Assembly: GCF_900453105.1 (NCBI RefSeq)
Contig: NZ_UGPW01000001.1
Location: 558,001 to 622,000 of the forward strand
Origin: Moraxella ovis
GTDB taxonomy: Bacteria > Pseudomonadota > Gammaproteobacteria > Pseudomonadales > Moraxellaceae
Reading direction: 5' to 3'
DNA length: 64,000 nucleotides
Each line of letters begins with the position of its first letter. Position 1 is the first letter of the stretch. Shown one piece after another: positions 1-64,000 of the stretch. The notes below the pieces were generated by a model that worked only from the letters and a program-made list of their open reading frames with translations, made no database searches and was not told the origin of the DNA. The translations under genes and the position numbers were made by a program.

Positions 1-1425
1 GTGCGCGTCAATGGGTCGGACCAGAGCCTAAGAGCACCGAATCTAAGCGCAGGCGTGGGATTTAATGAGCAGTATCATAACCGCCAAATTGCCCTATGGT
101 CGCTACAGCAGATTAATGCGAACATGCCGCTCATCGATGACCCGTGGTCGGTGCAGGTACTGTATGCGATGACTGCTCAGATGAATGCATTGGTGCGGGC
201 TCAGCCCATCATTGCTGTACCACTCATCAATGATAATAACATCAATGCATTTGCTGTGCCGGGCGGTGTCATTGGCATGAATACGGGCACGGTGCTGGCG
301 GCAGGCGGCCTAGACGAGGTGGCGAGTGTGCTGGCGCATGAAGTGGCGCACCTAAGTCAGCGTCATTATGAACATCGCTCGGATAATGCCAAAAAGCTCA
401 TGGCGATACAGTTGGGAGGACTTATTGCGGCATTGGCAGCAAGTGCTGCTGGAGGGGATGCTGCGCTTGCTGTCATGGCGGGATCCCAGACGGCGAGCGC
501 AGAGAATGCCGCCGCGCACAGCCGAGAGCATGAGCGAGAGGCGGACAGGGTGGGGCAGCAGATTCTATCTGAAGCTGGATATGATGCGCGTGCCATGCCA
601 AGATTCTTTAATCAGCTTTATAGACAAGTATCTTTAAATCAATCAAAAAACGCCTTCTCGCCCAGCTTTATGCAGTCGCATCCATTTACGATGGAGCGAC
701 TCTCTGAAGCCAGCGCGCGTGCAGCAAATTATCCACGTGTGGCGATGAGCGAGAAGCAGGTTCAAGATAAGCTCTTTGATGAGCTTTATTGGCGCTTAAA
801 ATATCTATCCAAACAGGCAACCAGAGCTGACTTAACCGCGAACGCCAACCAGAGCGATGGCGCACGGCTCGCCCTTGTCATGCATCTGACAGATCACAAT
901 GAATATCAGGCGGCGCAGAGAGCGTTTGACCAAGGGGGTTTTGGCGAGTATGATGTATTACCGAGTATCGTACAGGCGCATTTGCACACCGCTCAGCATC
1001 ACTATGATAAGGCAGTATCCGCCTTAAGTCGGATTCATAATATCTATCCTGAGCGGCGAGATCTAAGGCTGTATCTGGCGCATAATCTGATTCATGATGG
1101 TCAAATCACTGAAGCGCTTGCGTTGATTCAGAGTCTAACGCATCAGAATGCGTATGATGTACAAGCGTGGCAATTGATTAGACAGGCATATGAACAAAAG
1201 GCGCATACAGATGCTGACGCTCGCACTAGGGATATATCCACCATTTATGCGCTACAGGCGCGATCACAGGTAGAACTATGGACCGGCAAATATCAAGGCG
1301 CGCTACAGTCGAATGCTCAGGCGATTAAGGTTGCTCAGAACCATCAGGATCTAAGTGCGCTCATCGGTATGCTTGATAAGGACAAAGAGACCATATTAAC
1401 CGCACGCGATTTTAAACCAAAATAA
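1..1425 (+). CDS. BepA/YfgC-like M48 family metalloprotease with C-terminal TPR-like region (5' end outside window)
   Basis: Periplasmic zinc metalloprotease of the M48 family, probably acting in quality control of outer-membrane protein assembly as BepA does. The zinc motif HEVAH is at about residues 113-117 and the third-ligand region HEREAD at about 177-182. Between them lies a small hydrophobic Ala/Gly-rich stretch typical of the family. The C-terminal half, roughly residues 280-470, is helical and TPR-like. The frame is open at base 1 and no signal peptide is visible, so the start shown is only the window edge and the true start lies upstream. The family assignment is firm; the precise BepA role is inferred from architecture. 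Confidence 0.85.
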   Translation: MRVNGSDQSLRAPNLSAGVGFNEQYHNRQIALWSLQQINANMPLIDDPWSVQVLYAMTAQMNALVRAQPIIAVPLINDNNINAFAVPGGVIGMNTGTVLAAGGLDEVASVLAHEVAHLSQRHYEHRSDNAKKLMAIQLGGLIAALAASAAGGDAALAVMAGSQTASAENAAAHSREHEREADRVGQQILSEAGYDARAMPRFFNQLYRQVSLNQSKNAFSPSFMQSHPFTMERLSEASARAANYPRVAMSEKQVQDKLFDELYWRLKYLSKQATRADLTANANQSDGARLALVMHLTDHNEYQAAQRAFDQGGFGEYDVLPSIVQAHLHTAQHHYDKAVSALSRIHNIYPERRDLRLYLAHNLIHDGQITEALALIQSLTHQNAYDVQAWQLIRQAYEQKAHTDADARTRDISTIYALQARSQVELWTGKYQGALQSNAQAIKVAQNHQDLSALIGMLDKDKETILTARDFKPK

Positions 1426-1435
1426 ACTTAATGAT

Positions 1436-1464
1436 AAAAGACCCATGATATTCATGAGTCTTTA
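1436..1464. terminator. Bidirectional terminator between the M48 protease gene and yqeY
   Basis: Arms AAAGACCCATGA and TCATGAGTCTTT flank a short TAT loop, with one mismatch. A/T tracts on both sides suit the two convergent genes. Confidence 0.7.
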
Positions 1465-1487
1465 TTGATTGAGCTTGCAAGGTGTGA

Positions 1488-1934
1488 TTAGGCGGTCAGT
1501 GCTTTTTTGACAAGTCCTGAGATGACAGCAGGGTCGGCTTGTCCAGCGGTCTTGTCTTTAACCGCGTTCATCACACGCCCCATGTCCTTCATGCCAGACG
1601 CGCCAAGCTCACCGATGGTCTCATTGATGATGGCAAGGATTTTGTCATCAGATAACTGCTCAGGCAGAAATGCAGAAATCACGTCAATCTCAAACTGCTC
1701 TTTTTGCGCCAAATCATCACGCCCATTGGCGGTGTAAATGCCTAGAGATTCTTGGCGTTGTTTGATTTGCTTTTGTAAGATTGCCAGTACATCTTTATCA
1801 TCAAGCTTAGTCTGTCCGTCAATCTCGACTTGCTTGATGACGGCTTGGACGTTGCGCAGCACTTTGACTTGCTCCATGTTTTTGGCTTTCATAGCAGTCT
1901 TGATGCTGTCGGTTAAGGTTGCTTTTAAGGTCAT
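1488..1934 (-). CDS. yqeY: GatB/YqeY domain protein
   Basis: Small soluble protein of 148 residues made entirely of the YqeY fold, related to the tRNA-binding tail of GatB amidotransferase. Family hallmarks seen are a Lys-rich N-terminal helix, the segment KQIKQRQES, an FLPEQL motif near the middle and GMKDMGRVM near residues 115-123. The ATG at 1934 is preceded by GGAGA on the minus strand. It is convergent with the M48 protease gene across a shared terminator. The cellular role of YqeY proteins is not well defined; a link to tRNA handling is a family-level expectation. Confidence 0.9.
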   Translation of the reverse strand: MTLKATLTDSIKTAMKAKNMEQVKVLRNVQAVIKQVEIDGQTKLDDKDVLAILQKQIKQRQESLGIYTANGRDDLAQKEQFEIDVISAFLPEQLSDDKILAIINETIGELGASGMKDMGRVMNAVKDKTAGQADPAVISGLVKKALTA

Positions 1935-1975
1935 GTTTGTCTCCGGTTTTCTTTAGTTTACAGGATTGTTCTAAA

Positions 1976-2803
1976 TCATTTGCTTAATTCAAGCAGTCTA
2001 TCATACACTGCGCTTTTTTTAATACCCAATACATCCGCCACGATTGCACTTGCTTTTTTTGGTGGTAATTCTTTAGCAATGGCAAGTAGCCATTCATCAT
2101 AATCCGCTTTTTGTTCTTTTTGGGTATTACCTGCCACAACCAGCACAATCTCGCCACGTTGTTGGTTGGGGTCATTCTTTATAAATTCTAATAAATCAGC
2201 CAGCGGTAATTTTTTTATCGTCTCAAAGGCTTTGCTAATCTCACGGCACAACGTGGCTTCTCGCTCACTGCCAAACACGTCCGCCATGTCGGATAGGCAG
2301 TCTGTGATGCGGTGCGGTGCTTCATAAAAAATCAGCGTCTCAGTATGAGCTTGATATGCCTTTAAGGCTTCTATCCGCCCATGTTGTTTGGCGGGCAAAA
2401 ACCCCACAAAACTAAACTTATCAGACGGCAAACCCGACACAGACAACGCCCCGATGACCGCACACGCCCCGACAATCGGCACAACGGTGATGCTCTCATC
2501 ATGACACGCCTTCACCAGTCGATAACCAGGGTCAGAGATAAGCGGTGTGCCAGCGTCCGAAATCAGAGCAACTGATTGACCGCTTTGCAATCGCTCGACC
2601 AGTCGTGCCGTCTGTGTGTCGGCATTATGCTCATGATAGGCGGTGGTGGGCGTGGCTATGTTAAAAAAACTTAATAATTTACCGCTGGTGCGAGTGTCTT
2701 CGCAGGCGATTACGTCCACAGATTTTAGGGTGTCAATCGCCCTTGCCGTCATGTCGTTTAGATTGCCAATGGGGGTGGCAACGATATATAAAATGCCTGT
2801 CAT
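1976..2803 (-). CDS. rsmI: 16S rRNA (cytidine(1402)-2'-O)-methyltransferase RsmI
   Basis: SAM-dependent tetrapyrrole-methylase-fold enzyme that 2'-O-methylates C1402 in the decoding centre of 16S rRNA. Recognised from the N-terminal YIVATPIGNL motif, ACEDTRTS at about residues 34-41, the SDAGTPLISDPGY loop at about 92-104 and the late EAPHR motif. The 275-residue length is normal. It lies just upstream of yqeY on the same strand, but the 40-base gap suggests no tight coupling. Its base composition resembles engB, serS, tkt, trpBA and dxs more than the pil genes. Confidence 0.95.
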   Translation of the reverse strand: MTGILYIVATPIGNLNDMTARAIDTLKSVDVIACEDTRTSGKLLSFFNIATPTTAYHEHNADTQTARLVERLQSGQSVALISDAGTPLISDPGYRLVKACHDESITVVPIVGACAVIGALSVSGLPSDKFSFVGFLPAKQHGRIEALKAYQAHTETLIFYEAPHRITDCLSDMADVFGSEREATLCREISKAFETIKKLPLADLLEFIKNDPNQQRGEIVLVVAGNTQKEQKADYDEWLLAIAKELPPKKASAIVADVLGIKKSAVYDRLLELSK

Positions 2804-2882
2804 TTTTGCCTTTGTAATTTAAATAATGAGTGTTAATTTTATTTGGGCGAATGTGATTTCCCCTACAATAATTCACAAATTT

Positions 2883-3587
2883 TTAATTATCATTGTTTAA
2901 TTCTGTATTATCCGATTTATCATTTTCTAAATTTATATTTTCTAAATCTACATTATCCAAATTCAAATCCTCGCCCAAATGTAGCCAATTGCCCAATACG
3001 TCCGCCAATTCATCAAGCCCTTCTTTATTTAATGCCGAAAACAGCTGAATGGAAAATGGCAAGTCTAAGGCTTGCAGTTGTTTTTTGGTTTGCAAAAGAG
3101 CGGTTTTTTGAGCCCCACGTTTTAATTTATCCGCTTTGGTTAATAATACATGAACGGGCAAGTCGCCGTCCTTTGCCCAATGGAGCATTTGCTCATCAAA
3201 ATACTTCAACGGGTGGCGAATGTCGGTGAGCAAAATTAGCCCCGTCAGACTTTCACGATGAACAAGGTAATTTTCAAGCTCTTTTTGCCATTTGATTTTC
3301 ATCGCTTCTGGCACTTGGGCGTAACCATAGCCCGGCAAATCCACGATACGACTATGTTCTGAGCCGACATTAAAAAAATTAATCATTTGCGTCCGCCCTG
3401 GGGTTTTGGAAGAGCGGGCGAGCTGTTTTTGGTGGGTGATGGTGTTGATGGCGGACGATTTACCTGCGTTTGACCGCCCTGCAAATGCCACTTCAAAGCC
3501 TGTATCAGGCGGGCAGAGTTTTAGGGTGGGGGCGGAGAGTGAAAAGGCGGTTTGGCGGATGATTTTTTGGTAGTCGGTGGTGGTCAT
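2883..3587 (-). CDS. engB: Ribosome biogenesis GTP-binding protein EngB/YsxC with an Asn/Asp-rich tail
   Basis: GTPase of the TrmE-Era-EngA-YihA group needed for 50S subunit assembly. From the ATG at 3587 the protein is 234 residues, with G1 GRSNAGKSS at about 37-45, a DLPGYG G3 motif and LTKADK as G4. A longer reading to 3638 adds 17 hydrophobic residues not expected in this cytosolic family, so the internal ATG is preferred although its Shine-Dalgarno match is weak. The last roughly 30 residues are a low-complexity Asn/Asp/Glu/Leu tail that is unusual for EngB. Confidence 0.92.
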   Translation of the reverse strand: MTTTDYQKIIRQTAFSLSAPTLKLCPPDTGFEVAFAGRSNAGKSSAINTITHQKQLARSSKTPGRTQMINFFNVGSEHSRIVDLPGYGYAQVPEAMKIKWQKELENYLVHRESLTGLILLTDIRHPLKYFDEQMLHWAKDGDLPVHVLLTKADKLKRGAQKTALLQTKKQLQALDLPFSIQLFSALNKEGLDELADVLGNWLHLGEDLNLDNVDLENINLENDKSDNTELNNDN

Positions 3588-3933
3588 GATGTCAAATATA
3601 ACTGCTAAAATGATAAAATAGTGTATCATGAAAGCCATAAAATAGCGATAATAAAAGGCGTGGATGTGTCTTTAAGCCCAATAATTAAAGGCTTGCAAAT
3701 CATAATCTAGTAAAGTTGTTGCTGGCCTGTTTTGGTGGTAAATGTGGTTTGTGTTATTATCAGGCCCCAAACTTTATGTTCAGGTACATTGACATAAGAT
3801 GGGTAATTGCCAACGAGCACTCATGAAAACCCAGCCTGATAATAAATCTCAATCCTAATAGTTACCAAATTCGCCTTGAAACTTGGCAAAAAACTCGCAT
3901 AATATGCCATAGACATTCTAATTGGGAGTGGTT
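3588..3933. other. Intergenic region between engB and the cytochrome c5-like gene
   Basis: About 345 bases with no convincing open frame. It must carry the divergent promoters for engB (left) and the cytochrome gene (right); only the latter could be picked out, near 3876-3903. No RNA gene or repeat was recognised. Confidence 0.5.
3876..3903 (+). promoter_or_regulatory. Candidate sigma-70 promoter for the cytochrome c5-like gene
   Basis: TTGAAA at 3876-3881, a 16-base spacer and CATAAT at 3898-3903, about 30 bases upstream of the start codon. Confidence 0.5.
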
Positions 3934-4230
3934 ATGTTAAAGTTATTTAAAATTGGTCTGGCAGGTCTAATTCTTGCCACCGCAACCGTAAGCCATGCCG
4001 ACATTACTGATACTTATAATAAGACTTGTGGCACCTGCCATGACAGTGGTGCGCTAAACGCCCCAAAAAAAGGCGATGTGGCTACTTGGAATAAGCTAAA
4101 ATCCGAAAAAGGCATGAGTGCACTTGTCAAATCCACCAGACAAGGCATGCCAAGAATGCCTGCGATGGGCTTATGCCAAAAATGCACCAATGACGACTTC
4201 GAAAAATTAATCGAGCATATGGTGAAATAG
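3934..4230 (+). CDS. Cytochrome c5-like monohaem c-type cytochrome
   Basis: Small secreted electron carrier of 98 residues. An N-terminal signal peptide ends near the AHAD junction, around residue 22. One haem site, CGTCH, lies at residues 32-36, Met residues near 72-78 are candidate axial ligands, and an extra CQKC pair sits at 81-84. That second Cys pair is a hallmark of the c5 class. The ATG at 3934 is chosen because GGGAG at 3924-3928 is well placed; the alternative TTG at 3922 is not supported. It probably passes electrons between bc1 or quinol complexes and terminal oxidases. Confidence 0.85.
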   Translation: MLKLFKIGLAGLILATATVSHADITDTYNKTCGTCHDSGALNAPKKGDVATWNKLKSEKGMSALVKSTRQGMPRMPAMGLCQKCTNDDFEKLIEHMVK

Positions 4231-4400
4231 TTAATTCTATTGGCTGGCTAAGATTTTTATCGATGGATTGGTAAAATAAGCCAAACTGCATTGAAATTAT
4301 AAAATCTATGGATAATTTGGCGGACATTTTTATAAAAAACAAAAAAATGAAAAAAATGTTACCAAAACCACAATTTTTGTAGGAAAATTTAGTGAAGTCT

Positions 4401-4409
4401 TGCTATAAT
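4401..4409 (+). promoter_or_regulatory. Extended -10 promoter upstream of the cytochrome c4 gene
   Basis: TGCTATAAT is an extended -10 element about 115 bases before the c4 start codon. No good -35 lies at 16-18 bases. The surrounding 4231-4524 stretch has no gene; it is AT-rich leader and promoter sequence. Confidence 0.45.
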
Positions 4410-4524
4410 AGCAGCCATTCTGGAAAAGTATTTTTCTTGAAGCCATATTAGTATTTTATTTTTGAGTTATTTTGAACAAAACCCAAGACTTGGGATGATT
4501 CCCAGTAGTTAGTAGGAAATTGTT

Positions 4525-5214
4525 ATGAAACCTGCCAATAAAGCCACTTTCGCCAAACTTGTTCTTGCTGCAGGCTTTGGTATTGCCAGCATGACCGCTA
4601 GCGCAGTTACTGTACCAAGCTATGACATCGAAGCAGGCAAAAAAATCGTTGATGCCAACTGTGCTGCTTGTCACGGTGCTAACGGTGTTTCGGTTGCACC
4701 AGCTCAGCCAAACCTTGGTGGTCAGAACATCAAATATCTATATAAGCAACTGGTTGATTTTAAGACCAAAGCACGTCGTAACGGTGTCATGGAAGCACAG
4801 CTTGTGGGTCTAACTCAGCAAGATTTGGCTGATGTGGCAGGTTATTATGCTGCACAAACACCATGGACACCGGGTTATGGCAATAAGGCAACCTACGCTG
4901 CCGCTCAAAAACTATACCTAGGTGGTGATAAGAGCCGTGGCATCATCCCATGTGCAGGCTGTCACGATCCTAAAGGTACTGGTAACGAATGGGCTGCATT
5001 CCCACGTCTAGGAGGTCAGCACGCTACTTACCTAGCCACTCAGCTGAAGATGTTCCGTGCCGCAGGCCGTGAAGATGAAGGTGTTATGGCGGAGCAAGTA
5101 CGTACCAATGACAGCGCCAAAAAAGGCGAAAAAGGTATGATGCAGATGGTTGCAGCCAAACTGTCTGATAAAGACATCAAGATTCTATCTGAATTCTTGT
5201 CAGCGGTTCACTAA
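4525..5214 (+). CDS. Dihaem cytochrome c4
   Basis: Periplasmic electron carrier with two homologous cytochrome domains. A signal peptide covers residues 1 to about 27 (cleavage near ASA). Haem sites are CAACH at 46-50 and CAGCH at 143-147. The GVSVAPAQPNLGGQ and AAFPRLGGQH segments repeat in each half, as in the c4 family. At 229 residues it is full length. It follows the c5-like gene on the same strand but has its own promoter, so it need not be co-transcribed. In gammaproteobacteria c4 commonly feeds cbb3-type oxidases; that link is inferred here. Confidence 0.93.
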   Translation: MKPANKATFAKLVLAAGFGIASMTASAVTVPSYDIEAGKKIVDANCAACHGANGVSVAPAQPNLGGQNIKYLYKQLVDFKTKARRNGVMEAQLVGLTQQDLADVAGYYAAQTPWTPGYGNKATYAAAQKLYLGGDKSRGIIPCAGCHDPKGTGNEWAAFPRLGGQHATYLATQLKMFRAAGREDEGVMAEQVRTNDSAKKGEKGMMQMVAAKLSDKDIKILSEFLSAVH

Positions 5215-5228
5215 TCATATCGCATAAC

Positions 5229-5253
5229 AAAAAGCCCCTTAGTGGGGTTTTTT
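5229..5253 (+). terminator. Rho-independent terminator after cytochrome c4
   Basis: Short GC stem CCCC/GGGG with a small loop, flanked by AAAAA and a T6 run. Confidence 0.8.
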
Positions 5254-5322
5254 GCTGCCTGCTGATTTCTTGTTTATGGTACAATACAGCATTTAAAGAT
5301 AAATCCATCTTAAGGTAGAACC

Positions 5323-6417
5323 ATGTTTCATAGATATACCGTCTTTTTTGTGGCGTGTGCATTGCCGCTGTTGTTTGCACAGCAATTAGCACCGAATATG
5401 GCGCGAGAACTGGATTTTTGGTTGATATGGGTGATTGCCATGACGCTTGTCGGGTTGCCCATCCTATTTGCAGAATTCGCCTTATCAGCGCGCAGCGCAG
5501 ATGCGCCATGGCTTGGCATGCAGAAACTGACGCGTGAGGCGGATGTGTCTGTGGTTTGGCGTGTGTTTGCAGGTCTGTCTGTGTTGGTGTCTATCTTAAT
5601 TGCTGCTAACATCACGTCGCGTGTGGCGATGGGCTTTGAAGCGCAGCTGCCAAATATTGCTCAGAATGTTGATGTGCCAAGCATGGGCATGAGTGCTGCC
5701 TTGATGGTGGTTGTGCTTATTTTAAACTTACTAAGAGCAAAGCTTCTACCTGTCGGATTACTGCTTATTTTTGCAGGTTCTTTGATCTCTTTATTCGATG
5801 GTGGGCTGACCAGTGGCGTGAGTGTGCCTGTATTAACAGAAGTGACCCCAGGAGAGTGGGGGCGTGCCGTGTTGCTTGCGCTGCTGTCTGTGGGTGTGGG
5901 CACAGGTCTTTATTGGTTTGGCAGTCAAGGCACGGCCAGCCAAGTCATGCAAGCAAAAAAATCCTTAACAGGACTGATCTTGCCAATATGGTTCACTCAG
6001 CTGATTTTTGGCTCGTTGGCACTGCTGGTGGGCAGTTCGATGGTGACGCCACTATCGTTTGTAGTAACTGGCGTAGGCATGCTGTTGATTGCTGCGTTCT
6101 TGCTGTCTTATGCAGGGCTTCAGCTGGTGGCGCGTTTTGGTCTGCTATTTGGTAGTTTGATCTTGCTCGTGCTTGCAGTGTTATTTAGTCCTTTGCCGTC
6201 TGGCGTGTTGTTGATTGTATTGGCGGTGATTAGTCTGGTGGCGGTGTTCGTTCTTGCTGTGTTTGCAGGATTTGTGATGAAAATTAGCCATTTGCGAAAG
6301 ACGCTGAACTTTGGCAGCGAGGCGCGCTATAATATCTGGCGTGTGTTGGTGCGCATCCTTGTGCCGATCGTGCTGATCTCTGCGCTTGTTGGTCTGTTGA
6401 TTGAGTATTTGGCGTGA
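5323..6417 (+). CDS. Multi-spanning membrane protein, divergent NSS (SNF)-family-like transporter
   Basis: Very hydrophobic 364-residue protein with about ten membrane segments. GLPILFAEFALS at about residues 45-56 and the C-terminal pattern ISHLRKTLNFGSEARYNIWR resemble bacterial neurotransmitter:sodium symporters. It is about 80-100 residues shorter than usual and lacks the conserved first-helix GNIWRFPY-type motif that binds sodium and substrate, so transport function is doubtful. Its stop overlaps the GTG start of rnfH, so the two are translationally linked. Family placement is by partial motif resemblance only; the substrate is unknown. Confidence 0.6.
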   Translation: MFHRYTVFFVACALPLLFAQQLAPNMARELDFWLIWVIAMTLVGLPILFAEFALSARSADAPWLGMQKLTREADVSVVWRVFAGLSVLVSILIAANITSRVAMGFEAQLPNIAQNVDVPSMGMSAALMVVVLILNLLRAKLLPVGLLLIFAGSLISLFDGGLTSGVSVPVLTEVTPGEWGRAVLLALLSVGVGTGLYWFGSQGTASQVMQAKKSLTGLILPIWFTQLIFGSLALLVGSSMVTPLSFVVTGVGMLLIAAFLLSYAGLQLVARFGLLFGSLILLVLAVLFSPLPSGVLLIVLAVISLVAVFVLAVFAGFVMKISHLRKTLNFGSEARYNIWRVLVRILVPIVLISALVGLLIEYLA

Positions 6418-6755
6418 TTGATATTGCCATTGCTTATGTAGCGCTTGATGGTAAGCAGTATTATGAGGAGCTTAGCGTGCTTGATGGCACAACCATTTAT
6501 CAAGCGATTGAGAGAAGCGGGTGGTTTGAGCTGCCTGAACTGGCTGATTTTAAGGTGTGGTGCGCCAATAACCATACGCAAGACCCCAATCATCGGGCAT
6601 GGTATGTGGGCATCTACAGCCAAAAACAAAAGCTTGATGCCATCGTGCAACAAGGTGATCGTATTGAGATTTATCGATCATTGTCGCATGACCCAATGTC
6701 AAGGCGCAAAAACCGCTCAAAATCACTCATGAAGTCTAAATCACCCAAGATGTAA
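6414..6755 (+). CDS. rnfH: RnfH family ubiquitin-fold protein
   Basis: Small protein of the RnfH/UPF0125 family with a ubiquitin-like fold; the role is not settled. Recognised from the N-terminal IAIAYVALDGKQYYEELSV strand region, the KVWCANNHTQD segment and GDRIEIYRSLSHDPMSRRK near the C-terminus, which is nearly diagnostic. The start is a GTG overlapping the stop of the preceding membrane protein by 4 bases. The Lys-rich tail is normal. In many gammaproteobacteria rnfH sits beside bamE and fur, as here. Confidence 0.88.
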   Translation: MIDIAIAYVALDGKQYYEELSVLDGTTIYQAIERSGWFELPELADFKVWCANNHTQDPNHRAWYVGIYSQKQKLDAIVQQGDRIEIYRSLSHDPMSRRKNRSKSLMKSKSPKM

Positions 6756-6762
6756 GGGTAAT

Positions 6763-6794
6763 AAAAAAGCACGCAATGATTGGCGTGCTTTTTT
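6763..6794. terminator. Bidirectional terminator between rnfH and bamE
   Basis: Perfect 12-base arms (AAAAAAGCACGC and GCGTGCTTTTTT) with an 8-base loop, placed between convergent genes. Confidence 0.88.
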
Positions 6795-6812
6795 GTGTTT
6801 TAGAATTTGCAA

Positions 6813-7172
6813 TTATTTTTTGGCAGGCAAGCTGTCGCGTCCATCGATGCGCACCACGCGACCGTTCTCAAAATAAACGCTCATGTATTGGCTGGCGTTT
6901 TTAACGTTTGGTTTGCCTTGGCGCTTACCGTCTGTACCTGCGGTGTAATCATAAACATAATCCCAACGGTTTGGGTTTAGTGTATCGCGCACCGCAGGAC
7001 TACCTGCCAAATACAGCACCTGATCGGCAGTCATGCCCACTTGCAGTTGTGCAGCTTTTTCTTGGGTGATGGGCGTACCTTGAGGTAGATCAATGGTATA
7101 AACGCGAAAAATGCCACAGCCGGACAATGCCAAAACCGATGATAGACTTAGGATTGCTAGAATGTTTTTCAT
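6813..7172 (-). CDS. bamE: Outer membrane protein assembly factor BamE (SmpA/OmlA) lipoprotein
   Basis: Lipoprotein subunit of the BAM complex that folds beta-barrel proteins into the outer membrane. A signal peptide with lipobox LSGC gives Cys19 as the lipidated residue. The body carries LQVGMTADQVLYLAGSP, typical of the SmpA/OmlA domain, then a DYVYDY strand and YFENGRVVRIDG. Length of 119 residues is typical. It is transcribed divergently from fur across a roughly 320-base spacer. Confidence 0.95.
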   Translation of the reverse strand: MKNILAILSLSSVLALSGCGIFRVYTIDLPQGTPITQEKAAQLQVGMTADQVLYLAGSPAVRDTLNPNRWDYVYDYTAGTDGKRQGKPNVKNASQYMSVYFENGRVVRIDGRDSLPAKK

Positions 7173-7490
7173 GATGTTGTCTCTATAATGCTGTCTTTTA
7201 ATGACGCTAAAAGTATAAAATTTTTAACATATTAAACGCAACTCATCAAATATGCAAGTTTTTATTGCTTAAGATAGTCTTTGTTCTGTTGGTCAAGCAA
7301 TAAGCATACAGGATTAATTTGGTTTAATTAATATGAAAGTTGAGTTATTTTATTGGGAATTTGACATTTTTGGGTGTAATTTTAACAAAAATATGATAAA
7401 GTATGCTTAAATATAATTGTAATTGATTATCATATGATAATTGCAAAGTTGTCGACATTTGATAAAATCAATCATTAAAAGGTTTTGATT
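7173..7490. other. Divergent bamE/fur regulatory region
   Basis: AT-rich spacer with no open frame of interest. It holds the presumed bamE promoter on the left and the fur promoter plus Fur-like palindrome on the right. A TATAAT at 7412-7417 lacks a convincing -35. Confidence 0.6.
7426..7441. promoter_or_regulatory. Fur-box-like palindrome upstream of fur
   Basis: ATTATCATATGATAAT is a perfect 16-base palindrome built from the ATTATC/GATAAT halves typical of Fur operators. It lies about 50 bases before the fur start codon and just downstream of a possible -10, which suggests autoregulation. Confidence 0.7.
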
Positions 7491-7925
7491 ATGGCATTTA
7501 CTAACAAAGATCTACGAAAAGCAGGGCTTAAAGTCACACTTCCACGTATTAAGATTCTTGAGTTGCTTGAGACAGCTGAGCATCATCACATGAGTGCTGA
7601 AGATGTGTATCGTGCCCTGGCATCTCAAGGCGAGGATGTAGGCTTGGCGACCGTTTATCGCGTATTGACGCAGTTTGAGCAGGCGGGCATTGTTGAACGT
7701 CATAACTTTGAGAATAACTTATCGGTCTTTGAAATCGTTCAAGAAGATCACCACGACCATCTGGTATGTGATGTGTGCGGTAAGATTGTCGAGTTTAACA
7801 ATCAGGTCATCGAAGATGAGCAGTTCCGCGTAGCAGAAGAGCATGGCTTTAAGCTGTCAGCACATTCTTTGGTGTTGCACGGCGTGTGCAGTGACGAAGA
7901 ATGTCAAAAAACTTTAGAGAATTAA
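7491..7925 (+). CDS. fur: Ferric uptake regulator Fur
   Basis: Iron-responsive repressor. The N-terminal winged helix is recognisable from LKVTLPRIKILELLE, HMSAEDVYRAL and the recognition helix VGLATVYRVLTQFEQAG. The C-terminal dimerisation and metal domain has HHDHLVCDVCGK and a CSDEEC pair for structural zinc. The start is set at the ATG at 7491 because AAAAGG at 7477-7482 is well spaced, giving 144 residues. A Fur-like palindrome upstream suggests autoregulation, and Fur is the probable regulator of the Slam/lbp genes in this window. Confidence 0.97.
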   Translation: MAFTNKDLRKAGLKVTLPRIKILELLETAEHHHMSAEDVYRALASQGEDVGLATVYRVLTQFEQAGIVERHNFENNLSVFEIVQEDHHDHLVCDVCGKIVEFNNQVIEDEQFRVAEEHGFKLSAHSLVLHGVCSDEECQKTLEN

Positions 7926-7978
7926 AATACCGCCCTTAGTGCGATTTTGATTCATTCTAAAAGTATTGAAATTTCATA

Positions 7979-8011
7979 AAAACAGCTTGATGTTATCGAG
8001 CTGTTTTTTAT
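7979..8011. terminator. Terminator between fur and pilT
   Basis: AAAACAGCT and AGCTGTTTT arms with a T-rich tail between convergent genes. Confidence 0.75.
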
Positions 8012-8026
8012 TGGCGATTAGCTGAG

Positions 8027-9061
8027 CTAGATGTCTTTGGCGACTGCTTTGGCGGCGTCGATATTGATCAAGCCGTGCTCGATGAGATGTCTTAGGCTGT
8101 GTTCTAAGCTGACCATGCCATCGACTGCACCTGTTTGGATGGCTGAACGCATTTGTGCGGTTTTATTGTCACGTATCAGGTTTCTAATGGCGGGTGTGGC
8201 GATCATGATTTCGTGCGCAGCGATGCGTCCGCCATTTACCTTGGGTATCAGCGTCTGGGCGATGATGGCTTGTAAGGATTCAGACAACATGGCGCGAATC
8301 ATGTTCTTCTCATGTGAATCAAAGACATCAATAATGCGATCGACCGCCTTAGTAGCGCTATTGGTATGCAGGGTGGACAGCACCAAGTGGCCTGTCTCGG
8401 CAGCGCGTAGAGCAAGTTGAATACTCTCTAAATCACGCAGTTCTCCGATTAATATCACGTCAGGATCTTCACGCAAGGCAGACTTTAGCGCGCGATCAAA
8501 GCTGTGTGTGTCGCGATGTACTTCGCGCTGATTGATGAGCGAGCGCTTGGAATGATGGATGAACTCAATCGGATCTTCGATGGTTAAAATGTGTGCGGCG
8601 CGTGTCTCATTGATGTGATCGATCATGGCAGCGAGTGTTGTGGATTTGCCTGACCCTGTTGCGCCTGTGACGAGAATTAGGCCTTGGCGTAGGGCGCATA
8701 ACTGCTTAAAGGTATCGCCAAGATTCAGCGATGACATGGTTGGTATCTGACTGGGGATGATGCGAAAAACCGCTGCCACACCACGATTTTGGAAAAATAT
8801 ATTCGCACGGAATCTTGATAATTCTTTGATTTCAAAAGAAAAATCAATTTCTTTGTGTTCTGCTAATTGTTCTAACTGATCATCACTCATGTGCATGCCC
8901 AGCATGGCGATGATATCGTCATGCGATAAAGGCAGCATGCTCACCGAAGTCATGCTGCCATCAATGCGCAGATAGGGCATCTCGCCTGTGGATAGGTGTA
9001 GGTCTGATGCGCCAGATTGTATGGCGTAGGCGAGCAGTGTAGATAAAGTGGGTGGGTTCAT
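8027..9061 (-). CDS. pilT: Type IV pilus retraction ATPase PilT
   Basis: Hexameric GspE/PilT-family ATPase that depolymerises type IV pili for twitching motility and DNA uptake. A PAS-like N-terminal domain (SGASDLHLSTGEMPYLRIDG) precedes Walker A GATGSGKST at 133-141, the Asp box region ILTIEDPIEF, Walker B and the His box (STLHTNSA). The AIRNLIRDNKTAQM segment near the C-terminus is PilT-like. Length of 344 residues is normal. It is a single gene here; no pilU follows on the minus strand within the window. Confidence 0.95.
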   Translation of the reverse strand: MNPPTLSTLLAYAIQSGASDLHLSTGEMPYLRIDGSMTSVSMLPLSHDDIIAMLGMHMSDDQLEQLAEHKEIDFSFEIKELSRFRANIFFQNRGVAAVFRIIPSQIPTMSSLNLGDTFKQLCALRQGLILVTGATGSGKSTTLAAMIDHINETRAAHILTIEDPIEFIHHSKRSLINQREVHRDTHSFDRALKSALREDPDVILIGELRDLESIQLALRAAETGHLVLSTLHTNSATKAVDRIIDVFDSHEKNMIRAMLSESLQAIIAQTLIPKVNGGRIAAHEIMIATPAIRNLIRDNKTAQMRSAIQTGAVDGMVSLEHSLRHLIEHGLINIDAAKAVAKDI

Positions 9062-9149
9062 GGTGTTTGGATTTTAATAATTGGATTAAATTGATGATTA
9101 TTTTATGATAAACTTATCAAATAAAAAAGCAAAATCATCGGAATTAATA

Positions 9150-9827
9150 ATGAACGACCTTAAGCATAATTATGAGCAAGTACTGGCACGGCTAAATGCC
9201 GCCAACCAATCGGCAAATCGAGATAATGGGGCGGGGCTGCTGGCGGTGTCTAAGACCAAGCCTGCTGCTGACATCCGTACCCTATATGAGGCGGGTCAGC
9301 GTGATTTTGGTGAGAATTATCTACAAGAAGCACTCACCAAGCAACAACAGCTGACCGATCTGTCCATTACCTGGCATTATATCGGGAGTATCCAGCGCAA
9401 CAAGACACGAGATATTGCCGCACATTTTGATTGGGTGCATACCATCGAGCGTGCCATCATCGTTGAGAGACTTAATGATCAGCGCGGCGATCTTGCGCCT
9501 TTGAATGTGCTGATTCAGGTGAATATTGATGATGAGGACAGCAAATCTGGCGTGCAACCTGATGAGGTGTTAGCACTTGTGGATGTTATTCATGGTTTGC
9601 CAAAGCTGGTCTTGCGTGGATTGATGGTGATACCTGCCAAAGAAAGTAGTGATGCTTTTATTCGTACTCGAGCGCTGTTCGATGAGGTTGGACGTGCTCG
9701 CGATCTGCCGAATTGGGATACGCTTAGCATGGGTATGAGTGGCGATATGGCGGACGCTGTTGCGCATGGATCGACCATCGTGCGTGTGGGTACGGCATTA
9801 TTTGGCCAAAGAGATTATTCCAAGTAA
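9150..9827 (+). CDS. yggS: YggS/PLPBP family pyridoxal 5'-phosphate homeostasis protein
   Basis: PLP-binding TIM-barrel protein that buffers vitamin B6. The PLP lysine lies in LLAVSKTKPA near the N-terminus, followed by FGENYLQEA, WHYIGSIQRNK, a DSKSGV-containing strand, LRGLMVIPA and the SMGMSGDM phosphate-binding region. An upstream ATG at 9105 would add 15 residues; the ATG at 9150 fits the family start better and gives 225 residues. It is divergent from pilT. In many proteobacteria this gene lies next to pilT, as here. Confidence 0.93.
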   Translation: MNDLKHNYEQVLARLNAANQSANRDNGAGLLAVSKTKPAADIRTLYEAGQRDFGENYLQEALTKQQQLTDLSITWHYIGSIQRNKTRDIAAHFDWVHTIERAIIVERLNDQRGDLAPLNVLIQVNIDDEDSKSGVQPDEVLALVDVIHGLPKLVLRGLMVIPAKESSDAFIRTRALFDEVGRARDLPNWDTLSMGMSGDMADAVAHGSTIVRVGTALFGQRDYSK

Positions 9828-9830
9828 TAT

Positions 9831-9864
9831 CAACAAAAACCCGTCAAGAGACGGGTTTTTGTTG
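9831..9864. terminator. Strong bidirectional terminator between yggS and nadE
   Basis: 15-base perfect arms (CAACAAAAACCCGTC and its complement) with an AAGA tetraloop. Confidence 0.93.
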
Positions 9865-9870
9865 GATGGA

Positions 9871-11559
9871 TTAGAATGCACCTGTAATCGACCAGCCGTT
9901 CACGAGTGGGTAGCGACGTTCGCGGCCGAACGATTTTTTGCTGATTTTGGTGCCGATGGCGCCTTGGCGACGTTTGTGTTCAGCGTTATCAACCATGTGC
10001 AGGATTTTCTCAACCACAGCCGGCTCATAGCCTGCTGCGCAGATTGCCTTGTAGCCTAGATCTTCATCAATGTACATCTTAAGGATGGCGTCTAGCATCT
10101 CATAATCCGGTAAGCTGTCTTGGTCGGTCTGATCAGGACGCAGTTCGGCAGATGGTGCGCGCGTGATGACGCGCTCTGGGATGACAGGATTATCTTCTAG
10201 GCGGTTGCGGTAATTGGCAAGGCGGTACACGTCAGTTTTGTACACATCTTTTAGCATGTCAAATCCGCCCACCATGTCACCATATAGGGTGGCATAGCCG
10301 ACCGCATTTTCAGATTTGTTGCCTGTGCTGACCACCATGTGACCAAACTTATTGGACAGCGCCATCAAAATGGTGCCGCGAGCACGAGCCTGTAGATTCT
10401 CTTCGGTGGTGTCAGGCGCGCTGTTCGCCAATAATGGCGCCAATGCAGCACGCATGCCTTCGACGGCATCGTGAATTGGGCAGACGGTGTATGAGACATT
10501 AAGTCTAGCAGCTTGGGCGGCGGCATCTTCTAAGCTCATGCTGGACGTGTATTCATATGGCATCATGACGGCATAGACTTTGTCTGCACCCAGAGCATCG
10601 ACTGCCAAACACAGCGTAAGCGCACTATCAATACCGCCTGATAGGCCGATAATCACACCCTTAAAGCCCGAGCGATTCACATAGTCACGAAGACCCACTA
10701 CTAAGGCTTGGTACATTTCAGATTCTTCAGACAGAACCAATGGCGCCTTGAGCTGCTCATCGAATACTTTCGTATTGGGGTTAAATTGCGCCATGATTAG
10801 CTGATTTAAGAATCTAGAGCCTTCATGCGCAACTGTACCATCGGCCTGTACGATGAGTGAGCCACCATCGAACACGATGTCATCTTGTGCGCCGACTGTA
10901 TTGGCGTAGATGATTGGTAATTCATGGGTCTTAGCTTGACGAGTTAGCAGTTCTTTGCGCTTGATTTGCTTGCCTACTTCAAATGGTGAAGCATTCAGCA
11001 CCACGACAAGGTCAGCGCCTTCTTTTTTGAGTGTGCGAATTGGGGCATCGTGCCAAATGTCCTCACAGATGAGCAATCCAATTGTCGCGCCCTTGTAATC
11101 GAACAGTACTTGATTGCGGCCCTGATTAAAATAACGATGCTCATCAAAGATGCCATAATTTGGCAGGCATTGCTTGTGGTAAAAGCCTTTTTGGCTACCG
11201 CCTTGTAGGATGGCGGCTGAGTTGAATGTACCGTGCTGATCGATGTGAGGATACCCTAGGATGATGACAATGCCTTCGATTTTGGAAAGCTCGTCCATGG
11301 CGATTTTAACGCGTTCAGCCAGGGTGGGGCGCAGCAGCAGATCTTCTGGTGGGTAACCGATGAGCGCAAGCTCTGGGAAAATCACGATATCTGCACCTTT
11401 GCTTTTGGCGTCTAGTGCCAATGCGCTCATTTTTTTGACGTTTCCTGCGATGTCACCCACCCAAAAATTGGTCTGCATGATGGCAAAAGTAATCGTACCT
11501 AGTGGTGTATCAGTGCTTTGTAGCGACATTTCGCCATCAGCTGTTTTGATTTTTGACAT
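9871..11559 (-). CDS. nadE: Glutamine-dependent NAD+ synthetase
   Basis: Two-domain enzyme making NAD+ from deamido-NAD+, ATP and glutamine. The N-terminal nitrilase-type glutaminase domain has Glu63 (FPELALIGYPPEDLL), Lys129 and nucleophile Cys165 in LLICEDIWHD. The C-terminal PP-loop ATPase domain carries SGGIDS at 307-312 and a STGNKSE segment. Length of 562 residues is normal for the glutamine-dependent form. It is a single gene on the minus strand, convergent with yggS. Confidence 0.96.
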   Translation of the reverse strand: MSKIKTADGEMSLQSTDTPLGTITFAIMQTNFWVGDIAGNVKKMSALALDAKSKGADIVIFPELALIGYPPEDLLLRPTLAERVKIAMDELSKIEGIVIILGYPHIDQHGTFNSAAILQGGSQKGFYHKQCLPNYGIFDEHRYFNQGRNQVLFDYKGATIGLLICEDIWHDAPIRTLKKEGADLVVVLNASPFEVGKQIKRKELLTRQAKTHELPIIYANTVGAQDDIVFDGGSLIVQADGTVAHEGSRFLNQLIMAQFNPNTKVFDEQLKAPLVLSEESEMYQALVVGLRDYVNRSGFKGVIIGLSGGIDSALTLCLAVDALGADKVYAVMMPYEYTSSMSLEDAAAQAARLNVSYTVCPIHDAVEGMRAALAPLLANSAPDTTEENLQARARGTILMALSNKFGHMVVSTGNKSENAVGYATLYGDMVGGFDMLKDVYKTDVYRLANYRNRLEDNPVIPERVITRAPSAELRPDQTDQDSLPDYEMLDAILKMYIDEDLGYKAICAAGYEPAVVEKILHMVDNAEHKRRQGAIGTKISKKSFGRERRYPLVNGWSITGAF

Positions 11560-11809
11560 TTTTTATAATCCTGTAAATGATAAATTCATGATGATTTCAT
11601 GTAATCGCCATTCTGGCGTGTTCGATACAAACTTCATGTTTGTGTTGTAATTTAATGAATTGCGCCCGCCCAAAAACCATCCAATGTGCATGCTTTTTAA
11701 GCAAAAAATACTCGGCACACCTTAGTATAGCACAATAATTGTGTTTTTGGCGTTTTTGGGAGGGTTTTGTGGTATAGTAGCAATTTGTTTTGGTTACTTA
11801 GGATTGCTT

Positions 11810-12094
11810 ATGTTTGCTTTTATTTTAAATGTCATCATCATTTTGATTGTGATGAAGATATTTTTTAAATTCATGTACCCAAAGCCGCCTAAGGAATTTT
11901 TTGCCAAAGAAGGTGACGACACAACGATGCGCACCTGCGACCATTGCGGGCATGAGCTTGCTACTTATCGCGGGATATTGGAGCGGAATAGATCGGCTGA
12001 GAGGTTCTTCTGTAATGACGAACATCGTTTGGCATATCTTGATGGTGTTCAAAATAAGAGCGCGCCATCTGATGATCATGCAAGACCCAACTAA
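11810..12094 (+). CDS. Small membrane-anchored zinc-ribbon-like protein (PP0621-type)
   Basis: A 94-residue protein with one N-terminal membrane segment (residues 1 to about 22), then a short basic linker and a C-terminal CDHCGHE ... CNDEH arrangement that looks like a zinc ribbon. This layout matches the PP0621 family often found upstream of pilus genes in gammaproteobacteria; the function is unknown. The ATG at 11810 is chosen because AGGA lies 6 bases upstream; a longer open frame from 11741 lacks such a site. It ends 32 bases before pilM and may share its transcript. Confidence 0.65.
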   Translation: MFAFILNVIIILIVMKIFFKFMYPKPPKEFFAKEGDDTTMRTCDHCGHELATYRGILERNRSAERFFCNDEHRLAYLDGVQNKSAPSDDHARPN

Positions 12095-12126
12095 ATAATA
12101 AATACAACACAGCATGGATGCTTATA

Positions 12127-13383
12127 ATGTCTGATTCTTCCTTTGCTAAGTTATTCAAAAATTGGCGCCTGCCTTGGTGCACCCATCACCCAACAATCGG
12201 CATCGAGATTGGTTCATCATCTGTGCAGGCGGTGGTGCTTGAGCGTTTCCGAGATCAATGGCACCTAAAAGCGTGTGGCGTTCAAGATTTCGATGGAGAT
12301 GCTGAAGATGTGACAGTACAGCAGTTGGCTTTGACTCGTCTTTTGATGAGATTGGGCGTGAGTCAAGGCAGTGTCTCAGTGACAACTCACACACCTGTGA
12401 TGAGTCGCACCATAGCTTTGCCAAGCGGTCTGTCTGATGATGATATTGATCTACTGATCCGCCTAGATGCTGATAAATACATCCCACATCCTTTAGATGA
12501 AGTGAGTTTTGATTTTTGGGTGTTGGGCGATGATGGGCGTGAGATGTCTGTCTTATTGGTGGCGGTGCGTATGTCTATGGTGGATAGATGCGCGGAGATC
12601 GTCGCGGCGGCTGGGCTTGATGTGGATGTGGTGGACGTGCATGAGTATGCTTTGGCACGGGGTCTTACGCCTGTGATTGTGGATTTATCAGGTGAAGTGG
12701 CAATTATTCATATTGATGATAGCAAAACCTATGTCTATGCAGCGAATATGGATCAGCATCGCATCTTTTCAGGATTTCATTATCGACAAGAATACTTAAA
12801 TCACGCCTTGGTTTCGGCTGATAACATTCGTGCCGTCAAGGTGGAATTAGATGCTTCTAAGATTACCCCAATCAATGATAATGACTCGGTAGAGGGCATG
12901 GATTTTTATGAATTTTTGGCGCAGCATAGGCAGGATGCTACTAAGAGTGCTGATGCGCCTATCAAGCAATTAAGCAAGTCTTTGGATTTCGATCACCCCA
13001 GTAATATCCATTCGTATTCATCGGATTATGAAATTCGCTTTGATGGGGTTGTAGATGCTGGTGCTGATTTGACAGAGTCATTGGGTGAAGCGCCTGCCTG
13101 TCATGATGTTAGTGAACAAGTCGTTAATCTGCAAAAAATGCTTCTGTCTTATGAATCTTCCGCTCACACCAAGGTGGATGTCGTTGTTCTTTCGGGTTTA
13201 TCAGATGAGTATTTGGCAGCGCAATTATCACAAGCTGTAGGCGTTCCTGTTTATCTTGCAGATCCATTTCTAGGAATGAGCATTAGTCGTGGTGTAAGCC
13301 AAGCTGAATTAGACGGATCGTCTAGACTGGTGGTGGCTTGTGGTCTTGCCATGCGTGGATTCGATGGGGTGTCAGATGAATAA
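12127..13383 (+). CDS. pilM: Type IV pilus inner membrane assembly protein PilM
   Basis: Actin-like cytosolic protein that binds the PilN tail and links the pilus motor to the inner-membrane platform. GIEIGSSSVQAVVLE near the N-terminus is the phosphate-1 motif, followed by RLDADKYIPHPLDEVSFDF and VDVHEYALARG. At 418 residues it is some 60 longer than typical PilM; the extra length is an acidic stretch near residues 250-330 between the two actin-like lobes. The ATG at 12127, with GGA 8 bases upstream, is preferred over 12118. First gene of pilMNOPQ. Confidence 0.93.
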   Translation: MSDSSFAKLFKNWRLPWCTHHPTIGIEIGSSSVQAVVLERFRDQWHLKACGVQDFDGDAEDVTVQQLALTRLLMRLGVSQGSVSVTTHTPVMSRTIALPSGLSDDDIDLLIRLDADKYIPHPLDEVSFDFWVLGDDGREMSVLLVAVRMSMVDRCAEIVAAAGLDVDVVDVHEYALARGLTPVIVDLSGEVAIIHIDDSKTYVYAANMDQHRIFSGFHYRQEYLNHALVSADNIRAVKVELDASKITPINDNDSVEGMDFYEFLAQHRQDATKSADAPIKQLSKSLDFDHPSNIHSYSSDYEIRFDGVVDAGADLTESLGEAPACHDVSEQVVNLQKMLLSYESSAHTKVDVVVLSGLSDEYLAAQLSQAVGVPVYLADPFLGMSISRGVSQAELDGSSRLVVACGLAMRGFDGVSDE

Positions 13384-14005
13384 TATCCCCAAGATTAATC
13401 TCATGCCGTGGCGTGAGATGCGCCGAATTCGTAAGAATGCGCAATTTCGTCGCGCATTAATTCTTGCGACTGTATTGTCTACTGGGTTGGTTGGTGGTGC
13501 GTACATTTATGAAAAAGGTAAACTCAATCACCAAAAGGCCATCAATGACGACATCTCAAATCGCATCATTGCGCTTGATGCGGATATTGTGAAGATTGCT
13601 GCATTGGAAAACGAGCAAAAAGCGCTGCTGGATAAAGTTACCATCATCAATGATCTGCACGGCAATCGGGCGGCGCTTGTGCGATTCTTTGAGTATCTGG
13701 CGCGTACAAGCGCAGGCTTAGTATACTTTGAGCGTGTGACATTATCAGGGGAGATGCTGACACTGACAGGCGTATCTAAAAGCTCAGCCGATGTAAGTCG
13801 ATTCTCCCAAAACATCAGCGCAGATGCACAGAGCGTCCTTGATGATGTGATGGTGGTTGGACTACAAGATGTGCCAAATGGCGCGGTTAATTTTGTGATT
13901 TCCGCCAAGTTGATTTTAGATTCTAAGCAAGTCGCTGATAGCTCACCAAACGACTCATCGGTAGTACTGCAAGGCGTAGCAGATGATCAAGAGGATGCGC
14001 CATGA
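13376..14005 (+). CDS. pilN: Type IV pilus inner membrane protein PilN
   Basis: Bitopic membrane protein of the alignment subcomplex. The N-terminal INLMPWREMRRIRKN motif binds PilM. One membrane helix follows (about residues 24-43), then a coiled coil and a periplasmic ferredoxin-like domain. The start is internal to pilM, overlapping its end by 8 bases; the ATG gives the family-typical MNNIPKINLMPW start and 209 residues. The overlap implies translational coupling with pilM. Confidence 0.95.
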   Translation: MNNIPKINLMPWREMRRIRKNAQFRRALILATVLSTGLVGGAYIYEKGKLNHQKAINDDISNRIIALDADIVKIAALENEQKALLDKVTIINDLHGNRAALVRFFEYLARTSAGLVYFERVTLSGEMLTLTGVSKSSADVSRFSQNISADAQSVLDDVMVVGLQDVPNGAVNFVISAKLILDSKQVADSSPNDSSVVLQGVADDQEDAP

Positions 14006-14658
14006 ATAGAGAACATAGACCGTCATCATCAGAGCGCATTGCGCAGACTTGGCGAGAGCTTAACAGCTTGACTTTGGATAATCTGGGTGCAGCACCCAGA
14101 TGGTTAAAGGTGTTATTACTGGCATTGTGTGTTCTATTCATAGGGGTGTTTGGCTGGATGTTATTGATTAAGCCTATTAAGCTTGCGCACAGTGCACTGA
14201 TGACGCAGGAGCAGACGCTCATCAGTCAATACGCCCAAAAATACGCCAAAGCACAGCAGCTAAGTGCCATAGAAAATCAAACCCAGATTCTCAATCGTGA
14301 TCTAGCAACCATCATTGAGGTCTTGCCAACAACGCTGAACATGGGCCTAATCGTAGAGCAGCTGCATGCGGCAGCGATGCGCATAGGCGTTAAGATTGTG
14401 GATGTTAAGATGCAGTCTGAGGTTGAATCAGAGCTATTTTTTGAAAGGGGGCTGACCATCACAGTAGAAGGCGGTTATCACGAGATGGGTCGGTTGCTTT
14501 CTCAGATTTCATCGCTATCGGTGGCACTGACCTTTCATGATTTTGACATCGAAAAATTATCTCAAAACGGCAACCAGGCCAAGCTTCGAATGACGCTACA
14601 TGCCAAAGCCTATCGCGCTAAAGTCATTGATGTGACTAAGGAGGCGGCGAGTGACTAA
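14002..14658 (+). CDS. pilO: Type IV pilus inner membrane protein PilO
   Basis: Partner of PilN in the alignment subcomplex. A short cytosolic N-terminus with the LDNLGAAPRWLKVLLLAL pattern leads into a membrane helix at about residues 32-55, a coiled coil (about 60-100) and a periplasmic domain with LHAAAMRIGVKI and GGYHEMGRLLSQISSL, typical for PilO. It is 218 residues and overlaps pilN by the ATGA tetranucleotide and pilP by 8 bases. Confidence 0.95.
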   Translation: MNREHRPSSSERIAQTWRELNSLTLDNLGAAPRWLKVLLLALCVLFIGVFGWMLLIKPIKLAHSALMTQEQTLISQYAQKYAKAQQLSAIENQTQILNRDLATIIEVLPTTLNMGLIVEQLHAAAMRIGVKIVDVKMQSEVESELFFERGLTITVEGGYHEMGRLLSQISSLSVALTFHDFDIEKLSQNGNQAKLRMTLHAKAYRAKVIDVTKEAASD

Positions 14659-15277
14659 GCTCATAAAAGGCGTGTGCTTGGGCCTATTTGCCATGAGTGT
14701 GATGGGTTGCCAAAAATCATCTGTCACCGATGAGGTGGATGCTAAGCTTGATAAAATTCATCGAATCGCCATCCCAACGCCTGTTCCGATGAATGAGAAT
14801 CATACACCATTGATTGAGGATTATCATGCGGCGAATGATCCTTTTGTCGCTCCTGTTGGTTTGATGAGTTTCACAGCATCTGCTGATATGTCTCAAGATA
14901 AACCGAAGGTAGTGGGTGTAGACGATAAAAGTCGATCAATTGAGCAACCCGAAGAAAATATCACCAAAACCTCAAAGCCTGCCATTAAATACGGTAAATC
15001 TGTCAGCGTAGACCTATCTAGACCCCGTCAAGTGTTGGAAAGTTATGCGCTAAATTCGCTCAGCTATCGTGGTCGCATTGAGCAAAGTGGGCAAGTGAGT
15101 GCACTTGTGCTGAGTCCTGATGGTGTTGCGCATCCTGTGCAAGTAGGGCATTATCTGGGTCAAAATCATGGCAGAATCGCTCACATCGACCGCCACGAGA
15201 TCATCCTAAAAGAAGCGATCATGCAAGAAGATGGTCGTTATTATGAACAAATTAATCGCCTAAGATTTCACCCTTGA
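14651..15277 (+). CDS. pilP: Type IV pilus lipoprotein PilP
   Basis: Lipoprotein connecting PilNO to the PilQ secretin. The start is GTG inside the end of pilO. Lipobox VMGC puts the lipidated Cys near residue 20. A disordered, charged linker covers about residues 25-125, then the compact beta-domain (LESYALNSLSYRGRIEQSG, VGHYLGQNHGRI) typical of the PilP HR domain. Length of 208 residues is slightly long because of the linker. Confidence 0.93.
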   Translation: MTKLIKGVCLGLFAMSVMGCQKSSVTDEVDAKLDKIHRIAIPTPVPMNENHTPLIEDYHAANDPFVAPVGLMSFTASADMSQDKPKVVGVDDKSRSIEQPEENITKTSKPAIKYGKSVSVDLSRPRQVLESYALNSLSYRGRIEQSGQVSALVLSPDGVAHPVQVGHYLGQNHGRIAHIDRHEIILKEAIMQEDGRYYEQINRLRFHP

Positions 15278-15278
15278 T

Positions 15279-16619
15279 ATGAGTAATGATATGAAAAAAT
15301 GGCCTGTACTAATGCTGATGCTAATCACAATGGTTGGCGCTGCTCATGCGACATCTGCACCAGCTCAGCAATATCAAGGTGAGCGCATCTCAGTCGAATT
15401 TCAAGACATGCCTGTGCGTGCGGTTATCGATGTCCTGGCGCATGCAGGCGGTGCTAATATCGTGGCAAGCGATGGTGTGACAGGAAATATCACCTTAAGA
15501 TTAAATAGCATCCCGTGGGATCAGGCACTTGACATCGTCGTCGATACCAAGCACCTCATCAAAACTATGAATAACGGCGTCATTACCATCTCATCGCCAG
15601 ATGAACTGACGCAAATCTCCCAACGCCGCGCCCAAGCACGAATTCAGTCCCAGCAGCATCTACCACTACAGACCGAATATATCCGCATCAATTATGCCGA
15701 TGCCAAGGATATTTTATCACTGATCAATCATAAGTCTGAGGCTTCATCAAGTGCTGCCATGCTGTCAGATCGTGGCGTGGCAAACATCGATGCTCGCACA
15801 AACACACTTATTATTAAAGACATCCAGCCGAATATCGATGACATATTGGCATTGGTGTCGCACCTTGATGTGCCGGTGCAGCAGGTGATGATTGAGGCGA
15901 GGATTGTGAGTGCTAATGATGGCTTTAGTCGTGATCTTGGGGTGAGCTTTGGGGTGTTATCAAACAGCAGTCGCTTACAGATTGGCGGGTCTCATAACGC
16001 GCTCTGGCACCTAAGGTCGTCAAATAATGGAGCGACTAACATCACACGCCCTGATCATCTGGCGGTTGATCTGGGTGTGGCGAACCCGGCGGGCCGCATA
16101 GCGTTTGGTCTTATCAATATATCAGACGTATTGCTTGATTTGGAATTGTCTGCCATGCAGGCTGATCGTCGCGGTGAAGTCATCTCAACGCCAAAAGTGT
16201 TAACCGCTGATAAGCAAACAGCGCGCATCTCATCAGGCATGCAAATCGCCTACCAAGAAGAGACATCAAGTGGCGCAACCAACACAGTATTTAAAGAGGC
16301 GGCGCTTGTGTTGGAGGCCACGCCAACCATCACGCCAGATGGTAAAATTACCCTAAAATTAAACGTCAAAAACGGCACGCCTGTCACCAATCTAGGCGAG
16401 ATTGCCATCCAAGAAGATGCTTTAGAGACCAATGTCATCGTCGATGATGGTCAGACCGTCGTGCTGGGTGGTATTTATCGCCAAACCAATAATAATGGCG
16501 TAATTAAAGTACCGTTCTTTGGTGATTTACCCGTGGTCGGAAAATTATTCCGCAAAGAAAGTCGTAGCAACACCAAAGAGGAACTTTTGATTTTTGTTAC
16601 CCCAAAATTGGCGCAATAA
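15279..16619 (+). CDS. pilQ: Short type IV pilus secretin PilQ lacking AMIN domains
   Basis: Outer membrane secretin through which pili and DNA pass. After a signal peptide (about residues 1-25) it goes directly into an STN domain (ISVEFQDMPVRAVIDVLAHAG), one N1/NolW-type domain (about 125-205) and the secretin core ending in the NTKEELLIFVTPKL signature. At 446 residues it lacks the tandem AMIN domains of usual PilQ (about 700 residues) and is the size of HofQ/ComE-type secretins. An alternative start at the ATG at 15291 would only trim 4 residues. Position directly after pilP supports the PilQ role. Confidence 0.9.
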   Translation: MSNDMKKWPVLMLMLITMVGAAHATSAPAQQYQGERISVEFQDMPVRAVIDVLAHAGGANIVASDGVTGNITLRLNSIPWDQALDIVVDTKHLIKTMNNGVITISSPDELTQISQRRAQARIQSQQHLPLQTEYIRINYADAKDILSLINHKSEASSSAAMLSDRGVANIDARTNTLIIKDIQPNIDDILALVSHLDVPVQQVMIEARIVSANDGFSRDLGVSFGVLSNSSRLQIGGSHNALWHLRSSNNGATNITRPDHLAVDLGVANPAGRIAFGLINISDVLLDLELSAMQADRRGEVISTPKVLTADKQTARISSGMQIAYQEETSSGATNTVFKEAALVLEATPTITPDGKITLKLNVKNGTPVTNLGEIAIQEDALETNVIVDDGQTVVLGGIYRQTNNNGVIKVPFFGDLPVVGKLFRKESRSNTKEELLIFVTPKLAQ

Positions 16620-16693
16620 TAAAATTAGCCAATCTATCATAAAATACTGGCAAGATTGGCGCAAACCTTGTATTATAGGGTATTTTGATTTTG

Positions 16694-17302
16694 ATGCCAG
16701 AGTGCGACATGTACGACGAAGATAATCCGATCATCGAGGATGTGGTGGTCGAAAAAACCAGCGAAGGACTTGCCAAGTTGTTGCCATCGATTTTCTTGGT
16801 GGGGCCGATGGGGGCGGGCAAGACAACCATCGGTAAGCTCTTAGCCAAGCACTTGGGACGAGAATTCATCGATTGTGATCATTGCATCGTGGCGCAGACA
16901 GGCGCTGACATTCCTTGGATTTTTGCCAAAGAGGGCGAAGAAGGGTTTCGTGATAGAGAGACCCGCGCGCTTGAGGAGCTGACTGCGATGCCGAACATTG
17001 TCATGGCGACAGGCGGCGGTGCGGTAGGGCGCGAAGAGAATCGCAAGCTATTACAGCAGGGCTTTGTGATTTATCTTGAGGCGAGCGTTGATACACAGCT
17101 TATCCGCACAAAAAAAGACAAAAACCGCCCGCTGCTGCAGAATGGCAATCCACGCGCAACTTTGGAAGCTTTATATCAAAAACGCCATCCATTATATCAA
17201 GAAGTCGCAACCATCATCGTGCCAACAGGACGCGCCTATCCCAAGCAGATGGTGGCAGATTTATTAGAAATTTTGGCAAAATACGCCAAAGAGCACGCCT
17301 AA
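16694..17302 (+). CDS. aroK: Shikimate kinase
   Basis: Phosphorylates shikimate in the chorismate pathway. Walker A GPMGAGKTT lies near residue 40, then the shikimate-binding DCD motif (FIDCDHCIV), FRDRETRALEEL and the GGGAV loop. A roughly 30-residue N-terminal extension precedes the kinase fold. The start is uncertain: an ATG at 16709 would also fit and TTG at 16685 is possible. It directly follows pilQ and precedes aroB, the common pilMNOPQ-aroKB order. A GCCAATCT...AGATTGGC hairpin at 16628-16660 lacks a T-run, so read-through from pilQ is likely. Confidence 0.95.
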   Translation: MPECDMYDEDNPIIEDVVVEKTSEGLAKLLPSIFLVGPMGAGKTTIGKLLAKHLGREFIDCDHCIVAQTGADIPWIFAKEGEEGFRDRETRALEELTAMPNIVMATGGGAVGREENRKLLQQGFVIYLEASVDTQLIRTKKDKNRPLLQNGNPRATLEALYQKRHPLYQEVATIIVPTGRAYPKQMVADLLEILAKYAKEHA

Positions 17303-17327
17303 TTATTCATCAATCAATACCGTAACT

Positions 17328-18443
17328 ATGACCATGCATACTTTAACTGTACACACCCAAAGTCACGATTACCCGATTTTTATTCTCGCTGGCCAAAGAA
17401 ATCCCGCAGGACAGCTGGACTTGGCATCTCAGATCATGCCTTTTATTAAAGGTAAGCAGGTGTTGATCGTGACGAATGATGTGGTTGCGCCATTTTATCT
17501 AGATGCGCTTGAAAATGCATTAAAGGCAGCAAGCTTTGATGTGGCGACTTGCGTACTGCCTGATGGCGAACACCACAAAAACCAAGACAGCATCAATCGC
17601 ATCTATGATGTGCTGCTTGAGCATCATTTTGCTCGCGATTGCACACTGATTGCCTTAGGCGGCGGCGTGATTGGTGACATGGTGGGTTTTGCTGCAGCAA
17701 GCTTTATGCGTGGTGTGAATTTTATCCAAGTGCCAACAACGCTTCTTGCGCAGGTGGATTCTTCAGTCGGTGGTAAGACCGGCATCAATCACCCGCGTGG
17801 CAAAAACATGATCGGCGCATTCTGGCAGCCTGTTGCTGTGCTTGCTGATATGACAACCTTTGACACCTTGCCTGCCAGAGAGTTCGCGGCGGGGCTTGCT
17901 GAGGTGGTAAAGTACGCGCTGATCTTGGGTGCTGATTTTCTGACCTGGCTTGAGGATAATGTCGAGGCGATCAACGCGCGTGATGGTGCGGTGCTGTCAG
18001 AGATGGTCTATCGCTGCTGTCAATTCAAGGCGAATGTCGTCGCTGCAGATGAGCGAGAGTCGGGACTTCGTGCGCTACTGAACTTTGGTCATACCTTCGG
18101 GCATGTCATCGAGACACATCAAGGCTATGGCGCGTGGTTGCATGGCGAAGCGGTGTCGGCCGGCATGATGCAAGCGATGGCGATGTCGCATAAGATGGGA
18201 TTGGTCAGTGCGGAGGATGTGAGCCGTGTGGCAAGGCTGTTGGCGGCATTTAATCTACCAACCAAACCGCCTGTCATCGAGGTAGATGCCGCGCTTGATC
18301 TTATGGGGCATGACAAAAAAGTGCAGGCGGGTAAAGTGCGTTTGGTACTATTAAATGGCATCGGCAACGGCTTTGTGACGGCTGATTTTGACATGGCGCA
18401 ATTAACAAATGTACTACAAGGCATCGATGAGTATTTAGCATAA
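17328..18443 (+). CDS. aroB: 3-dehydroquinate synthase
   Basis: NAD+-dependent cyclisation of DAHP to 3-dehydroquinate, the second step of the shikimate pathway. Features seen are GGGVIGDMVGFAAASFMRG (NAD/metal site), QVPTTLLAQVDSSVGGKTGIN, the metal-binding Glu/His region ERESGLRALLNFGHTFGHVIE and HGEAVSAGM. Length of 371 residues is normal. The start ATG at 17328 is followed two codons later by another possible ATG; either is acceptable. It follows aroK by 25 bases in the same operon. Confidence 0.96.
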   Translation: MTMHTLTVHTQSHDYPIFILAGQRNPAGQLDLASQIMPFIKGKQVLIVTNDVVAPFYLDALENALKAASFDVATCVLPDGEHHKNQDSINRIYDVLLEHHFARDCTLIALGGGVIGDMVGFAAASFMRGVNFIQVPTTLLAQVDSSVGGKTGINHPRGKNMIGAFWQPVAVLADMTTFDTLPAREFAAGLAEVVKYALILGADFLTWLEDNVEAINARDGAVLSEMVYRCCQFKANVVAADERESGLRALLNFGHTFGHVIETHQGYGAWLHGEAVSAGMMQAMAMSHKMGLVSAEDVSRVARLLAAFNLPTKPPVIEVDAALDLMGHDKKVQAGKVRLVLLNGIGNGFVTADFDMAQLTNVLQGIDEYLA

Positions 18444-18494
18444 TTTAAAAAATTTTGTTAAAATAGCACGAAATTTCATAAAAAAGGTAAACTA

Positions 18495-19421
18495 ATGGCA
18501 ATTAGCGCCGAGATGAAAGAAAGATATTTTCGCCGCCAAGCCCTTTATTGGTTTGCTTTGGCGGTGGCAATGTTGGCTGCTTGGTTTATTTTGTGGTTGG
18601 CCAGTAGCGCGCCAAAAATCATCAAAGACACCACGGATGAGCAGGCGACAGAAGTGGTTGCTGATTTGCCAACGCGCATAGATGCATTGGGCGAGCTTGA
18701 TAAAGAAGTGCCACCCATTAACTTCTCGACATTGGTCATGGATTTGCGTACTTATCCTGCTGAATTCAAGGATCGTAACTATTTCAATGGCAAAAAGTAT
18801 GCCATTGAGCTGATGGATGTCAGCCAAAATGAAATTATTGTCAATTATCTAGACAGTCGTCCCAATGATCGCAATAAGTTTGCGTATTTTCGCTATCTTG
18901 ATAGCAACAAAAACCCGCGCTATATCTTAACATACGGCAAATTCGACAGCATGGAGGCGGCTCGTGCGGCAAATCAGGCGATGGATTTTGATTTGCCAGG
19001 CAGTGTCGTGCCAAATGCAGTATCTATGTCAGGCTATCTAGATATTATCGATGATTATGAGCGCGGTGAAGTGGTGCGAGACCTATCAAGCCGCCAACCA
19101 AGACAGGTAAAACTACGCGCCACGCGTAATGAGATCCCTGTGCAGGCAGCCACACGTGCGGACGAGGAGCTTGCCAATAAGAGTCGTGAACAAGTACTAG
19201 AGAAGGTACAGCAAATCCAAACATCGATCGATAAGCCTGTGACCATCGTTACAGACGTAAAGCTGCCTAAAGAAAATGCTCAAAGCGAACCAAAAGCGCA
19301 GCCGCAGCAACAACCAAAAGCCGGAAAAGAACCTGTTGCTGCTTCGCCACCACCTAAAGCACCAGAGAAAGAAGCGCCAACACCCATGGTTAACACATCT
19401 AAAGTGCCAGGCAGTGAATAA
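18495..19421 (+). CDS. DamX-like SPOR-type cell division protein
   Basis: Bitopic inner-membrane protein of 308 residues: a short cytosolic start, one membrane helix at about residues 17-37, a periplasmic domain at about 95-180 and a Pro/Ala/Lys-rich tail. The domain (KKYAIELMDVS ... FAYFRYLD ... YILTYGKFDSMEAARAANQAM) has the SPOR pattern that binds denuded septal peptidoglycan. The aroK-aroB-damX order of E. coli supports the call. It is unusual in placing the SPOR-like domain centrally rather than at the C-terminus. Confidence 0.65.
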   Translation: MAISAEMKERYFRRQALYWFALAVAMLAAWFILWLASSAPKIIKDTTDEQATEVVADLPTRIDALGELDKEVPPINFSTLVMDLRTYPAEFKDRNYFNGKKYAIELMDVSQNEIIVNYLDSRPNDRNKFAYFRYLDSNKNPRYILTYGKFDSMEAARAANQAMDFDLPGSVVPNAVSMSGYLDIIDDYERGEVVRDLSSRQPRQVKLRATRNEIPVQAATRADEELANKSREQVLEKVQQIQTSIDKPVTIVTDVKLPKENAQSEPKAQPQQQPKAGKEPVAASPPPKAPEKEAPTPMVNTSKVPGSE

Positions 19422-19432
19422 AAGGAGTTATC

Positions 19433-20056
19433 ATGACTAATTTAGATGCCAATACCGTCCTTGAGATGTTGCAGGCGGGTAACGAGCGCTATGTGGCGAA
19501 TCTGGCCAGCACGGAGCCGCTTCGTATCCCGCCGCCAACGCTGGTTGTAGAGCAGAAGCCGAATGCAATCATTCTAGGCTGCTCAGATGCGCGCGTGCCG
19601 GTAGAATTAATCTTCGATCAAGGACTTGGTGATTTATTTGTGATTCGTGTCGCAGGTAATGTGGTTGCGCCAAGTCAGATTGGCTCGATTGAATTTGCCG
19701 CTGAGAAATTTGGCACACAGCTGGTCGTTGTCTTGGGGCACAGCCATTGCGGTGCTGTGACTGCGTGTGTTGAGGCTTTGGCAAATCCCGATCAATACTA
19801 TTCACCAAACCTACAGTCCATTGTCGATCGTATCCGCCCAAGCGTCTATAACTTGCATGAAATCGCAACAGCAGGCGATGGCGAGATTGACATGGATGAA
19901 TTCATTGACCGTGCAGTACGCGCTAATGTGCGCATGTCGGTCAGTCAGCTAAAACACGGCTCACGCATCTTAGAAGACATGGTGAACGCAGGTCGTCTGA
20001 CCATCATTGGTGCAGAATATGACGTCGCGACAGGCCGTGTGAATTTTTTTAATTAA
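19433..20056 (+). CDS. can: Beta-class carbonic anhydrase
   Basis: Zinc enzyme interconverting CO2 and bicarbonate. Zinc ligands Cys50, His103 and Cys106 sit in GCSDARVP and GHSHCGAV, with Asp52/Arg54 as the catalytic dyad. GDLFVIRVAGNVVAPSQIGSIEFA is the family signature. At 207 residues it is full length. AAAGGAG lies just upstream of the ATG, and it follows the damX-like gene by 11 bases, so it is probably in the same transcript. Confidence 0.95.
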   Translation: MTNLDANTVLEMLQAGNERYVANLASTEPLRIPPPTLVVEQKPNAIILGCSDARVPVELIFDQGLGDLFVIRVAGNVVAPSQIGSIEFAAEKFGTQLVVVLGHSHCGAVTACVEALANPDQYYSPNLQSIVDRIRPSVYNLHEIATAGDGEIDMDEFIDRAVRANVRMSVSQLKHGSRILEDMVNAGRLTIIGAEYDVATGRVNFFN

Positions 20057-20074
20057 CTTAACACCAAGGGGAAA

Positions 20075-20611
20075 ATGATGAGCATCATTAAACAACCTGC
20101 CAATGCGCTCAATGCTAATGGCGTAAAAGACATTCCTGTACAGTCTGAAGGCTTCGTCTATAACCATACCATGCTGCGCATCAAAGATCCTGTGAAATCG
20201 CTAGAGTTTTATACAGGCGTGCTGGGCATGACTTTGCTTCGCCACAGCCAATTTCCTGATGCGAAATTTGATTTGTATTTTCTTGCCAAGCTGACCGAAG
20301 AAGAGCGTAATAATCTGTCGAATGTGGATAACTTGACGGCTTATGTCTCTCGCCAACGCAGCATCTTAGAGCTTACCCATAACTATGACACTGAGAATGA
20401 CGCTGAATTTAGCTATCATAATGGCAACAGCGACCCGCGCGGCTTTGGGCACATTTGCTTTAGCGTGCCGAATCTGGCAGATGCGGTAAAATGGTTCGAT
20501 GAGAATAACGTGGTATTTCAAAAGCGTCCAGAAGATGGCGGTATGAAAGACATCGCCTTCATCAAAGATCCTGACGGTTATTGGATTGAAATCATTGAAT
20601 TAAAATACTAA
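20075..20611 (+). CDS. gloA: Lactoylglutathione lyase (glyoxalase I)
   Basis: Isomerises the methylglyoxal-glutathione adduct to S-lactoylglutathione. NHTMLRIKDPVKSLEFYTGVLGMTLLR carries the first metal His, LELTHNYDTE a metal Glu, GFGHICFSVPNL the third and GYWIEIIEL the last. The 178-residue length with the N-terminal extension resembles the longer, zinc-type glyoxalase I of eukaryotes and some pseudomonads rather than the short nickel type. AAGGGG lies before the ATG. Last gene of the long rightward run. Confidence 0.92.
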   Translation: MMSIIKQPANALNANGVKDIPVQSEGFVYNHTMLRIKDPVKSLEFYTGVLGMTLLRHSQFPDAKFDLYFLAKLTEEERNNLSNVDNLTAYVSRQRSILELTHNYDTENDAEFSYHNGNSDPRGFGHICFSVPNLADAVKWFDENNVVFQKRPEDGGMKDIAFIKDPDGYWIEIIELKY

Positions 20612-20651
20612 TCAATAAAATATCCCCAAATTTGGGGATATTTTATTGATT
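20610..20651. terminator. 42-bp perfect palindrome acting as bidirectional terminator (gloA/dps)
   Basis: Every base of the left 21 pairs with the right 21 with no unpaired loop in the DNA; the core is TATCCCCAAATTTGGGGATA. It overlaps the gloA stop codon by two bases and separates convergent gloA and dps. Confidence 0.92.
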
Positions 20652-20657
20652 GGCGGA

Positions 20658-21152
20658 TTAGCCTAGGAAGGCATTGTACATCCACACCAGTTTTTCTTGT
20701 TCTTGGACGTAGCCTGTCACCAGATCAACGGAACCTTGATCGCTGGCTTCTTCAGCAATCTCAGCCACGTTACGTTGCTCTTCGATCAGAGCTTGCAGGC
20801 CTTTTACCACGCCGGTCACACATTCACGACCATCGAAGACGTCTTTATCTTCTTTGATGCTTGATGCTTTGGTAAAGTCGCTGTATGCGTGTAGTGGTGT
20901 ACCGCTTAGGGTTAAAATACGCTCAGCGATTTCGTCAATTTGAAGTTGTAGCTCGGTGTATAGCTCTTCAAATTTTGGGTGTAGAGTGAAGAAATGCTCA
21001 CCCTTAACATTCCAGTGGTAACCACGAACGTTGATATAAAAAACGTGATAGCTTGATAGTAGGTTGTTTAACGCCTTGATGACAGGGGTAACTTCTGCCT
21101 TCTCAAGGCCGATTTGAGTGGTGGTTTTTTTATTTACTGCTTTTTTAGCCAT
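20658..21152 (-). CDS. dps: Dps family ferritin-like DNA protection protein
   Basis: Dodecameric iron-storage and DNA-protecting protein. The intersubunit ferroxidase ligands His46, His58, Asp73 and Glu77 are all present in GYHWNVKGEHFFTLH and QIDEIAERI with canonical spacing. A Lys-rich N-terminus (AKKAVNKK) is suited to DNA binding. Length is 164 residues. The upstream 21153-21421 region has no gene and should hold its promoter; no OxyR or Fur site was confidently seen. Confidence 0.95.
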   Translation of the reverse strand: MAKKAVNKKTTTQIGLEKAEVTPVIKALNNLLSSYHVFYINVRGYHWNVKGEHFFTLHPKFEELYTELQLQIDEIAERILTLSGTPLHAYSDFTKASSIKEDKDVFDGRECVTGVVKGLQALIEEQRNVAEIAEEASDQGSVDLVTGYVQEQEKLVWMYNAFLG

Positions 21153-21421
21153 GATGTTCTACCTTTGTTTAGTTGATGAATGAAGTGATGATGTGTTGTC
21201 TCATCGATGGATATATCCTAACAAAACCTTGCGATAATGGGAAATTAATTATCGCAACCATCGACTTTGATTTTATTAAAGTAACTTCTAAAACGACCTG
21301 ATGAAATTGTATAAATTTTCATCATTTAACATCATCAAATCTATCTTACTCCAAAAAAATAAAACAGCAAAGGCAAAATCGTTGCTGTTTTGTATCTATT
21401 TTTGCAGGTGCTAATCGACTA

Positions 21422-22075
21422 TTAGACTGTCTGTGTCAGTGATTCTAGACCTTTAGGTTTTACTTCTGACAGATGTTTGAGGATGGTTTTGATGGGTAGG
21501 CCCTTGTCTTCGAGGCGCTTTGGAATGATTTGGCTGCCTTTTTGCCCTCTCATCTCGAACATCATGAATACATACTCATCAGTTTCATCCCAGCTGCTGA
21601 CGGTGTTCCAAGGGATGACGGCCGATTGCATTGGCGCTGAACGCATTTGCATACCGCGCATTTGGTGGCTGTTTAGCATGCCGGCAGGCGCAGGAACACT
21701 CATCACTAGACCATGCGACTGCACGCCCAATTGTACGTTTGCCATCTCTTCAGGCACCTGTGTGCCAGCTACTTGCTTGTCGTATTCGCGGCGCACGTAC
21801 CATTTTAGTCCCAAGGTGCGCGCCAACAAGTAGATGCCCACAAGCGCTAACATGATCCAAAAAATGATCGTCGAATAGCCACTAACAAATACAAGCCCTG
21901 CGATCGCCGCCACCGCCACTACCGCCATGACGATCCATTCTTTGGTGCGAATGGATTTTAGAGTAAAGTTGCTCGCGCCTTTTTCGAACAAGGCAAGCTG
22001 TGCGCCACGAAATTCCGCGTCGGTCATGTTGAGTGAGATGGGTTTTAGGGTGTAAGGGTAAAGCGCCTTGCTCAC
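21422..22075 (-). CDS. YcxB-like membrane protein of unknown function
   Basis: A 217-residue protein with two close membrane helices at about residues 46-85 and a C-terminal soluble domain containing IPWNTVSSWDETDEYVFMMF, the pattern of YcxB-like domains. A Met/Gln-rich loop (HQMRGMQMRSAPMQ) lies before it. The start is GTG at 22075, supported by AAGGAG 8 bases upstream on the minus strand. The function is not known. It stands alone between dps and the divergent serS. Confidence 0.6.
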   Translation of the reverse strand: MSKALYPYTLKPISLNMTDAEFRGAQLALFEKGASNFTLKSIRTKEWIVMAVVAVAAIAGLVFVSGYSTIIFWIMLALVGIYLLARTLGLKWYVRREYDKQVAGTQVPEEMANVQLGVQSHGLVMSVPAPAGMLNSHQMRGMQMRSAPMQSAVIPWNTVSSWDETDEYVFMMFEMRGQKGSQIIPKRLEDKGLPIKTILKHLSEVKPKGLESLTQTV

Positions 22076-22276
22076 GATCAGCTCCTTTTTGGGATTGCCA
22101 AAAATAAAATAGAAATTTGCGCCTATATTACCGATTTTATGCCAAAAAATAAACCAAAAACTTTAAAAATCGCGCAATTTGCTAAAATTTGCCCAAAAAT
22201 AGGCAAACTTGCTGAAATTTCACGCCTTTTTTGCTATGATAAGGATCATTATTAATTTTAGAACATTCATAGGTAG

Positions 22277-23539
<1,263 letters not shown>

Positions 23540-23545
23540 TGTTTT

Positions 23546-23580
23546 AAAAAGCCGTTTAGTCGTATGATTAAGCGGTTTTT
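23546..23580 (+). terminator. Rho-independent terminator after serS
   Basis: Imperfect stem with GCCG and CGGT cores followed by a T5 run. Confidence 0.7.
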
Positions 23581-23657
23581 ATTGGTAAAATTCGCTCAAT
23601 GGGGCGGATTATGCTATAATACCGCAAATTTTTACTTGTCAAACTTGGAAAAATACC

Positions 23658-25658
23658 ATGCCAATCCCCCTAAACCAACGCCACAACGCTAACGCCATTC
23701 GCATCCTTGCCATGGACGCTGTCCAAAAAGCCAACTCAGGACACCCTGGGGCTCCCATGGGCATGGCAGACATTGCCGAAGTTGTGTGGTGTGAATTTTT
23801 AAATCACAACCCCAAAAACGCCAAATGGGCAAACCGAGACCGCTTTGTATTGTCAAACGGACATGGCTCTATGCTATTGTACGCCCTGCTACATTTGTCG
23901 GGCTATGATTTGACCATTGACGACATCAAAAATTTTCGCCAATTACACGCCAAAACCGCAGGACACCCCGAACACGGCTATGCGGACGGCATTGAGACGA
24001 CCACAGGACCTTTGGGGCAGGGCATTGCCAATGCGGTGGGTTTTGCCTTGGCTGAAAAGACTTTGGCAGGACAATTTAACAAGCCCGACAACGCCATCAT
24101 CGACCACTATACCTACTGCTTTTTGGGGGACGGCTGTCTTATGGAAGGCGTGTCGCACGAAGCCTGTTCGCTCGCTGGCACGTTAGGACTTGGCAAGCTC
24201 ATCGCCTATTATGATGACAATGGTATTTCTATCGATGGTGAGGTGGAGGGCTGGTTCTCAGACGACACCGCCAAACGCTTTGAAAGCTACAACTGGCAGG
24301 TACTGCGTGTGGACGGACACGACAGTGAGCAAATCCGTGAAGCAACCTTGCAAGCCAAAGCCGAAACCACCAAACCCACGCTTATTATCTGCAAAACCGT
24401 CATTGGTCTTGGCAGTCCCAACAAACAAGGTAAAGAAGACAGCCACGGAGCTCCCTTGGGCAACGATGAAATCGCCTTGACTCGTACCGAGCTGGGTTGG
24501 GCAAACAATAACCCATTTGAAATTGCCGATGAAATTTATCAAGCGTGGAATGCGTGCGATAAGGGCAATAAGTTGGAAAGCGACTGGAACGCCCAATTTG
24601 CCGACTATCAAGCCAAATATCCAAGTGAGGCGGACGAACTAAAACGCAGACTGTCAGGCGAGTTGCCAAGCGATTTTGACGCCAAAGCGGACGAGTTTAT
24701 CAAAGCCTGCCAAGCCAAAGGTGACACCATCGCCACTCGTAAGGCAAGTCAAAATACCATTGGTGCGTTTGCCCCATTATTGCCCGAGGTTTTGGGCGGT
24801 TCGGCAGACTTGGCAGGGTCAAACTTGACCTTGTGGAGCGGTGCCAAGGGCGTGCAAGACCACGCTGACGGCAACTATGTGCATTATGGTGTGCGTGAGT
24901 TTGGTATGACCGCCATCGCTAATGGGGTGGCGTTGCATGGTGGATTTATCCCTTATACTGCCACGTTTTTGATGTTTATGGAGTACGCTCGTAATGCCGT
25001 GCGTATGTCGGCACTCATGAAGCAGCGTGTCATCAACGTCTATACCCATGACAGCATTGGGCTTGGTGAGGACGGCCCGACCCATCAACCTGTGGAGCAG
25101 ATTGCAAGCCTACGCCAAACGCCAAACCATTTCACTTGGAGACCGTGCGACACGGTGGAGACGGCGGTGGCGTGGAAAGTTGCCCTGCAAACCGCCAATG
25201 CCCCAACGTCCCTTATCCTATCTCGCCAAAACCTTGCTCATCAAGACCGCACGGACGAACAGGTTGCTTTGATTGAAAAAGGGGCGTATGTCCTTGCCAA
25301 AGAACAAGGCGACTTACAAGCCATCATCATCGCCACAGGTTCAGAAGTGGACTTGGCAATGCAAGCTCATAAGGCTTTGAGTGAGCAGGGCGTGGGCGTG
25401 CGTGTGGTGTCTATGCCATGTGCCGAAATCTTTGTCAAGCAAGACCGTGATTATATTGAAAGCGTATTGCCTAGCGATGTGCGTGCTCGTGTGGCGGTGG
25501 AAGCAGGCATTACCGATTATTGGTATAAATTTGTTGGACTTGACGGCAAGGTCATTGGTATGACGACCTTTGGTGAGTCCGCCCCTGCCAAAGATTTGTT
25601 TAATCATTTTGGTATTACCACTGATAAAGTCGTGGAAGCAGTAAAGTCATTAATCTAA
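23658..25658 (+). CDS. tktA: Transketolase
   Basis: ThDP-dependent transfer of two-carbon units in the pentose phosphate pathway. The ThDP motif [13 protein letters not shown] lies near residue 155, [15 protein letters not shown] near the N-terminus and the transketolase motif [17 protein letters not shown] in the middle domain. At 666 residues it is full length. An extended -10 TGCTATAAT lies at 23612-23620 just upstream. It is flanked by terminators and so is a single-gene unit. Confidence 0.97.
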
Positions 25659-25666
25659 TAACAGCA

Positions 25667-25699
25667 TAAAAAAATACCCCAATTTGGGGTATTTTTTTA
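25667..25699. terminator. Bidirectional terminator between tkt and the aldehyde dehydrogenase gene
   Basis: Two perfect 16-base arms around a single central base, core TACCCCAA/TTGGGGTA with A7/T7 flanks, between convergent genes. Confidence 0.93.
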
Positions 25700-25723
25700 T
25701 TTAATCGATTTTCACTTAATCGA

Positions 25724-27241
25724 TTAGAATAATCCTGTAGGCTTGGTGCTATAAGAGACTAGCATACATTTGGTTTGTTGATAATGATCAAGCATCATTT
25801 TGTGGTTCTCGCGTCCGATGCCTGATTGCTTATAACCGCCAAAGGCAGCGTGCGCAGGATAGACGTGGTAGCAGTTCGTCCATACGCGACCTGCTTGGAT
25901 GCCACGACCGAATCGATATGCCTTATTGACATTACGTGTCCAGATGCCTGCGCCTAAGCCATATAGTGTATCGTTAGCGATGCGCATCGCTTCTTCGTCA
26001 CTGCTAAACTTAGTAACTGCCAGCACAGGACCGAAGATCTCCTCCTGGAAGATGCGCATGTCATTATCACCTTCAAAGATGGTAGGCTGTACATAGTAAC
26101 CTTCTTCGTCGCGCTTGTCTTGCTTACCGCCAACCAGTACCTTGGCGCCTTCTTGTTTGCCGATGTCGAGATAAGACAGAATCTTCTTAAGTTGCTCCTC
26201 GCTCGCCTGTGCGCCAACCATGGTCTCTGTGTCAAGTGGGCTACCAAGTTTGAATTTCTTGACGCGTTCAACACAGCGTTCCATGAATTTATCATAAATC
26301 TTCTCATGCACCAATGCGCGTGATGGGCAAGTACATACTTCGCCTTGGTTAAGTGCGAACATCACCAAGCCTTCTGCTGCTTTATCCAAGAATTCATCGT
26401 CCTCATCCAAGATGTCCTCGAAGAAGATGTTGGGCGACTTACCGCCAAGCTCTAGGGTGACAGGAATCAGGTTCTCGCTGGCGTAGCCCATGATCAGGCG
26501 ACCTGTGTTCGTCTCGCCGGTAAAGGCAATTTTAGCGATGCGCTTATTAGATGCAAGCGGCTTACCTGCCTCAAGACCAAAGCCGTTGACGACGTTTAGC
26601 ACGCCTTTTGGCAGGATGTCATTGATGCCGATGGTGTCAAGCAGATATAAGAATGAAGCAGGTGTTTGTTCAGCAAGTTTTAGCACGATGCAGTTACCGG
26701 CAGCCAATGCAGGGGCGATTTTCCAAATTGCCATCAGAATTGGGAAGTTCCATGGAATGATCTGACCCACCACGCCCAGAGGCTCGTGGAAGTGATAAGC
26801 AACCGTCTCGTTATCGATCTGGCTGACCCCGCCTTCTTGGGCGCGAATACAGCCTGCAAAATAACGCAGGTGATCGACAGCCAATGGAATGTCCGCCGCT
26901 AAAGTCTCACGAACGGGCTTGCCGTTATCATAAGTCTCAGCGATGGCGATTTTTTCTAAGTTTTCTTCGATTTTATCCGCCATCTTTAATAGGATGTTGG
27001 CGCGCTCGGTCGGGCTGGTCTGACCCCATGCGTCCTTGGCAGCGTGTGCTGCATCTAGGGCTTTTTCGATGTCGGTCTCGTCAGAGCGCGCTGCTTGGCA
27101 GATAAGCGCACCATCTACAGGACTGGTGTTGCCAAAATATTGTCCTTTGTTTGGGGCGACCCATTCGCCACCGATGAAATTATCGTATTGTTTGCGGAAT
27201 TGGACAGGGGAGTTGGGGGTGTTGGGGGTATCGTATTTCAT
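25724..27241 (-). CDS. NAD(P)+-dependent aldehyde dehydrogenase (AldB/ExaC-type)
   Basis: Oxidises aliphatic aldehydes to acids. Seen are [23 protein letters not shown], the cofactor loop FTGETNTGR, the general-base Glu motif LELGGKSPN, and the catalytic Cys in [11 protein letters not shown]. The GEVCTCPSR version rather than GQVC(C/T)AGSR is typical of the AldB/ExaC acetaldehyde dehydrogenase branch. Length is 505 residues. The roughly 270-base upstream region has no gene; an activator site is expected but none was recognised. Confidence 0.9.
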
Positions 27242-27514
27242 AAATTGTCCTTAATTAAAACCAAAATACAGCGCGTTGTTTTGTTGTTGTGTGATTGCCA
27301 CACGTCTATACAATAGCAAATAGTGAACAATTTTGCACCCAGGTTTTTGTAAAGTTTTGTAATTACTTTGGGTGAAAATTACCGATAAATATCAGGATGA
27401 ATTTTTTGTAAATTTTGTGCAAATGGATGGTCAATTCGCCCAAAAATCAGCAAAACTGTGCTATCCTAACCTGTTTTAATTTATTAATTTATCGTTGAAT
27501 TTGATACCCATTTC

Positions 27515-29380
27515 ATGAAACAATCCACCGCATTAGACATTCTAAAAACAGGGCAAAACGTCTTTTTGACAGGTCAAGCAGGGGCGGGCAAGACCTATAT
27601 TCTTAATCGATACATTGACTATCTGCGCGCGCGTGGCATTCCTGTCGCCATCACGGCAAGTACAGGCATAGCAGCCACGCACATGAATGGCATGACGATT
27701 CACGCGTGGTCTGGCATGGGCATTAAGGACAGCTTTGAGGTGGGGGATTTTAAGCGCCTAAAGTCTCGTCAGGTCGTCTATGAACGCATTAAGGATGCCA
27801 AGGTGCTCATTGTAGATGAGATCTCCATGCTGCACGCCAAGCAGGTGGATCTACTCAATGACATCCTAAAGTCGCTGCGTGAGGACAATCAGGCTTTTGG
27901 TGGTGTCCAGGTGATCTTCTCGGGGGATTTTTTTCAGTTGCCTCCTGTTGGCAAAAAAGGCGAAACCAATAAAGAGAAATTTGCCTTTATGGCTAAAGCT
28001 TGGCTCGAGGCGAATTTTCAAGTGTGCTATCTCACCGAACAGCATCGCCAGAACGCTCAAGATGAAGCCGAGCGATTTGGACTGTCATTAAATGACATCC
28101 TAAATCAAATCCGCCGTCAAGAAGTCACCGAGACCGCCATCCGTACGCTGCGAGCGAGCGAGCTCAACGACATCGCCATGAGCCGCACGCGTCTATATAC
28201 GCATAATGCCAATGTTGATGAGATTAATGAATCTGAGATCGCCAAGATAGATGGCGACGCTCAAGAATTTCACGCCATGACGACAGGCGATAAGATCTTG
28301 GTGGATTCTCTCAAAAAAAGCGTTCGTGCGCCCGATGTGTTAAGCCTAAAAGTGGGCGCTAAAGTCATGTTCGTGAAGAACAACCCAAACCTTGCCGTCT
28401 CGAATGGCACCATGGGTGAGGTGATCGACTTTACGTCATTAATTGATGATGAGAGTCCTTTAGGGTCAAGCGTTGTTGGTACTTATCCTGTGGTGCGCCT
28501 AAATAACGGACGTCAGGTCATCGCCGAGCCAGAAGAATGGATGATGGAGAATAATGAAGGCGAGGTGCTAGCAAGCTACACCCAAGTACCGCTATGCTTG
28601 GCGTGGGCAATTACGGTACATAAGTCCCAAGGCATGACCTTAGATGCTGCCGAGATTGATCTGTCGCGCACCTTTGAGATGGGTCAAGGCTATGTGGCGC
28701 TGTCACGCCTGCGCTCATTGGATGGATTGAAGTTGTTAGGCTTTAACCAAAAAAGCCTACTGCTCGATGAATGGGTGTTCCGAGTGGATAAGCGATTACA
28801 AGAAATCGCCACCGAACAAGAGGCGAAATTTGCCAGTCTGGATGATGAGACGCTCATGAAAATTCATGATACTTTTATCGAGATCTGTGATGGCATCACT
28901 CGCAAAGACATCATCATGGCCAACGAAAAACGCATCGCCGCCCAAAAATTAGCCATCGCCAGGCGCGAACACATCAAAGAAAATGACATTCCTGCTGCTC
29001 ACCTGGATAAGCCAAAAAAACAAGCGGGCGAGACACTCCAAAAGACGAGAAAATTACTCGAGGCAGGACTGGATGTGGGTGAGATATCAGCCGAGCGCAG
29101 CCTTGCTGTCTCGACCATCATCAACCACATCGCACAGCTACATGAGATGGATGGTGCATTAGACTGCGATCACATACGACCAGATGATGAGAAACTGCAA
29201 GCGGTGGCTCGGGCCTATGAGAAGCTAGAAGCACAGGGCGAATTTGTGGACGGGGTGAAGCTGCGCCCTATGGTCGAGATGTTGGGTTATGATTATAATG
29301 TCGTGCGTCTTGCGCTGATATTCATCGATAAGCAAGCCCAAGGTAAGGATGATGATGTGAGCGAGAACAAGAATGACTGA
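27515..29380 (+). CDS. Pif1/RecD2-like superfamily 1 DNA helicase with C-terminal HTH
   Basis: AAA/SF1B helicase of 621 residues. Walker A GQAGAGKTY at about residues 20-28, VLIVDEISMLH as motif II, FSGDFFQLPPVG as motif III, and near residue 370 WAITVHKSQGMTLD and GQGYVALSRL (motifs V and VI). The C-terminal 100 residues carry AGLDVGEISAERSLAVSTIINHI, a helicase-associated HTH that probably touches DNA. The likely role is unwinding 5' overhangs, forks or G-quadruplexes as for Pif1. Its end overlaps the next gene by 8 bases. Confidence 0.88.
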   Translation: MKQSTALDILKTGQNVFLTGQAGAGKTYILNRYIDYLRARGIPVAITASTGIAATHMNGMTIHAWSGMGIKDSFEVGDFKRLKSRQVVYERIKDAKVLIVDEISMLHAKQVDLLNDILKSLREDNQAFGGVQVIFSGDFFQLPPVGKKGETNKEKFAFMAKAWLEANFQVCYLTEQHRQNAQDEAERFGLSLNDILNQIRRQEVTETAIRTLRASELNDIAMSRTRLYTHNANVDEINESEIAKIDGDAQEFHAMTTGDKILVDSLKKSVRAPDVLSLKVGAKVMFVKNNPNLAVSNGTMGEVIDFTSLIDDESPLGSSVVGTYPVVRLNNGRQVIAEPEEWMMENNEGEVLASYTQVPLCLAWAITVHKSQGMTLDAAEIDLSRTFEMGQGYVALSRLRSLDGLKLLGFNQKSLLLDEWVFRVDKRLQEIATEQEAKFASLDDETLMKIHDTFIEICDGITRKDIIMANEKRIAAQKLAIARREHIKENDIPAAHLDKPKKQAGETLQKTRKLLEAGLDVGEISAERSLAVSTIINHIAQLHEMDGALDCDHIRPDDEKLQAVARAYEKLEAQGEFVDGVKLRPMVEMLGYDYNVVRLALIFIDKQAQGKDDDVSENKND

Positions 29381-30428
29381 TTCTAATAAAATTCGCTTAG
29401 CGATTAACGGCTTTGGCCGGATTGGGCGCAATGTCCTGCGCGCTTTTTTAAAAGACACTGATAAATTCACCAATATCGACATCATCGCCATCAACGATGT
29501 GGCAGACCCAGAAGCGCTGCTTCATTTATTAAAATTTGACAGTGCGCATGGCAGACTGTCATCATTAGGGGTTCAAGCGCGCCTGTCTTACGAAGATGCA
29601 GGTGTTTGGCTGGTACTATCTAGAGATAGCGATGAGTGGTGTGTTTTGTTGTTAAACAAAAGCAATCCAAAAGATCTACCTTGGCAGAGCTTATCTGTTG
29701 ATGTGGTGCTAGAATGCACAGGTAGATTCCGCTCATATCAGGATGCTTCGAGTCATCGTGCAGCGGGTGCAAGTCAGGTGATTGTCGGTGCAGCGCCTTT
29801 TGATGAGGTTAATGCCAGTATTGTGCTGGGTGTGAATGATCATCTGCTAAATCGTGATCTACCCATCATCTCGGGCGTCTCTTGCACCACACAGGCGTTG
29901 GTGCCGCTCCTGTCAGTGTTGGATGAGCAGTTTGGCATTCAGAGCGTGATGATGACGGAGATTCATGCGGTCACCGCGGACCAGAATGTCCTTGATCAAG
30001 CGCACCGTGATCTAAGACGTGCACGAGCATCAGGGCATAACATCATCCCTACCACATCAAGCAGCATCAACGCAACTGAACGCGTGTTACCATTCCTAAA
30101 AGACAAAATTAACGGTCATTCCATTCGCGTGCCAACCATCAATGTGGCAGCGATTGATGTCAATTGCACATTTAAAACGCCCATCGATGCTGATACGGTT
30201 TCACAATTTCTAAGGTTGGTCAGTACTGGCAAGCTAAAAGGAATCATGGGCTATACCGATGAGCCTTTGGTGTCGAGTGATTTTATTGGCGATGCGCACT
30301 CATTGGTGGTCGATGCAACACAAATCATGCAGTCAGGTGAGCAAATTAAGATATTCGCATGGTATGACAACGAATGGGGGTATGCTAATCGCTTGCTTGA
30401 GATGTGTATTATCTTGGCGAATGCTTGA
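29373..30428 (+). CDS. GAPDH-family dehydrogenase with atypical active site (GAPDH or erythrose-4-phosphate dehydrogenase)
   Basis: NAD(P)-binding Rossmann start INGFGRIGRNVLRAF, catalytic Cys171 in VSCTTQ, His198 in EIHAVTADQ, and the DLRRARASG and DNEWGYANR motifs. The usual SCTTNC is SCTTQA here: the conserved Asn is Gln174 and the second Cys is missing. AINDVADPEALLHLLKFDSAHGRL and VRVPTINVAAIDV resemble the Epd branch as much as GapA. Length is 351 residues. The start overlaps the helicase gene, suggesting co-translation. The substrate cannot be fixed from sequence. Confidence 0.82.
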   Translation: MTDSNKIRLAINGFGRIGRNVLRAFLKDTDKFTNIDIIAINDVADPEALLHLLKFDSAHGRLSSLGVQARLSYEDAGVWLVLSRDSDEWCVLLLNKSNPKDLPWQSLSVDVVLECTGRFRSYQDASSHRAAGASQVIVGAAPFDEVNASIVLGVNDHLLNRDLPIISGVSCTTQALVPLLSVLDEQFGIQSVMMTEIHAVTADQNVLDQAHRDLRRARASGHNIIPTTSSSINATERVLPFLKDKINGHSIRVPTINVAAIDVNCTFKTPIDADTVSQFLRLVSTGKLKGIMGYTDEPLVSSDFIGDAHSLVVDATQIMQSGEQIKIFAWYDNEWGYANRLLEMCIILANA

Positions 30429-30463
30429 TTGATAAATTTGACATTGTCGGATTGGGATTAAAT

Positions 30464-30496
30464 AAAAAACAGGCTTAAAATCGAAGCCTGTTTTTT
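30464..30496. terminator. Bidirectional terminator between the GAPDH-family gene and proS
   Basis: 13-base perfect arms AAAAAACAGGCTT / AAGCCTGTTTTTT with a 7-base loop. Confidence 0.92.
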
Positions 30497-30507
30497 ATTA
30501 TCACTAG

Positions 30508-32235
30508 TTAGAATTTGGCAAGTAGCTCATCTAAGCTTAGCATGACTTTCTCGCCATTGTCACGCTTGACGTATTCGTATTTGCCTTCAGCAAGATTGCG
30601 CTCAGACACTACGATGCGGTGCGGAATGCCAATTAGCTCAAGATCAGCGAATTTCACGCCAGGACGCTCATCGCGATCATCTAGTAGAACGTTCACGCCT
30701 TGATTTTTTAGGGTGTTGTACAGTTCGTCGGCTTTGGCTTCAGCTGAGCCGTCTTTTGAGCGCATTGGCACGATGGCAACGCTAAACGGCGCGATGTTGT
30801 CATCAGGGTTTGGTGTGTCCGCCCAGATGATGCCATTGTCATCATGGTTCTGCTCAATGGCAGCGGCGATGATACGGCTTACGCCAATACCGTAGCAGCC
30901 CATCATCAGCGTGACAGGTTTGCCTTCTTTGCCAAGCACTTTGCAGCCTAAGGCTTCTGAATATTTGTCGCCCAATTGGAAGATGTGGCCAACTTCGATA
31001 CCGCGCTTGATAGAGATGACGCCTTTACCATCTGGGCTTGGGTCGCCATCAACGACATTACGGATGTCCACGACAGCAGTGATGGCGGCGTCACGCTCCC
31101 AGTTCATGCCTGCGGTGTGCTTGTCTACCGCATTGGCGCCAGAGACGAAGTCCGATAACGCAGCGGCGCTTCGATCAACGAATACAGGGATATTGAATTC
31201 TGCCAAGTCTGCACTGATGTAGCCCTTGATGAGACCGGCGGCCTTGATCTCTTCTTCGCTTGCCATCTCGAACGGTGTGGCGACTTGGGAGATTTTCTCA
31301 GCTTTGATCTCATTAAGTGTATGATCGCCGCGCAGGATGAGTGCCACTAATTTTGGCATGTCTGGCGTATCTTCTGAATATGAACCCTTGACGATTAGCG
31401 TCTTAACTGTCTTGGCAAGTGGAATGCCTAGATGTTCTGCGACTTCTTCGCAGGTTGGCATGTTTGGCGTATCGACATCGCGACGCTCTTCGGTGGATGC
31501 AGCACGTTCATCTGTGCAGATCGCCTCAGCCAGCTCAACGTTAGCAGCGAAGTCCGATTCACTTGAGAATGCGATGTCATCTTCACCGCTGTCAGCTAGA
31601 ACATGAAACTCGTGACTGGCAAAGCCGCCAATCGAGCCAGTATCAGCCTGTACCGCACGGAAATTAAGACCAAGGCGGCTAAAGATACGACTGTAAGCGT
31701 CGTACATGTCTTGGTAAGTCTCAGCAAGGCTGTCTTTGTCGATGTGGAATGAATAAGCGTCTTTCATGGTAAATTCACGCGCGCGCATCACCCCAAAGCG
31801 AGGGCGGATTTCATCGCGGAATTTGGTTTGGATTTGGTAATAGGTCGCAGGCAGCTGCTTGTAGCTTTTTAGTTCGTTGCGCGCGATGTCGGTGATGACT
31901 TCTTCGTGCGTTGGCCCTAGAACGAAATCACGACCGTGACGGTCCTTAAAGCGCAGTAGCTCTGCACCATAATCTTCCCAGCGTCCAGACTCTTGCCAAA
32001 GCTCGCCAGGCTGTGTTACAGGCATCAATAGCTCTTGAGAATTGATGCGCTCCATCTCTTCGCGGACGATTTTCTCGACGCGTTTAAGGACGCGCAGACC
32101 CGCCGGCATCCAGACATACAGGCCTGAGGCAAGTTTACGAATCAGCCCTGCTCGCACCATGAGTTGGCTTGAGATGATGTCAGCATCGCTTGGTGTTTCT
32201 TTTAAAGTGGCAAAGGTAAATTGGCTGGCTTTCAT
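30508..32235 (-). CDS. proS: Prolyl-tRNA synthetase (bacterial type, with editing insertion)
   Basis: Class II synthetase charging tRNA-Pro. Class II core motifs are visible in the first 210 residues ([55 protein letters not shown]). The INS editing domain that hydrolyses Ala-tRNA-Pro occupies about residues 230-395. Motif 3 [14 protein letters not shown] and the anticodon domain follow. Length of 575 residues is standard for the bacterial form. Confidence 0.97.
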
Positions 32236-32389
32236 GATGACCCTTAACGATACAATTTTGATAAAATAGGTTATCTTACGGCAAATTTAACCCGTTATGC
32301 AACTTAAATTTTAAGAATTTTGAAAAAATTACACATAATCCTTATATTTATGGTAAATTTCTCACTAAATTCATTAATTGGATGGTATT

Positions 32390-33049
32390 ATGGCGAACAC
32401 TTCAAAGTTAACTTTCTTCCATGCGGCGCTTGTGGTGGTTTTGTTGATTGCGACAGTATTATTTGTCAAGGCGTTATATGATCGTAAGAGCGAAGCTGAT
32501 GTTCATGTCGTGACTCGCGATGGCATCATTACAGACATCCAGAAGCTATCGAGGTTGCAGTCTGTGGCGTTCTCTGTCGATACGGTCATCACCGCCAGTA
32601 AAGAGGGTAGTTGGCAGAAGCTGTGGCAAGATGAACAAAAGGGTCTGTTCGTGGCGCATGGGCGTGTATTGGCGGGCGTGGACCTATCTAAAATCTCTAG
32701 CGAAATGGTGCAAGTGGCTCAGCGCACCGATTCACAGGGCGATCCTGTGACGCATGTGACGGTCAGTGTGCCACCGTCAGAAGTCTTCGCTGTGTATTTG
32801 GATGATATTGAAGTCTATGACTGGCAGACAGGGTTTTTTGGTGTGGTGGATAATGATCCAAAAATTCTCAGCGAAGCCCAGCTATCAGCAAAAAACGAAG
32901 TGCTAAAAAAAGCCTGTCAAGGCGACGTCATGACGATGGCGGCGAATAATGCCGCAGAGCAAATCAAAGGTCTGTTTGTGTTGACAGGTGCGACCGTTGA
33001 TGTGGTGAGCCAAGGTGCAGGCGCGTGTCAAGCACCATCAAAGAGCTAG
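32390..33049 (+). CDS. DUF4230 family membrane-anchored protein
   Basis: 219 residues with one N-terminal membrane helix at about residues 8-29, the rest predicted periplasmic. IQKLSRLQSVAFSVDTVI and VLAGVDLSKIS match the DUF4230 pattern; no function is known for this family. The start ATG at 32390 has GGATGG just upstream and is preferred to 32378. It lies 18 bases before trpF and may be co-transcribed with it. It is divergent from proS. Confidence 0.7.
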   Translation: MANTSKLTFFHAALVVVLLIATVLFVKALYDRKSEADVHVVTRDGIITDIQKLSRLQSVAFSVDTVITASKEGSWQKLWQDEQKGLFVAHGRVLAGVDLSKISSEMVQVAQRTDSQGDPVTHVTVSVPPSEVFAVYLDDIEVYDWQTGFFGVVDNDPKILSEAQLSAKNEVLKKACQGDVMTMAANNAAEQIKGLFVLTGATVDVVSQGAGACQAPSKS

Positions 33050-33067
33050 GGATAACCAAGGATAATA

Positions 33068-33721
33068 ATGAAAGTAAAATTCTGTGGATTTACCAGAAGT
33101 GAGGATCTAAAGGTGGCGGTAGCGCTTGGCGTGGATGCGGTGGGCTTGGTGTTCTATCCGCCAAGCCCTAGATATGTGGATATGGTTGCTGCACGCAGTT
33201 TGGTGGCAGATTTACCGCCTTTTATGAATGTGGTGGCGCTCGTTGTTAACATGGCAGAAGATGAGTTCGTACAGCTTAGCAATACTGTGCCGTTCGATGT
33301 GGTGCAGTTTCATGGCGATGAGACTGCAGCGGATTGCCAAAGACTTGCCAATCTTACCAAAAAACGCTGGTACAAGGCGATTCGCGTCCAAGAATCCGAC
33401 ACAGTTGAGAGCCTACTTACACAAATCCACGAATTAAAAGCGCATGGCGCCAGCGGCGTTCTGTTGGATGCTTATCATCCTGATAAATTTGGCGGTACGG
33501 GACAGGTCTTTGACTGGACAAAGATCCCAACCAATTCAACGCTACCCATCATCTTGGCAGGTGGACTAACCCCTGATAATGTCGCAAGCATTACCCAAAA
33601 TGAGCTTGCTCATCGCCTATATGGACTTGATGTGAGTGGTGGTATTGAAAAGGCAAAGGGGGTAAAATGTGGGGAGAGAATGGGGCGGTTTATGAATTAT
33701 ATAAATAATAGTTATAAATAA
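33068..33721 (+). CDS. trpF: Phosphoribosylanthranilate isomerase
   Basis: TIM-barrel enzyme of tryptophan synthesis. KFCGFTRSEDL carries the catalytic Cys at the N-terminus (usually KICG[IL]T), with AVGLVFYPPSPRYV, VQFHGDE and GLDVSGGIEKAKGVK. The catalytic Asp lies in LLDAYHPDKFGGTG. Length is 217 residues. In related genomes trpF is normally followed directly by trpB; here about 2.5 kb of other genes intervenes. Confidence 0.95.
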   Translation: MKVKFCGFTRSEDLKVAVALGVDAVGLVFYPPSPRYVDMVAARSLVADLPPFMNVVALVVNMAEDEFVQLSNTVPFDVVQFHGDETAADCQRLANLTKKRWYKAIRVQESDTVESLLTQIHELKAHGASGVLLDAYHPDKFGGTGQVFDWTKIPTNSTLPIILAGGLTPDNVASITQNELAHRLYGLDVSGGIEKAKGVKCGERMGRFMNYINNSYK

Positions 33722-33805
33722 GAAAAATATTATAAAATTTATCTTGACGCATAAACCATAATTATGTAGTATCTAGTTCTCATTTTTTAATATGGAGTTT
33801 TAAAA

Positions 33806-34710
33806 ATGACGAACAATGAAATTGTTGCACGGTTCTATCATCATGATCACACTAGAGATGACGAATTTGCAAAAAAATTCGTACGCTTCAAGATGTTGGT
33901 TATGTGTTGGATGGTTTGGATGTAGATAATGTTTTACCATTGACGCCTGCTACAAGCGGTTTTGTTGATGAGACTGAAATTATTGAAACGGCGCAAAGCT
34001 TATTTTCATATTTAAGTGGCATGCAATTGTACCCTGTGGTTTATGAGGGGGAAAATAATGGTAAGTTATTGCGTCATGTCGTACCACGAGAAGGTATGGA
34101 AAAACAAATTAGCTCTTATGGTTCTAAGGAAAGTTTTTTGCCTCATGTAGATAATCCAGATTTAGCCATCAGGACTGAAGTTTATAGAAAGGTATCTCCA
34201 TGTCCAGACACATTATCATTATTGTGTTTAAGGCAACAAGAGGGTGTTGCAACAAGTATTATTAAGCTTGATGATATCATATCAAGTCTTAGCCATAGGG
34301 ATATAAATTTATTACAAGAAGAATGTTTTTGTGTCTCTAGACCAGCATCATTTGATAAAAAATCAAATCTTAAAAATGTTCCTTTATTGTCGGTTGATAA
34401 GGGAAAATATATTTCTAGATTTGATTATCATAATGTTTTTTCCGAAAACCCAATACATCAATCAGCATTAGAAAATTTTAAGAAATCAAGTCTTGATAAT
34501 TCAAAATGGATTGAATTGTATCTTCAGCCAAAACAGATAATAACATTTGACAACCAAAGAGTATTGCATACTAGAAATGGCTTTGTTTCAGAATTTAATG
34601 GTTCTGATAGATGGTTAATAAGAGTATTTGGTTTGTACTATAAGCCAGATGGTTCTTATCTTATTTCTCAAGATTGTCATCATCATTTATCTGCACCATT
34701 ATTTTTGTAA
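33806..34710 (+). pseudogene. Fe(II)/2-oxoglutarate oxygenase of the VioC/AsnO type, frame broken at an A7 tract (possible phase-variable or recoded gene)
   Basis: The gene starts at the ATG at 33806 behind GGAG, reads 24 codons to two Lys codons in an A7 run (33871-33877), then meets a stop at the end of a short wrong frame. A -1 shift there restores a frame running to 34710, giving a product of about 301 residues. The restored part has LPLTPATSGF, like the LPPTP signature of clavaminate-synthase-like oxygenases. It also has the iron triad HVD (about residues 114-116 of the joined protein) and distal His in VLHTRNGF, and the 2OG-binding Arg in RWLIRVFG. These resemble arginine and asparagine beta-hydroxylases. 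The region is markedly AT-rich. Whether it is dead, phase-variable or recoded cannot be told from sequence. Confidence 0.8.
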
Positions 34711-34719
34711 GGAGTTGTT

Positions 34720-35502
34720 ATGTTTGTAGATGGTAGTATTATTGCACAATATTTTTATATTGGTTTGACTTTATTAATTCTTGCTTCATTTATAGCAGGT
34801 TATATTGATGCTGTTGCTGGTGGGGCTGGTTTAATTTTGGTTCCTGCATTTATGTTGGTGGGCTTGCCTCCTCAATTGGCACTTGGTCAAGAGAAATTGG
34901 TAAGCACAATTGGAACTGTGGCAGCTATCAAGAATTTTATTAAAGCTAAATCTATTATTTGGAAAATTGTACCTATAGGTATTGTTTCTGCACTGATAGG
35001 AGCTTTTATAGGTGCAAAAGCCATATTAATGTTTCCAAGCCATATTATTGAATATATAATTTTCGCCTTTTTGCCAATTGGATTGATAGCCACCTTGTTT
35101 AAGGGTAAAATTGTAAAAGACAATCAAGGAGAAATAAAAAAATCTGCTTTAGCAGTTTTTATTACTTGTTTATTGGTTGGTTTTTATGATGGTTTTTTTG
35201 GTCCAGGAACTGGTAGTATTTTTATTATTGCTTTATATCTAATCAACTCCTTATCATTATTACAAGCATCAGCTACTTCAAAGATTTTTAATTTTTCATC
35301 AAATATTGGGGCGTTTGTCGCATTTGCAATCGCAGGAAAAATGGCTTTTGCAATTGGCATACCTATGATTATTGCTAATTTGTTGGGTAATCATTTTGGT
35401 AGTCTGCATGCTATTAAAAGCGATGGAGCAATCATCAAAAAAGTTTTGGTTGTTACGGTTGGTCTTATGATGGTAACTTTGGTTTATAAATTTATTTTTT
35501 GA
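34720..35502 (+). CDS. TSUP (TauE/SafE) family membrane transporter
   Basis: 260-residue membrane protein with about eight helices in two repeated halves. GYIDAVAGGAGLILVPAFMLVGLPP at the start and VGFYDGFFGPGTGSIFIIAL in the second half are the paired TauE/SafE signatures. TSUP members export sulfite, sulfoacetate or other organic anions; the substrate here is unknown. AAGGAG precedes the ATG, and it starts 9 bases after the oxygenase frame, so the two are almost certainly one unit. AT-rich like the oxygenase. Confidence 0.85.
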   Translation: MFVDGSIIAQYFYIGLTLLILASFIAGYIDAVAGGAGLILVPAFMLVGLPPQLALGQEKLVSTIGTVAAIKNFIKAKSIIWKIVPIGIVSALIGAFIGAKAILMFPSHIIEYIIFAFLPIGLIATLFKGKIVKDNQGEIKKSALAVFITCLLVGFYDGFFGPGTGSIFIIALYLINSLSLLQASATSKIFNFSSNIGAFVAFAIAGKMAFAIGIPMIIANLLGNHFGSLHAIKSDGAIIKKVLVVTVGLMMVTLVYKFIF

Positions 35503-35523
35503 TTGACTTTTGGGGTAAAACTT

Positions 35524-36273
35524 ATGAACATTCTAATCACAGGCGTAACATCAGGTTTTGGCAAGCAAATTGCCATTGATTGCATTAAAAATGGCCTTAC
35601 TGTCATTGGCACAGGCCGCCGTCAAAATAAACTTGATGAGCTAAAAAATGAGCTTGGCGATAATTTTATTCCGCTATGCTTTGATGTTAGTGACATATCC
35701 GCGACAAAAGCCGCTTTACAAAGCCTGCCAGCCGAACTACGACAAAACATCGATGTGCTGATTAATAATGCAGGGCTGGCGTTGGGGCTAGATTCTGCTG
35801 ATAAGGCGAGCATGAGCGATTGGCAGACGATGATTAATACCAATACACTTGGACTGGTTAATATCACGCATGAGATATTACCGAATATGGTAGCAAAGAA
35901 TGACGGACTGATTATTAACATCTCATCGATTGCCGGTAATTACCCGTATTTTGGCGGTAATGTCTATGGCGCGACGAAGGCCTTTGTGACGCAGTTTAGC
36001 CTGAATCTTCGTGCTGATTTGATTGGTAAGAATGTGCGAGTTACCAACATTGAGCCTGGGCTGTGCGGCGATACAGAGTTTAGTAATGTGCGCTTTCACG
36101 GTGATGATGAGCGCGCAAGCAAGGTCTATGAGAATGTGGAATTTATCCGCCCACAAGACATCAGTAATATGGTATTATGGCTGATCAATCAGCCCAAACA
36201 TATCAACATAAACCGCTTGGAAGTCATGCCAACGGCGCAGACTTTCGCAGGTCTTACGGTCCATAAAGGCTAA
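35524..36273 (+). CDS. ydfG: YdfG-like SDR: NADP+-dependent 3-hydroxy acid dehydrogenase
   Basis: Short-chain dehydrogenase of 249 residues. Cofactor motif TGVTSGFG and [11 protein letters not shown] (NADP-type Arg pair), NNAGLALG, the catalytic Ser in [11 protein letters not shown] and the YGATK Tyr/Lys pair. [21 protein letters not shown] and the C-terminus closely follow E. coli YdfG, which oxidises serine, allo-threonine and 3-hydroxy acids. The ATG at 35524 is chosen over the track start at 35503. Composition is closer to core genes than that of the two upstream genes. Confidence 0.88.
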
Positions 36274-36296
36274 ACAATTCGTTAAAAGAGAAAAAG

Positions 36297-37508
36297 ATGA
36301 GCAATACCGATTTTACCCAATACCCCAACGCCTCAGGTCATTTTGGCATTCATGGCGGACGTTTTGTGTCCGAAACCTTGATGAGCGCTTTAGAAGAGCT
36401 AGAACGCATTTATTTATCCGTTAAAAATAACCCTGACTTTTGGGCCCAGTTTCATGATGATTTGGTCAATTATGTCGGTCGCCCCACACCGCTTTATTTT
36501 GCCAAGCGATTAAGCGAAGAAACTGGCGGTGCCAAAATCTACCTAAAACGAGAAGACCTAAACCACACAGGGGCTCACAAGGTCAATAACACCATCGGTC
36601 AAGCCCTACTTGCCAAAATGGTCGGTAAAAAGCGTATCATCGCTGAGACAGGAGCAGGTCAGCATGGCGTGGCAACGGCAACGATTGCGGCACGGCTTGG
36701 CTTAGAATGTGTGGTTTATATGGGGGCGGACGATGTAGAACGCCAAAAAATGAATGTCTATCGTATGAGACTTTTGGGGGCGACTGTCGTGCCTGTTACA
36801 AGTGGTTCTCGCACATTGAAAGATGCAATGAATGAGGCGATGCGAGACTGGGTAACGAACGTGGACAGTACCTATTATGTCATCGGCACGGTGGCAGGTC
36901 CACACCCTTATCCTGTGCTGGTGCGTGATTTTCAGGCGATTATTGGGCGTGAAGCCAAAATGCAACACCTTGAAAAAGAAGGAAAAAATCCTGACGCACT
37001 GGTGGCGTGCGTGGGCGGTGGCTCTAATGCCATAGGGCTGTTCTATGAGTTTTTAAATGACGATGACGTGGCGATTTATGGCGTGGAAGCAGGCGGACAC
37101 GGCATTGACACAGGCGAGCATTCTGCCCCCCTAAATGCAGGGCGTGTGGGCGTGTTGCACGGCAATCGCACCTATCTGATGGCGGACGATGACGGTCAGA
37201 TTTTGCACACGCACAGCATATCGGCAGGGCTTGACTACCCCGGTGTTGGCCCTGAGCATAGCTTTTTAAAGGACGCTGGGCGTGTCAATTACCCTGTCAT
37301 CAATGATGATGAAGCTCTAGAAGCCTTTCGTATTTTGACCAAAACCGAAGGCATTATCCCTGCCCTAGAAAGCTCGCACGCGGTGGCTTATGGGCTAAAA
37401 CTTGCCAAAACAATGGGCAAAGACAAATCTATCATCATCAACTTATCAGGGCGTGGCGATAAAGATTTGCATACGGTGATGAAAGTGGATGGGATTGAAA
37501 TGGATTGA
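36297..37508 (+). CDS. trpB: Tryptophan synthase beta subunit
   Basis: PLP enzyme condensing indole and serine to tryptophan. PLP Lys95 lies in [10 protein letters not shown], the catalytic Glu in the [11 protein letters not shown] segment and the phosphate-binding loop in [12 protein letters not shown]. Length of 403 residues is normal. It lies 23 bases after ydfG. Next gene should be trpA, but a 618-bp orphan intervenes. Confidence 0.97.
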
Positions 37509-37531
37509 TATTGAGGTAATAAGGGTTTGAA

Positions 37532-38149
37532 ATGAATATCGAAAATCTAAATGAGCTAATCAAGTTTTGTGAAAACAAAACAAATAATAGCTTTTTATTT
37601 GCTTATAGATTTAATGAATTAGATGTTAGAGGTATTTTCTTTGCTAATTCAAAATCAATGCTCATTGGTATTGAAAACTATAATTGTGCATGGAATCTTA
37701 GTATCAAAACTAATAGAGAGAATTTAAATTACATAAATACATATATACCAAATGATATTTATATAAGAATCTCTAAATCATTAAGAAATGACGAAAATTA
37801 CACTAATGAGCAATTTTTTTCAGCATTAATTGATAATTTATTGCAAATAGTAACTCAAGAATGCATTGAAGGTGCGGATGATTGTGAGATCTTGGCATTG
37901 TTAGCAAATGCCAGGTTCTCAACCGAAAGATATGGTAGGAATGATGTTGAAAGACCTTTTTTTCACTATTGGAGACGCGTTAGACCAAGTGTCCAATCTT
38001 TAGATAAAATAGAAGATGTGTTTGGTAATGAAGTTAGGCAAAAATGTTATAGAGAGAATATAACTGCTGTTTGGTCTACTAATCCAACTGAAAATTCTTT
38101 AGAATTCCTAACTAGAAATGCAGGTGATGAATTTTCATTTAGAGAATAA
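37532..38149 (+). CDS. Unrecognised 205-residue protein inserted between trpB and trpA
   Basis: I do not recognise this family. The protein is soluble-looking, rich in Asn, Glu and Arg, with no signal peptide or membrane segment. The N-terminal half is beta-rich (FLFAYRFNELDVRGIFFANS), and the C-terminal half has paired Arg/aromatic clusters (FFHYWRRVRPS). AAGGG lies 7 bases before the ATG and the stop is 12 bases before trpA, so it is embedded in the trp transcript. It is far more AT-rich than trpB or trpA on either side, which argues for recent transfer. Confidence 0.75.
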   Translation: MNIENLNELIKFCENKTNNSFLFAYRFNELDVRGIFFANSKSMLIGIENYNCAWNLSIKTNRENLNYINTYIPNDIYIRISKSLRNDENYTNEQFFSALIDNLLQIVTQECIEGADDCEILALLANARFSTERYGRNDVERPFFHYWRRVRPSVQSLDKIEDVFGNEVRQKCYRENITAVWSTNPTENSLEFLTRNAGDEFSFRE

Positions 38150-38161
38150 TAGGAAAAAATT

Positions 38162-38995
38162 ATGACCCGAATTCAAAAAGCCTTTGCTACTCTAAAACAG
38201 CAAAATAAAAAAGCCCTAATCCCCTACATCATGGCAGGCGACCCAACCCCAAGCGTTACGGTAGACTTAATGCACGAGCTTGTCGCTCACGGGGCGGACG
38301 TGATTGAGATTGGTTTGCCGTTTTCTGACCCTATGGCGGACGGTCAAACCATTGCCCTAGCTGGCGAGCGAGCATTGGCGGGCGGTACAAGTACTCGTGG
38401 GGCGATTGACATGGTGGGCGAGTTTCGCAAAACCAACACCACAACGCCTGTGCTACTGATGGGCTACCTAAACCCCATTGAGATTATCGGTTATGGCGAA
38501 TTTTTAAAGTTATGCCAAGCCAATGGCGTGGACGGTCTACTCATGGTGGATTTACCGCCTAACGAAGTGGCAAACAACGAAACAGGCGATTTTGCCAAAG
38601 CTTTAGCCGAGCATGACATTAACCAAATCTTTTTGCTTGCCCCAACGACCGAGCCTGCACGCCGAAAAGCGGTGTTAGAACACGGCTCAGGCTTTATCTA
38701 TTATGTATCAGTCAAAGGCGTAACAGGCTCAAACGCCCTAGATACGGAAGATGTGGGTAAGCAAGTCGGGGCGATTAAGGCGGATACCGACCTGCCTGTG
38801 TGTGTGGGTTTTGGCATACGAGACGGCGAGAGCGCCGAAGCGGTGGCAAAATTTGCAGACGGTGTGATTGTCGGCAGTGAGCTTGTCAAAAATTTTGCTG
38901 GTGTGGCGGCAGATGATCAGGCAGCGATTGATCAAGCATGTGCTAATTTGCTTGTTAAGATGGATGAGCTGCGTGCGGCGATTGATGGCATTTGA
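38162..38995 (+). CDS. trpA: Tryptophan synthase alpha subunit
   Basis: TIM-barrel subunit cleaving indole-3-glycerol phosphate and tunnelling indole to TrpB. Catalytic Glu49 and Asp60 fall at exactly canonical positions in EIGLPFSDPMADG. YYVSVKGVTGSNA is the flexible loop and GFGIRDGESAEAV the phosphate site. Length is 277 residues. AGGA lies about 8 bases before the ATG. Confidence 0.97.
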   Translation: MTRIQKAFATLKQQNKKALIPYIMAGDPTPSVTVDLMHELVAHGADVIEIGLPFSDPMADGQTIALAGERALAGGTSTRGAIDMVGEFRKTNTTTPVLLMGYLNPIEIIGYGEFLKLCQANGVDGLLMVDLPPNEVANNETGDFAKALAEHDINQIFLLAPTTEPARRKAVLEHGSGFIYYVSVKGVTGSNALDTEDVGKQVGAIKADTDLPVCVGFGIRDGESAEAVAKFADGVIVGSELVKNFAGVAADDQAAIDQACANLLVKMDELRAAIDGI

Positions 38996-39109
38996 TTATT
39001 TGAATGCTTGGGTCGCTTAATAAGTCGTGCTCATAAAATTCATTTGCCAAATAAATAATACAAGTGTAAACTATATCAAATTTTACAGTTACACTAGATA
39101 GGATTTTTT

Positions 39110-40000
39110 ATGTCAAATCAAGCCGAAACCATCGCAGAGCCAACCGTGTGGTTGAACCGCTCTGTACCCGGCATCAAGCAGGATCGAGTCATCACACCAT
39201 CTGCGGTAGATACTGAGCCGTCAACTGAGTGCCCAAATTGCCATTCTTTGACGACCAATACTTCGCTAATTTTTAATCAGTATGTTTGCCCTGATTGTGA
39301 TCATCACTTAACGATGTCTGCCAGAAAGCGCCTTAACTGGTTTTTTGATAGTGTGGATGCTGAGCTGGGTCAAGAGTTTCAGGCGGGCAACCCATTGAAT
39401 TTCTTGGATTCTAAGCCTTATCCTAAGCGCATGGAAGAAGCCCAAGCATCGACGGGTGAATCTGAAGCATTAATCGTCATGCAGGGCAAAATCAAAAACC
39501 TAGAACTGATCGCTTGCGCTTTTGATTTTAAATTCATGGGCGGATCGATGGGTTCCGTTGTTGGGGATAGATTTGTTTTGGCTGCCGAAAAAGCCTTGGC
39601 GGAACGCAAGCCTTTGGTGTGTTTTGCTGCATCTGGTGGTGCCAGAATGCAAGAGGGTTTGCTGTCACTCATGCAAATGGCACGAACTTCGGCAGCGATT
39701 GAAAGGATGCGTATTGCTGGCGTGCCTTATGTGGTGGTATTGACCAATCCTGTCTATGGTGGTGTGACAGCAAGCCTTGCCATGTTGGGTGATGTACATA
39801 TCGCTGAGCCTAAGGCAATGATTGGTTTTGCAGGTAAGCGAGTGATTGAGCAGACGGTACGAGAAGTGCTTGATGAACCATTTCAAAGAGCGGAATTTTT
39901 ATTGGAAAAAGGTACGGTTGATATGGTGGTGCATCGCCATCAATTGATTGATACGGTGCATCGTCTGCTGACCAAACTATGTAAGTTGCCAAATGCTTAA
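39110..40000 (+). CDS. accD: Acetyl-CoA carboxylase carboxyltransferase beta subunit
   Basis: Catalyses carboxyl transfer to acetyl-CoA with AccA in fatty-acid synthesis. The N-terminal zinc ribbon is CPNC ... CPDC at about residues 38-64. The crotonase-like core has GGSMGSVVGDRF, ASGGARMQEGLLSLMQM and NPVYGGVTASLAMLGD. At 296 residues it is full length. It starts 114 bases after trpA in the usual trpA-accD-folC order and is followed by a hairpin at 40117-40142. Confidence 0.96.
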   Translation: MSNQAETIAEPTVWLNRSVPGIKQDRVITPSAVDTEPSTECPNCHSLTTNTSLIFNQYVCPDCDHHLTMSARKRLNWFFDSVDAELGQEFQAGNPLNFLDSKPYPKRMEEAQASTGESEALIVMQGKIKNLELIACAFDFKFMGGSMGSVVGDRFVLAAEKALAERKPLVCFAASGGARMQEGLLSLMQMARTSAAIERMRIAGVPYVVVLTNPVYGGVTASLAMLGDVHIAEPKAMIGFAGKRVIEQTVREVLDEPFQRAEFLLEKGTVDMVVHRHQLIDTVHRLLTKLCKLPNA

Positions 40001-40098
40001 ACGACTGCTTGATGTTGCTCTAAGCTAACAGTCCGCTCGTATCAAAAAGTACGATAAAATCTGTCAAGACGCATGTCAGTGTGTTTTGTTCGTTGCTA

Positions 40099-40142
40099 TG
40101 CTATAATCACTGAGTCAAAACGCTTGCAATGCAGGCGTTTTC
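40099..40142 (+). promoter_or_regulatory. Extended -10 promoter followed at once by a hairpin, between accD and folC
   Basis: TGCTATAAT (40099-40107) is an extended -10. About 10 bases downstream, 40117-40142 forms AAAACGC...GCGTTTT with a TCTTT tail. The hairpin could terminate accD transcripts, and may also cap or attenuate transcripts from the promoter just before folC. Confidence 0.5.
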
Positions 40143-40159
40143 TTTATGAATCAACCCAT

Positions 40160-41497
40160 ATGATAAAGACCATGAGAACAACCAAGCATTTGACAGAAAA
40201 TGACAACCTAGCAAGCTGGCTAGAATACATTGCCAATATTCATGTATCTGCAATTGACATGGGGCTTGAACGCGTATTGCCAGTTGCTAAGCGTTTGGGG
40301 GTATTGAAAAAGGGGATGCTTAATGTCCCTTATGTATTCACGGTTGCTGGCACAAACGGTAAGGGGTCAACAACTGCCACCATCAGTGCCATTTGTCAAG
40401 CGGCAGGGCTAAAAACCGCCTTATATCAATCACCGCATTTGGTTAATTTTACCGAACGCATGAGCGTTGATGGTAAGCAGACTGATGAGATATCCTTGGT
40501 GCGTGCCTTGGCAAAGGTTGAGCAGGCTCGTCTTGACATGGGTCTAAGCTTGTCTTTTTTTGAGATGACGACACTGGCAGCCTTGTTGATTTTTAAGGAA
40601 GCTGACTGCGATGTTTGGGTATTGGAGATTGGTCTGGGTGGACGACTTGATGTGGTCAATATCATCGATCCTGATGTGGCAGTGATTACCAATATTGGTG
40701 TTGATCATGTTGACTGGCTGGGGGATGACCTTGAAAAAATTGGCTTTGAAAAAGCAGGCATCATTCGTGATGGCATTCCTGTCATCTTGGGTGCAAGGAT
40801 TCTGCCTAGCAGTGTGTTGGAGATGGTTCGGATGAGGCACGCCAAATCGTACCAACTGGGCAGGGATTACGAATTTGATGAGTATCAAGAGGTCTGGTAT
40901 CATTCATCGGCTGGCGCAACCCTCAAATTGCCCAAGCCAAGGCTTTCTTTGATGAATGCAGCAAACGCAGTCAGTGCAGTATTGGCATCATCTTTGGGTA
41001 TTGGTCAAGCGGCAATTATACAGGGTTTAAGAACTGTGGCTTTGCCGGGACGATTTGATCATCGCAATTTTGGTGGCAGAAAATGGCTATTTGATGTTGC
41101 TCATAATGCCCATGGCATGGGTTTTTTATTGGAACAATTCATTCCATATTGGCATGAACATCAACGCATCTGCCCAAATGCCAAGCTTCACGCCGTCTTT
41201 TCCATGCTGGGAGATAAAGACATTGCCTCGGTATTAGACTTGGTGCAGGCGAATATTGACGAGGGTGTGTTTAAGATTGCTGCCTGGCATGTCGCTATGA
41301 TTGATCATGTAAGAGCGATGGCGTTGACTGACATTTTAAATCTCATGAACCGTCATTTATCGTCGGCAAGCATCATCACTTATGACGATCTGAATTTGGC
41401 AAGCACTGGGGTGATTGAGATGAGTAACGACCAAGACATGATATTGGTATTTGGTTCATTCCATACCGTTAGCGAGGTTTTGATGTCATTCAAATGA
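40160..41497 (+). CDS. folC: Bifunctional folylpolyglutamate/dihydrofolate synthase
   Basis: Mur-ligase-fold enzyme adding glutamates to folates. P-loop GTNGKGST lies near residue 65, with SPHLVNFTERM, the VLEIGLGGRLDVVN segment and the C-terminal DVAHNAHGM motif. The open frame extends to 40073, but that part covers the promoter and hairpin, so the ATG at 40160 is chosen (ATG at 40172 is a second choice); 445 residues result. The accD-folC-dedD order is common in gammaproteobacteria. Confidence 0.94.
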   Translation: MIKTMRTTKHLTENDNLASWLEYIANIHVSAIDMGLERVLPVAKRLGVLKKGMLNVPYVFTVAGTNGKGSTTATISAICQAAGLKTALYQSPHLVNFTERMSVDGKQTDEISLVRALAKVEQARLDMGLSLSFFEMTTLAALLIFKEADCDVWVLEIGLGGRLDVVNIIDPDVAVITNIGVDHVDWLGDDLEKIGFEKAGIIRDGIPVILGARILPSSVLEMVRMRHAKSYQLGRDYEFDEYQEVWYHSSAGATLKLPKPRLSLMNAANAVSAVLASSLGIGQAAIIQGLRTVALPGRFDHRNFGGRKWLFDVAHNAHGMGFLLEQFIPYWHEHQRICPNAKLHAVFSMLGDKDIASVLDLVQANIDEGVFKIAAWHVAMIDHVRAMALTDILNLMNRHLSSASIITYDDLNLASTGVIEMSNDQDMILVFGSFHTVSEVLMSFK

Positions 41498-41639
41498 GGT
41501 GTTGGTACTGTCATGAACTTGTTTGCTACATGGCGGCACGGGCGATGGATTGACAATATTGCAGAAACATTGTATTTTTAGCCATTTTTAAGCAGATGGA
41601 TTTTTAGTAAGTTCCTGTGAGAGACGAGTGGGGTGCTTT

Positions 41640-42743
41640 ATGATTGCAAAACAAGTAATTTTAAGTTTGGTATTGTTGTTTGGTGGTGCGGTAACAATTT
41701 TTGCGGTGGTGCAAAATGGCAAATCCAGCAAAAGTGATGATGTGCCAGAGCAAGTTGTTACAACAACCCAAGTGCCAGCAAGACCTGTGGCTGTGCCTTT
41801 GACGGCAGATGTGGAAACCGAAGAAAAAATTTTGTCTCAAAAGCGAAAGCAAAGAGAGCTTTATAATCAGCAGCTTGCTAAAGAGGCTGATGCATTGCTT
41901 AGTGAACAAGAGCATGCTCGCATGTTGGCACTGGATAAAGCCAAGCAAGAGACTAGCCCAACGACCCAATCACAAATCAGTGCAGACAATGCTTCTAAAA
42001 GCGAGATGATAGCCATGCCTGTCGTGCAAACTCGTCCAGAAGCGGTAGAGGCAGCAAGAGTGACCGAACAAAAAAGAGTTGCTGAACAAAAAGCTGCCCA
42101 AGAGCGACAACTTGCTGAACAAAAATCAAAAGAAGTTGCTAACAAAGAAACCAATCATACCAAACAAGACAAACAGGCAGAAAAAAGCACCATGCAGATT
42201 AAGACAAAAAGCAAGCCTGCCACAAGCAATGATACTTCAAATAAGGGTAGGCATACTGTCACCAAAGGCGATACGCTGAGTGGCTTGTCTCGCACATATG
42301 GTGTTCCTGTTTCGGTCCTTGCAGCAGCAAATGACATGAATCGTCATGACGCCTTATTATTGGGTCGCATCATTACCATCCCATCATCATCCTCAACCGA
42401 CAAAATTAAGCAAGATGCTCAGCAGACAAGAAGGAGTGCTCAAAACAACGCTTCAACAGTAAAATCCGAAACCAAGTCCGAACAGAAGGCAGATAACACG
42501 GCAGTTGCCTACAATTATAGCGTACAAGTTGCCATCTCGTCTGATAAAGCAAAAGTTGATGAGGTGGTTAAGAAATACCGTGCCGCAGGCTATCAGGTTA
42601 GTACCAGCCAGACATCTCGGGGCATCCGTGTTTTGATTGGTTCAGCAGATTCTTATGATGAAGCCAATGCTATTAGGCAAAAACTCGCCAAGGATTCAAG
42701 AGTGGATGCCAGTGGGGCGTGGGTTAAGAAGTTGGAAAAATGA
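41640..42743 (+). CDS. LysM and SPOR domain cell-envelope protein (DedD-like position)
   Basis: 367-residue protein with an N-terminal membrane anchor (about residues 4-24) and a long charged, Gln/Ala/Lys-rich helical linker to about residue 195. A LysM domain follows (RHTVTKGDTLSGLSRTYGVPVSVLAAAN, about 203-245), then a C-terminal SPOR domain (YSVQVAISSDKAKVDEVV ... YRAAGYQV) at about 290-365. Both bind peptidoglycan, so it should act at the septum or cell wall. Its place after folC matches dedD, but DedD lacks LysM. GGGGTG precedes the ATG at 41640. Confidence 0.82.
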   Translation: MIAKQVILSLVLLFGGAVTIFAVVQNGKSSKSDDVPEQVVTTTQVPARPVAVPLTADVETEEKILSQKRKQRELYNQQLAKEADALLSEQEHARMLALDKAKQETSPTTQSQISADNASKSEMIAMPVVQTRPEAVEAARVTEQKRVAEQKAAQERQLAEQKSKEVANKETNHTKQDKQAEKSTMQIKTKSKPATSNDTSNKGRHTVTKGDTLSGLSRTYGVPVSVLAAANDMNRHDALLLGRIITIPSSSSTDKIKQDAQQTRRSAQNNASTVKSETKSEQKADNTAVAYNYSVQVAISSDKAKVDEVVKKYRAAGYQVSTSQTSRGIRVLIGSADSYDEANAIRQKLAKDSRVDASGAWVKKLEK

Positions 42744-42874
42744 TTTTCAATGATCGTTTAGATTGATGAGTCATCTTTCGCCAGTCATTACCAGAAACAC
42801 CCAGCTTTGATTTGTCAGAAGAATGTAACTAAGCAATGGTATGATGGTTAGCGTTGGTATATTAAAGAGCATTC

Positions 42875-43960
42875 ATGCTATCTAAACTCATCGTAATATC
42901 ACTTGCGTTGTTCTGCTTGGGCTTAACTGGTACAATCCACGCCCATCTACCAATCGCTAACCAGCGAATAGATGTGTCGTTGATTCGGCCTCTGCCACCC
43001 CCTAGTGCCAAACCAGATGGCCGTGGGGTTGCTATTGAAAATCTTGTCGGCGTTATGGTGCTGATTATGAGCACGACCCTTACTTAAAAGATGATGTCGT
43101 GCTTTTTTGCCGTTGGCAATGGCAAGCATTGTATGATTCTTTACAGAAAAAACTCAAGAGCATCCCGATCATTTAGATACTTATCGCCTACAAGCCGAAG
43201 CTTACTTCATCAATAAAGAATATCAGCAGGCATTATCTCAACTAGATCTTGTCCTAACGAGAAACCCATTTGATAAGCATGCTTTGGCGATGACGGTGCT
43301 TGCATGTCGTGTGTTAGAGGATAAAAATCAGGAGCAGAGTCGTCTGGCATGGCTTGGAAGTATTGATGCTCATTTGGCTGAAAAACCTACCAACATGTTC
43401 GCTTTCGTGGAGGTGTGGCTGGAACAATCATATGATGATGAACCTAAATCGCAAGTAATACCAGACACCATCGCTGTGTTCGGTTCATCACCCAATCTGG
43501 ATGAAACACCCAGTGCGGGTATGTTGAAGCGTCTGTACTTAACAAAAAAGATGGCCGATCGCTTTTCTGATGCCATCATTTTTGTCAGTGGCGGTCCGGT
43601 CAAAACACCTTTTTTTGAATCTCAAGTCATGGCGGATTGGCTTGTGGCACATGGCATCGATGGGAAGCGTATTTTTTGGATGACCAGGCTAGGGATATGC
43701 CAGGCAATGCCATTGGCATGATCACTCTGATGCGTCGTTATCAAGGCAAACGAGTGTTGGCGGTAGCGACGCGAGGGCACATACCAAGAGCCAGTGCTGT
43801 ATTAAAAAGTTATGCCGACCATGTTCATTATCCGATAGTCGTTGATTCTGTTGGTGGTGGCGAGCCATTAAATCCTCAAAAAGCAAAGACCGAAGCACTG
43901 TACCCCTATGTGAATGTTGTCAGAGTTTCAGGGCTTTTCACAAAAAGTGATTTTCAATGA
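42875..43960 (+). pseudogene. YdcF/DUF218 family envelope protein pseudogene with TPR-like middle, at least three frameshifts
   Basis: A signal peptide starts at 42875 (MLSKLIVISLALFCLG). The reading frame must shift near 43050, again near 43140 (beside an A6 run) and again near 43672 (in a T6 run) to keep coding. Read through, it gives a secreted protein with TPR-like helices (YRLQAEAYFINKEYQQALSQLD) and a DUF218 domain (DTIAVFGSSPNLDETPS ... IIFVSGGPVKTPFFES ... MPGNAIGM). DUF218 proteins of the ElyC/SanA/YdcF group act in envelope integrity. Three shifts argue for decay rather than phase variation. Confidence 0.8.
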
Positions 43961-44029
43961 CAGAATCATCGCTTGGTGAGTGGCGTAGGGTGCGATGTTG
44001 CTCTTTTGCTTAGGACTGTGCCGGATTAT

Positions 44030-44530
44030 CCTAAATCCCACACCGTTTTCTTAGGTATTTTAAGTTGATTAGGCGGTGCATCATAGTTAAAATGAATCTT
44101 GCATTCTTTGATGAAAAGATGAAAAGTGTTTCTTGTCAATGCTGTTTGTGGTTGTGATTTTATGCAAACTCTTTTGAATGATTTATTCTAAAATATTAAA
44201 ATCACTCACATCAAGAGCATTGTAGCTTTTGTAGTAGTCTGTATATAAATACCATCAGGTTTAATTTTGCTTGCAATAATCGGCATTAAAGTGTCAGTTT
44301 TGATGTCTTTGACAACAACAAAAACGTTACCGTTTCGCTTTAAAAGACCAGACACCACCAAAATAACTTTTATCAAGCCTATCTCTCCATCAAACAAGGT
44401 TTGAGCTTCAAGATTGAGATTGTATTCTATCACAAGTCTGATTTTATGGTAGAATAAAGCTGTCAAAAGAGCAGTTACTCCAAGTACAAAAATTCAAGCA
44501 ATCTTTTTTGTACTTTTTTACTTAATTTAG
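44030..44530 (-). mobile_element. Decayed IS1016/IS1595-family transposase remnant
   Basis: On the minus strand, pieces of an IS1595-type transposase appear in order but in changing frames: KKRLLEF, then LFYHKIRLVIEYNLNLEA, FDGEI, SGLLKRNGNVFVVV, TLMPIIASKIKPDG, TDYYKSYNALDVSDF, NHSKEFA and FHLFIKECK. Internal deletions and several frameshifts rule out activity. The longest open piece is 44206-44466. No confident terminal inverted repeats or target duplication were seen. It lies beside the YdcF-like pseudogene in an otherwise gene-poor stretch (43961-44627). Confidence 0.8.
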
Positions 44531-44627
44531 TATGGGTTATCTTCCCATTTGTAGTATCTTACATTGTGTCATCTGCCACTGCCCCTTTTATTTTTAATGT
44601 GTTTATTTGGCAGTGAGTACCGTTTTT

Positions 44628-45155
44628 ATGTTGTCTATATCTATCGTGTTGTTGGTGGTTGTATTTTTTTTCTTGATGCTAGGCATTGTGGTTTGGGTGC
44701 ATTGTCTAAAACAGCCTAAGTTAAAAACGGTTAGAGGTGATGACATGACCGTCTGGCCGTTTGAGACAATGCCAATCATGACGGACAGTGAAGTGTTGTT
44801 TTTTAAAAAATTACAATTGGCATTGCCTGAATTTCTGATTTTTAGTCAAGTGCAACTTTCACGCATCATTAAACCAAGTGATGAAGCAGGGCAAGATCGG
44901 CAGTTTTGGTTCAATCGTGTCTGTCGCCAGAGTGTGGATTTTGTATTAATTGATAAAGACTGCCAAACAGTGTTGGTTGCCATTGAGCTGGATGATTGGA
45001 CTCACGATAGCCAAGCTCGCCAAAGACAAGATGCTAAGAAGGATAAGGCGTTGTCCAGTGCAGGCATTCCCATCATGCGTTTTCATGCGGAGAAAATGCC
45101 TGGTATTGACATGTTGCGTGTTGATGTGTTGGAAGTTATTAGGCAATTTGGATAG
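44628..45155 (+). CDS. Membrane-anchored DUF2726 nuclease-like protein
   Basis: 175 residues: one strong N-terminal membrane helix (about 1-22), then a DUF2726 domain. VDFVLIDKDCQTVLVAIELDDWTHD ... RRQDAKKDKALSSAGIP is the restriction-endonuclease-like core pattern (D ... ExD), so it may be a nuclease fold, but activity is unproven. ATG at 44628 is used; TTG at 44607 or GTG at 44613 would extend the start. It lies between the IS remnant and the Slam gene and is not clearly linked to either. Confidence 0.75.
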   Translation: MLSISIVLLVVVFFFLMLGIVVWVHCLKQPKLKTVRGDDMTVWPFETMPIMTDSEVLFFKKLQLALPEFLIFSQVQLSRIIKPSDEAGQDRQFWFNRVCRQSVDFVLIDKDCQTVLVAIELDDWTHDSQARQRQDAKKDKALSSAGIPIMRFHAEKMPGIDMLRVDVLEVIRQFG

Positions 45156-45173
45156 TCTGGTAGTGAGGCTTAC

Positions 45174-45206
45174 TTGACAAAAAGAATAATAATAAGTATC
45201 ATTTAT
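45174..45206 (+). promoter_or_regulatory. Sigma-70 promoter with overlapping Fur-box-like sequence, upstream of Slam
   Basis: TTGACA at 45174-45179, an exact 17-base spacer and TATCAT at 45197-45202. The spacer and -10 contain AATAATAATAAGTATCATT, close to the Fur repeat pattern, so repression under iron sufficiency is expected. Confidence 0.7.
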
Positions 45207-45240
45207 TTTCTTATCCCTATCCTAACTGCCCATAGTTGCC

Positions 45241-46674
45241 ATGCGTTTTCCATTTTGCCGATTAGTCCTATCTGTTTTCCTGTTTACTGTTCATGTTGCA
45301 CATGCTGATACGCAAGATGATCGCCGTCTACAATCAGATATTAAAATACCTGACATAGCACCACCTATCGACTCAGGACTGCCAATATCACCGCAGCCCG
45401 CCAACGTCATGCTTTCAGTGGATGAACAGATGCTATTGACCAACCCAACCTTACTGTCTCGAGCAATGCTTTCGGTGCTGGTGGCTAATGATGTGGCTGG
45501 AACTCGGTTATTATTGCCCATCTACCAAAAACAGCCGAGTGAAATCATTGAATCTGAAATGGTTGACTGGGGCAGTGCCGTGCTGGCAGGTGCGGAAAGC
45601 AGACATGGCCAAGCCAGCAAAATCTACCAATCTTTGCATAACCAATACCCCAATAATGCTCTTTTTGCCGTTAGACTGATTCAGAGTTTGTTTGCCAATC
45701 GTCAATATCTAGAAGCCGAACAACTGCTTGCAGAGCAACCAGATTATATTGTCCATGAAATGCGTGCCTACCAAAAAGCCTTAACGAATTTAACCAAGCC
45801 ATCGGTGTATTTTTCTGGCAATGTAATTGTTGATAAAAACATTAACAATGCACCCAATCAGACCGATTTGGGTGGTGGCTGGACGGCAAACGCTGCTGAG
45901 CAAGCACATGGCGTCGCCATCAATGCAGGTATGGAAAAGAAAGTTTTACTCAAAGGTGGCATGACGCTAGAACCTTCTATTACGATGAGTGGCAAGCTCT
46001 TTCGTGATGCTAAGCATTATAATGAAACGCAGCTTCGCCTAGGGGTCAACACTGTCAAAAACCATACTGGGGGTAGCTTATCTGTTTCGCCTTTTGTGGA
46101 GACTTCTTGGTATGCTGGTGGTAAAAAGGGTGTTAATGAATTAAAGCATTTTTCGGACACGCTGGGTGTGAGTATTGGCAGTCAAAGACAGCTTGGTAAA
46201 AAAAGCCAGCTTGCTACTAATGTTGAATTTGCCAAACATCATCATAACATCAGACATCATTTATCAGGTCATAGTGTCAGTGCCAGAGCGACCTTTTCTA
46301 CGCGTCCTAACTGGCTGGGAGAAAGTGGTTGGGTCGGTGTTGGTGCGGATTATCGACAGGCAAAAACCCGGGATAAAGATGACTCCTATACCCGTGTCGG
46401 CATACAAGGTTCAATTACCAAGCGGTGGCATGATTTCGGTGTACGTGGCAGTTTGAATTTTTCCCAAAGACGCTATCATGGACCGATGCCGATTTTTAAT
46501 CAAATCCAAACAAGTGATGAGTATTTTACCAACATCAGTGTTTGGCATAATAAGCTGAGCTACTTAGGGCTAACGCCGAAATTGACTTGGCAATACCAAA
46601 AAAATGACAGCAACATCGCACTGTACAGCTACGATAAAAGTCGTGTGTTCTTAGAGGTGAGTCGCCAATTTTAA
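45241..46674 (+). CDS. Slam: surface lipoprotein assembly modulator (TPR plus DUF560 barrel)
   Basis: Outer membrane translocator that moves specific lipoproteins to the cell surface. A signal peptide covers residues 1 to about 22 (cleavage near AHA). A TPR-like N-terminal domain runs to about residue 185, then the barrel begins with YFSGNVIVDKNINNAP, a Slam/DUF560 signature, and ends in SYDKSRVFLEVSRQF with a terminal Phe. Length is 477 residues. It lies upstream of a TbpB/LbpB-type lipoprotein, its presumed client, but with a separate promoter. Confidence 0.9.
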   Translation: MRFPFCRLVLSVFLFTVHVAHADTQDDRRLQSDIKIPDIAPPIDSGLPISPQPANVMLSVDEQMLLTNPTLLSRAMLSVLVANDVAGTRLLLPIYQKQPSEIIESEMVDWGSAVLAGAESRHGQASKIYQSLHNQYPNNALFAVRLIQSLFANRQYLEAEQLLAEQPDYIVHEMRAYQKALTNLTKPSVYFSGNVIVDKNINNAPNQTDLGGGWTANAAEQAHGVAINAGMEKKVLLKGGMTLEPSITMSGKLFRDAKHYNETQLRLGVNTVKNHTGGSLSVSPFVETSWYAGGKKGVNELKHFSDTLGVSIGSQRQLGKKSQLATNVEFAKHHHNIRHHLSGHSVSARATFSTRPNWLGESGWVGVGADYRQAKTRDKDDSYTRVGIQGSITKRWHDFGVRGSLNFSQRRYHGPMPIFNQIQTSDEYFTNISVWHNKLSYLGLTPKLTWQYQKNDSNIALYSYDKSRVFLEVSRQF

Positions 46675-47018
46675 AAAAACTTACATCATCTTTAAAATCA
46701 GCAAGTCTTGCACGATTGATGTCGTCTTAGTTTGTTGATTTTTTTGTCATCGTCTCAACACGGCTTTCGCCAATTTTGATTCATCGTTCATCATATGATG
46801 CCAAAGGTACTAGGTGGCATGTTTGGCGTTAAGTGAATTGTATTTACAGGTTGCTTATCTTTCAAGAACATTGCACAAATTATAAAAAAGGTTTGCATTG
46901 TTAATTCTTTAACTATATAATAAGAATTGTTATTGTTATCATTATTTGATCACTAAGATCAAATGATTGTTTTATTGTTTGATGCTGTTTTACTGACTTT
47001 TTAAAGTAGGGAGTGGTT
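46675..47018. other. Intergenic region between Slam and the lbpB-like gene
   Basis: About 340 bases without a gene. The first 200 bases show nothing recognisable. The last part holds the promoter and Fur-like site described separately. Confidence 0.6.
46893..46964 (+). promoter_or_regulatory. Promoter, Fur-box-like site and leader hairpin upstream of the lbpB-like gene
   Basis: TTGCAT at 46893-46898, a 17-base spacer and perfect TATAAT at 46916-46921. Overlapping and following the -10 is AT-rich sequence with TTGTTATTGTTATCATTATT, Fur-box-like. At 46944-46964 an inverted repeat ATTTGATC-ACTAA-GATCAAAT could fold in the leader. Confidence 0.68.
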
Positions 47019-49826
47019 ATGCCTAAGAGTACCAAATTTAGCCTATTGCCTTTGGCGGTGGCTGTGACTTCATTGATGCTATCAGCCTGTGGTGGTGGCA
47101 GTTTTAACAACCCAAGTACCATTGTCATCGGTCAGTCTAGGATGATTGAGAAGTCTGACCAATCAAAGGATGTCTCAACCGATAAGGCTGATGACAATGC
47201 CAATGCTGATACTAAGAATAAAGCAGACAGTCGCCTAACCATGCCAGTGTTGGGCAGTGTTTTGGCGATTCCAAAGCGTAATCTGGCTCTTGATAAGAAA
47301 AAACGGACTCGTCTAGAAGAGCATGTGCCACTTGATGAAAATAACATCAAGACCGCTCATGCCAACCCTTTGCCAGCTTTAACCAAAGAGTTACAAGAGC
47401 GCTATAAGGATGAAAATATACATCAGAGCGATGATAAATATAAGTTTGTAAAAGCTGGTTGGATTTTTGCTGGTTTGCGTCCTTATGAGACGATTATAAC
47501 TGATGAGGATACAGACCAGCCTAAGCGATATACCAAAGGCGATGGCTATCTGTACTATTATGGTGAAAATCCAACCACAGGGCTTGCCAAAGGTGTGGCA
47601 AACTATACGGGGCATTGGGATTTCGTGACTGATGTCAAGCGAATAAGAGAGTCTCCCATCAAAGAGAATACAGGTCGCCAAGCGTTCGGTGGTGGTTTAG
47701 CCTATGGGATGGACGGCGGCTTTGGTGATGAAATCGGTGCGACCAGCTTTGCCGAGCAAGTCTTTGGTCAGGTAAGTCCAAGACAGGGCAATCATCGTGC
47801 GGTCTTTAAAGCTGATTTTGACGCCAAGGAGCTGACTGGCACACTATCTACCAAGCAAAAAGCGATTGCCAGCAGTCCAGAGACCTATGTAGACCGCTAT
47901 GATATTGATGCGACCATCAAGGGAAATCGATTTGTGGGTTCTGCCATTGCTAAGAATACCAAAAGTAGCTTTCTAGAACCCAACTTCTTTAATAAAAATG
48001 CCGATGACCGCCTAGAAGGTGGGTTTTATGGTGAAAACGCTGAGGAATTGGCAGGTAAGTTTCTAGCCAATGACAATTCTGTCTTTGCGGTATTTGCTGG
48101 CAAGCAGGACAACCCTGAGAAAGTTGAGAAGCTTGAGCAGGTATTTGGTGGTGCTTATGTCGAGCTGACCCAAGACAAGGCTGTCAACCCTGCACAAAAG
48201 TCACAAGTGTTATCGCTGGTGAACTTTGGTAATGTGGATCAGCTGCAGCTTGGTGATCACACCATCACGCTCTTACCTCAAGAAGCAGGAAAAACAACTC
48301 AGCAATCTGTTAAACTGCCAACAGGACAAACAGCTGTCATCACCAGTTTTGGTAGCAGTGATGGCGTTCTAAGATTGGGTTCGGTCAGTAAGACTGCCAA
48401 GACCATCGAGACGACGGCAAAAAGCAAACCTGCTGAAAATGTTAAAGTGACGAATAAAGACAAAGTTGGCGAGCCTGCCAAACCAACCGCAGAACAACTT
48501 GAAGCTGCTAAAGAAAAACTGACTGAAAAAATGGATGGGCTAAAAGCAGAGCTGACTATTCTGCTTGATTCTTACCAAAAAAATAGTCAAGATAGAGCGA
48601 CCTTAAGAAAGCAAATTACTGAAAAGGTTTTATTAGGCTATAACGATGAGAGTAGTAAGAAAAATTTAGCAGAAGTCCTGCAGGATATGTTTAATCGCTT
48701 GGTGGACTCAGATGAGGAAGAAAGAAAATGGGCTGCTGATGATATTCTAGATTTGCTTGTCACAGGCGATAAATTTAACAGTGATAACTTAGAAAATTTA
48801 AAAGAGTTCTTGGTTCAAAACCTAGTGGCACAATCAACACCAAGCCACACTCAAGATCAAATTACTAAGGCAAAAGCTCTCTTAAAAGCAAAGCTTGAAA
48901 CTGAAAAACAAGAGCTAAAAGATCTCCTAGACAGCTTTGCAATAGAAAACGGCAACTTTGGTGGTGATGAAGAGTCTGGCGAAACTCCACAAAATCTTAC
49001 AGAAGATGACGATGAGCGTGTGGAGAATGCGACAGATGGTGCAAGTGAAGTGTCGGGTACGGATGTTGATGATTTGGAAGAACTAAAAGCACAAGTCATC
49101 GATAAAATTAAAAATGCCTACACAGAAGACAAACGCACTGAGGTTGAAAAGCAGGCTAAATTATTAATTGAACAATTAAAAGCTGAAGATGAAGAAACAA
49201 CTGCCAAATTGGTAGAATTGCTTGCCAAAGGCGGCAAATTCGATGGCGAAAACATGGCAAATCTCACCGCCTATTTGCCACAAAACAACTCTTCATCTCA
49301 AGCTGGGTTTGGCTTGATTGGCATTGAAGAGTCTTTGACAGGTCTATACATACTGGGTCAACGCACCCCGGTCAGTCAGATAGCCAATCAAAGTCAAGCT
49401 AATTATCAAGGTACTTGGCATGGCAGAATCGGTCATCACTGGCAGTCGCAAGCAGGTTATGGCGAGTACGACGGTAAGGCAAAATTTGAAGTGGATTTTG
49501 GTACTAAACAGTTGACTGGCACACTGACTGAAAAATCAGGCATTGAACCTGCCTTTAATCTAAACGCCACAATTGATGGTAATGGCTTTAGTGGTACAGC
49601 CACGACTCGTGCCAATGGCATTTATTTGGATAAAGGTCGTCAGCAAAACCAACAAATCCTAACAGTTGAGAGTAACAATCTGACTGGAGCATTCTATGGC
49701 GAGAATGCCAAACATTTGGGCGGTTCGTTCAGTTTTGAACAGACTTTAAATGATGATGAGACGGTTGTTGGCGGTGCGGTATTCTATGGCACAAAAACCA
49801 CAGAAGATGAAACGAAACAGAAGTAA
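47019..49826 (+). CDS. lbpB: Transferrin/lactoferrin-binding surface lipoprotein, LbpB-like, with duplicated helical insert
   Basis: Surface lipoprotein that captures a host iron glycoprotein for its TonB-dependent partner. Lipobox LSAC puts the lipid on Cys24. The N-lobe barrel ends with GGFYGENAEELAGKF (about 335-350), the handle region KLPTGQTAVITSFGSSDGVLRLG lies near 435-455, and the C-lobe starts at GLYILGQRTPVSQ and ends GAFYGENAKHLGGSF. This is the TbpB_B_D two-lobe architecture. An extra, acidic, helical region at about 495-755 is internally duplicated. The acidic insert and B-before-A order favour LbpB over TbpB. AGGGAG precedes the ATG at 47019. Confidence 0.75.
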   Translation: MPKSTKFSLLPLAVAVTSLMLSACGGGSFNNPSTIVIGQSRMIEKSDQSKDVSTDKADDNANADTKNKADSRLTMPVLGSVLAIPKRNLALDKKKRTRLEEHVPLDENNIKTAHANPLPALTKELQERYKDENIHQSDDKYKFVKAGWIFAGLRPYETIITDEDTDQPKRYTKGDGYLYYYGENPTTGLAKGVANYTGHWDFVTDVKRIRESPIKENTGRQAFGGGLAYGMDGGFGDEIGATSFAEQVFGQVSPRQGNHRAVFKADFDAKELTGTLSTKQKAIASSPETYVDRYDIDATIKGNRFVGSAIAKNTKSSFLEPNFFNKNADDRLEGGFYGENAEELAGKFLANDNSVFAVFAGKQDNPEKVEKLEQVFGGAYVELTQDKAVNPAQKSQVLSLVNFGNVDQLQLGDHTITLLPQEAGKTTQQSVKLPTGQTAVITSFGSSDGVLRLGSVSKTAKTIETTAKSKPAENVKVTNKDKVGEPAKPTAEQLEAAKEKLTEKMDGLKAELTILLDSYQKNSQDRATLRKQITEKVLLGYNDESSKKNLAEVLQDMFNRLVDSDEEERKWAADDILDLLVTGDKFNSDNLENLKEFLVQNLVAQSTPSHTQDQITKAKALLKAKLETEKQELKDLLDSFAIENGNFGGDEESGETPQNLTEDDDERVENATDGASEVSGTDVDDLEELKAQVIDKIKNAYTEDKRTEVEKQAKLLIEQLKAEDEETTAKLVELLAKGGKFDGENMANLTAYLPQNNSSSQAGFGLIGIEESLTGLYILGQRTPVSQIANQSQANYQGTWHGRIGHHWQSQAGYGEYDGKAKFEVDFGTKQLTGTLTEKSGIEPAFNLNATIDGNGFSGTATTRANGIYLDKGRQQNQQILTVESNNLTGAFYGENAKHLGGSFSFEQTLNDDETVVGGAVFYGTKTTEDETKQK

Positions 49827-49836
49827 GGATGAGACG

Positions 49837-52557
49837 ATGAATTTTCGCCCAAAATATCTGCCGCTGGTCATCACAGCGATGCTGTGCAGCAGCTTGCCTG
49901 CATTTGCCAATAATAATGGGGATGATCCAAGTGTTGAGCTTGAGACGCTAAGTGTCGTCATCAAAAAACGCTTGCATGCCAAATCCGAAGAAGTTACTGG
50001 CCTTGGCAAAACCATTAAAACGATGGATGATTTGAATAAAAATCAAGTACTTTCCGTCAAAGATCTGGTAAAAGATGTTGCTGGTGTGGCTGTTGTTGAG
50101 CAAGGTCGTGGGGCCAGCAGTGGCTACACCATTCGTGGTATGGACAAGAACCGAGTGGCGGTCACTGTTGATGGCATCGCTCAAATCCAGTCTTATCTGA
50201 CCCAAAAACGCCAGTTTGGTGATGGCAGAGAAGGCTCTGGGGCAATCAATGAGATTGAACTTGAAAATGTCAGCGGTGTACAAATCAGTCAAGGAGCGAG
50301 TGGTTCTGAGACTGGCAGTGGTGCACTAGGTGGCGCGGTGAGCTTTCGCACCAAAAGCATTGACGATGTGCTAGATGCAGACGATAATTTCTCAGCCTTT
50401 TATAAAGGTGCATACGCCAGCAAGAACAAGCAAAAAATGCACTCCGTTGGTGCGGCATTACGCCATAAAAAAGCCGATCTTTTTGTACAGTATACCGACC
50501 GTACCAAAGAGACTGTCAAGCCACATAACGACATCTATCAAACCAATTATGAAGTGTGGCGCTGGGGTGGCTCTCAGGTGGACTTTGATAAGCAGGCAAT
50601 TGCATTCGAAAATGATCCAAGACGCCAATTTATCATCATCGATGAATGCCCTACCTATGTGGACAAAGACCCTAGCAGTATGGCTGGCTGTACTAAGCCA
50701 AAGCTGGACATTAAGCCTGTATTAGAGACCATGGATGCTAAAGAATACACTGGCGATAAGCGAGTATTGCCTGACCCTATGCAATATGATTCTAAATCCG
50801 TATTGATTAAGGCGGGCTTTAATCCTTCGTCTACGCAACGAGTTGAGCTTTTGACCGAAAAGACCACTCAAAATTATAACAGTCGTGATATGACCAAAAC
50901 GGCCTACCACTTGGTTCCCAACCAAGGTCGAGGCAACCTGGCACAATCACCACTCGTTTATCGCGGACAAAGCTATCAAGAAGGCTATGTGACCGATGCT
51001 AAAATTGGACTTTGGACGCAAGCACAGTTTTTTGACGAAAAGCACGATAAGAGTCGTTACGGCATCAATTATCGCTATCAAAATCCTAAAGATTTCCGCT
51101 GGTTTGATGAGTTGAATTTGAGCGTTGATAAGCAAAATGTCACCATCGATCATCTGCAAATCGAGAAATACTGTTCGCCTTATCCTACGGTTGATAGAAA
51201 CTGCACACCCAGTGCGGATAAACCAAATTCTGCCGAACGCCAAAATCGTAAAGTATACAGTGAGGACCATTTGCTGTGGCGAGCAGATTTCTCCAAAAAT
51301 CTGTCGGGCGACATCATCAATCATCGTCTAAACTTAGGTTTTGGCTTGGATAAATTCCGTTCCAATCTATGGATTGGCGATATTAAAGAGCGATATCATC
51401 GTTTGGACTTTAAGTTTGTAGACGACATCAAAGATTCAAATGGCAACTTTATCGAAGCCTACCGAATTAATCAGTATCAAGAAGGTACAGACATTTGCCA
51501 AGAGGCTCAGCAGTATTTGGGCGAAGCCCGCAAATGTGGCGACAGACCAATCACAGGTCATAATGCTTATGCCACCTTTAAAGATACGATTTCCATCGGA
51601 GACCTTGCGAACATTACCCTAGGTGTTCGTCATGATACCCATCGTTTTAACAGTGATGATGATTGGACTGGTACAGGCAAATATCGTAATCTATCCTACA
51701 ATGGCAGTCTTGTGCTAAAACCAACCGATCATGTTGACTTGCTGTATCGCATCTCATCTGGCTATCGTGTACCAAGCTTTAAAGAGCTGTTCGGCTACCG
51801 TTTGGATGGTTTGACCAAAGAAGAAAACAGCGATCAGCATTACCGCACTAATGTTAAGCCGGAAAAGGCTCGTAACCAAGAGTTTGGTATCGCTTTCCAT
51901 GGCAATCTGGGTGAGGTTACGGCCACTTACTTTGATAACCGATACAATGATCTGATTGATTTGACACTCAAGGGTGATCAGTGGGGCTATCGCAACTATC
52001 AAGATGTGCATCTGGCTGGTCATAGCATTCAAGCTAAGGCCTATCTTGGTGAGCTTTGGGATAAGTTGCCTGTGGGGCTGACTGCATCTGCCAACTATCT
52101 AAAAACCAAAGTTAAAGATAACCACATCAAAGAGGGTTTTGAGTACGGTTCTGGCTACTTCCTAGATACCATCTCACCTACTCGTTATGCTTTATCGCTT
52201 GATTACACTGCTGATAGCGATAAGTGGGGCTTGGGTGCGACTTGGATTTTTAGCGATGCTAAAAAAGACAACGAATTGACCACATTGGTCGCATCACCGA
52301 GTGGCACCTATGAAAAAGTTGCCACTAAGGTTAATAGTAAGGCTTGGAGAACGCTAGATTTGTCGGCATTTTATCAACCAACTGATAAGTTGACTGTAAG
52401 AGCTGGTATCGATAATGTCTTTAATTATCGATATAGCCCATGGGAGTCTTTGCGTCAGACTTCAGTTGTCTCTGGTAATCAGCATACCCAAGGATTGCCC
52501 AGCCAATATGCTGCCAGCGGTCGCAACTTTGTATTGTCTTTACAGGCTAAGTTCTAA
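49837..52557 (+). CDS. lbpA: TonB-dependent lactoferrin/transferrin-family receptor, LbpA-like
   Basis: Outer membrane channel taking iron from the host glycoprotein bound with LbpB. A signal peptide ends near AFA (about residue 25), TonB box region ETLSVVIKKR follows, then the plug with VVEQGRGASSGYTIRGMDKNRV and GAINEIELENVSGVQISQGASG. The barrel ends in AASGRNFVLSLQAKF with C-terminal Phe. An open frame to 49750 overlaps the lipoprotein gene, but AAGGA before the ATG at 49837 and the clear signal peptide fix the start, giving 906 residues. Ten bases separate it from lbpB. TbpA remains an alternative. Confidence 0.78.
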   Translation: MNFRPKYLPLVITAMLCSSLPAFANNNGDDPSVELETLSVVIKKRLHAKSEEVTGLGKTIKTMDDLNKNQVLSVKDLVKDVAGVAVVEQGRGASSGYTIRGMDKNRVAVTVDGIAQIQSYLTQKRQFGDGREGSGAINEIELENVSGVQISQGASGSETGSGALGGAVSFRTKSIDDVLDADDNFSAFYKGAYASKNKQKMHSVGAALRHKKADLFVQYTDRTKETVKPHNDIYQTNYEVWRWGGSQVDFDKQAIAFENDPRRQFIIIDECPTYVDKDPSSMAGCTKPKLDIKPVLETMDAKEYTGDKRVLPDPMQYDSKSVLIKAGFNPSSTQRVELLTEKTTQNYNSRDMTKTAYHLVPNQGRGNLAQSPLVYRGQSYQEGYVTDAKIGLWTQAQFFDEKHDKSRYGINYRYQNPKDFRWFDELNLSVDKQNVTIDHLQIEKYCSPYPTVDRNCTPSADKPNSAERQNRKVYSEDHLLWRADFSKNLSGDIINHRLNLGFGLDKFRSNLWIGDIKERYHRLDFKFVDDIKDSNGNFIEAYRINQYQEGTDICQEAQQYLGEARKCGDRPITGHNAYATFKDTISIGDLANITLGVRHDTHRFNSDDDWTGTGKYRNLSYNGSLVLKPTDHVDLLYRISSGYRVPSFKELFGYRLDGLTKEENSDQHYRTNVKPEKARNQEFGIAFHGNLGEVTATYFDNRYNDLIDLTLKGDQWGYRNYQDVHLAGHSIQAKAYLGELWDKLPVGLTASANYLKTKVKDNHIKEGFEYGSGYFLDTISPTRYALSLDYTADSDKWGLGATWIFSDAKKDNELTTLVASPSGTYEKVATKVNSKAWRTLDLSAFYQPTDKLTVRAGIDNVFNYRYSPWESLRQTSVVSGNQHTQGLPSQYAASGRNFVLSLQAKF

Positions 52558-52564
52558 AAGAGTC

Positions 52565-52599
52565 AATAAAAAACGCACTTCAACAGTGCGTTTTTTATT
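52565..52599. terminator. Bidirectional terminator after lbpA
   Basis: Perfect 15-base arms AATAAAAAACGCACT / AGTGCGTTTTTTATT with a 5-base loop between convergent genes. Confidence 0.93.
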
Positions 52600-52605
52600 G
52601 ACCAG

Positions 52606-53055
52606 TCATCTACTTTTATAAGATTTATGACATGAACCACAACTTTCGCTCATTTTACCAAATGCTTTTTCAACATCAGTGAAAGATTGGGCGTTGTCGG
52701 CAACACTTGCCAGCTCGTCGACAGCATCATCAAACATCTGTGCTTTTAGCTTAAATCCTGCAGAATCTGTCCAAACGGTATCTTGTGCCTTGCCTTTTTC
52801 TGCATCATTATCAAAATGTGCCCAAACATATGTGGTAGACTGAATGGCGTCGGCTTGTTCCTTAAAGGCTTCTGCATCAAAGCGATCTTCAGAAAGCATG
52901 CTTTTCATAATATCGCTTGATATGCGCCAATCTTGCATGATGTCTTGGCGAATGCTTACATCGTTTGAGGTTGTGGGTTTTGAGCTACAAGCAGTAACGG
53001 TTAATGCAGCGACAATGGCGATAGTAAGACCTTTACTGATTGGCAATATGTTCAT
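52606..53055 (-). CDS. Lipoprotein cytochrome c' (class II c-type cytochrome)
   Basis: 149-residue protein with lipobox TVTAC (Cys23) instead of an ordinary signal peptide, and a single haem site CGSCH at 139-143 next to the C-terminus, as in four-helix cytochrome c'. WAHFDNDAEKGKAQDTVW and KLKAQMFDDAVDELA fit the family helices. Cytochromes c' bind NO and protect against nitrosative stress; a lipid-anchored version is less common. It is transcribed towards lbpA and separated by the terminator. Confidence 0.88.
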   Translation of the reverse strand: MNILPISKGLTIAIVAALTVTACSSKPTTSNDVSIRQDIMQDWRISSDIMKSMLSEDRFDAEAFKEQADAIQSTTYVWAHFDNDAEKGKAQDTVWTDSAGFKLKAQMFDDAVDELASVADNAQSFTDVEKAFGKMSESCGSCHKSYKSR

Positions 53056-53236
53056 GGCTTCCTCGCAAGGTGGCTAAAATAGAAAAATAATACCTGTTTT
53101 CACCATCAGCTTTATGATGAATTCAGATGGATTTTTGAATATAACATACAAAACATTGATTTTCAATGAAAGTCATGAATGTTGCCTGCGTCCAAACAAA
53201 CCAATACGCCGTGTCCAATGACACGACCAATAACTA

Positions 53237-54860
<1,624 letters not shown>

Positions 54861-55109
54861 GATGCCAATAATGCTAATCTTTATGTGAAATTCTGATGAG
54901 AAATGGAATGCTTAATTAAAAATAATGGTGTTTTTATGGCAAAAATAAAGCCTATCTTGTAAAATAGTCGCACGATGTCGCCAAAAATGCTATTATGCCA
55001 TACTATTTTTATGATTGAAAAGATAATTAAAGATAATTACAGTAAGATGCGCGAAATCGCCCTAAAAATAACCTGCGCGACCCACTTATCAACTCGGAAA
55101 AAGCCAGTC

Positions 55110-57221
55110 ATGCCACATTCTATTGACAGCCAAACATTCACATCAAGAGCATTTTCTCAGATTCCCACCACTCGTCCTGTAACACCATTGCTTGATAAAG
55201 TCGGTTCGCCCAAAGATTTAAAGGAGCTAAACACCGATGAGCTGTGCCAATTATCGGACGAATTGCGTGAATATTTGCTCTACTCGGTCGGTCAAAGTGG
55301 TGGGCATTTTGGAGCAAATTTGGGCGTGGTGGAGCTGACGGTTGCTCTGCACGCCAGTTATGATACACCTTATGATAAGCTCGTGTGGGACGTGGGTCAT
55401 CAGGCGTACGCCCACAAGGTGCTAACAGGTCGGCGTGATGAGCTACTAAGTATCCGTGCCAAGGGCGGTCTGACGGCATTTCCTGAACGCACTGAGAGCG
55501 AGTACGACACTTTTGGCGTGGGGCATAGTTCCACGTCCATATCGGCAGGACTAGGCATGAGCCTAGCCAGTCGTATCAAGGGCGAAAACCGCAAGGTCGT
55601 GGCGGTCATCGGAGATGGGGCGATGACGGGGGGCATGGCGTTTGAAGCGATGAATGATGCGGTGCAACAAAATGCCGATTTGACGGTGGTGCTAAACGAT
55701 AATGATATGTCAATCTCGCAAGCCATTGGTGGGTTTAGTCGCCATTTAGCACGGCTATGGCAACGTGGGCTTGCCTTTGATATTGACAAACACGGCAATA
55801 TCCTCATGATAAAGCGTGAGATTAGCCCTGATGACAGACGGGTTCGCCACTATCTGCACATGGCAAATGGGGCAAAAGAAACCCTAGAAAAAATCCCTGC
55901 CAAACTGGGCGGTAATCTTGTGCAAAATATCGGCGGTCTTTTTGGCAAAAACGCTCTGCCCATGCCCTTGTCGGACAAAATCGCCGAAAAAGTGCATGAC
56001 CATATTTTCCCTGACAATCTATTTAAGGCGATTGGTTTCACCTACCTTGGACCTTTTGATGGACATGATTTGCCAAAACTTTTGCAAGTGTTCGAACGTG
56101 CCAAACAGTTAAAAGGGGCAGTGCTGATTCACGTCCATACGGTCAAAGGCAAGGGCTTTTTGCCTGCCGAGGCTGACCCCATTACTTATCATGCCATTGG
56201 CAAAATACCCAAAAATGAGTTGCCAAAAAATGAGTTGCCGACAACAGACAAAACGGACAATGCCCCTAAAGCCAAAAAATATTCAGACGTTTTTGGCGAC
56301 TGGCTTATGGATAACGGAGCTGACCCCCACATGGTCGCCATTACCCCTGCCATGTGCGAAGGCTCGGGCATGGTGGCATTCGCCAAGGCGTATCCTACCA
56401 AGTTTTTTGATGTGGCGATTGCCGAACAGCACGCCGTAACCTTAGCAGGGGGCATGGCAACAGGTGGATTAAAACCTGTGGTGGCGATTTATTCTACCTT
56501 TTTACAGCGTGGCTATGACCAGCTGATTCATGATGTCGCCTTACAAAACTTAGACGTAACTTTTGCCATAGACCGAGCGGGGCTTGTGGGTGAAGACGGG
56601 GCGACTCATGCAGGCGTGTTTGATTTGGCGTATTTACGCTGTGTGCCAAATGTAGTGATTGCCACGCCAAGCGATGAACATGAATGCTATCATCTACTAA
56701 ACGCTTGCTATGCTTATCAAGGTACAAGTGCCATTCGCTATCCTAGGGGAGCAGGCGTGGGGCGACAGATTATTAAAGATGATGAAAAATTTGTCATCGG
56801 CAAGGCAAAAATCGTATGGCAGACGGATAGTTTTGCTGATAAATCGGACAAAAAAGTGGCGGTGCTTGCCTTTGGTACACGCCTAAACGACAGCCTACTG
56901 GCAAGCCAAACATTCGCCCAAACGACAAACACGCCCATGACGGTGGTGGACATGCGGTGGGTTAAACCGCTTGACAGTGAGCTCATAGATGAGCTTATCG
57001 GGCAAGGTGTTACGCATTTTATCACGGTAGAAGAACATCAGCGCATGGGCGGAGCGGGTTCTGCGGTGGGCGAGTATCTGGTAAGTGTGGGCTATGGCGG
57101 TCGGCTGGTGCAGATTGGTATTGATGATGTGTTTGTCGCTCATGGCAGTCATGATGAACAGTTGGCGGAATGTGGAATGGATAGGGGTGGGATTTTGGTG
57201 AGATTAAAAGCTCTAAAATAA
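55110..57221 (+). CDS. dxs: 1-deoxy-D-xylulose-5-phosphate synthase
   Basis: ThDP enzyme joining pyruvate and glyceraldehyde-3-phosphate, the first step of the MEP isoprenoid and cofactor pathway. His in [18 protein letters not shown], the ThDP motif [15 protein letters not shown], the [15 protein letters not shown] transketolase motif and [10 protein letters not shown] are seen. An ATG at 54975 would add 45 implausible residues, so 55110 is used. At 703 residues it is long for the family (about 620-640): part is N-terminal, part a domain linker with a tandem repeat (NELPKNELP). Confidence 0.94.
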
Positions 57222-57311
57222 GGCGTGAAAATTAGCCAGTTTTAAGCTATAATGATTCTTTTGTATGATGAATGCAAAACCACTATTTAAGACATGTTTA
57301 TAAGGTGAAGT

Positions 57312-58145
57312 ATGGAACCGATGGTAGTCATCGCGTCACAAGTGGCGCAAAAAGTTGGTCATGAAATTCTACGTGCACATGAGAATCGCCATCGTGTGGA
57401 TTTGGCGGTAGAGTCTAAGGGTCTTGATGGTCTGGTGACCAAGATTGACCGCTATGCCGAAGAGCTGACGATTTCTTTATTAAAAGAAAGCTATCCAAAT
57501 CACTCTTTTTTGGGTGAGGAATTTGGTCTGCAAGAAGGCAAGGGTGCGGATGCGGATTGGTGCTGGATCATTGACCCGCTGGACGGCACGCAGAACTTTG
57601 TGCATGGGGTGCCGCATTTTTGTGTGTCGATTGCTGTCCAAAAAAATGGCGTAACTGAGCATGGCGTGGTCTATGACCCTGTGCGCGATGAGCTATTTAC
57701 TGCCAGCCGTGGACGTGGCGCGCGCCTGAATCAGCGTCGACTGATGGTGTCGGATCGTAAGACCATCGCAGGCGGTCTGTTCACAACAGGTCATCCTTAT
57801 GAACGCATGGTTGGTGAACAGCGTGCAAGCTTTGCTCGTCAGCACTTTGCCAGCTTACAAGCCATCTGCGAGAATGGTGGCCAAGTTCGTCGTCTGGGCT
57901 CTGCTGCTCTTGATCTGTGTTATGTAGCTGCTGGTCGTTTTGATGGCTATTTTGAAATGTCATTAAAACCTTGGGATGTTGCCGCAGGCGAGCTGATCGT
58001 TACCGAGGCTCACGGGGTGGTTGTAGATCACCATGGTGCCAATAACTCCATGACCACAGGCTCTGTATTTGCATGTAATGTTAAACTGCTTAAACCTTTG
58101 ATGCAGCTGGTCATTCCTGCATGGGAAAATGCATTATCCCATTAA
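57312..58145 (+). CDS. suhB: Inositol monophosphatase family protein SuhB
   Basis: Mg-dependent phosphatase that in many gammaproteobacteria also supports rRNA transcription antitermination. Metal-binding motifs are GEEFGLQEG, IDPLDGTQNFVHG (FIG-type motif) and the late KPWDVAAGELIVTEAHG. RLGSAALDLCYVAAGRFDGYFE is typical SuhB. Length is 277 residues. It lies alone between dxs and a terminator. Confidence 0.94.
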   Translation: MEPMVVIASQVAQKVGHEILRAHENRHRVDLAVESKGLDGLVTKIDRYAEELTISLLKESYPNHSFLGEEFGLQEGKGADADWCWIIDPLDGTQNFVHGVPHFCVSIAVQKNGVTEHGVVYDPVRDELFTASRGRGARLNQRRLMVSDRKTIAGGLFTTGHPYERMVGEQRASFARQHFASLQAICENGGQVRRLGSAALDLCYVAAGRFDGYFEMSLKPWDVAAGELIVTEAHGVVVDHHGANNSMTTGSVFACNVKLLKPLMQLVIPAWENALSH

Positions 58146-58157
58146 TTGCTGACCCAG

Positions 58158-58182
58158 AAACCGCCAATCAAGGCGGTTTTTT
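58158..58182 (+). terminator. Rho-independent terminator after suhB
   Basis: AAACCGCC / GGCGGTTT arms with a 6-base loop and T-run. Confidence 0.9.
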
Positions 58183-58358
58183 ATTGTCAAAATTTTGTCA
58201 AAAAAGAAACATCTGTTTACACTTTATCGGAGATTTTGGCAAGTTTTGATTGAGTACAAATGTAAACTTCAGTTATACTTATGGATATGAAGTGATTGAT
58301 GCTTGTCAAGCAAATCAATCAAATGCCAGATGAATAAATAGCGAATAAGGAGTGTAGC

Positions 58359-58511
58359 ATGCGCGCCAAAAATCAACAATCAGTCAATGCATCTCTAGAG
58401 ATGACCGTCCTGTCAAAAGGCAAAAAGAAACACGTAACGTCAGAGATGATCAAAGCCTTACTTGCTAAGTTGGCAGAAGGCAATCGAGCTCCATTGGCAT
58501 TAAGCGCCTAA
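58359..58511 (+). CDS. Unrecognised 50-residue basic protein
   Basis: Short gene with a consensus AAGGAG 6 bases before the ATG and a good terminator 8 bases after the stop, in an intergenic region of otherwise ordinary DNA. The product is basic in the middle (SKGKKKHVTSEM) followed by an amphipathic helix (IKALLAKLAEGNRAP). No cysteines, no membrane segment. I do not recognise the family. The clean start, stop and terminator favour a real gene over chance. Confidence 0.65.
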   Translation: MRAKNQQSVNASLEMTVLSKGKKKHVTSEMIKALLAKLAEGNRAPLALSA

Positions 58512-58518
58512 ATGTGAT

Positions 58519-58549
58519 AAAAAAACCATCCTTAATCGGATGGTTTTTT
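58519..58549. terminator. Bidirectional terminator between the 50-residue gene and the acyltransferase
   Basis: AAAAAACCATCC / GGATGGTTTTTT arms with a 6-base loop. Confidence 0.9.
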
Positions 58550-58550
58550 A

Positions 58551-59915
58551 TTATTCGGCGGTTGTATTTTCATATTCAGCAATGTGTTTTTCAATCAGGT
58601 CGGTAAGCCTGTCGATGTTTGGCAGTGCACTGCTGCATGCCGTGATGCCAAAGTCTAGCTTATCTTGGTAGTTGGCAAGGGTGATGTTTAATGCCTGCCC
58701 ATCGAACAGCACCGAAGCGGGGAAGATGCCTGCCAGTCTTGCGCCATTTAGATATAAAGGCGTATTGTTCCCAGGGACGTTAGAGATGATTAAATTAAAG
58801 GCTTGTTTGGCAGGGTAAGCACGCGTCGCCAGATTGATGCCTGCCCATCCATAGGTTAGGGCACTGTAATTGATCACTTGCGCCTGCGTCATGTGAGAGA
58901 AGCGTTTTTTACCATCATTGATGCTGCTTTTGATGGTTTTTAGGCGCGCTATGGGACTTGATTCATGTGTGCCAAGATTGGTTAGTAGGAATGACAGCTG
59001 ATTGCCCAGGCTGCTGTTATCTTGGCGAAGGCTGATTGGTACGAAGGCGATGAGCGGCTTATCAGGCAGAGCGTTTTGGCTTAATAGATACTCTCGAAGT
59101 GCGCCGGCACAGACTGCTAGGATGACGTCGTTTGTGGTGACGTCAAATTTTTGTGCGACATTGGCAAATCTTGTCTTGTCAAAGGATTGCATCGCAAGCG
59201 TTCGTGCGCTGGAGATGCGCTGATTTAGTAGGGATTTTGGCGCATCAAAAGTGCTGATAAAATTATTGCGGTGGCGATGCTTAAAGCCGCGCAGGATCTC
59301 TCGGGCGACTGGTTTTATCGTGCCAAGTTGTTCTTTGATGATTGTCCAAGCGGGCTTATGTCTTGGTAAGGTGGCATCAATCTGACTGCGATATTTAGTG
59401 GATAATGACCAAAACGGCAGCATAAATCTGTCATCAGGCAAGGTGGATAATGAGCGCTCAAGCAATCGCATCGCGGCGATGCCATCGACCATAGCGTGAT
59501 GAATTTTTAGATAAATGGCGAATCGTTTTGGTGCGCCATCTTGAATAGGTGCAATGCCTTCGATGAGGTGAAATTCCCACAGTGGCTTGGTGCGATCCAT
59601 CATGCGCCCATGCTCACGCGAGATATAAGCCATTAGCTCAGCATCACCGCCGGCGCGCGGTAGGGCGATATGGCGGAAATGATGATTGATGTCAAAGTGA
59701 TCATCTTTATCCCAAAACCCGACGTTCTTTAATACTTGATTAAAAGGAAAGCTTGGGGTGGTTTTGCCACTTTTGATCTGATCGACCAGCTGCGTAACAA
59801 AATCATCGTCGGCAGAAGGCGGCAGCTCAAACATGCAAAGCCCAGCGACGTGCATGGGCTGTTTGCGTGTCTCTAGCAATAAGAATAAATGATCAACCGC
59901 AGTTAAGGTGCGCAC
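58551..59915 (-). CDS. WS/DGAT: wax ester synthase / diacylglycerol acyltransferase
   Basis: Acyl-CoA-dependent acyltransferase making wax esters or triacylglycerols as storage lipid. The catalytic HHAMVDG motif sits at about 139-145. Other family motifs are PLWEFHLIEG, NDVILAVCAGALREYL, ISNVPGNNTPLYLNGA and LNITLANYQDKLDFGI. At 454 residues it is full length. The start is GTG at 59915, supported by GGAG upstream on the minus strand. It follows thiG by 16 bases. WS/DGATs are typical of Moraxellaceae such as Acinetobacter. Confidence 0.92.
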   Translation of the reverse strand: MRTLTAVDHLFLLLETRKQPMHVAGLCMFELPPSADDDFVTQLVDQIKSGKTTPSFPFNQVLKNVGFWDKDDHFDINHHFRHIALPRAGGDAELMAYISREHGRMMDRTKPLWEFHLIEGIAPIQDGAPKRFAIYLKIHHAMVDGIAAMRLLERSLSTLPDDRFMLPFWSLSTKYRSQIDATLPRHKPAWTIIKEQLGTIKPVAREILRGFKHRHRNNFISTFDAPKSLLNQRISSARTLAMQSFDKTRFANVAQKFDVTTNDVILAVCAGALREYLLSQNALPDKPLIAFVPISLRQDNSSLGNQLSFLLTNLGTHESSPIARLKTIKSSINDGKKRFSHMTQAQVINYSALTYGWAGINLATRAYPAKQAFNLIISNVPGNNTPLYLNGARLAGIFPASVLFDGQALNITLANYQDKLDFGITACSSALPNIDRLTDLIEKHIAEYENTTAE

Positions 59916-59931
59916 TCATCACTCCGTCAGG

Positions 59932-60738
59932 TTACTGGAAAAAGTAGCCAGTCTGGGGTGAGCTTGCAACCGCCATTTTGCGTGCAGGCATGCGTCCTGC
60001 CAAGAAGGCTTGGCGACCTGCGTTGATGGCGTTCTTCATGGCGTGTGCCATTAAGACAGGGTTTTGTGCATGAGCGATGGCAGAATTCATTAGTACGCCA
60101 TCACAACCTAGCTCCATCGCGATGGCAGCATCAGACGCAGTGCCAACGCCAGCATCTACCAAGATAGGCACATTGGCGTTCTCGATGATTAGGCTTAGCG
60201 TGTGGCGGTTTAATAGACCTAATCCTGAGCCGATCAAGCTGCCTAATGGCATCACGGCAACACAGCCCATGTTTTCCAATTCTTTGGCGATGATGGGATC
60301 ATCAGAGGTATATACCATCACTTCAAAGCCGTCATCGATCAGCACTCGAGCCGCTTTTAGGGTCTCGGTGACGTTGGGGTATAGTGTTTTTTCATCGCCC
60401 AGAACTTCTAGTTTAACCAGATTATGACCATCTAGCAGTTCGCGTGCCAGCTGGCAGGTGCGAATCGCACTATCGGCATTAAAGCAGCCTGCTGTATTAG
60501 GCAAGATGGTGTAGTCTTTTGGTGAGATGACGTTTAGCAAATTGGGTTCGCCTTTATTCTGACCGATGTTCGTGCGACGAATGGCGACGGTTACTATCTC
60601 GCTGCCGCTGGCTTTGATGGCATCGCCTGTTTCGGTTAGGTCTTTATACTTGCCTGTGCCGACCAGTAGGCGTGATGAGAAGGTGCGAGAACCAACGGTG
60701 AAGATGTCATTAATTAAGGGGCTGTCTGATGCGTTCAT
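59932..60738 (-). CDS. thiG: Thiazole synthase
   Basis: Builds the thiazole ring of thiamine from deoxyxylulose phosphate (the product of dxs), dehydroglycine or glycine imine and ThiS sulfur. [38 protein letters not shown] and [27 protein letters not shown] are strongly conserved. Length of 268 residues is normal. thiS is not adjacent in this window. No TPP riboswitch was recognised upstream. Confidence 0.96.
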
Positions 60739-60849
60739 GTTGTTGCTCTTTTATTTTAAAGTATGATAAAAACTGGAACTTAGTATAACAAAATTTGTCA
60801 CAAAATTTTAGTAAAATTTTGACTCTTGGATGTGTGGAAAATATAAATA

Positions 60850-60877
60850 CAAAAAACCCGCTATAAAAGCGGGCTTT
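60850..60877 (-). terminator. Terminator of the tRNA operon
   Basis: AACCCGC/GCGGG stem with a T-run on the minus strand, directly after the tRNA-His gene in its transcription direction. Confidence 0.8.
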
Positions 60878-60883
60878 AAAATA

Positions 60884-60960
60884 TGGGGTGAGTAATGGGA
60901 CTTGAACCCACGACAACCGGAATCACAATCCGGGGCTCTACCAACTGAGCTATACCCACC
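60884..60960 (-). tRNA. tRNA-His (anticodon GTG)
   Basis: Minus strand reads GGTGGGTATAGCTCAG at the 5' end, an anticodon stem TTGTGAT with GTG, GGTTCGAACCC in the T arm, and ACTCACC with encoded CCA. The extra 5' G (-1) pairing with base 73 is the tRNA-His identity element. Confidence 0.97.
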
Positions 60961-60984
60961 ATAACTAAAAATAAAACAGGCAAA

Positions 60985-61061
60985 TGGCGCGCCTGGCAGG
61001 ATTCGAACCTGCGACCACCTGCTTAGAAGGCAGATGCTCTATCCAACTGAGCTACAGGCGC
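60985..61061 (-). tRNA. tRNA-Arg (anticodon TCT)
   Basis: Minus strand GCGCCTGTAGCTCAGTTGG, anticodon loop CTTCTAA with TCT (reads AGA/AGG), T arm GGTTCGAATCC, matching acceptor stem and encoded CCA. Confidence 0.97.
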
Positions 61062-61139
61062 TCGAGTGGCTTAATGTTAGCAATTTTCCGTAGAAAAATC
61101 AAATACTACTAACAAAAAAAGCCGTTAAGGCTTTAAATA

Positions 61140-61216
<77 letters not shown>

Positions 61217-61270
61217 AATTACTTAGGTTTGACTGATTATTCATCAGTGTTTGCCGTCGTTGTGGTGCGT

Positions 61271-61299
61271 ATAATACAGTCAAGTTGTAAATGTGTCAA
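61271..61299 (-). promoter_or_regulatory. Strong sigma-70 promoter for the tRNA operon
   Basis: On the minus strand TTGACA (61299-61294), an exact 17-base spacer and TATTAT (61276-61271), about 55 bases before tRNA-Pro. Confidence 0.8.
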
Positions 61300-61388
61300 T
61301 AAAAATTTTTAAAAAAATTATAAAAAATTCATAACTATTTGAATTTTAATAACTTTTAAATCATTAAGATTGGCACATTGATTCTATA

Positions 61389-61706
61389 TTAAGATTTGTC
61401 TGATTCGCTAATGATTGGCATGCCGAGAGCTTGCGCACCTCGTGTGCCACCGGTGATATGAATGATGTTGCGCGTCGGGTCGATTTCGTTGAGTAGTGTG
61501 CAGGCGCGTTCGGCTTTGGTGCCACCACCGCATAGCACATAGACATCACCTGTCGTGCTGTCTAGTAGCGCTTGATCTAAAGTCTCGATCGGTTGGTTCT
61601 GGGCGTATTCGATGTGACCTGCCTTATAATTGGCTTCATCGCGCACGTCATAGATGGTCTTGTTTGCAGAGGGTGTGAAGTCTTTGATATCAATTTGGGT
61701 AATCAT
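61389..61706 (-). CDS. Single-domain rhodanese-like sulfurtransferase
   Basis: 105-residue protein with IYDVRDEANYKAGHIEYAQN and active-site Cys59 in the loop CGGGTK. The intact Cys suggests activity as a sulfur carrier or thiosulfate sulfurtransferase; GlpE/PspE-type small rhodaneses are the closest match. No signal peptide, so cytosolic. It lies alone upstream of the tRNA operon and divergent from tag. Confidence 0.88.
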   Translation of the reverse strand: MITQIDIKDFTPSANKTIYDVRDEANYKAGHIEYAQNQPIETLDQALLDSTTGDVYVLCGGGTKAERACTLLNEIDPTRNIIHITGGTRGAQALGMPIISESDKS

Positions 61707-61905
61707 AAATCATCCTAAAATATAACATAAGTTTCTTTATCTTAAGGCTTTATCGCCTATTTTGCAAATAAAGAATGATTGGCAACCTGTGTCGCTCTGG
61801 CTTGATTAAGACGATAAATTACATATTTGCAGATTTGGTTATCAAAAGTCTCAGCGTTCATTCATAAAAAATCGTATAATGTGACTTTGTCAGATAAATC
61901 AGTAT

Positions 61906-62487
61906 ATGAATCCAATAATAAAACGCTGCGCTTGGTGCGGTGATGATCCAATCTATCAGGCTTATCATGATCATGAATGGGGCGTGCCTTGTCATGATGA
62001 TGACAAGCTGTTCGCCATGCTATGCTTAGAGGGGATGCAAGCAGGACTTAGCTGGATTACGATCTTAAAAAAGTGCGAGGCTTATTATGAAGCTTTTGAT
62101 GGTTTTGACGCTGCGAAGATTGCCCAATACGACAGCCGAAAAGTTGATGAATTGATGAATAATGAGGGCATCATCCGTCATCGGCTAAAGATCGAAGCGA
62201 TCATCAGCAATGCCAAAGCTTATCTTAAAATCAAACAAAATCAATCATTTAATGATTATGTCTGGGGCATTGTGGCAAATCATCAACCTCAAACCCCACT
62301 GATAAATCACCCTAAAGACATCAATGACATACCAACACAAACGCAGGCAAGTCAAGCACTATCTAAGCAGCTAAAAAAAGATGGCTTTAAATTCGTCGGC
62401 CCAACCATTTGTTATGCTTATATGCAGGCATGTGGCATGGTCGATGATCATGTGATAGACTGCACATACAAAAGGAAGCAAAGATGA
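61906..62487 (+). CDS. tag: DNA-3-methyladenine glycosylase I
   Basis: Base-excision enzyme removing 3-methyladenine from alkylated DNA. RCAWCGDDPIYQAYHDHEWG at the N-terminus (zinc Cys and substrate site), FAMLCLEGMQAGLSWITILKK, then FKFVGPTICYAYMQACGMVDDH with the final zinc ligands. Length of 193 residues is full. Its stop overlaps the start of the following pseudogene by 4 bases. Confidence 0.96.
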   Translation: MNPIIKRCAWCGDDPIYQAYHDHEWGVPCHDDDKLFAMLCLEGMQAGLSWITILKKCEAYYEAFDGFDAAKIAQYDSRKVDELMNNEGIIRHRLKIEAIISNAKAYLKIKQNQSFNDYVWGIVANHQPQTPLINHPKDINDIPTQTQASQALSKQLKKDGFKFVGPTICYAYMQACGMVDDHVIDCTYKRKQR

Positions 62488-63586
62488 GAGTTTGGACGAT
62501 GCTTTGGGCTTTATTGATGGTGGTGATTACAGGGCTGGCGTGCTTGGCGTTTTGGGTTCATTTGCTGTTTTAGGTATGGACATACGCGTTGATTGGGCTT
62601 TTGGACTGTTCGGTATTCGCGATCGTCTTAACGAAGTTTACCTTATTATCTGTACCCAGTTGGTTGGCTGCTGTGGTGGTGTGTTCGGTGTTGTCGGTCT
62701 TTGTGTGGATTGGGATGATGAAGCCGAGCCATGAGCGGAACTGGAACCCTGAAGTTCAGCACATTGTTGATTATACCCAAGATCCTGCCAAGCCTAATCT
62801 CATCACCGTGCATAATGTGCGTAACTTTCATTGGCGAATCGAGACGGATTAAGATGTAGATTGGCAGACTCGAACCTATGATTTAAATCAGCTTGAGACG
62901 ATGGATTTGGCGCTGTCGATCTGGGGTAATGAGAATATTGTGCACACTTTGGTGACTTTTGGCTTTGCTGATGGGCAGCGGCTTGCATTCTCGGTGTAGA
63001 TTCTTAAAGAAGTTGGCGAGTCATTTTCTAATATCGGCGGGTTTTTTCGGCAGTTTGAGCTTTCTGTGATTGCCGCCGACGAAAAGACATCATCTTTACC
63101 CGATCTAACATGCGCCACGAATCGGTGTATCTGTATCCTTTGACCTATGATAAACAAAAAATGAGAGCGCTGTTCATGACCTATCTGCAAAAAGGCCATG
63201 AGCTTAACCAACAGCCTGAATGGCACCAAACCATCACAAGTAACTGCACGACCGTGATTTATCAGTTGGTTCGCATGATCGATGCAGATGCTAAGATGCT
63301 GCCTTTTGATTATTGGGTGCTGGTGTCTGGCAGATTGCCAAGTTATCTGATTGAATTGGGTGTAATCAGACCTAAGTACGATCCTGATGAATGGAAAAAA
63401 ATCACCCACATTAACCCAAAAGTTGCCATGTATGACGATGGTAATGCCATCACAAGCGAGCATTTTCCAAAAAGATACGAGAAAATCTGCCAAGATGATG
63501 GTTTTGCATTTCTTCGAAAAGAAAAAAATTCGTTCGCCCCCTATATTTTTTATGTAAATTTTAGTAAAATTCGGTTTTACCAGTAA
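62484..63586 (+). pseudogene. DUF4105 (Lnb N-terminal periplasmic domain) membrane protein pseudogene
   Basis: The ATG at 62484 opens a frame with two membrane stretches, interrupted by in-frame stops TAG at 62571, TAA at 62850 and TAG at 62997, then a 1-base deletion near 63080 (GACGAAAAGACATC needs one more A). Read through, the body is well preserved: EVQHIVDYTQDPAKPNLIT, DLNQLETMDLALSIWGNENI, GGFFRQFELSVIAADEK and, after the shift, MRHESVYLYPL and SNCTTVIYQLVRM. The last three are DUF4105 hallmarks. The open frame 63110-63586 is its intact 3' end, not a separate gene. Confidence 0.88.
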
Positions 63587-63593
63587 ATGATGA

Positions 63594-64000
<407 letters not shown>

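Follow-up and report, generated by a model that had tools for sequence, protein, structure and literature searches.

A frame break at an A7 tract, probably a recent loss of function, in a putative amino-acid hydroxylase gene of Moraxella ovis beside an intact transporter gene

Introduction

The described enzymes closest to the oxygenase considered here are AsnO, the L-asparagine 3-hydroxylase (PDB 2og5-2og7), and KDO1, the L-lysine 3-hydroxylase (PDB 6f2a, 6f2b and 6f2e), which are the best matches both by sequence profile and by the modelled fold of an intact relative, P0001. VioC, the L-arginine 3-hydroxylase, belongs to the same superfamily and shares the fold of P0001, but the Moraxella gene is not its orthologue. 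Unlike AsnO and KDO1, to which it is about 20–25% identical, the Moraxella oxygenase is encoded next to a TSUP transporter gene, and its own gene is broken.

Frameshift pseudogenes are of an ordinary kind in host-associated bacteria. The Moraxella locus resembles such pseudogenes in its single homopolymer break, in the broken orthologues of sister species and in the absence of the gene from the nearest relatives, whereas it differs from the ordinary case in that the body of the gene is still well kept and the partner transporter gene is intact. The Escherichia coli dnaX gene and IS elements, which we take as the comparison cassettes for −1 programmed frameshifting, share with the Moraxella gene the form and phase of a slippery heptamer. 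Unlike in those cassettes, however, no stimulator was found around the Moraxella site, the tract is not conserved, and the intact relative needs no shift. Bacteriocin producers offer a further precedent: they lose the maker gene while the immunity genes stay.

Results and discussion

We analysed a stretch of 64,000 nucleotides (C1:558001-622000; hereafter, the window) of the 2,322,490-base M. ovis genome, which consists of three contigs. Its second contig resembles an M. ovis plasmid, with 99.6% identity across 62% of the 12 kb that we compared. The zero-frame piece of the oxygenase gene (33806..33925, + strand) opens with ATG 33806, preceded by GGAG at 33794-33797, and stops at TAG 33923-33925 after 39 codons; it consists of the start and 24 N-terminal oxygenase codons, followed by 15 out-of-frame codons and the stop, and its residues 1-25 match P0001. 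The frame changes at an A7 tract (33871-33877, + strand), where the zero frame reads GCA AAA AAA TTC and thus contains the formal −1 slippery heptamer A_AAA_AAA. The oxygenase body (33904..34710, + strand; family residues 34-301 by alignment to P0001) lies in the −1 frame as an open reading frame (ORF) of 268 amino acids from GTG 33904 to the stop TAA 34708-34710, and this frame is free of stops back to about 33862. P0001 is an intact oxygenase of 301 amino acids with 96% identity; it stands for 25 sequences clustered at 90% identity, among which the window's own fragment may be found. Against it, the N-terminal 25 codons correspond to residues 1-25 and the body to residues 20-301, each at 96%, and we therefore regard the two pieces as one gene in two frames rather than two chance ORFs. 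The initial annotation had described just this arrangement, with the start codon, the Shine-Dalgarno site and the first 24 codons in one frame and the rest in the −1 frame, joined at the heptamer, and both the coordinates and the junction agreed when we read them again.

Ahead of the gene, a consensus scan found a promoter-like site, TTGACG-17-TAGTAT (33744..33772, + strand; 9 of 12 matches); the 2-kb region contains 11 such sites against 10.3 expected from shuffles, so this site is weak by itself. At the same place in a congener (G013, L031), a similar promoter-like sequence, TTGACA-17-TATTAT, was seen by eye, kept upstream of a gutted oxygenase remnant.

The oxygenase gene and the TSUP (TauE/SafE family) gene behind it form an inserted pair bordered on the left by trpF (33068..33721, + strand). 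The TSUP gene (34720..35502, + strand) is intact and has its own AGGAG at 34710-34714. It is followed by a YdfG-like short-chain dehydrogenase gene (35503..36273, + strand; best NCBIfam match PRK10538, 352 bits against a cut-off of 411) and by trpB (36297..37508, + strand). Elsewhere in the window (42877-43960), a gene whose product we take to resemble YdcF/DUF218-type proteins is broken by three frame changes, all of them away from runs of 7 or more bases, and is open in the related genome G016 (369 aa, L129).

The family of the oxygenase was assessed from profiles, a structure model and conserved residues. The TauD profile PF02668 scored the truncated body at 25.9 bits, slightly under its gathering score of 27, and a profile built from 12 intact relatives matched the solved structures of AsnO (E 4.9e-18), KDO1 (E 1.6e-15) and VioC (E 3e-12). 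An AlphaFold2 model was made of P0001 (mean pLDDT 94.8), through which alone the window's pieces are represented, and Foldseek placed KDO1 (E 4.5e-22) and AsnO (E 1.7e-21) closest to it. The −1-frame body keeps H114, D116 and H255 (34144, 34150 and 34567), which are presumably the metal ligands HxD...H; together with R269, which we take to be the conserved arginine of the family, they are invariant in 57 related sequences. The initial annotation had likewise placed the iron ligands in the body. It had also named a VioC/AsnO-type oxygenase, which holds for the superfamily and the fold but not for orthology with VioC: the body scored 47.6 bits against the VioC equivalog cut-off of 418.6 in NCBIfam. 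The score for GntD was likewise far under its cut-off (73.8 bits against 345). By family, fold and ligands, the gene is predicted to encode an Fe(II)/2-oxoglutarate amino-acid hydroxylase of the AsnO/VioC/clavaminate-synthase type, and its putative reaction is probably the hydroxylation of a free amino acid at the beta carbon.

The body opens with a GTG codon, and we considered whether a normal product might start there. The P0001 model has two confident helices, at residues 3-10 and 15-31, both ahead of residue 34, which corresponds to GTG 33904. A product initiated at this codon would be predicted to lack both, and normal expression from it is unlikely.

We searched for P0001 in 57 genomes, 22 of them Moraxella and the genome under study included, with one genome per species for orthologues. 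Close orthologues were present in three of the 57, and all three are broken, by different lesions. Besides the window, these are G004, in which the oxygenase is recognisable from about residue 129 on and the TSUP gene is intact, and G013, which retains only the last 77 oxygenase residues and has its TSUP gene in pieces. Across 299 genomes of the family there were eight matches, namely the same three and five distant open homologues with 27–31% identity, and no further close orthologue. In the nearest relatives, G011 and G016 (97% in trpB), the gene is absent and trpF directly precedes the dehydrogenase gene; in Moraxella, trpB is preceded by the dehydrogenase gene even where the oxygenase-TSUP pair is absent. 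Some of the genus genomes surveyed are incomplete (G003, 63%).

Several features were noted among the relatives. Between the broken oxygenase and the TSUP start of G004 lies a perfect 9-bp tandem repeat of 8.7 copies (L030:7448-7525). P0002, P0003 and P0004 (82%, 78% and 68%) begin at internal residues and come from contigs of 5–16 kb; their N-termini may be out of frame. In Neisseria canis, the same protein is entered twice, as P0017 (303 aa) and as P0025 (239 aa), the shorter starting inside the longer; a different start call, a strain difference or a frame break may account for the gap.

Apart from the single shift, the body had been described as showing no decay. Its conserved columns bear this out almost fully: at 60 columns conserved in at least 90% of 57 relatives (residues 34-301), it departs only at 243, as does P0001. 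The description is nevertheless too strong, with nine differences from P0001 over 268 aligned residues and a lean of the changes to the window's side. With P0002, P0003, P0004 and P0005 as outgroups, the window-side and P0001-side changes numbered 7:1, 6:0, 6:1 and 3:0 (two-sided p = 0.07, 0.03, 0.13 and 0.25, respectively; the outgroups are interrelated and the tests not independent). Four of the changes cluster at residues 262-267, a cluster that recombination could explain too, and among 116 columns conserved in at least 60% of the relatives, the window has two departures (262 and 265) beyond those of P0001. The TSUP protein showed no consistent lean against P0095 with six outgroups (2:5, 6:1, 4:1, 3:3, 4:3 and 3:3), and against P0096 and P0097 it had fewer changes on the window side in 10 of 10 comparisons. 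A nearly unharmed body, as judged from these alignments, would fit a recent break, an error or a switch alike.

We consider a recent loss-of-function frameshift probable and the best reading of the locus. The frame is interrupted relative to intact homologues, as in a pseudogene. A 301-aa relative is intact elsewhere (P0001), the genus orthologues are broken by different lesions or, in G011 and G016, missing, and the changes in the body lean to the window's side while the TSUP protein has no such consistent lean. Against a loss stand the small relative-rate counts (p 0.03–0.25) and the conserved residues, none of which is lost beyond the one that P0001 also lacks; with the break in the N-terminal region, the body stays almost clean, an outcome that an error or a switch would equally produce. 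In the course of such a loss, a one-base frame break would have arisen near the N-terminus of an accessory hydroxylase gene, at the A7 tract, a kind of site prone to spontaneous indels. Translation from the proper start would end after 39 codons, presumably yielding little or no enzyme, and the lost reaction would be the beta-hydroxylation proposed above. The gene would be on its way out in Moraxella, with the TSUP gene downstream staying intact behind its own ribosome-binding site. A miscounted homopolymer is the alternative under which the gene would be intact in the strain. Among A/T runs of 7 bases or more, those reaching at least 8 make up a smaller share in this assembly (13 of 184) than in six relatives sampled over 580 kb (49 of 346; p = 0.016), and inside ORFs the difference recurs (4 of 102 against 22 of 179; p = 0.019), so a single error has to be kept as a rival; G019 (five stretches) and an own-genome stretch (L108, C1:2160001-2180000) were left out of this comparison, and L108 also of the ORF frame comparison, the 8-base-run alignment and the A7 count described below. 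One of five 8-base runs of relatives in alignable DNA corresponds, through a one-base gap, to a 7-base run in the window, and the almost undamaged body agrees with an error. However, 68 of the 69 own-genome ORFs that could be compared with relatives' proteins (72 kb) are without a frame change, which does not show pervasive homopolymer error, and the one exception (window 42.9-44.0 kb) is interrupted three times, always outside runs of 7 or more bases. The orthologues of two other Moraxella genomes are independently broken, and the amino-acid changes lean to the window's side. We therefore regard a sequencing or assembly error as unlikely, and loss of function as the better account.

Two further alternatives, both raised by the initial annotation, would make the tract a working element. 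Under phase variation, the tract length would vary reversibly and the gene would have been caught OFF. The homopolymer does lie within the first 25 codons, with the body kept and an intact copy elsewhere; a Rickettsiales endosymbiont of Peranema (L069) has an unrelated N-terminal frame change, located at a C11 run; and AAAAAAA is avoided in every frame of E. coli genes, for which the available part of PMC4066793 offers slippage or indel mutation as possible reasons. Yet seven bases make a short run, and A7 is frequent here. We counted 27 A7 and 14 T7 runs in the window; a 404-kb sample of the own genome (the window and 17 stretches) has 283 open ORFs with 150 residues or more, and these contain 69 exact A7 runs, of which 26 are in the slippery phase. 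A Lys-Lys pair stands at the tract position in only 2 of 12 intact relatives (alignment A2), no conserved slippery site was seen in alignments A1 and A2, the G004 and G013 orthologues carry large irreversible damage, and no run of at least 7 coincides with the N-terminal break of Haemophilus aegyptius (L064). The claim that A7 is a phase-variation element thus found no support, and we consider such a switch improbable. Slippage, ribosomal or transcriptional, would have to supply useful amounts of full-length enzyme. The zero-frame A_AAA_AAA does have the X_XXZ_ZZN form and the body frame is open; according to the available part of PMC4066793, 61% of heptamers of this form cause measurable shifting in E. 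coli, above background and with no stimulator present, and low-level slippage at A7 may therefore occur. On the other side, four RNA folds around the tract, computed without pseudoknots, revealed no stimulatory structure beyond shuffles (z = 0.17, −0.20, 0.13 and −0.98), and in the 30 nt upstream of the heptamer, which include the span of 6–17 nt where such an element would be sought, we read none of the SD-like elements listed in the available part of PMC4066793. P0001 and other relatives are continuous and need no shift, the N-terminal frame changes of H. aegyptius and the Peranema endosymbiont lie at positions other than that of Moraxella, and 26 runs of the same phase sit inside open ORFs. 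For transcriptional slippage, the available part of PMC1088944 places evident counter-selection at nine bases and above in a large share of genomes, with variation, and allows for slippage at shorter runs in some bacteria; at seven bases, the tract is below this length of about nine and not unusually long for the genome. The heptamer is therefore real as a formal site, but nothing marks it as a device: programmed frameshifting as a designed signal is rejected, and slippage to useful levels is very unlikely. As this case illustrates, the frequency of a heptamer across the genome should be counted before one that looks slippery and sits at a break is taken for a regulatory signal. The frame break itself, probably a recent loss of function, is ordinary.

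The gene set around the oxygenase was examined by a genome contig search with alignment A2, which returned 28 loci in named genomes (18 of the 28 from Pseudomonas, so the counts are not independent); the same search with the body of the window's oxygenase alone found no relative. In all 28 loci the oxygenase is followed downstream by a TSUP gene of this kind; in L068 another gene separates the two. A YdfG-like dehydrogenase gene is present in 23 (21 downstream, 2 divergent upstream), and in three others (L067-L069) there is a relative of 3-hydroxyisobutyrate/2-hydroxy-3-oxopropionate dehydrogenases, below curated cut-offs, so that 26 of the 28 loci have a beta-hydroxyacid-type dehydrogenase gene of one type or the other. 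L089 has a GNAT acetyltransferase gene instead, and L063 has neither dehydrogenase type nor GNAT. Both types of dehydrogenase use beta-hydroxy acids as substrates, in keeping with a beta-hydroxylated product. In a class-wide sample of 369 genomes, the oxygenase and the TSUP gene were each found in two, the own genome included in both. In the titles and abstract openings returned by our literature searches, we found no description of the oxygenase-TSUP pairing, of AsnO with phase variation, or of Moraxella pseudogenes with TauD or oxygenase.

As in Moraxella, trpB follows the gene set in H. aegyptius (L064) and Actinobacillus minor (L066) and, by eye, apparently also in Candidatus Endobugula sertula (L068). 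Plasmids of Klebsiella pneumoniae and Serratia symbiotica (L145 and L146) carry the oxygenase-TSUP pair followed by a GNAT acetyltransferase gene; 40 of the 89 matching plasmid records are from Klebsiella, and the plasmid GNAT is weakly like ArsN1 (23.9 bits against a cut-off of 170).

The gene set and its asymmetric decay are the most interesting point of the analysis, more so than the frame break. Adding the three Moraxella loci to the 28 gave 31, and the oxygenase is broken with the TSUP gene intact in six of them: the window, G004, H. aegyptius (L064), A. minor (L066), the Rickettsiales endosymbiont of Peranema (L069) and Rosenbergiella (L089). Both genes are broken in G013 and Helicobacter vulpis (L086), and the TSUP gene alone in none of the 31, an asymmetry of 6 to 0 (p = 0.03) in loci that are no random sample, having been located by way of the oxygenase body. 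The oxygenase of L068 has no recognisable N-terminus and was left out of the six. In 140 genomes of the family of G306, which we infer to be the Pasteurellaceae because H. aegyptius and A. minor supply both of its oxygenase loci, the oxygenase occurs in two, both broken, and the TSUP gene in six, all open; within 1.5 kb on either side of the TSUP gene, no oxygenase was found in the other four of these six. In the window, L064 and L069, one frame change within about the first 50 codons is the sole visible lesion. That of L069 falls, by frame assignment by eye, at a C11 run (L069:4923-4933) in a 7.8-kb locus whose next longest homopolymer is T8, and L064 has no run of at least 7. Three N-terminal breaks in different lineages suggest repeated loss or switching, but such cases are too few for a decision.

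The hydroxylase-transporter-dehydrogenase set is found both in chromosomes and on plasmids of Klebsiella and Serratia symbiotica, and in several lineages its enzyme gene is broken and its transporter gene kept. One speculative reading, by analogy with the immunity genes of bacteriocin producers, is that an undescribed small module would join a free-amino-acid beta-hydroxylase to a TSUP exporter and to either a beta-hydroxyacid dehydrogenase or an acetyltransferase. Its maker of a released or toxic hydroxy-amino acid would be repeatedly lost or switched off by frame breaks, some at homopolymers (A7, C11), and the transporter would be kept for export or protection. We hold this reading to be doubtful. 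If the asymmetry persists across a full survey, this TSUP type would gain a testable role, namely exporting a hydroxylated amino acid or protecting against it.

A second oxygenase-like gene is present in the own genome outside the window (C1:2182102-2183948; L032:6103-7949). It is open, encodes 350 aa and is distant from the first (27% to P0001, E 7e-4); another TSUP gene (262 aa, about 35%) directly follows it, and a divergent LysR-like gene, seen by eye, adjoins.
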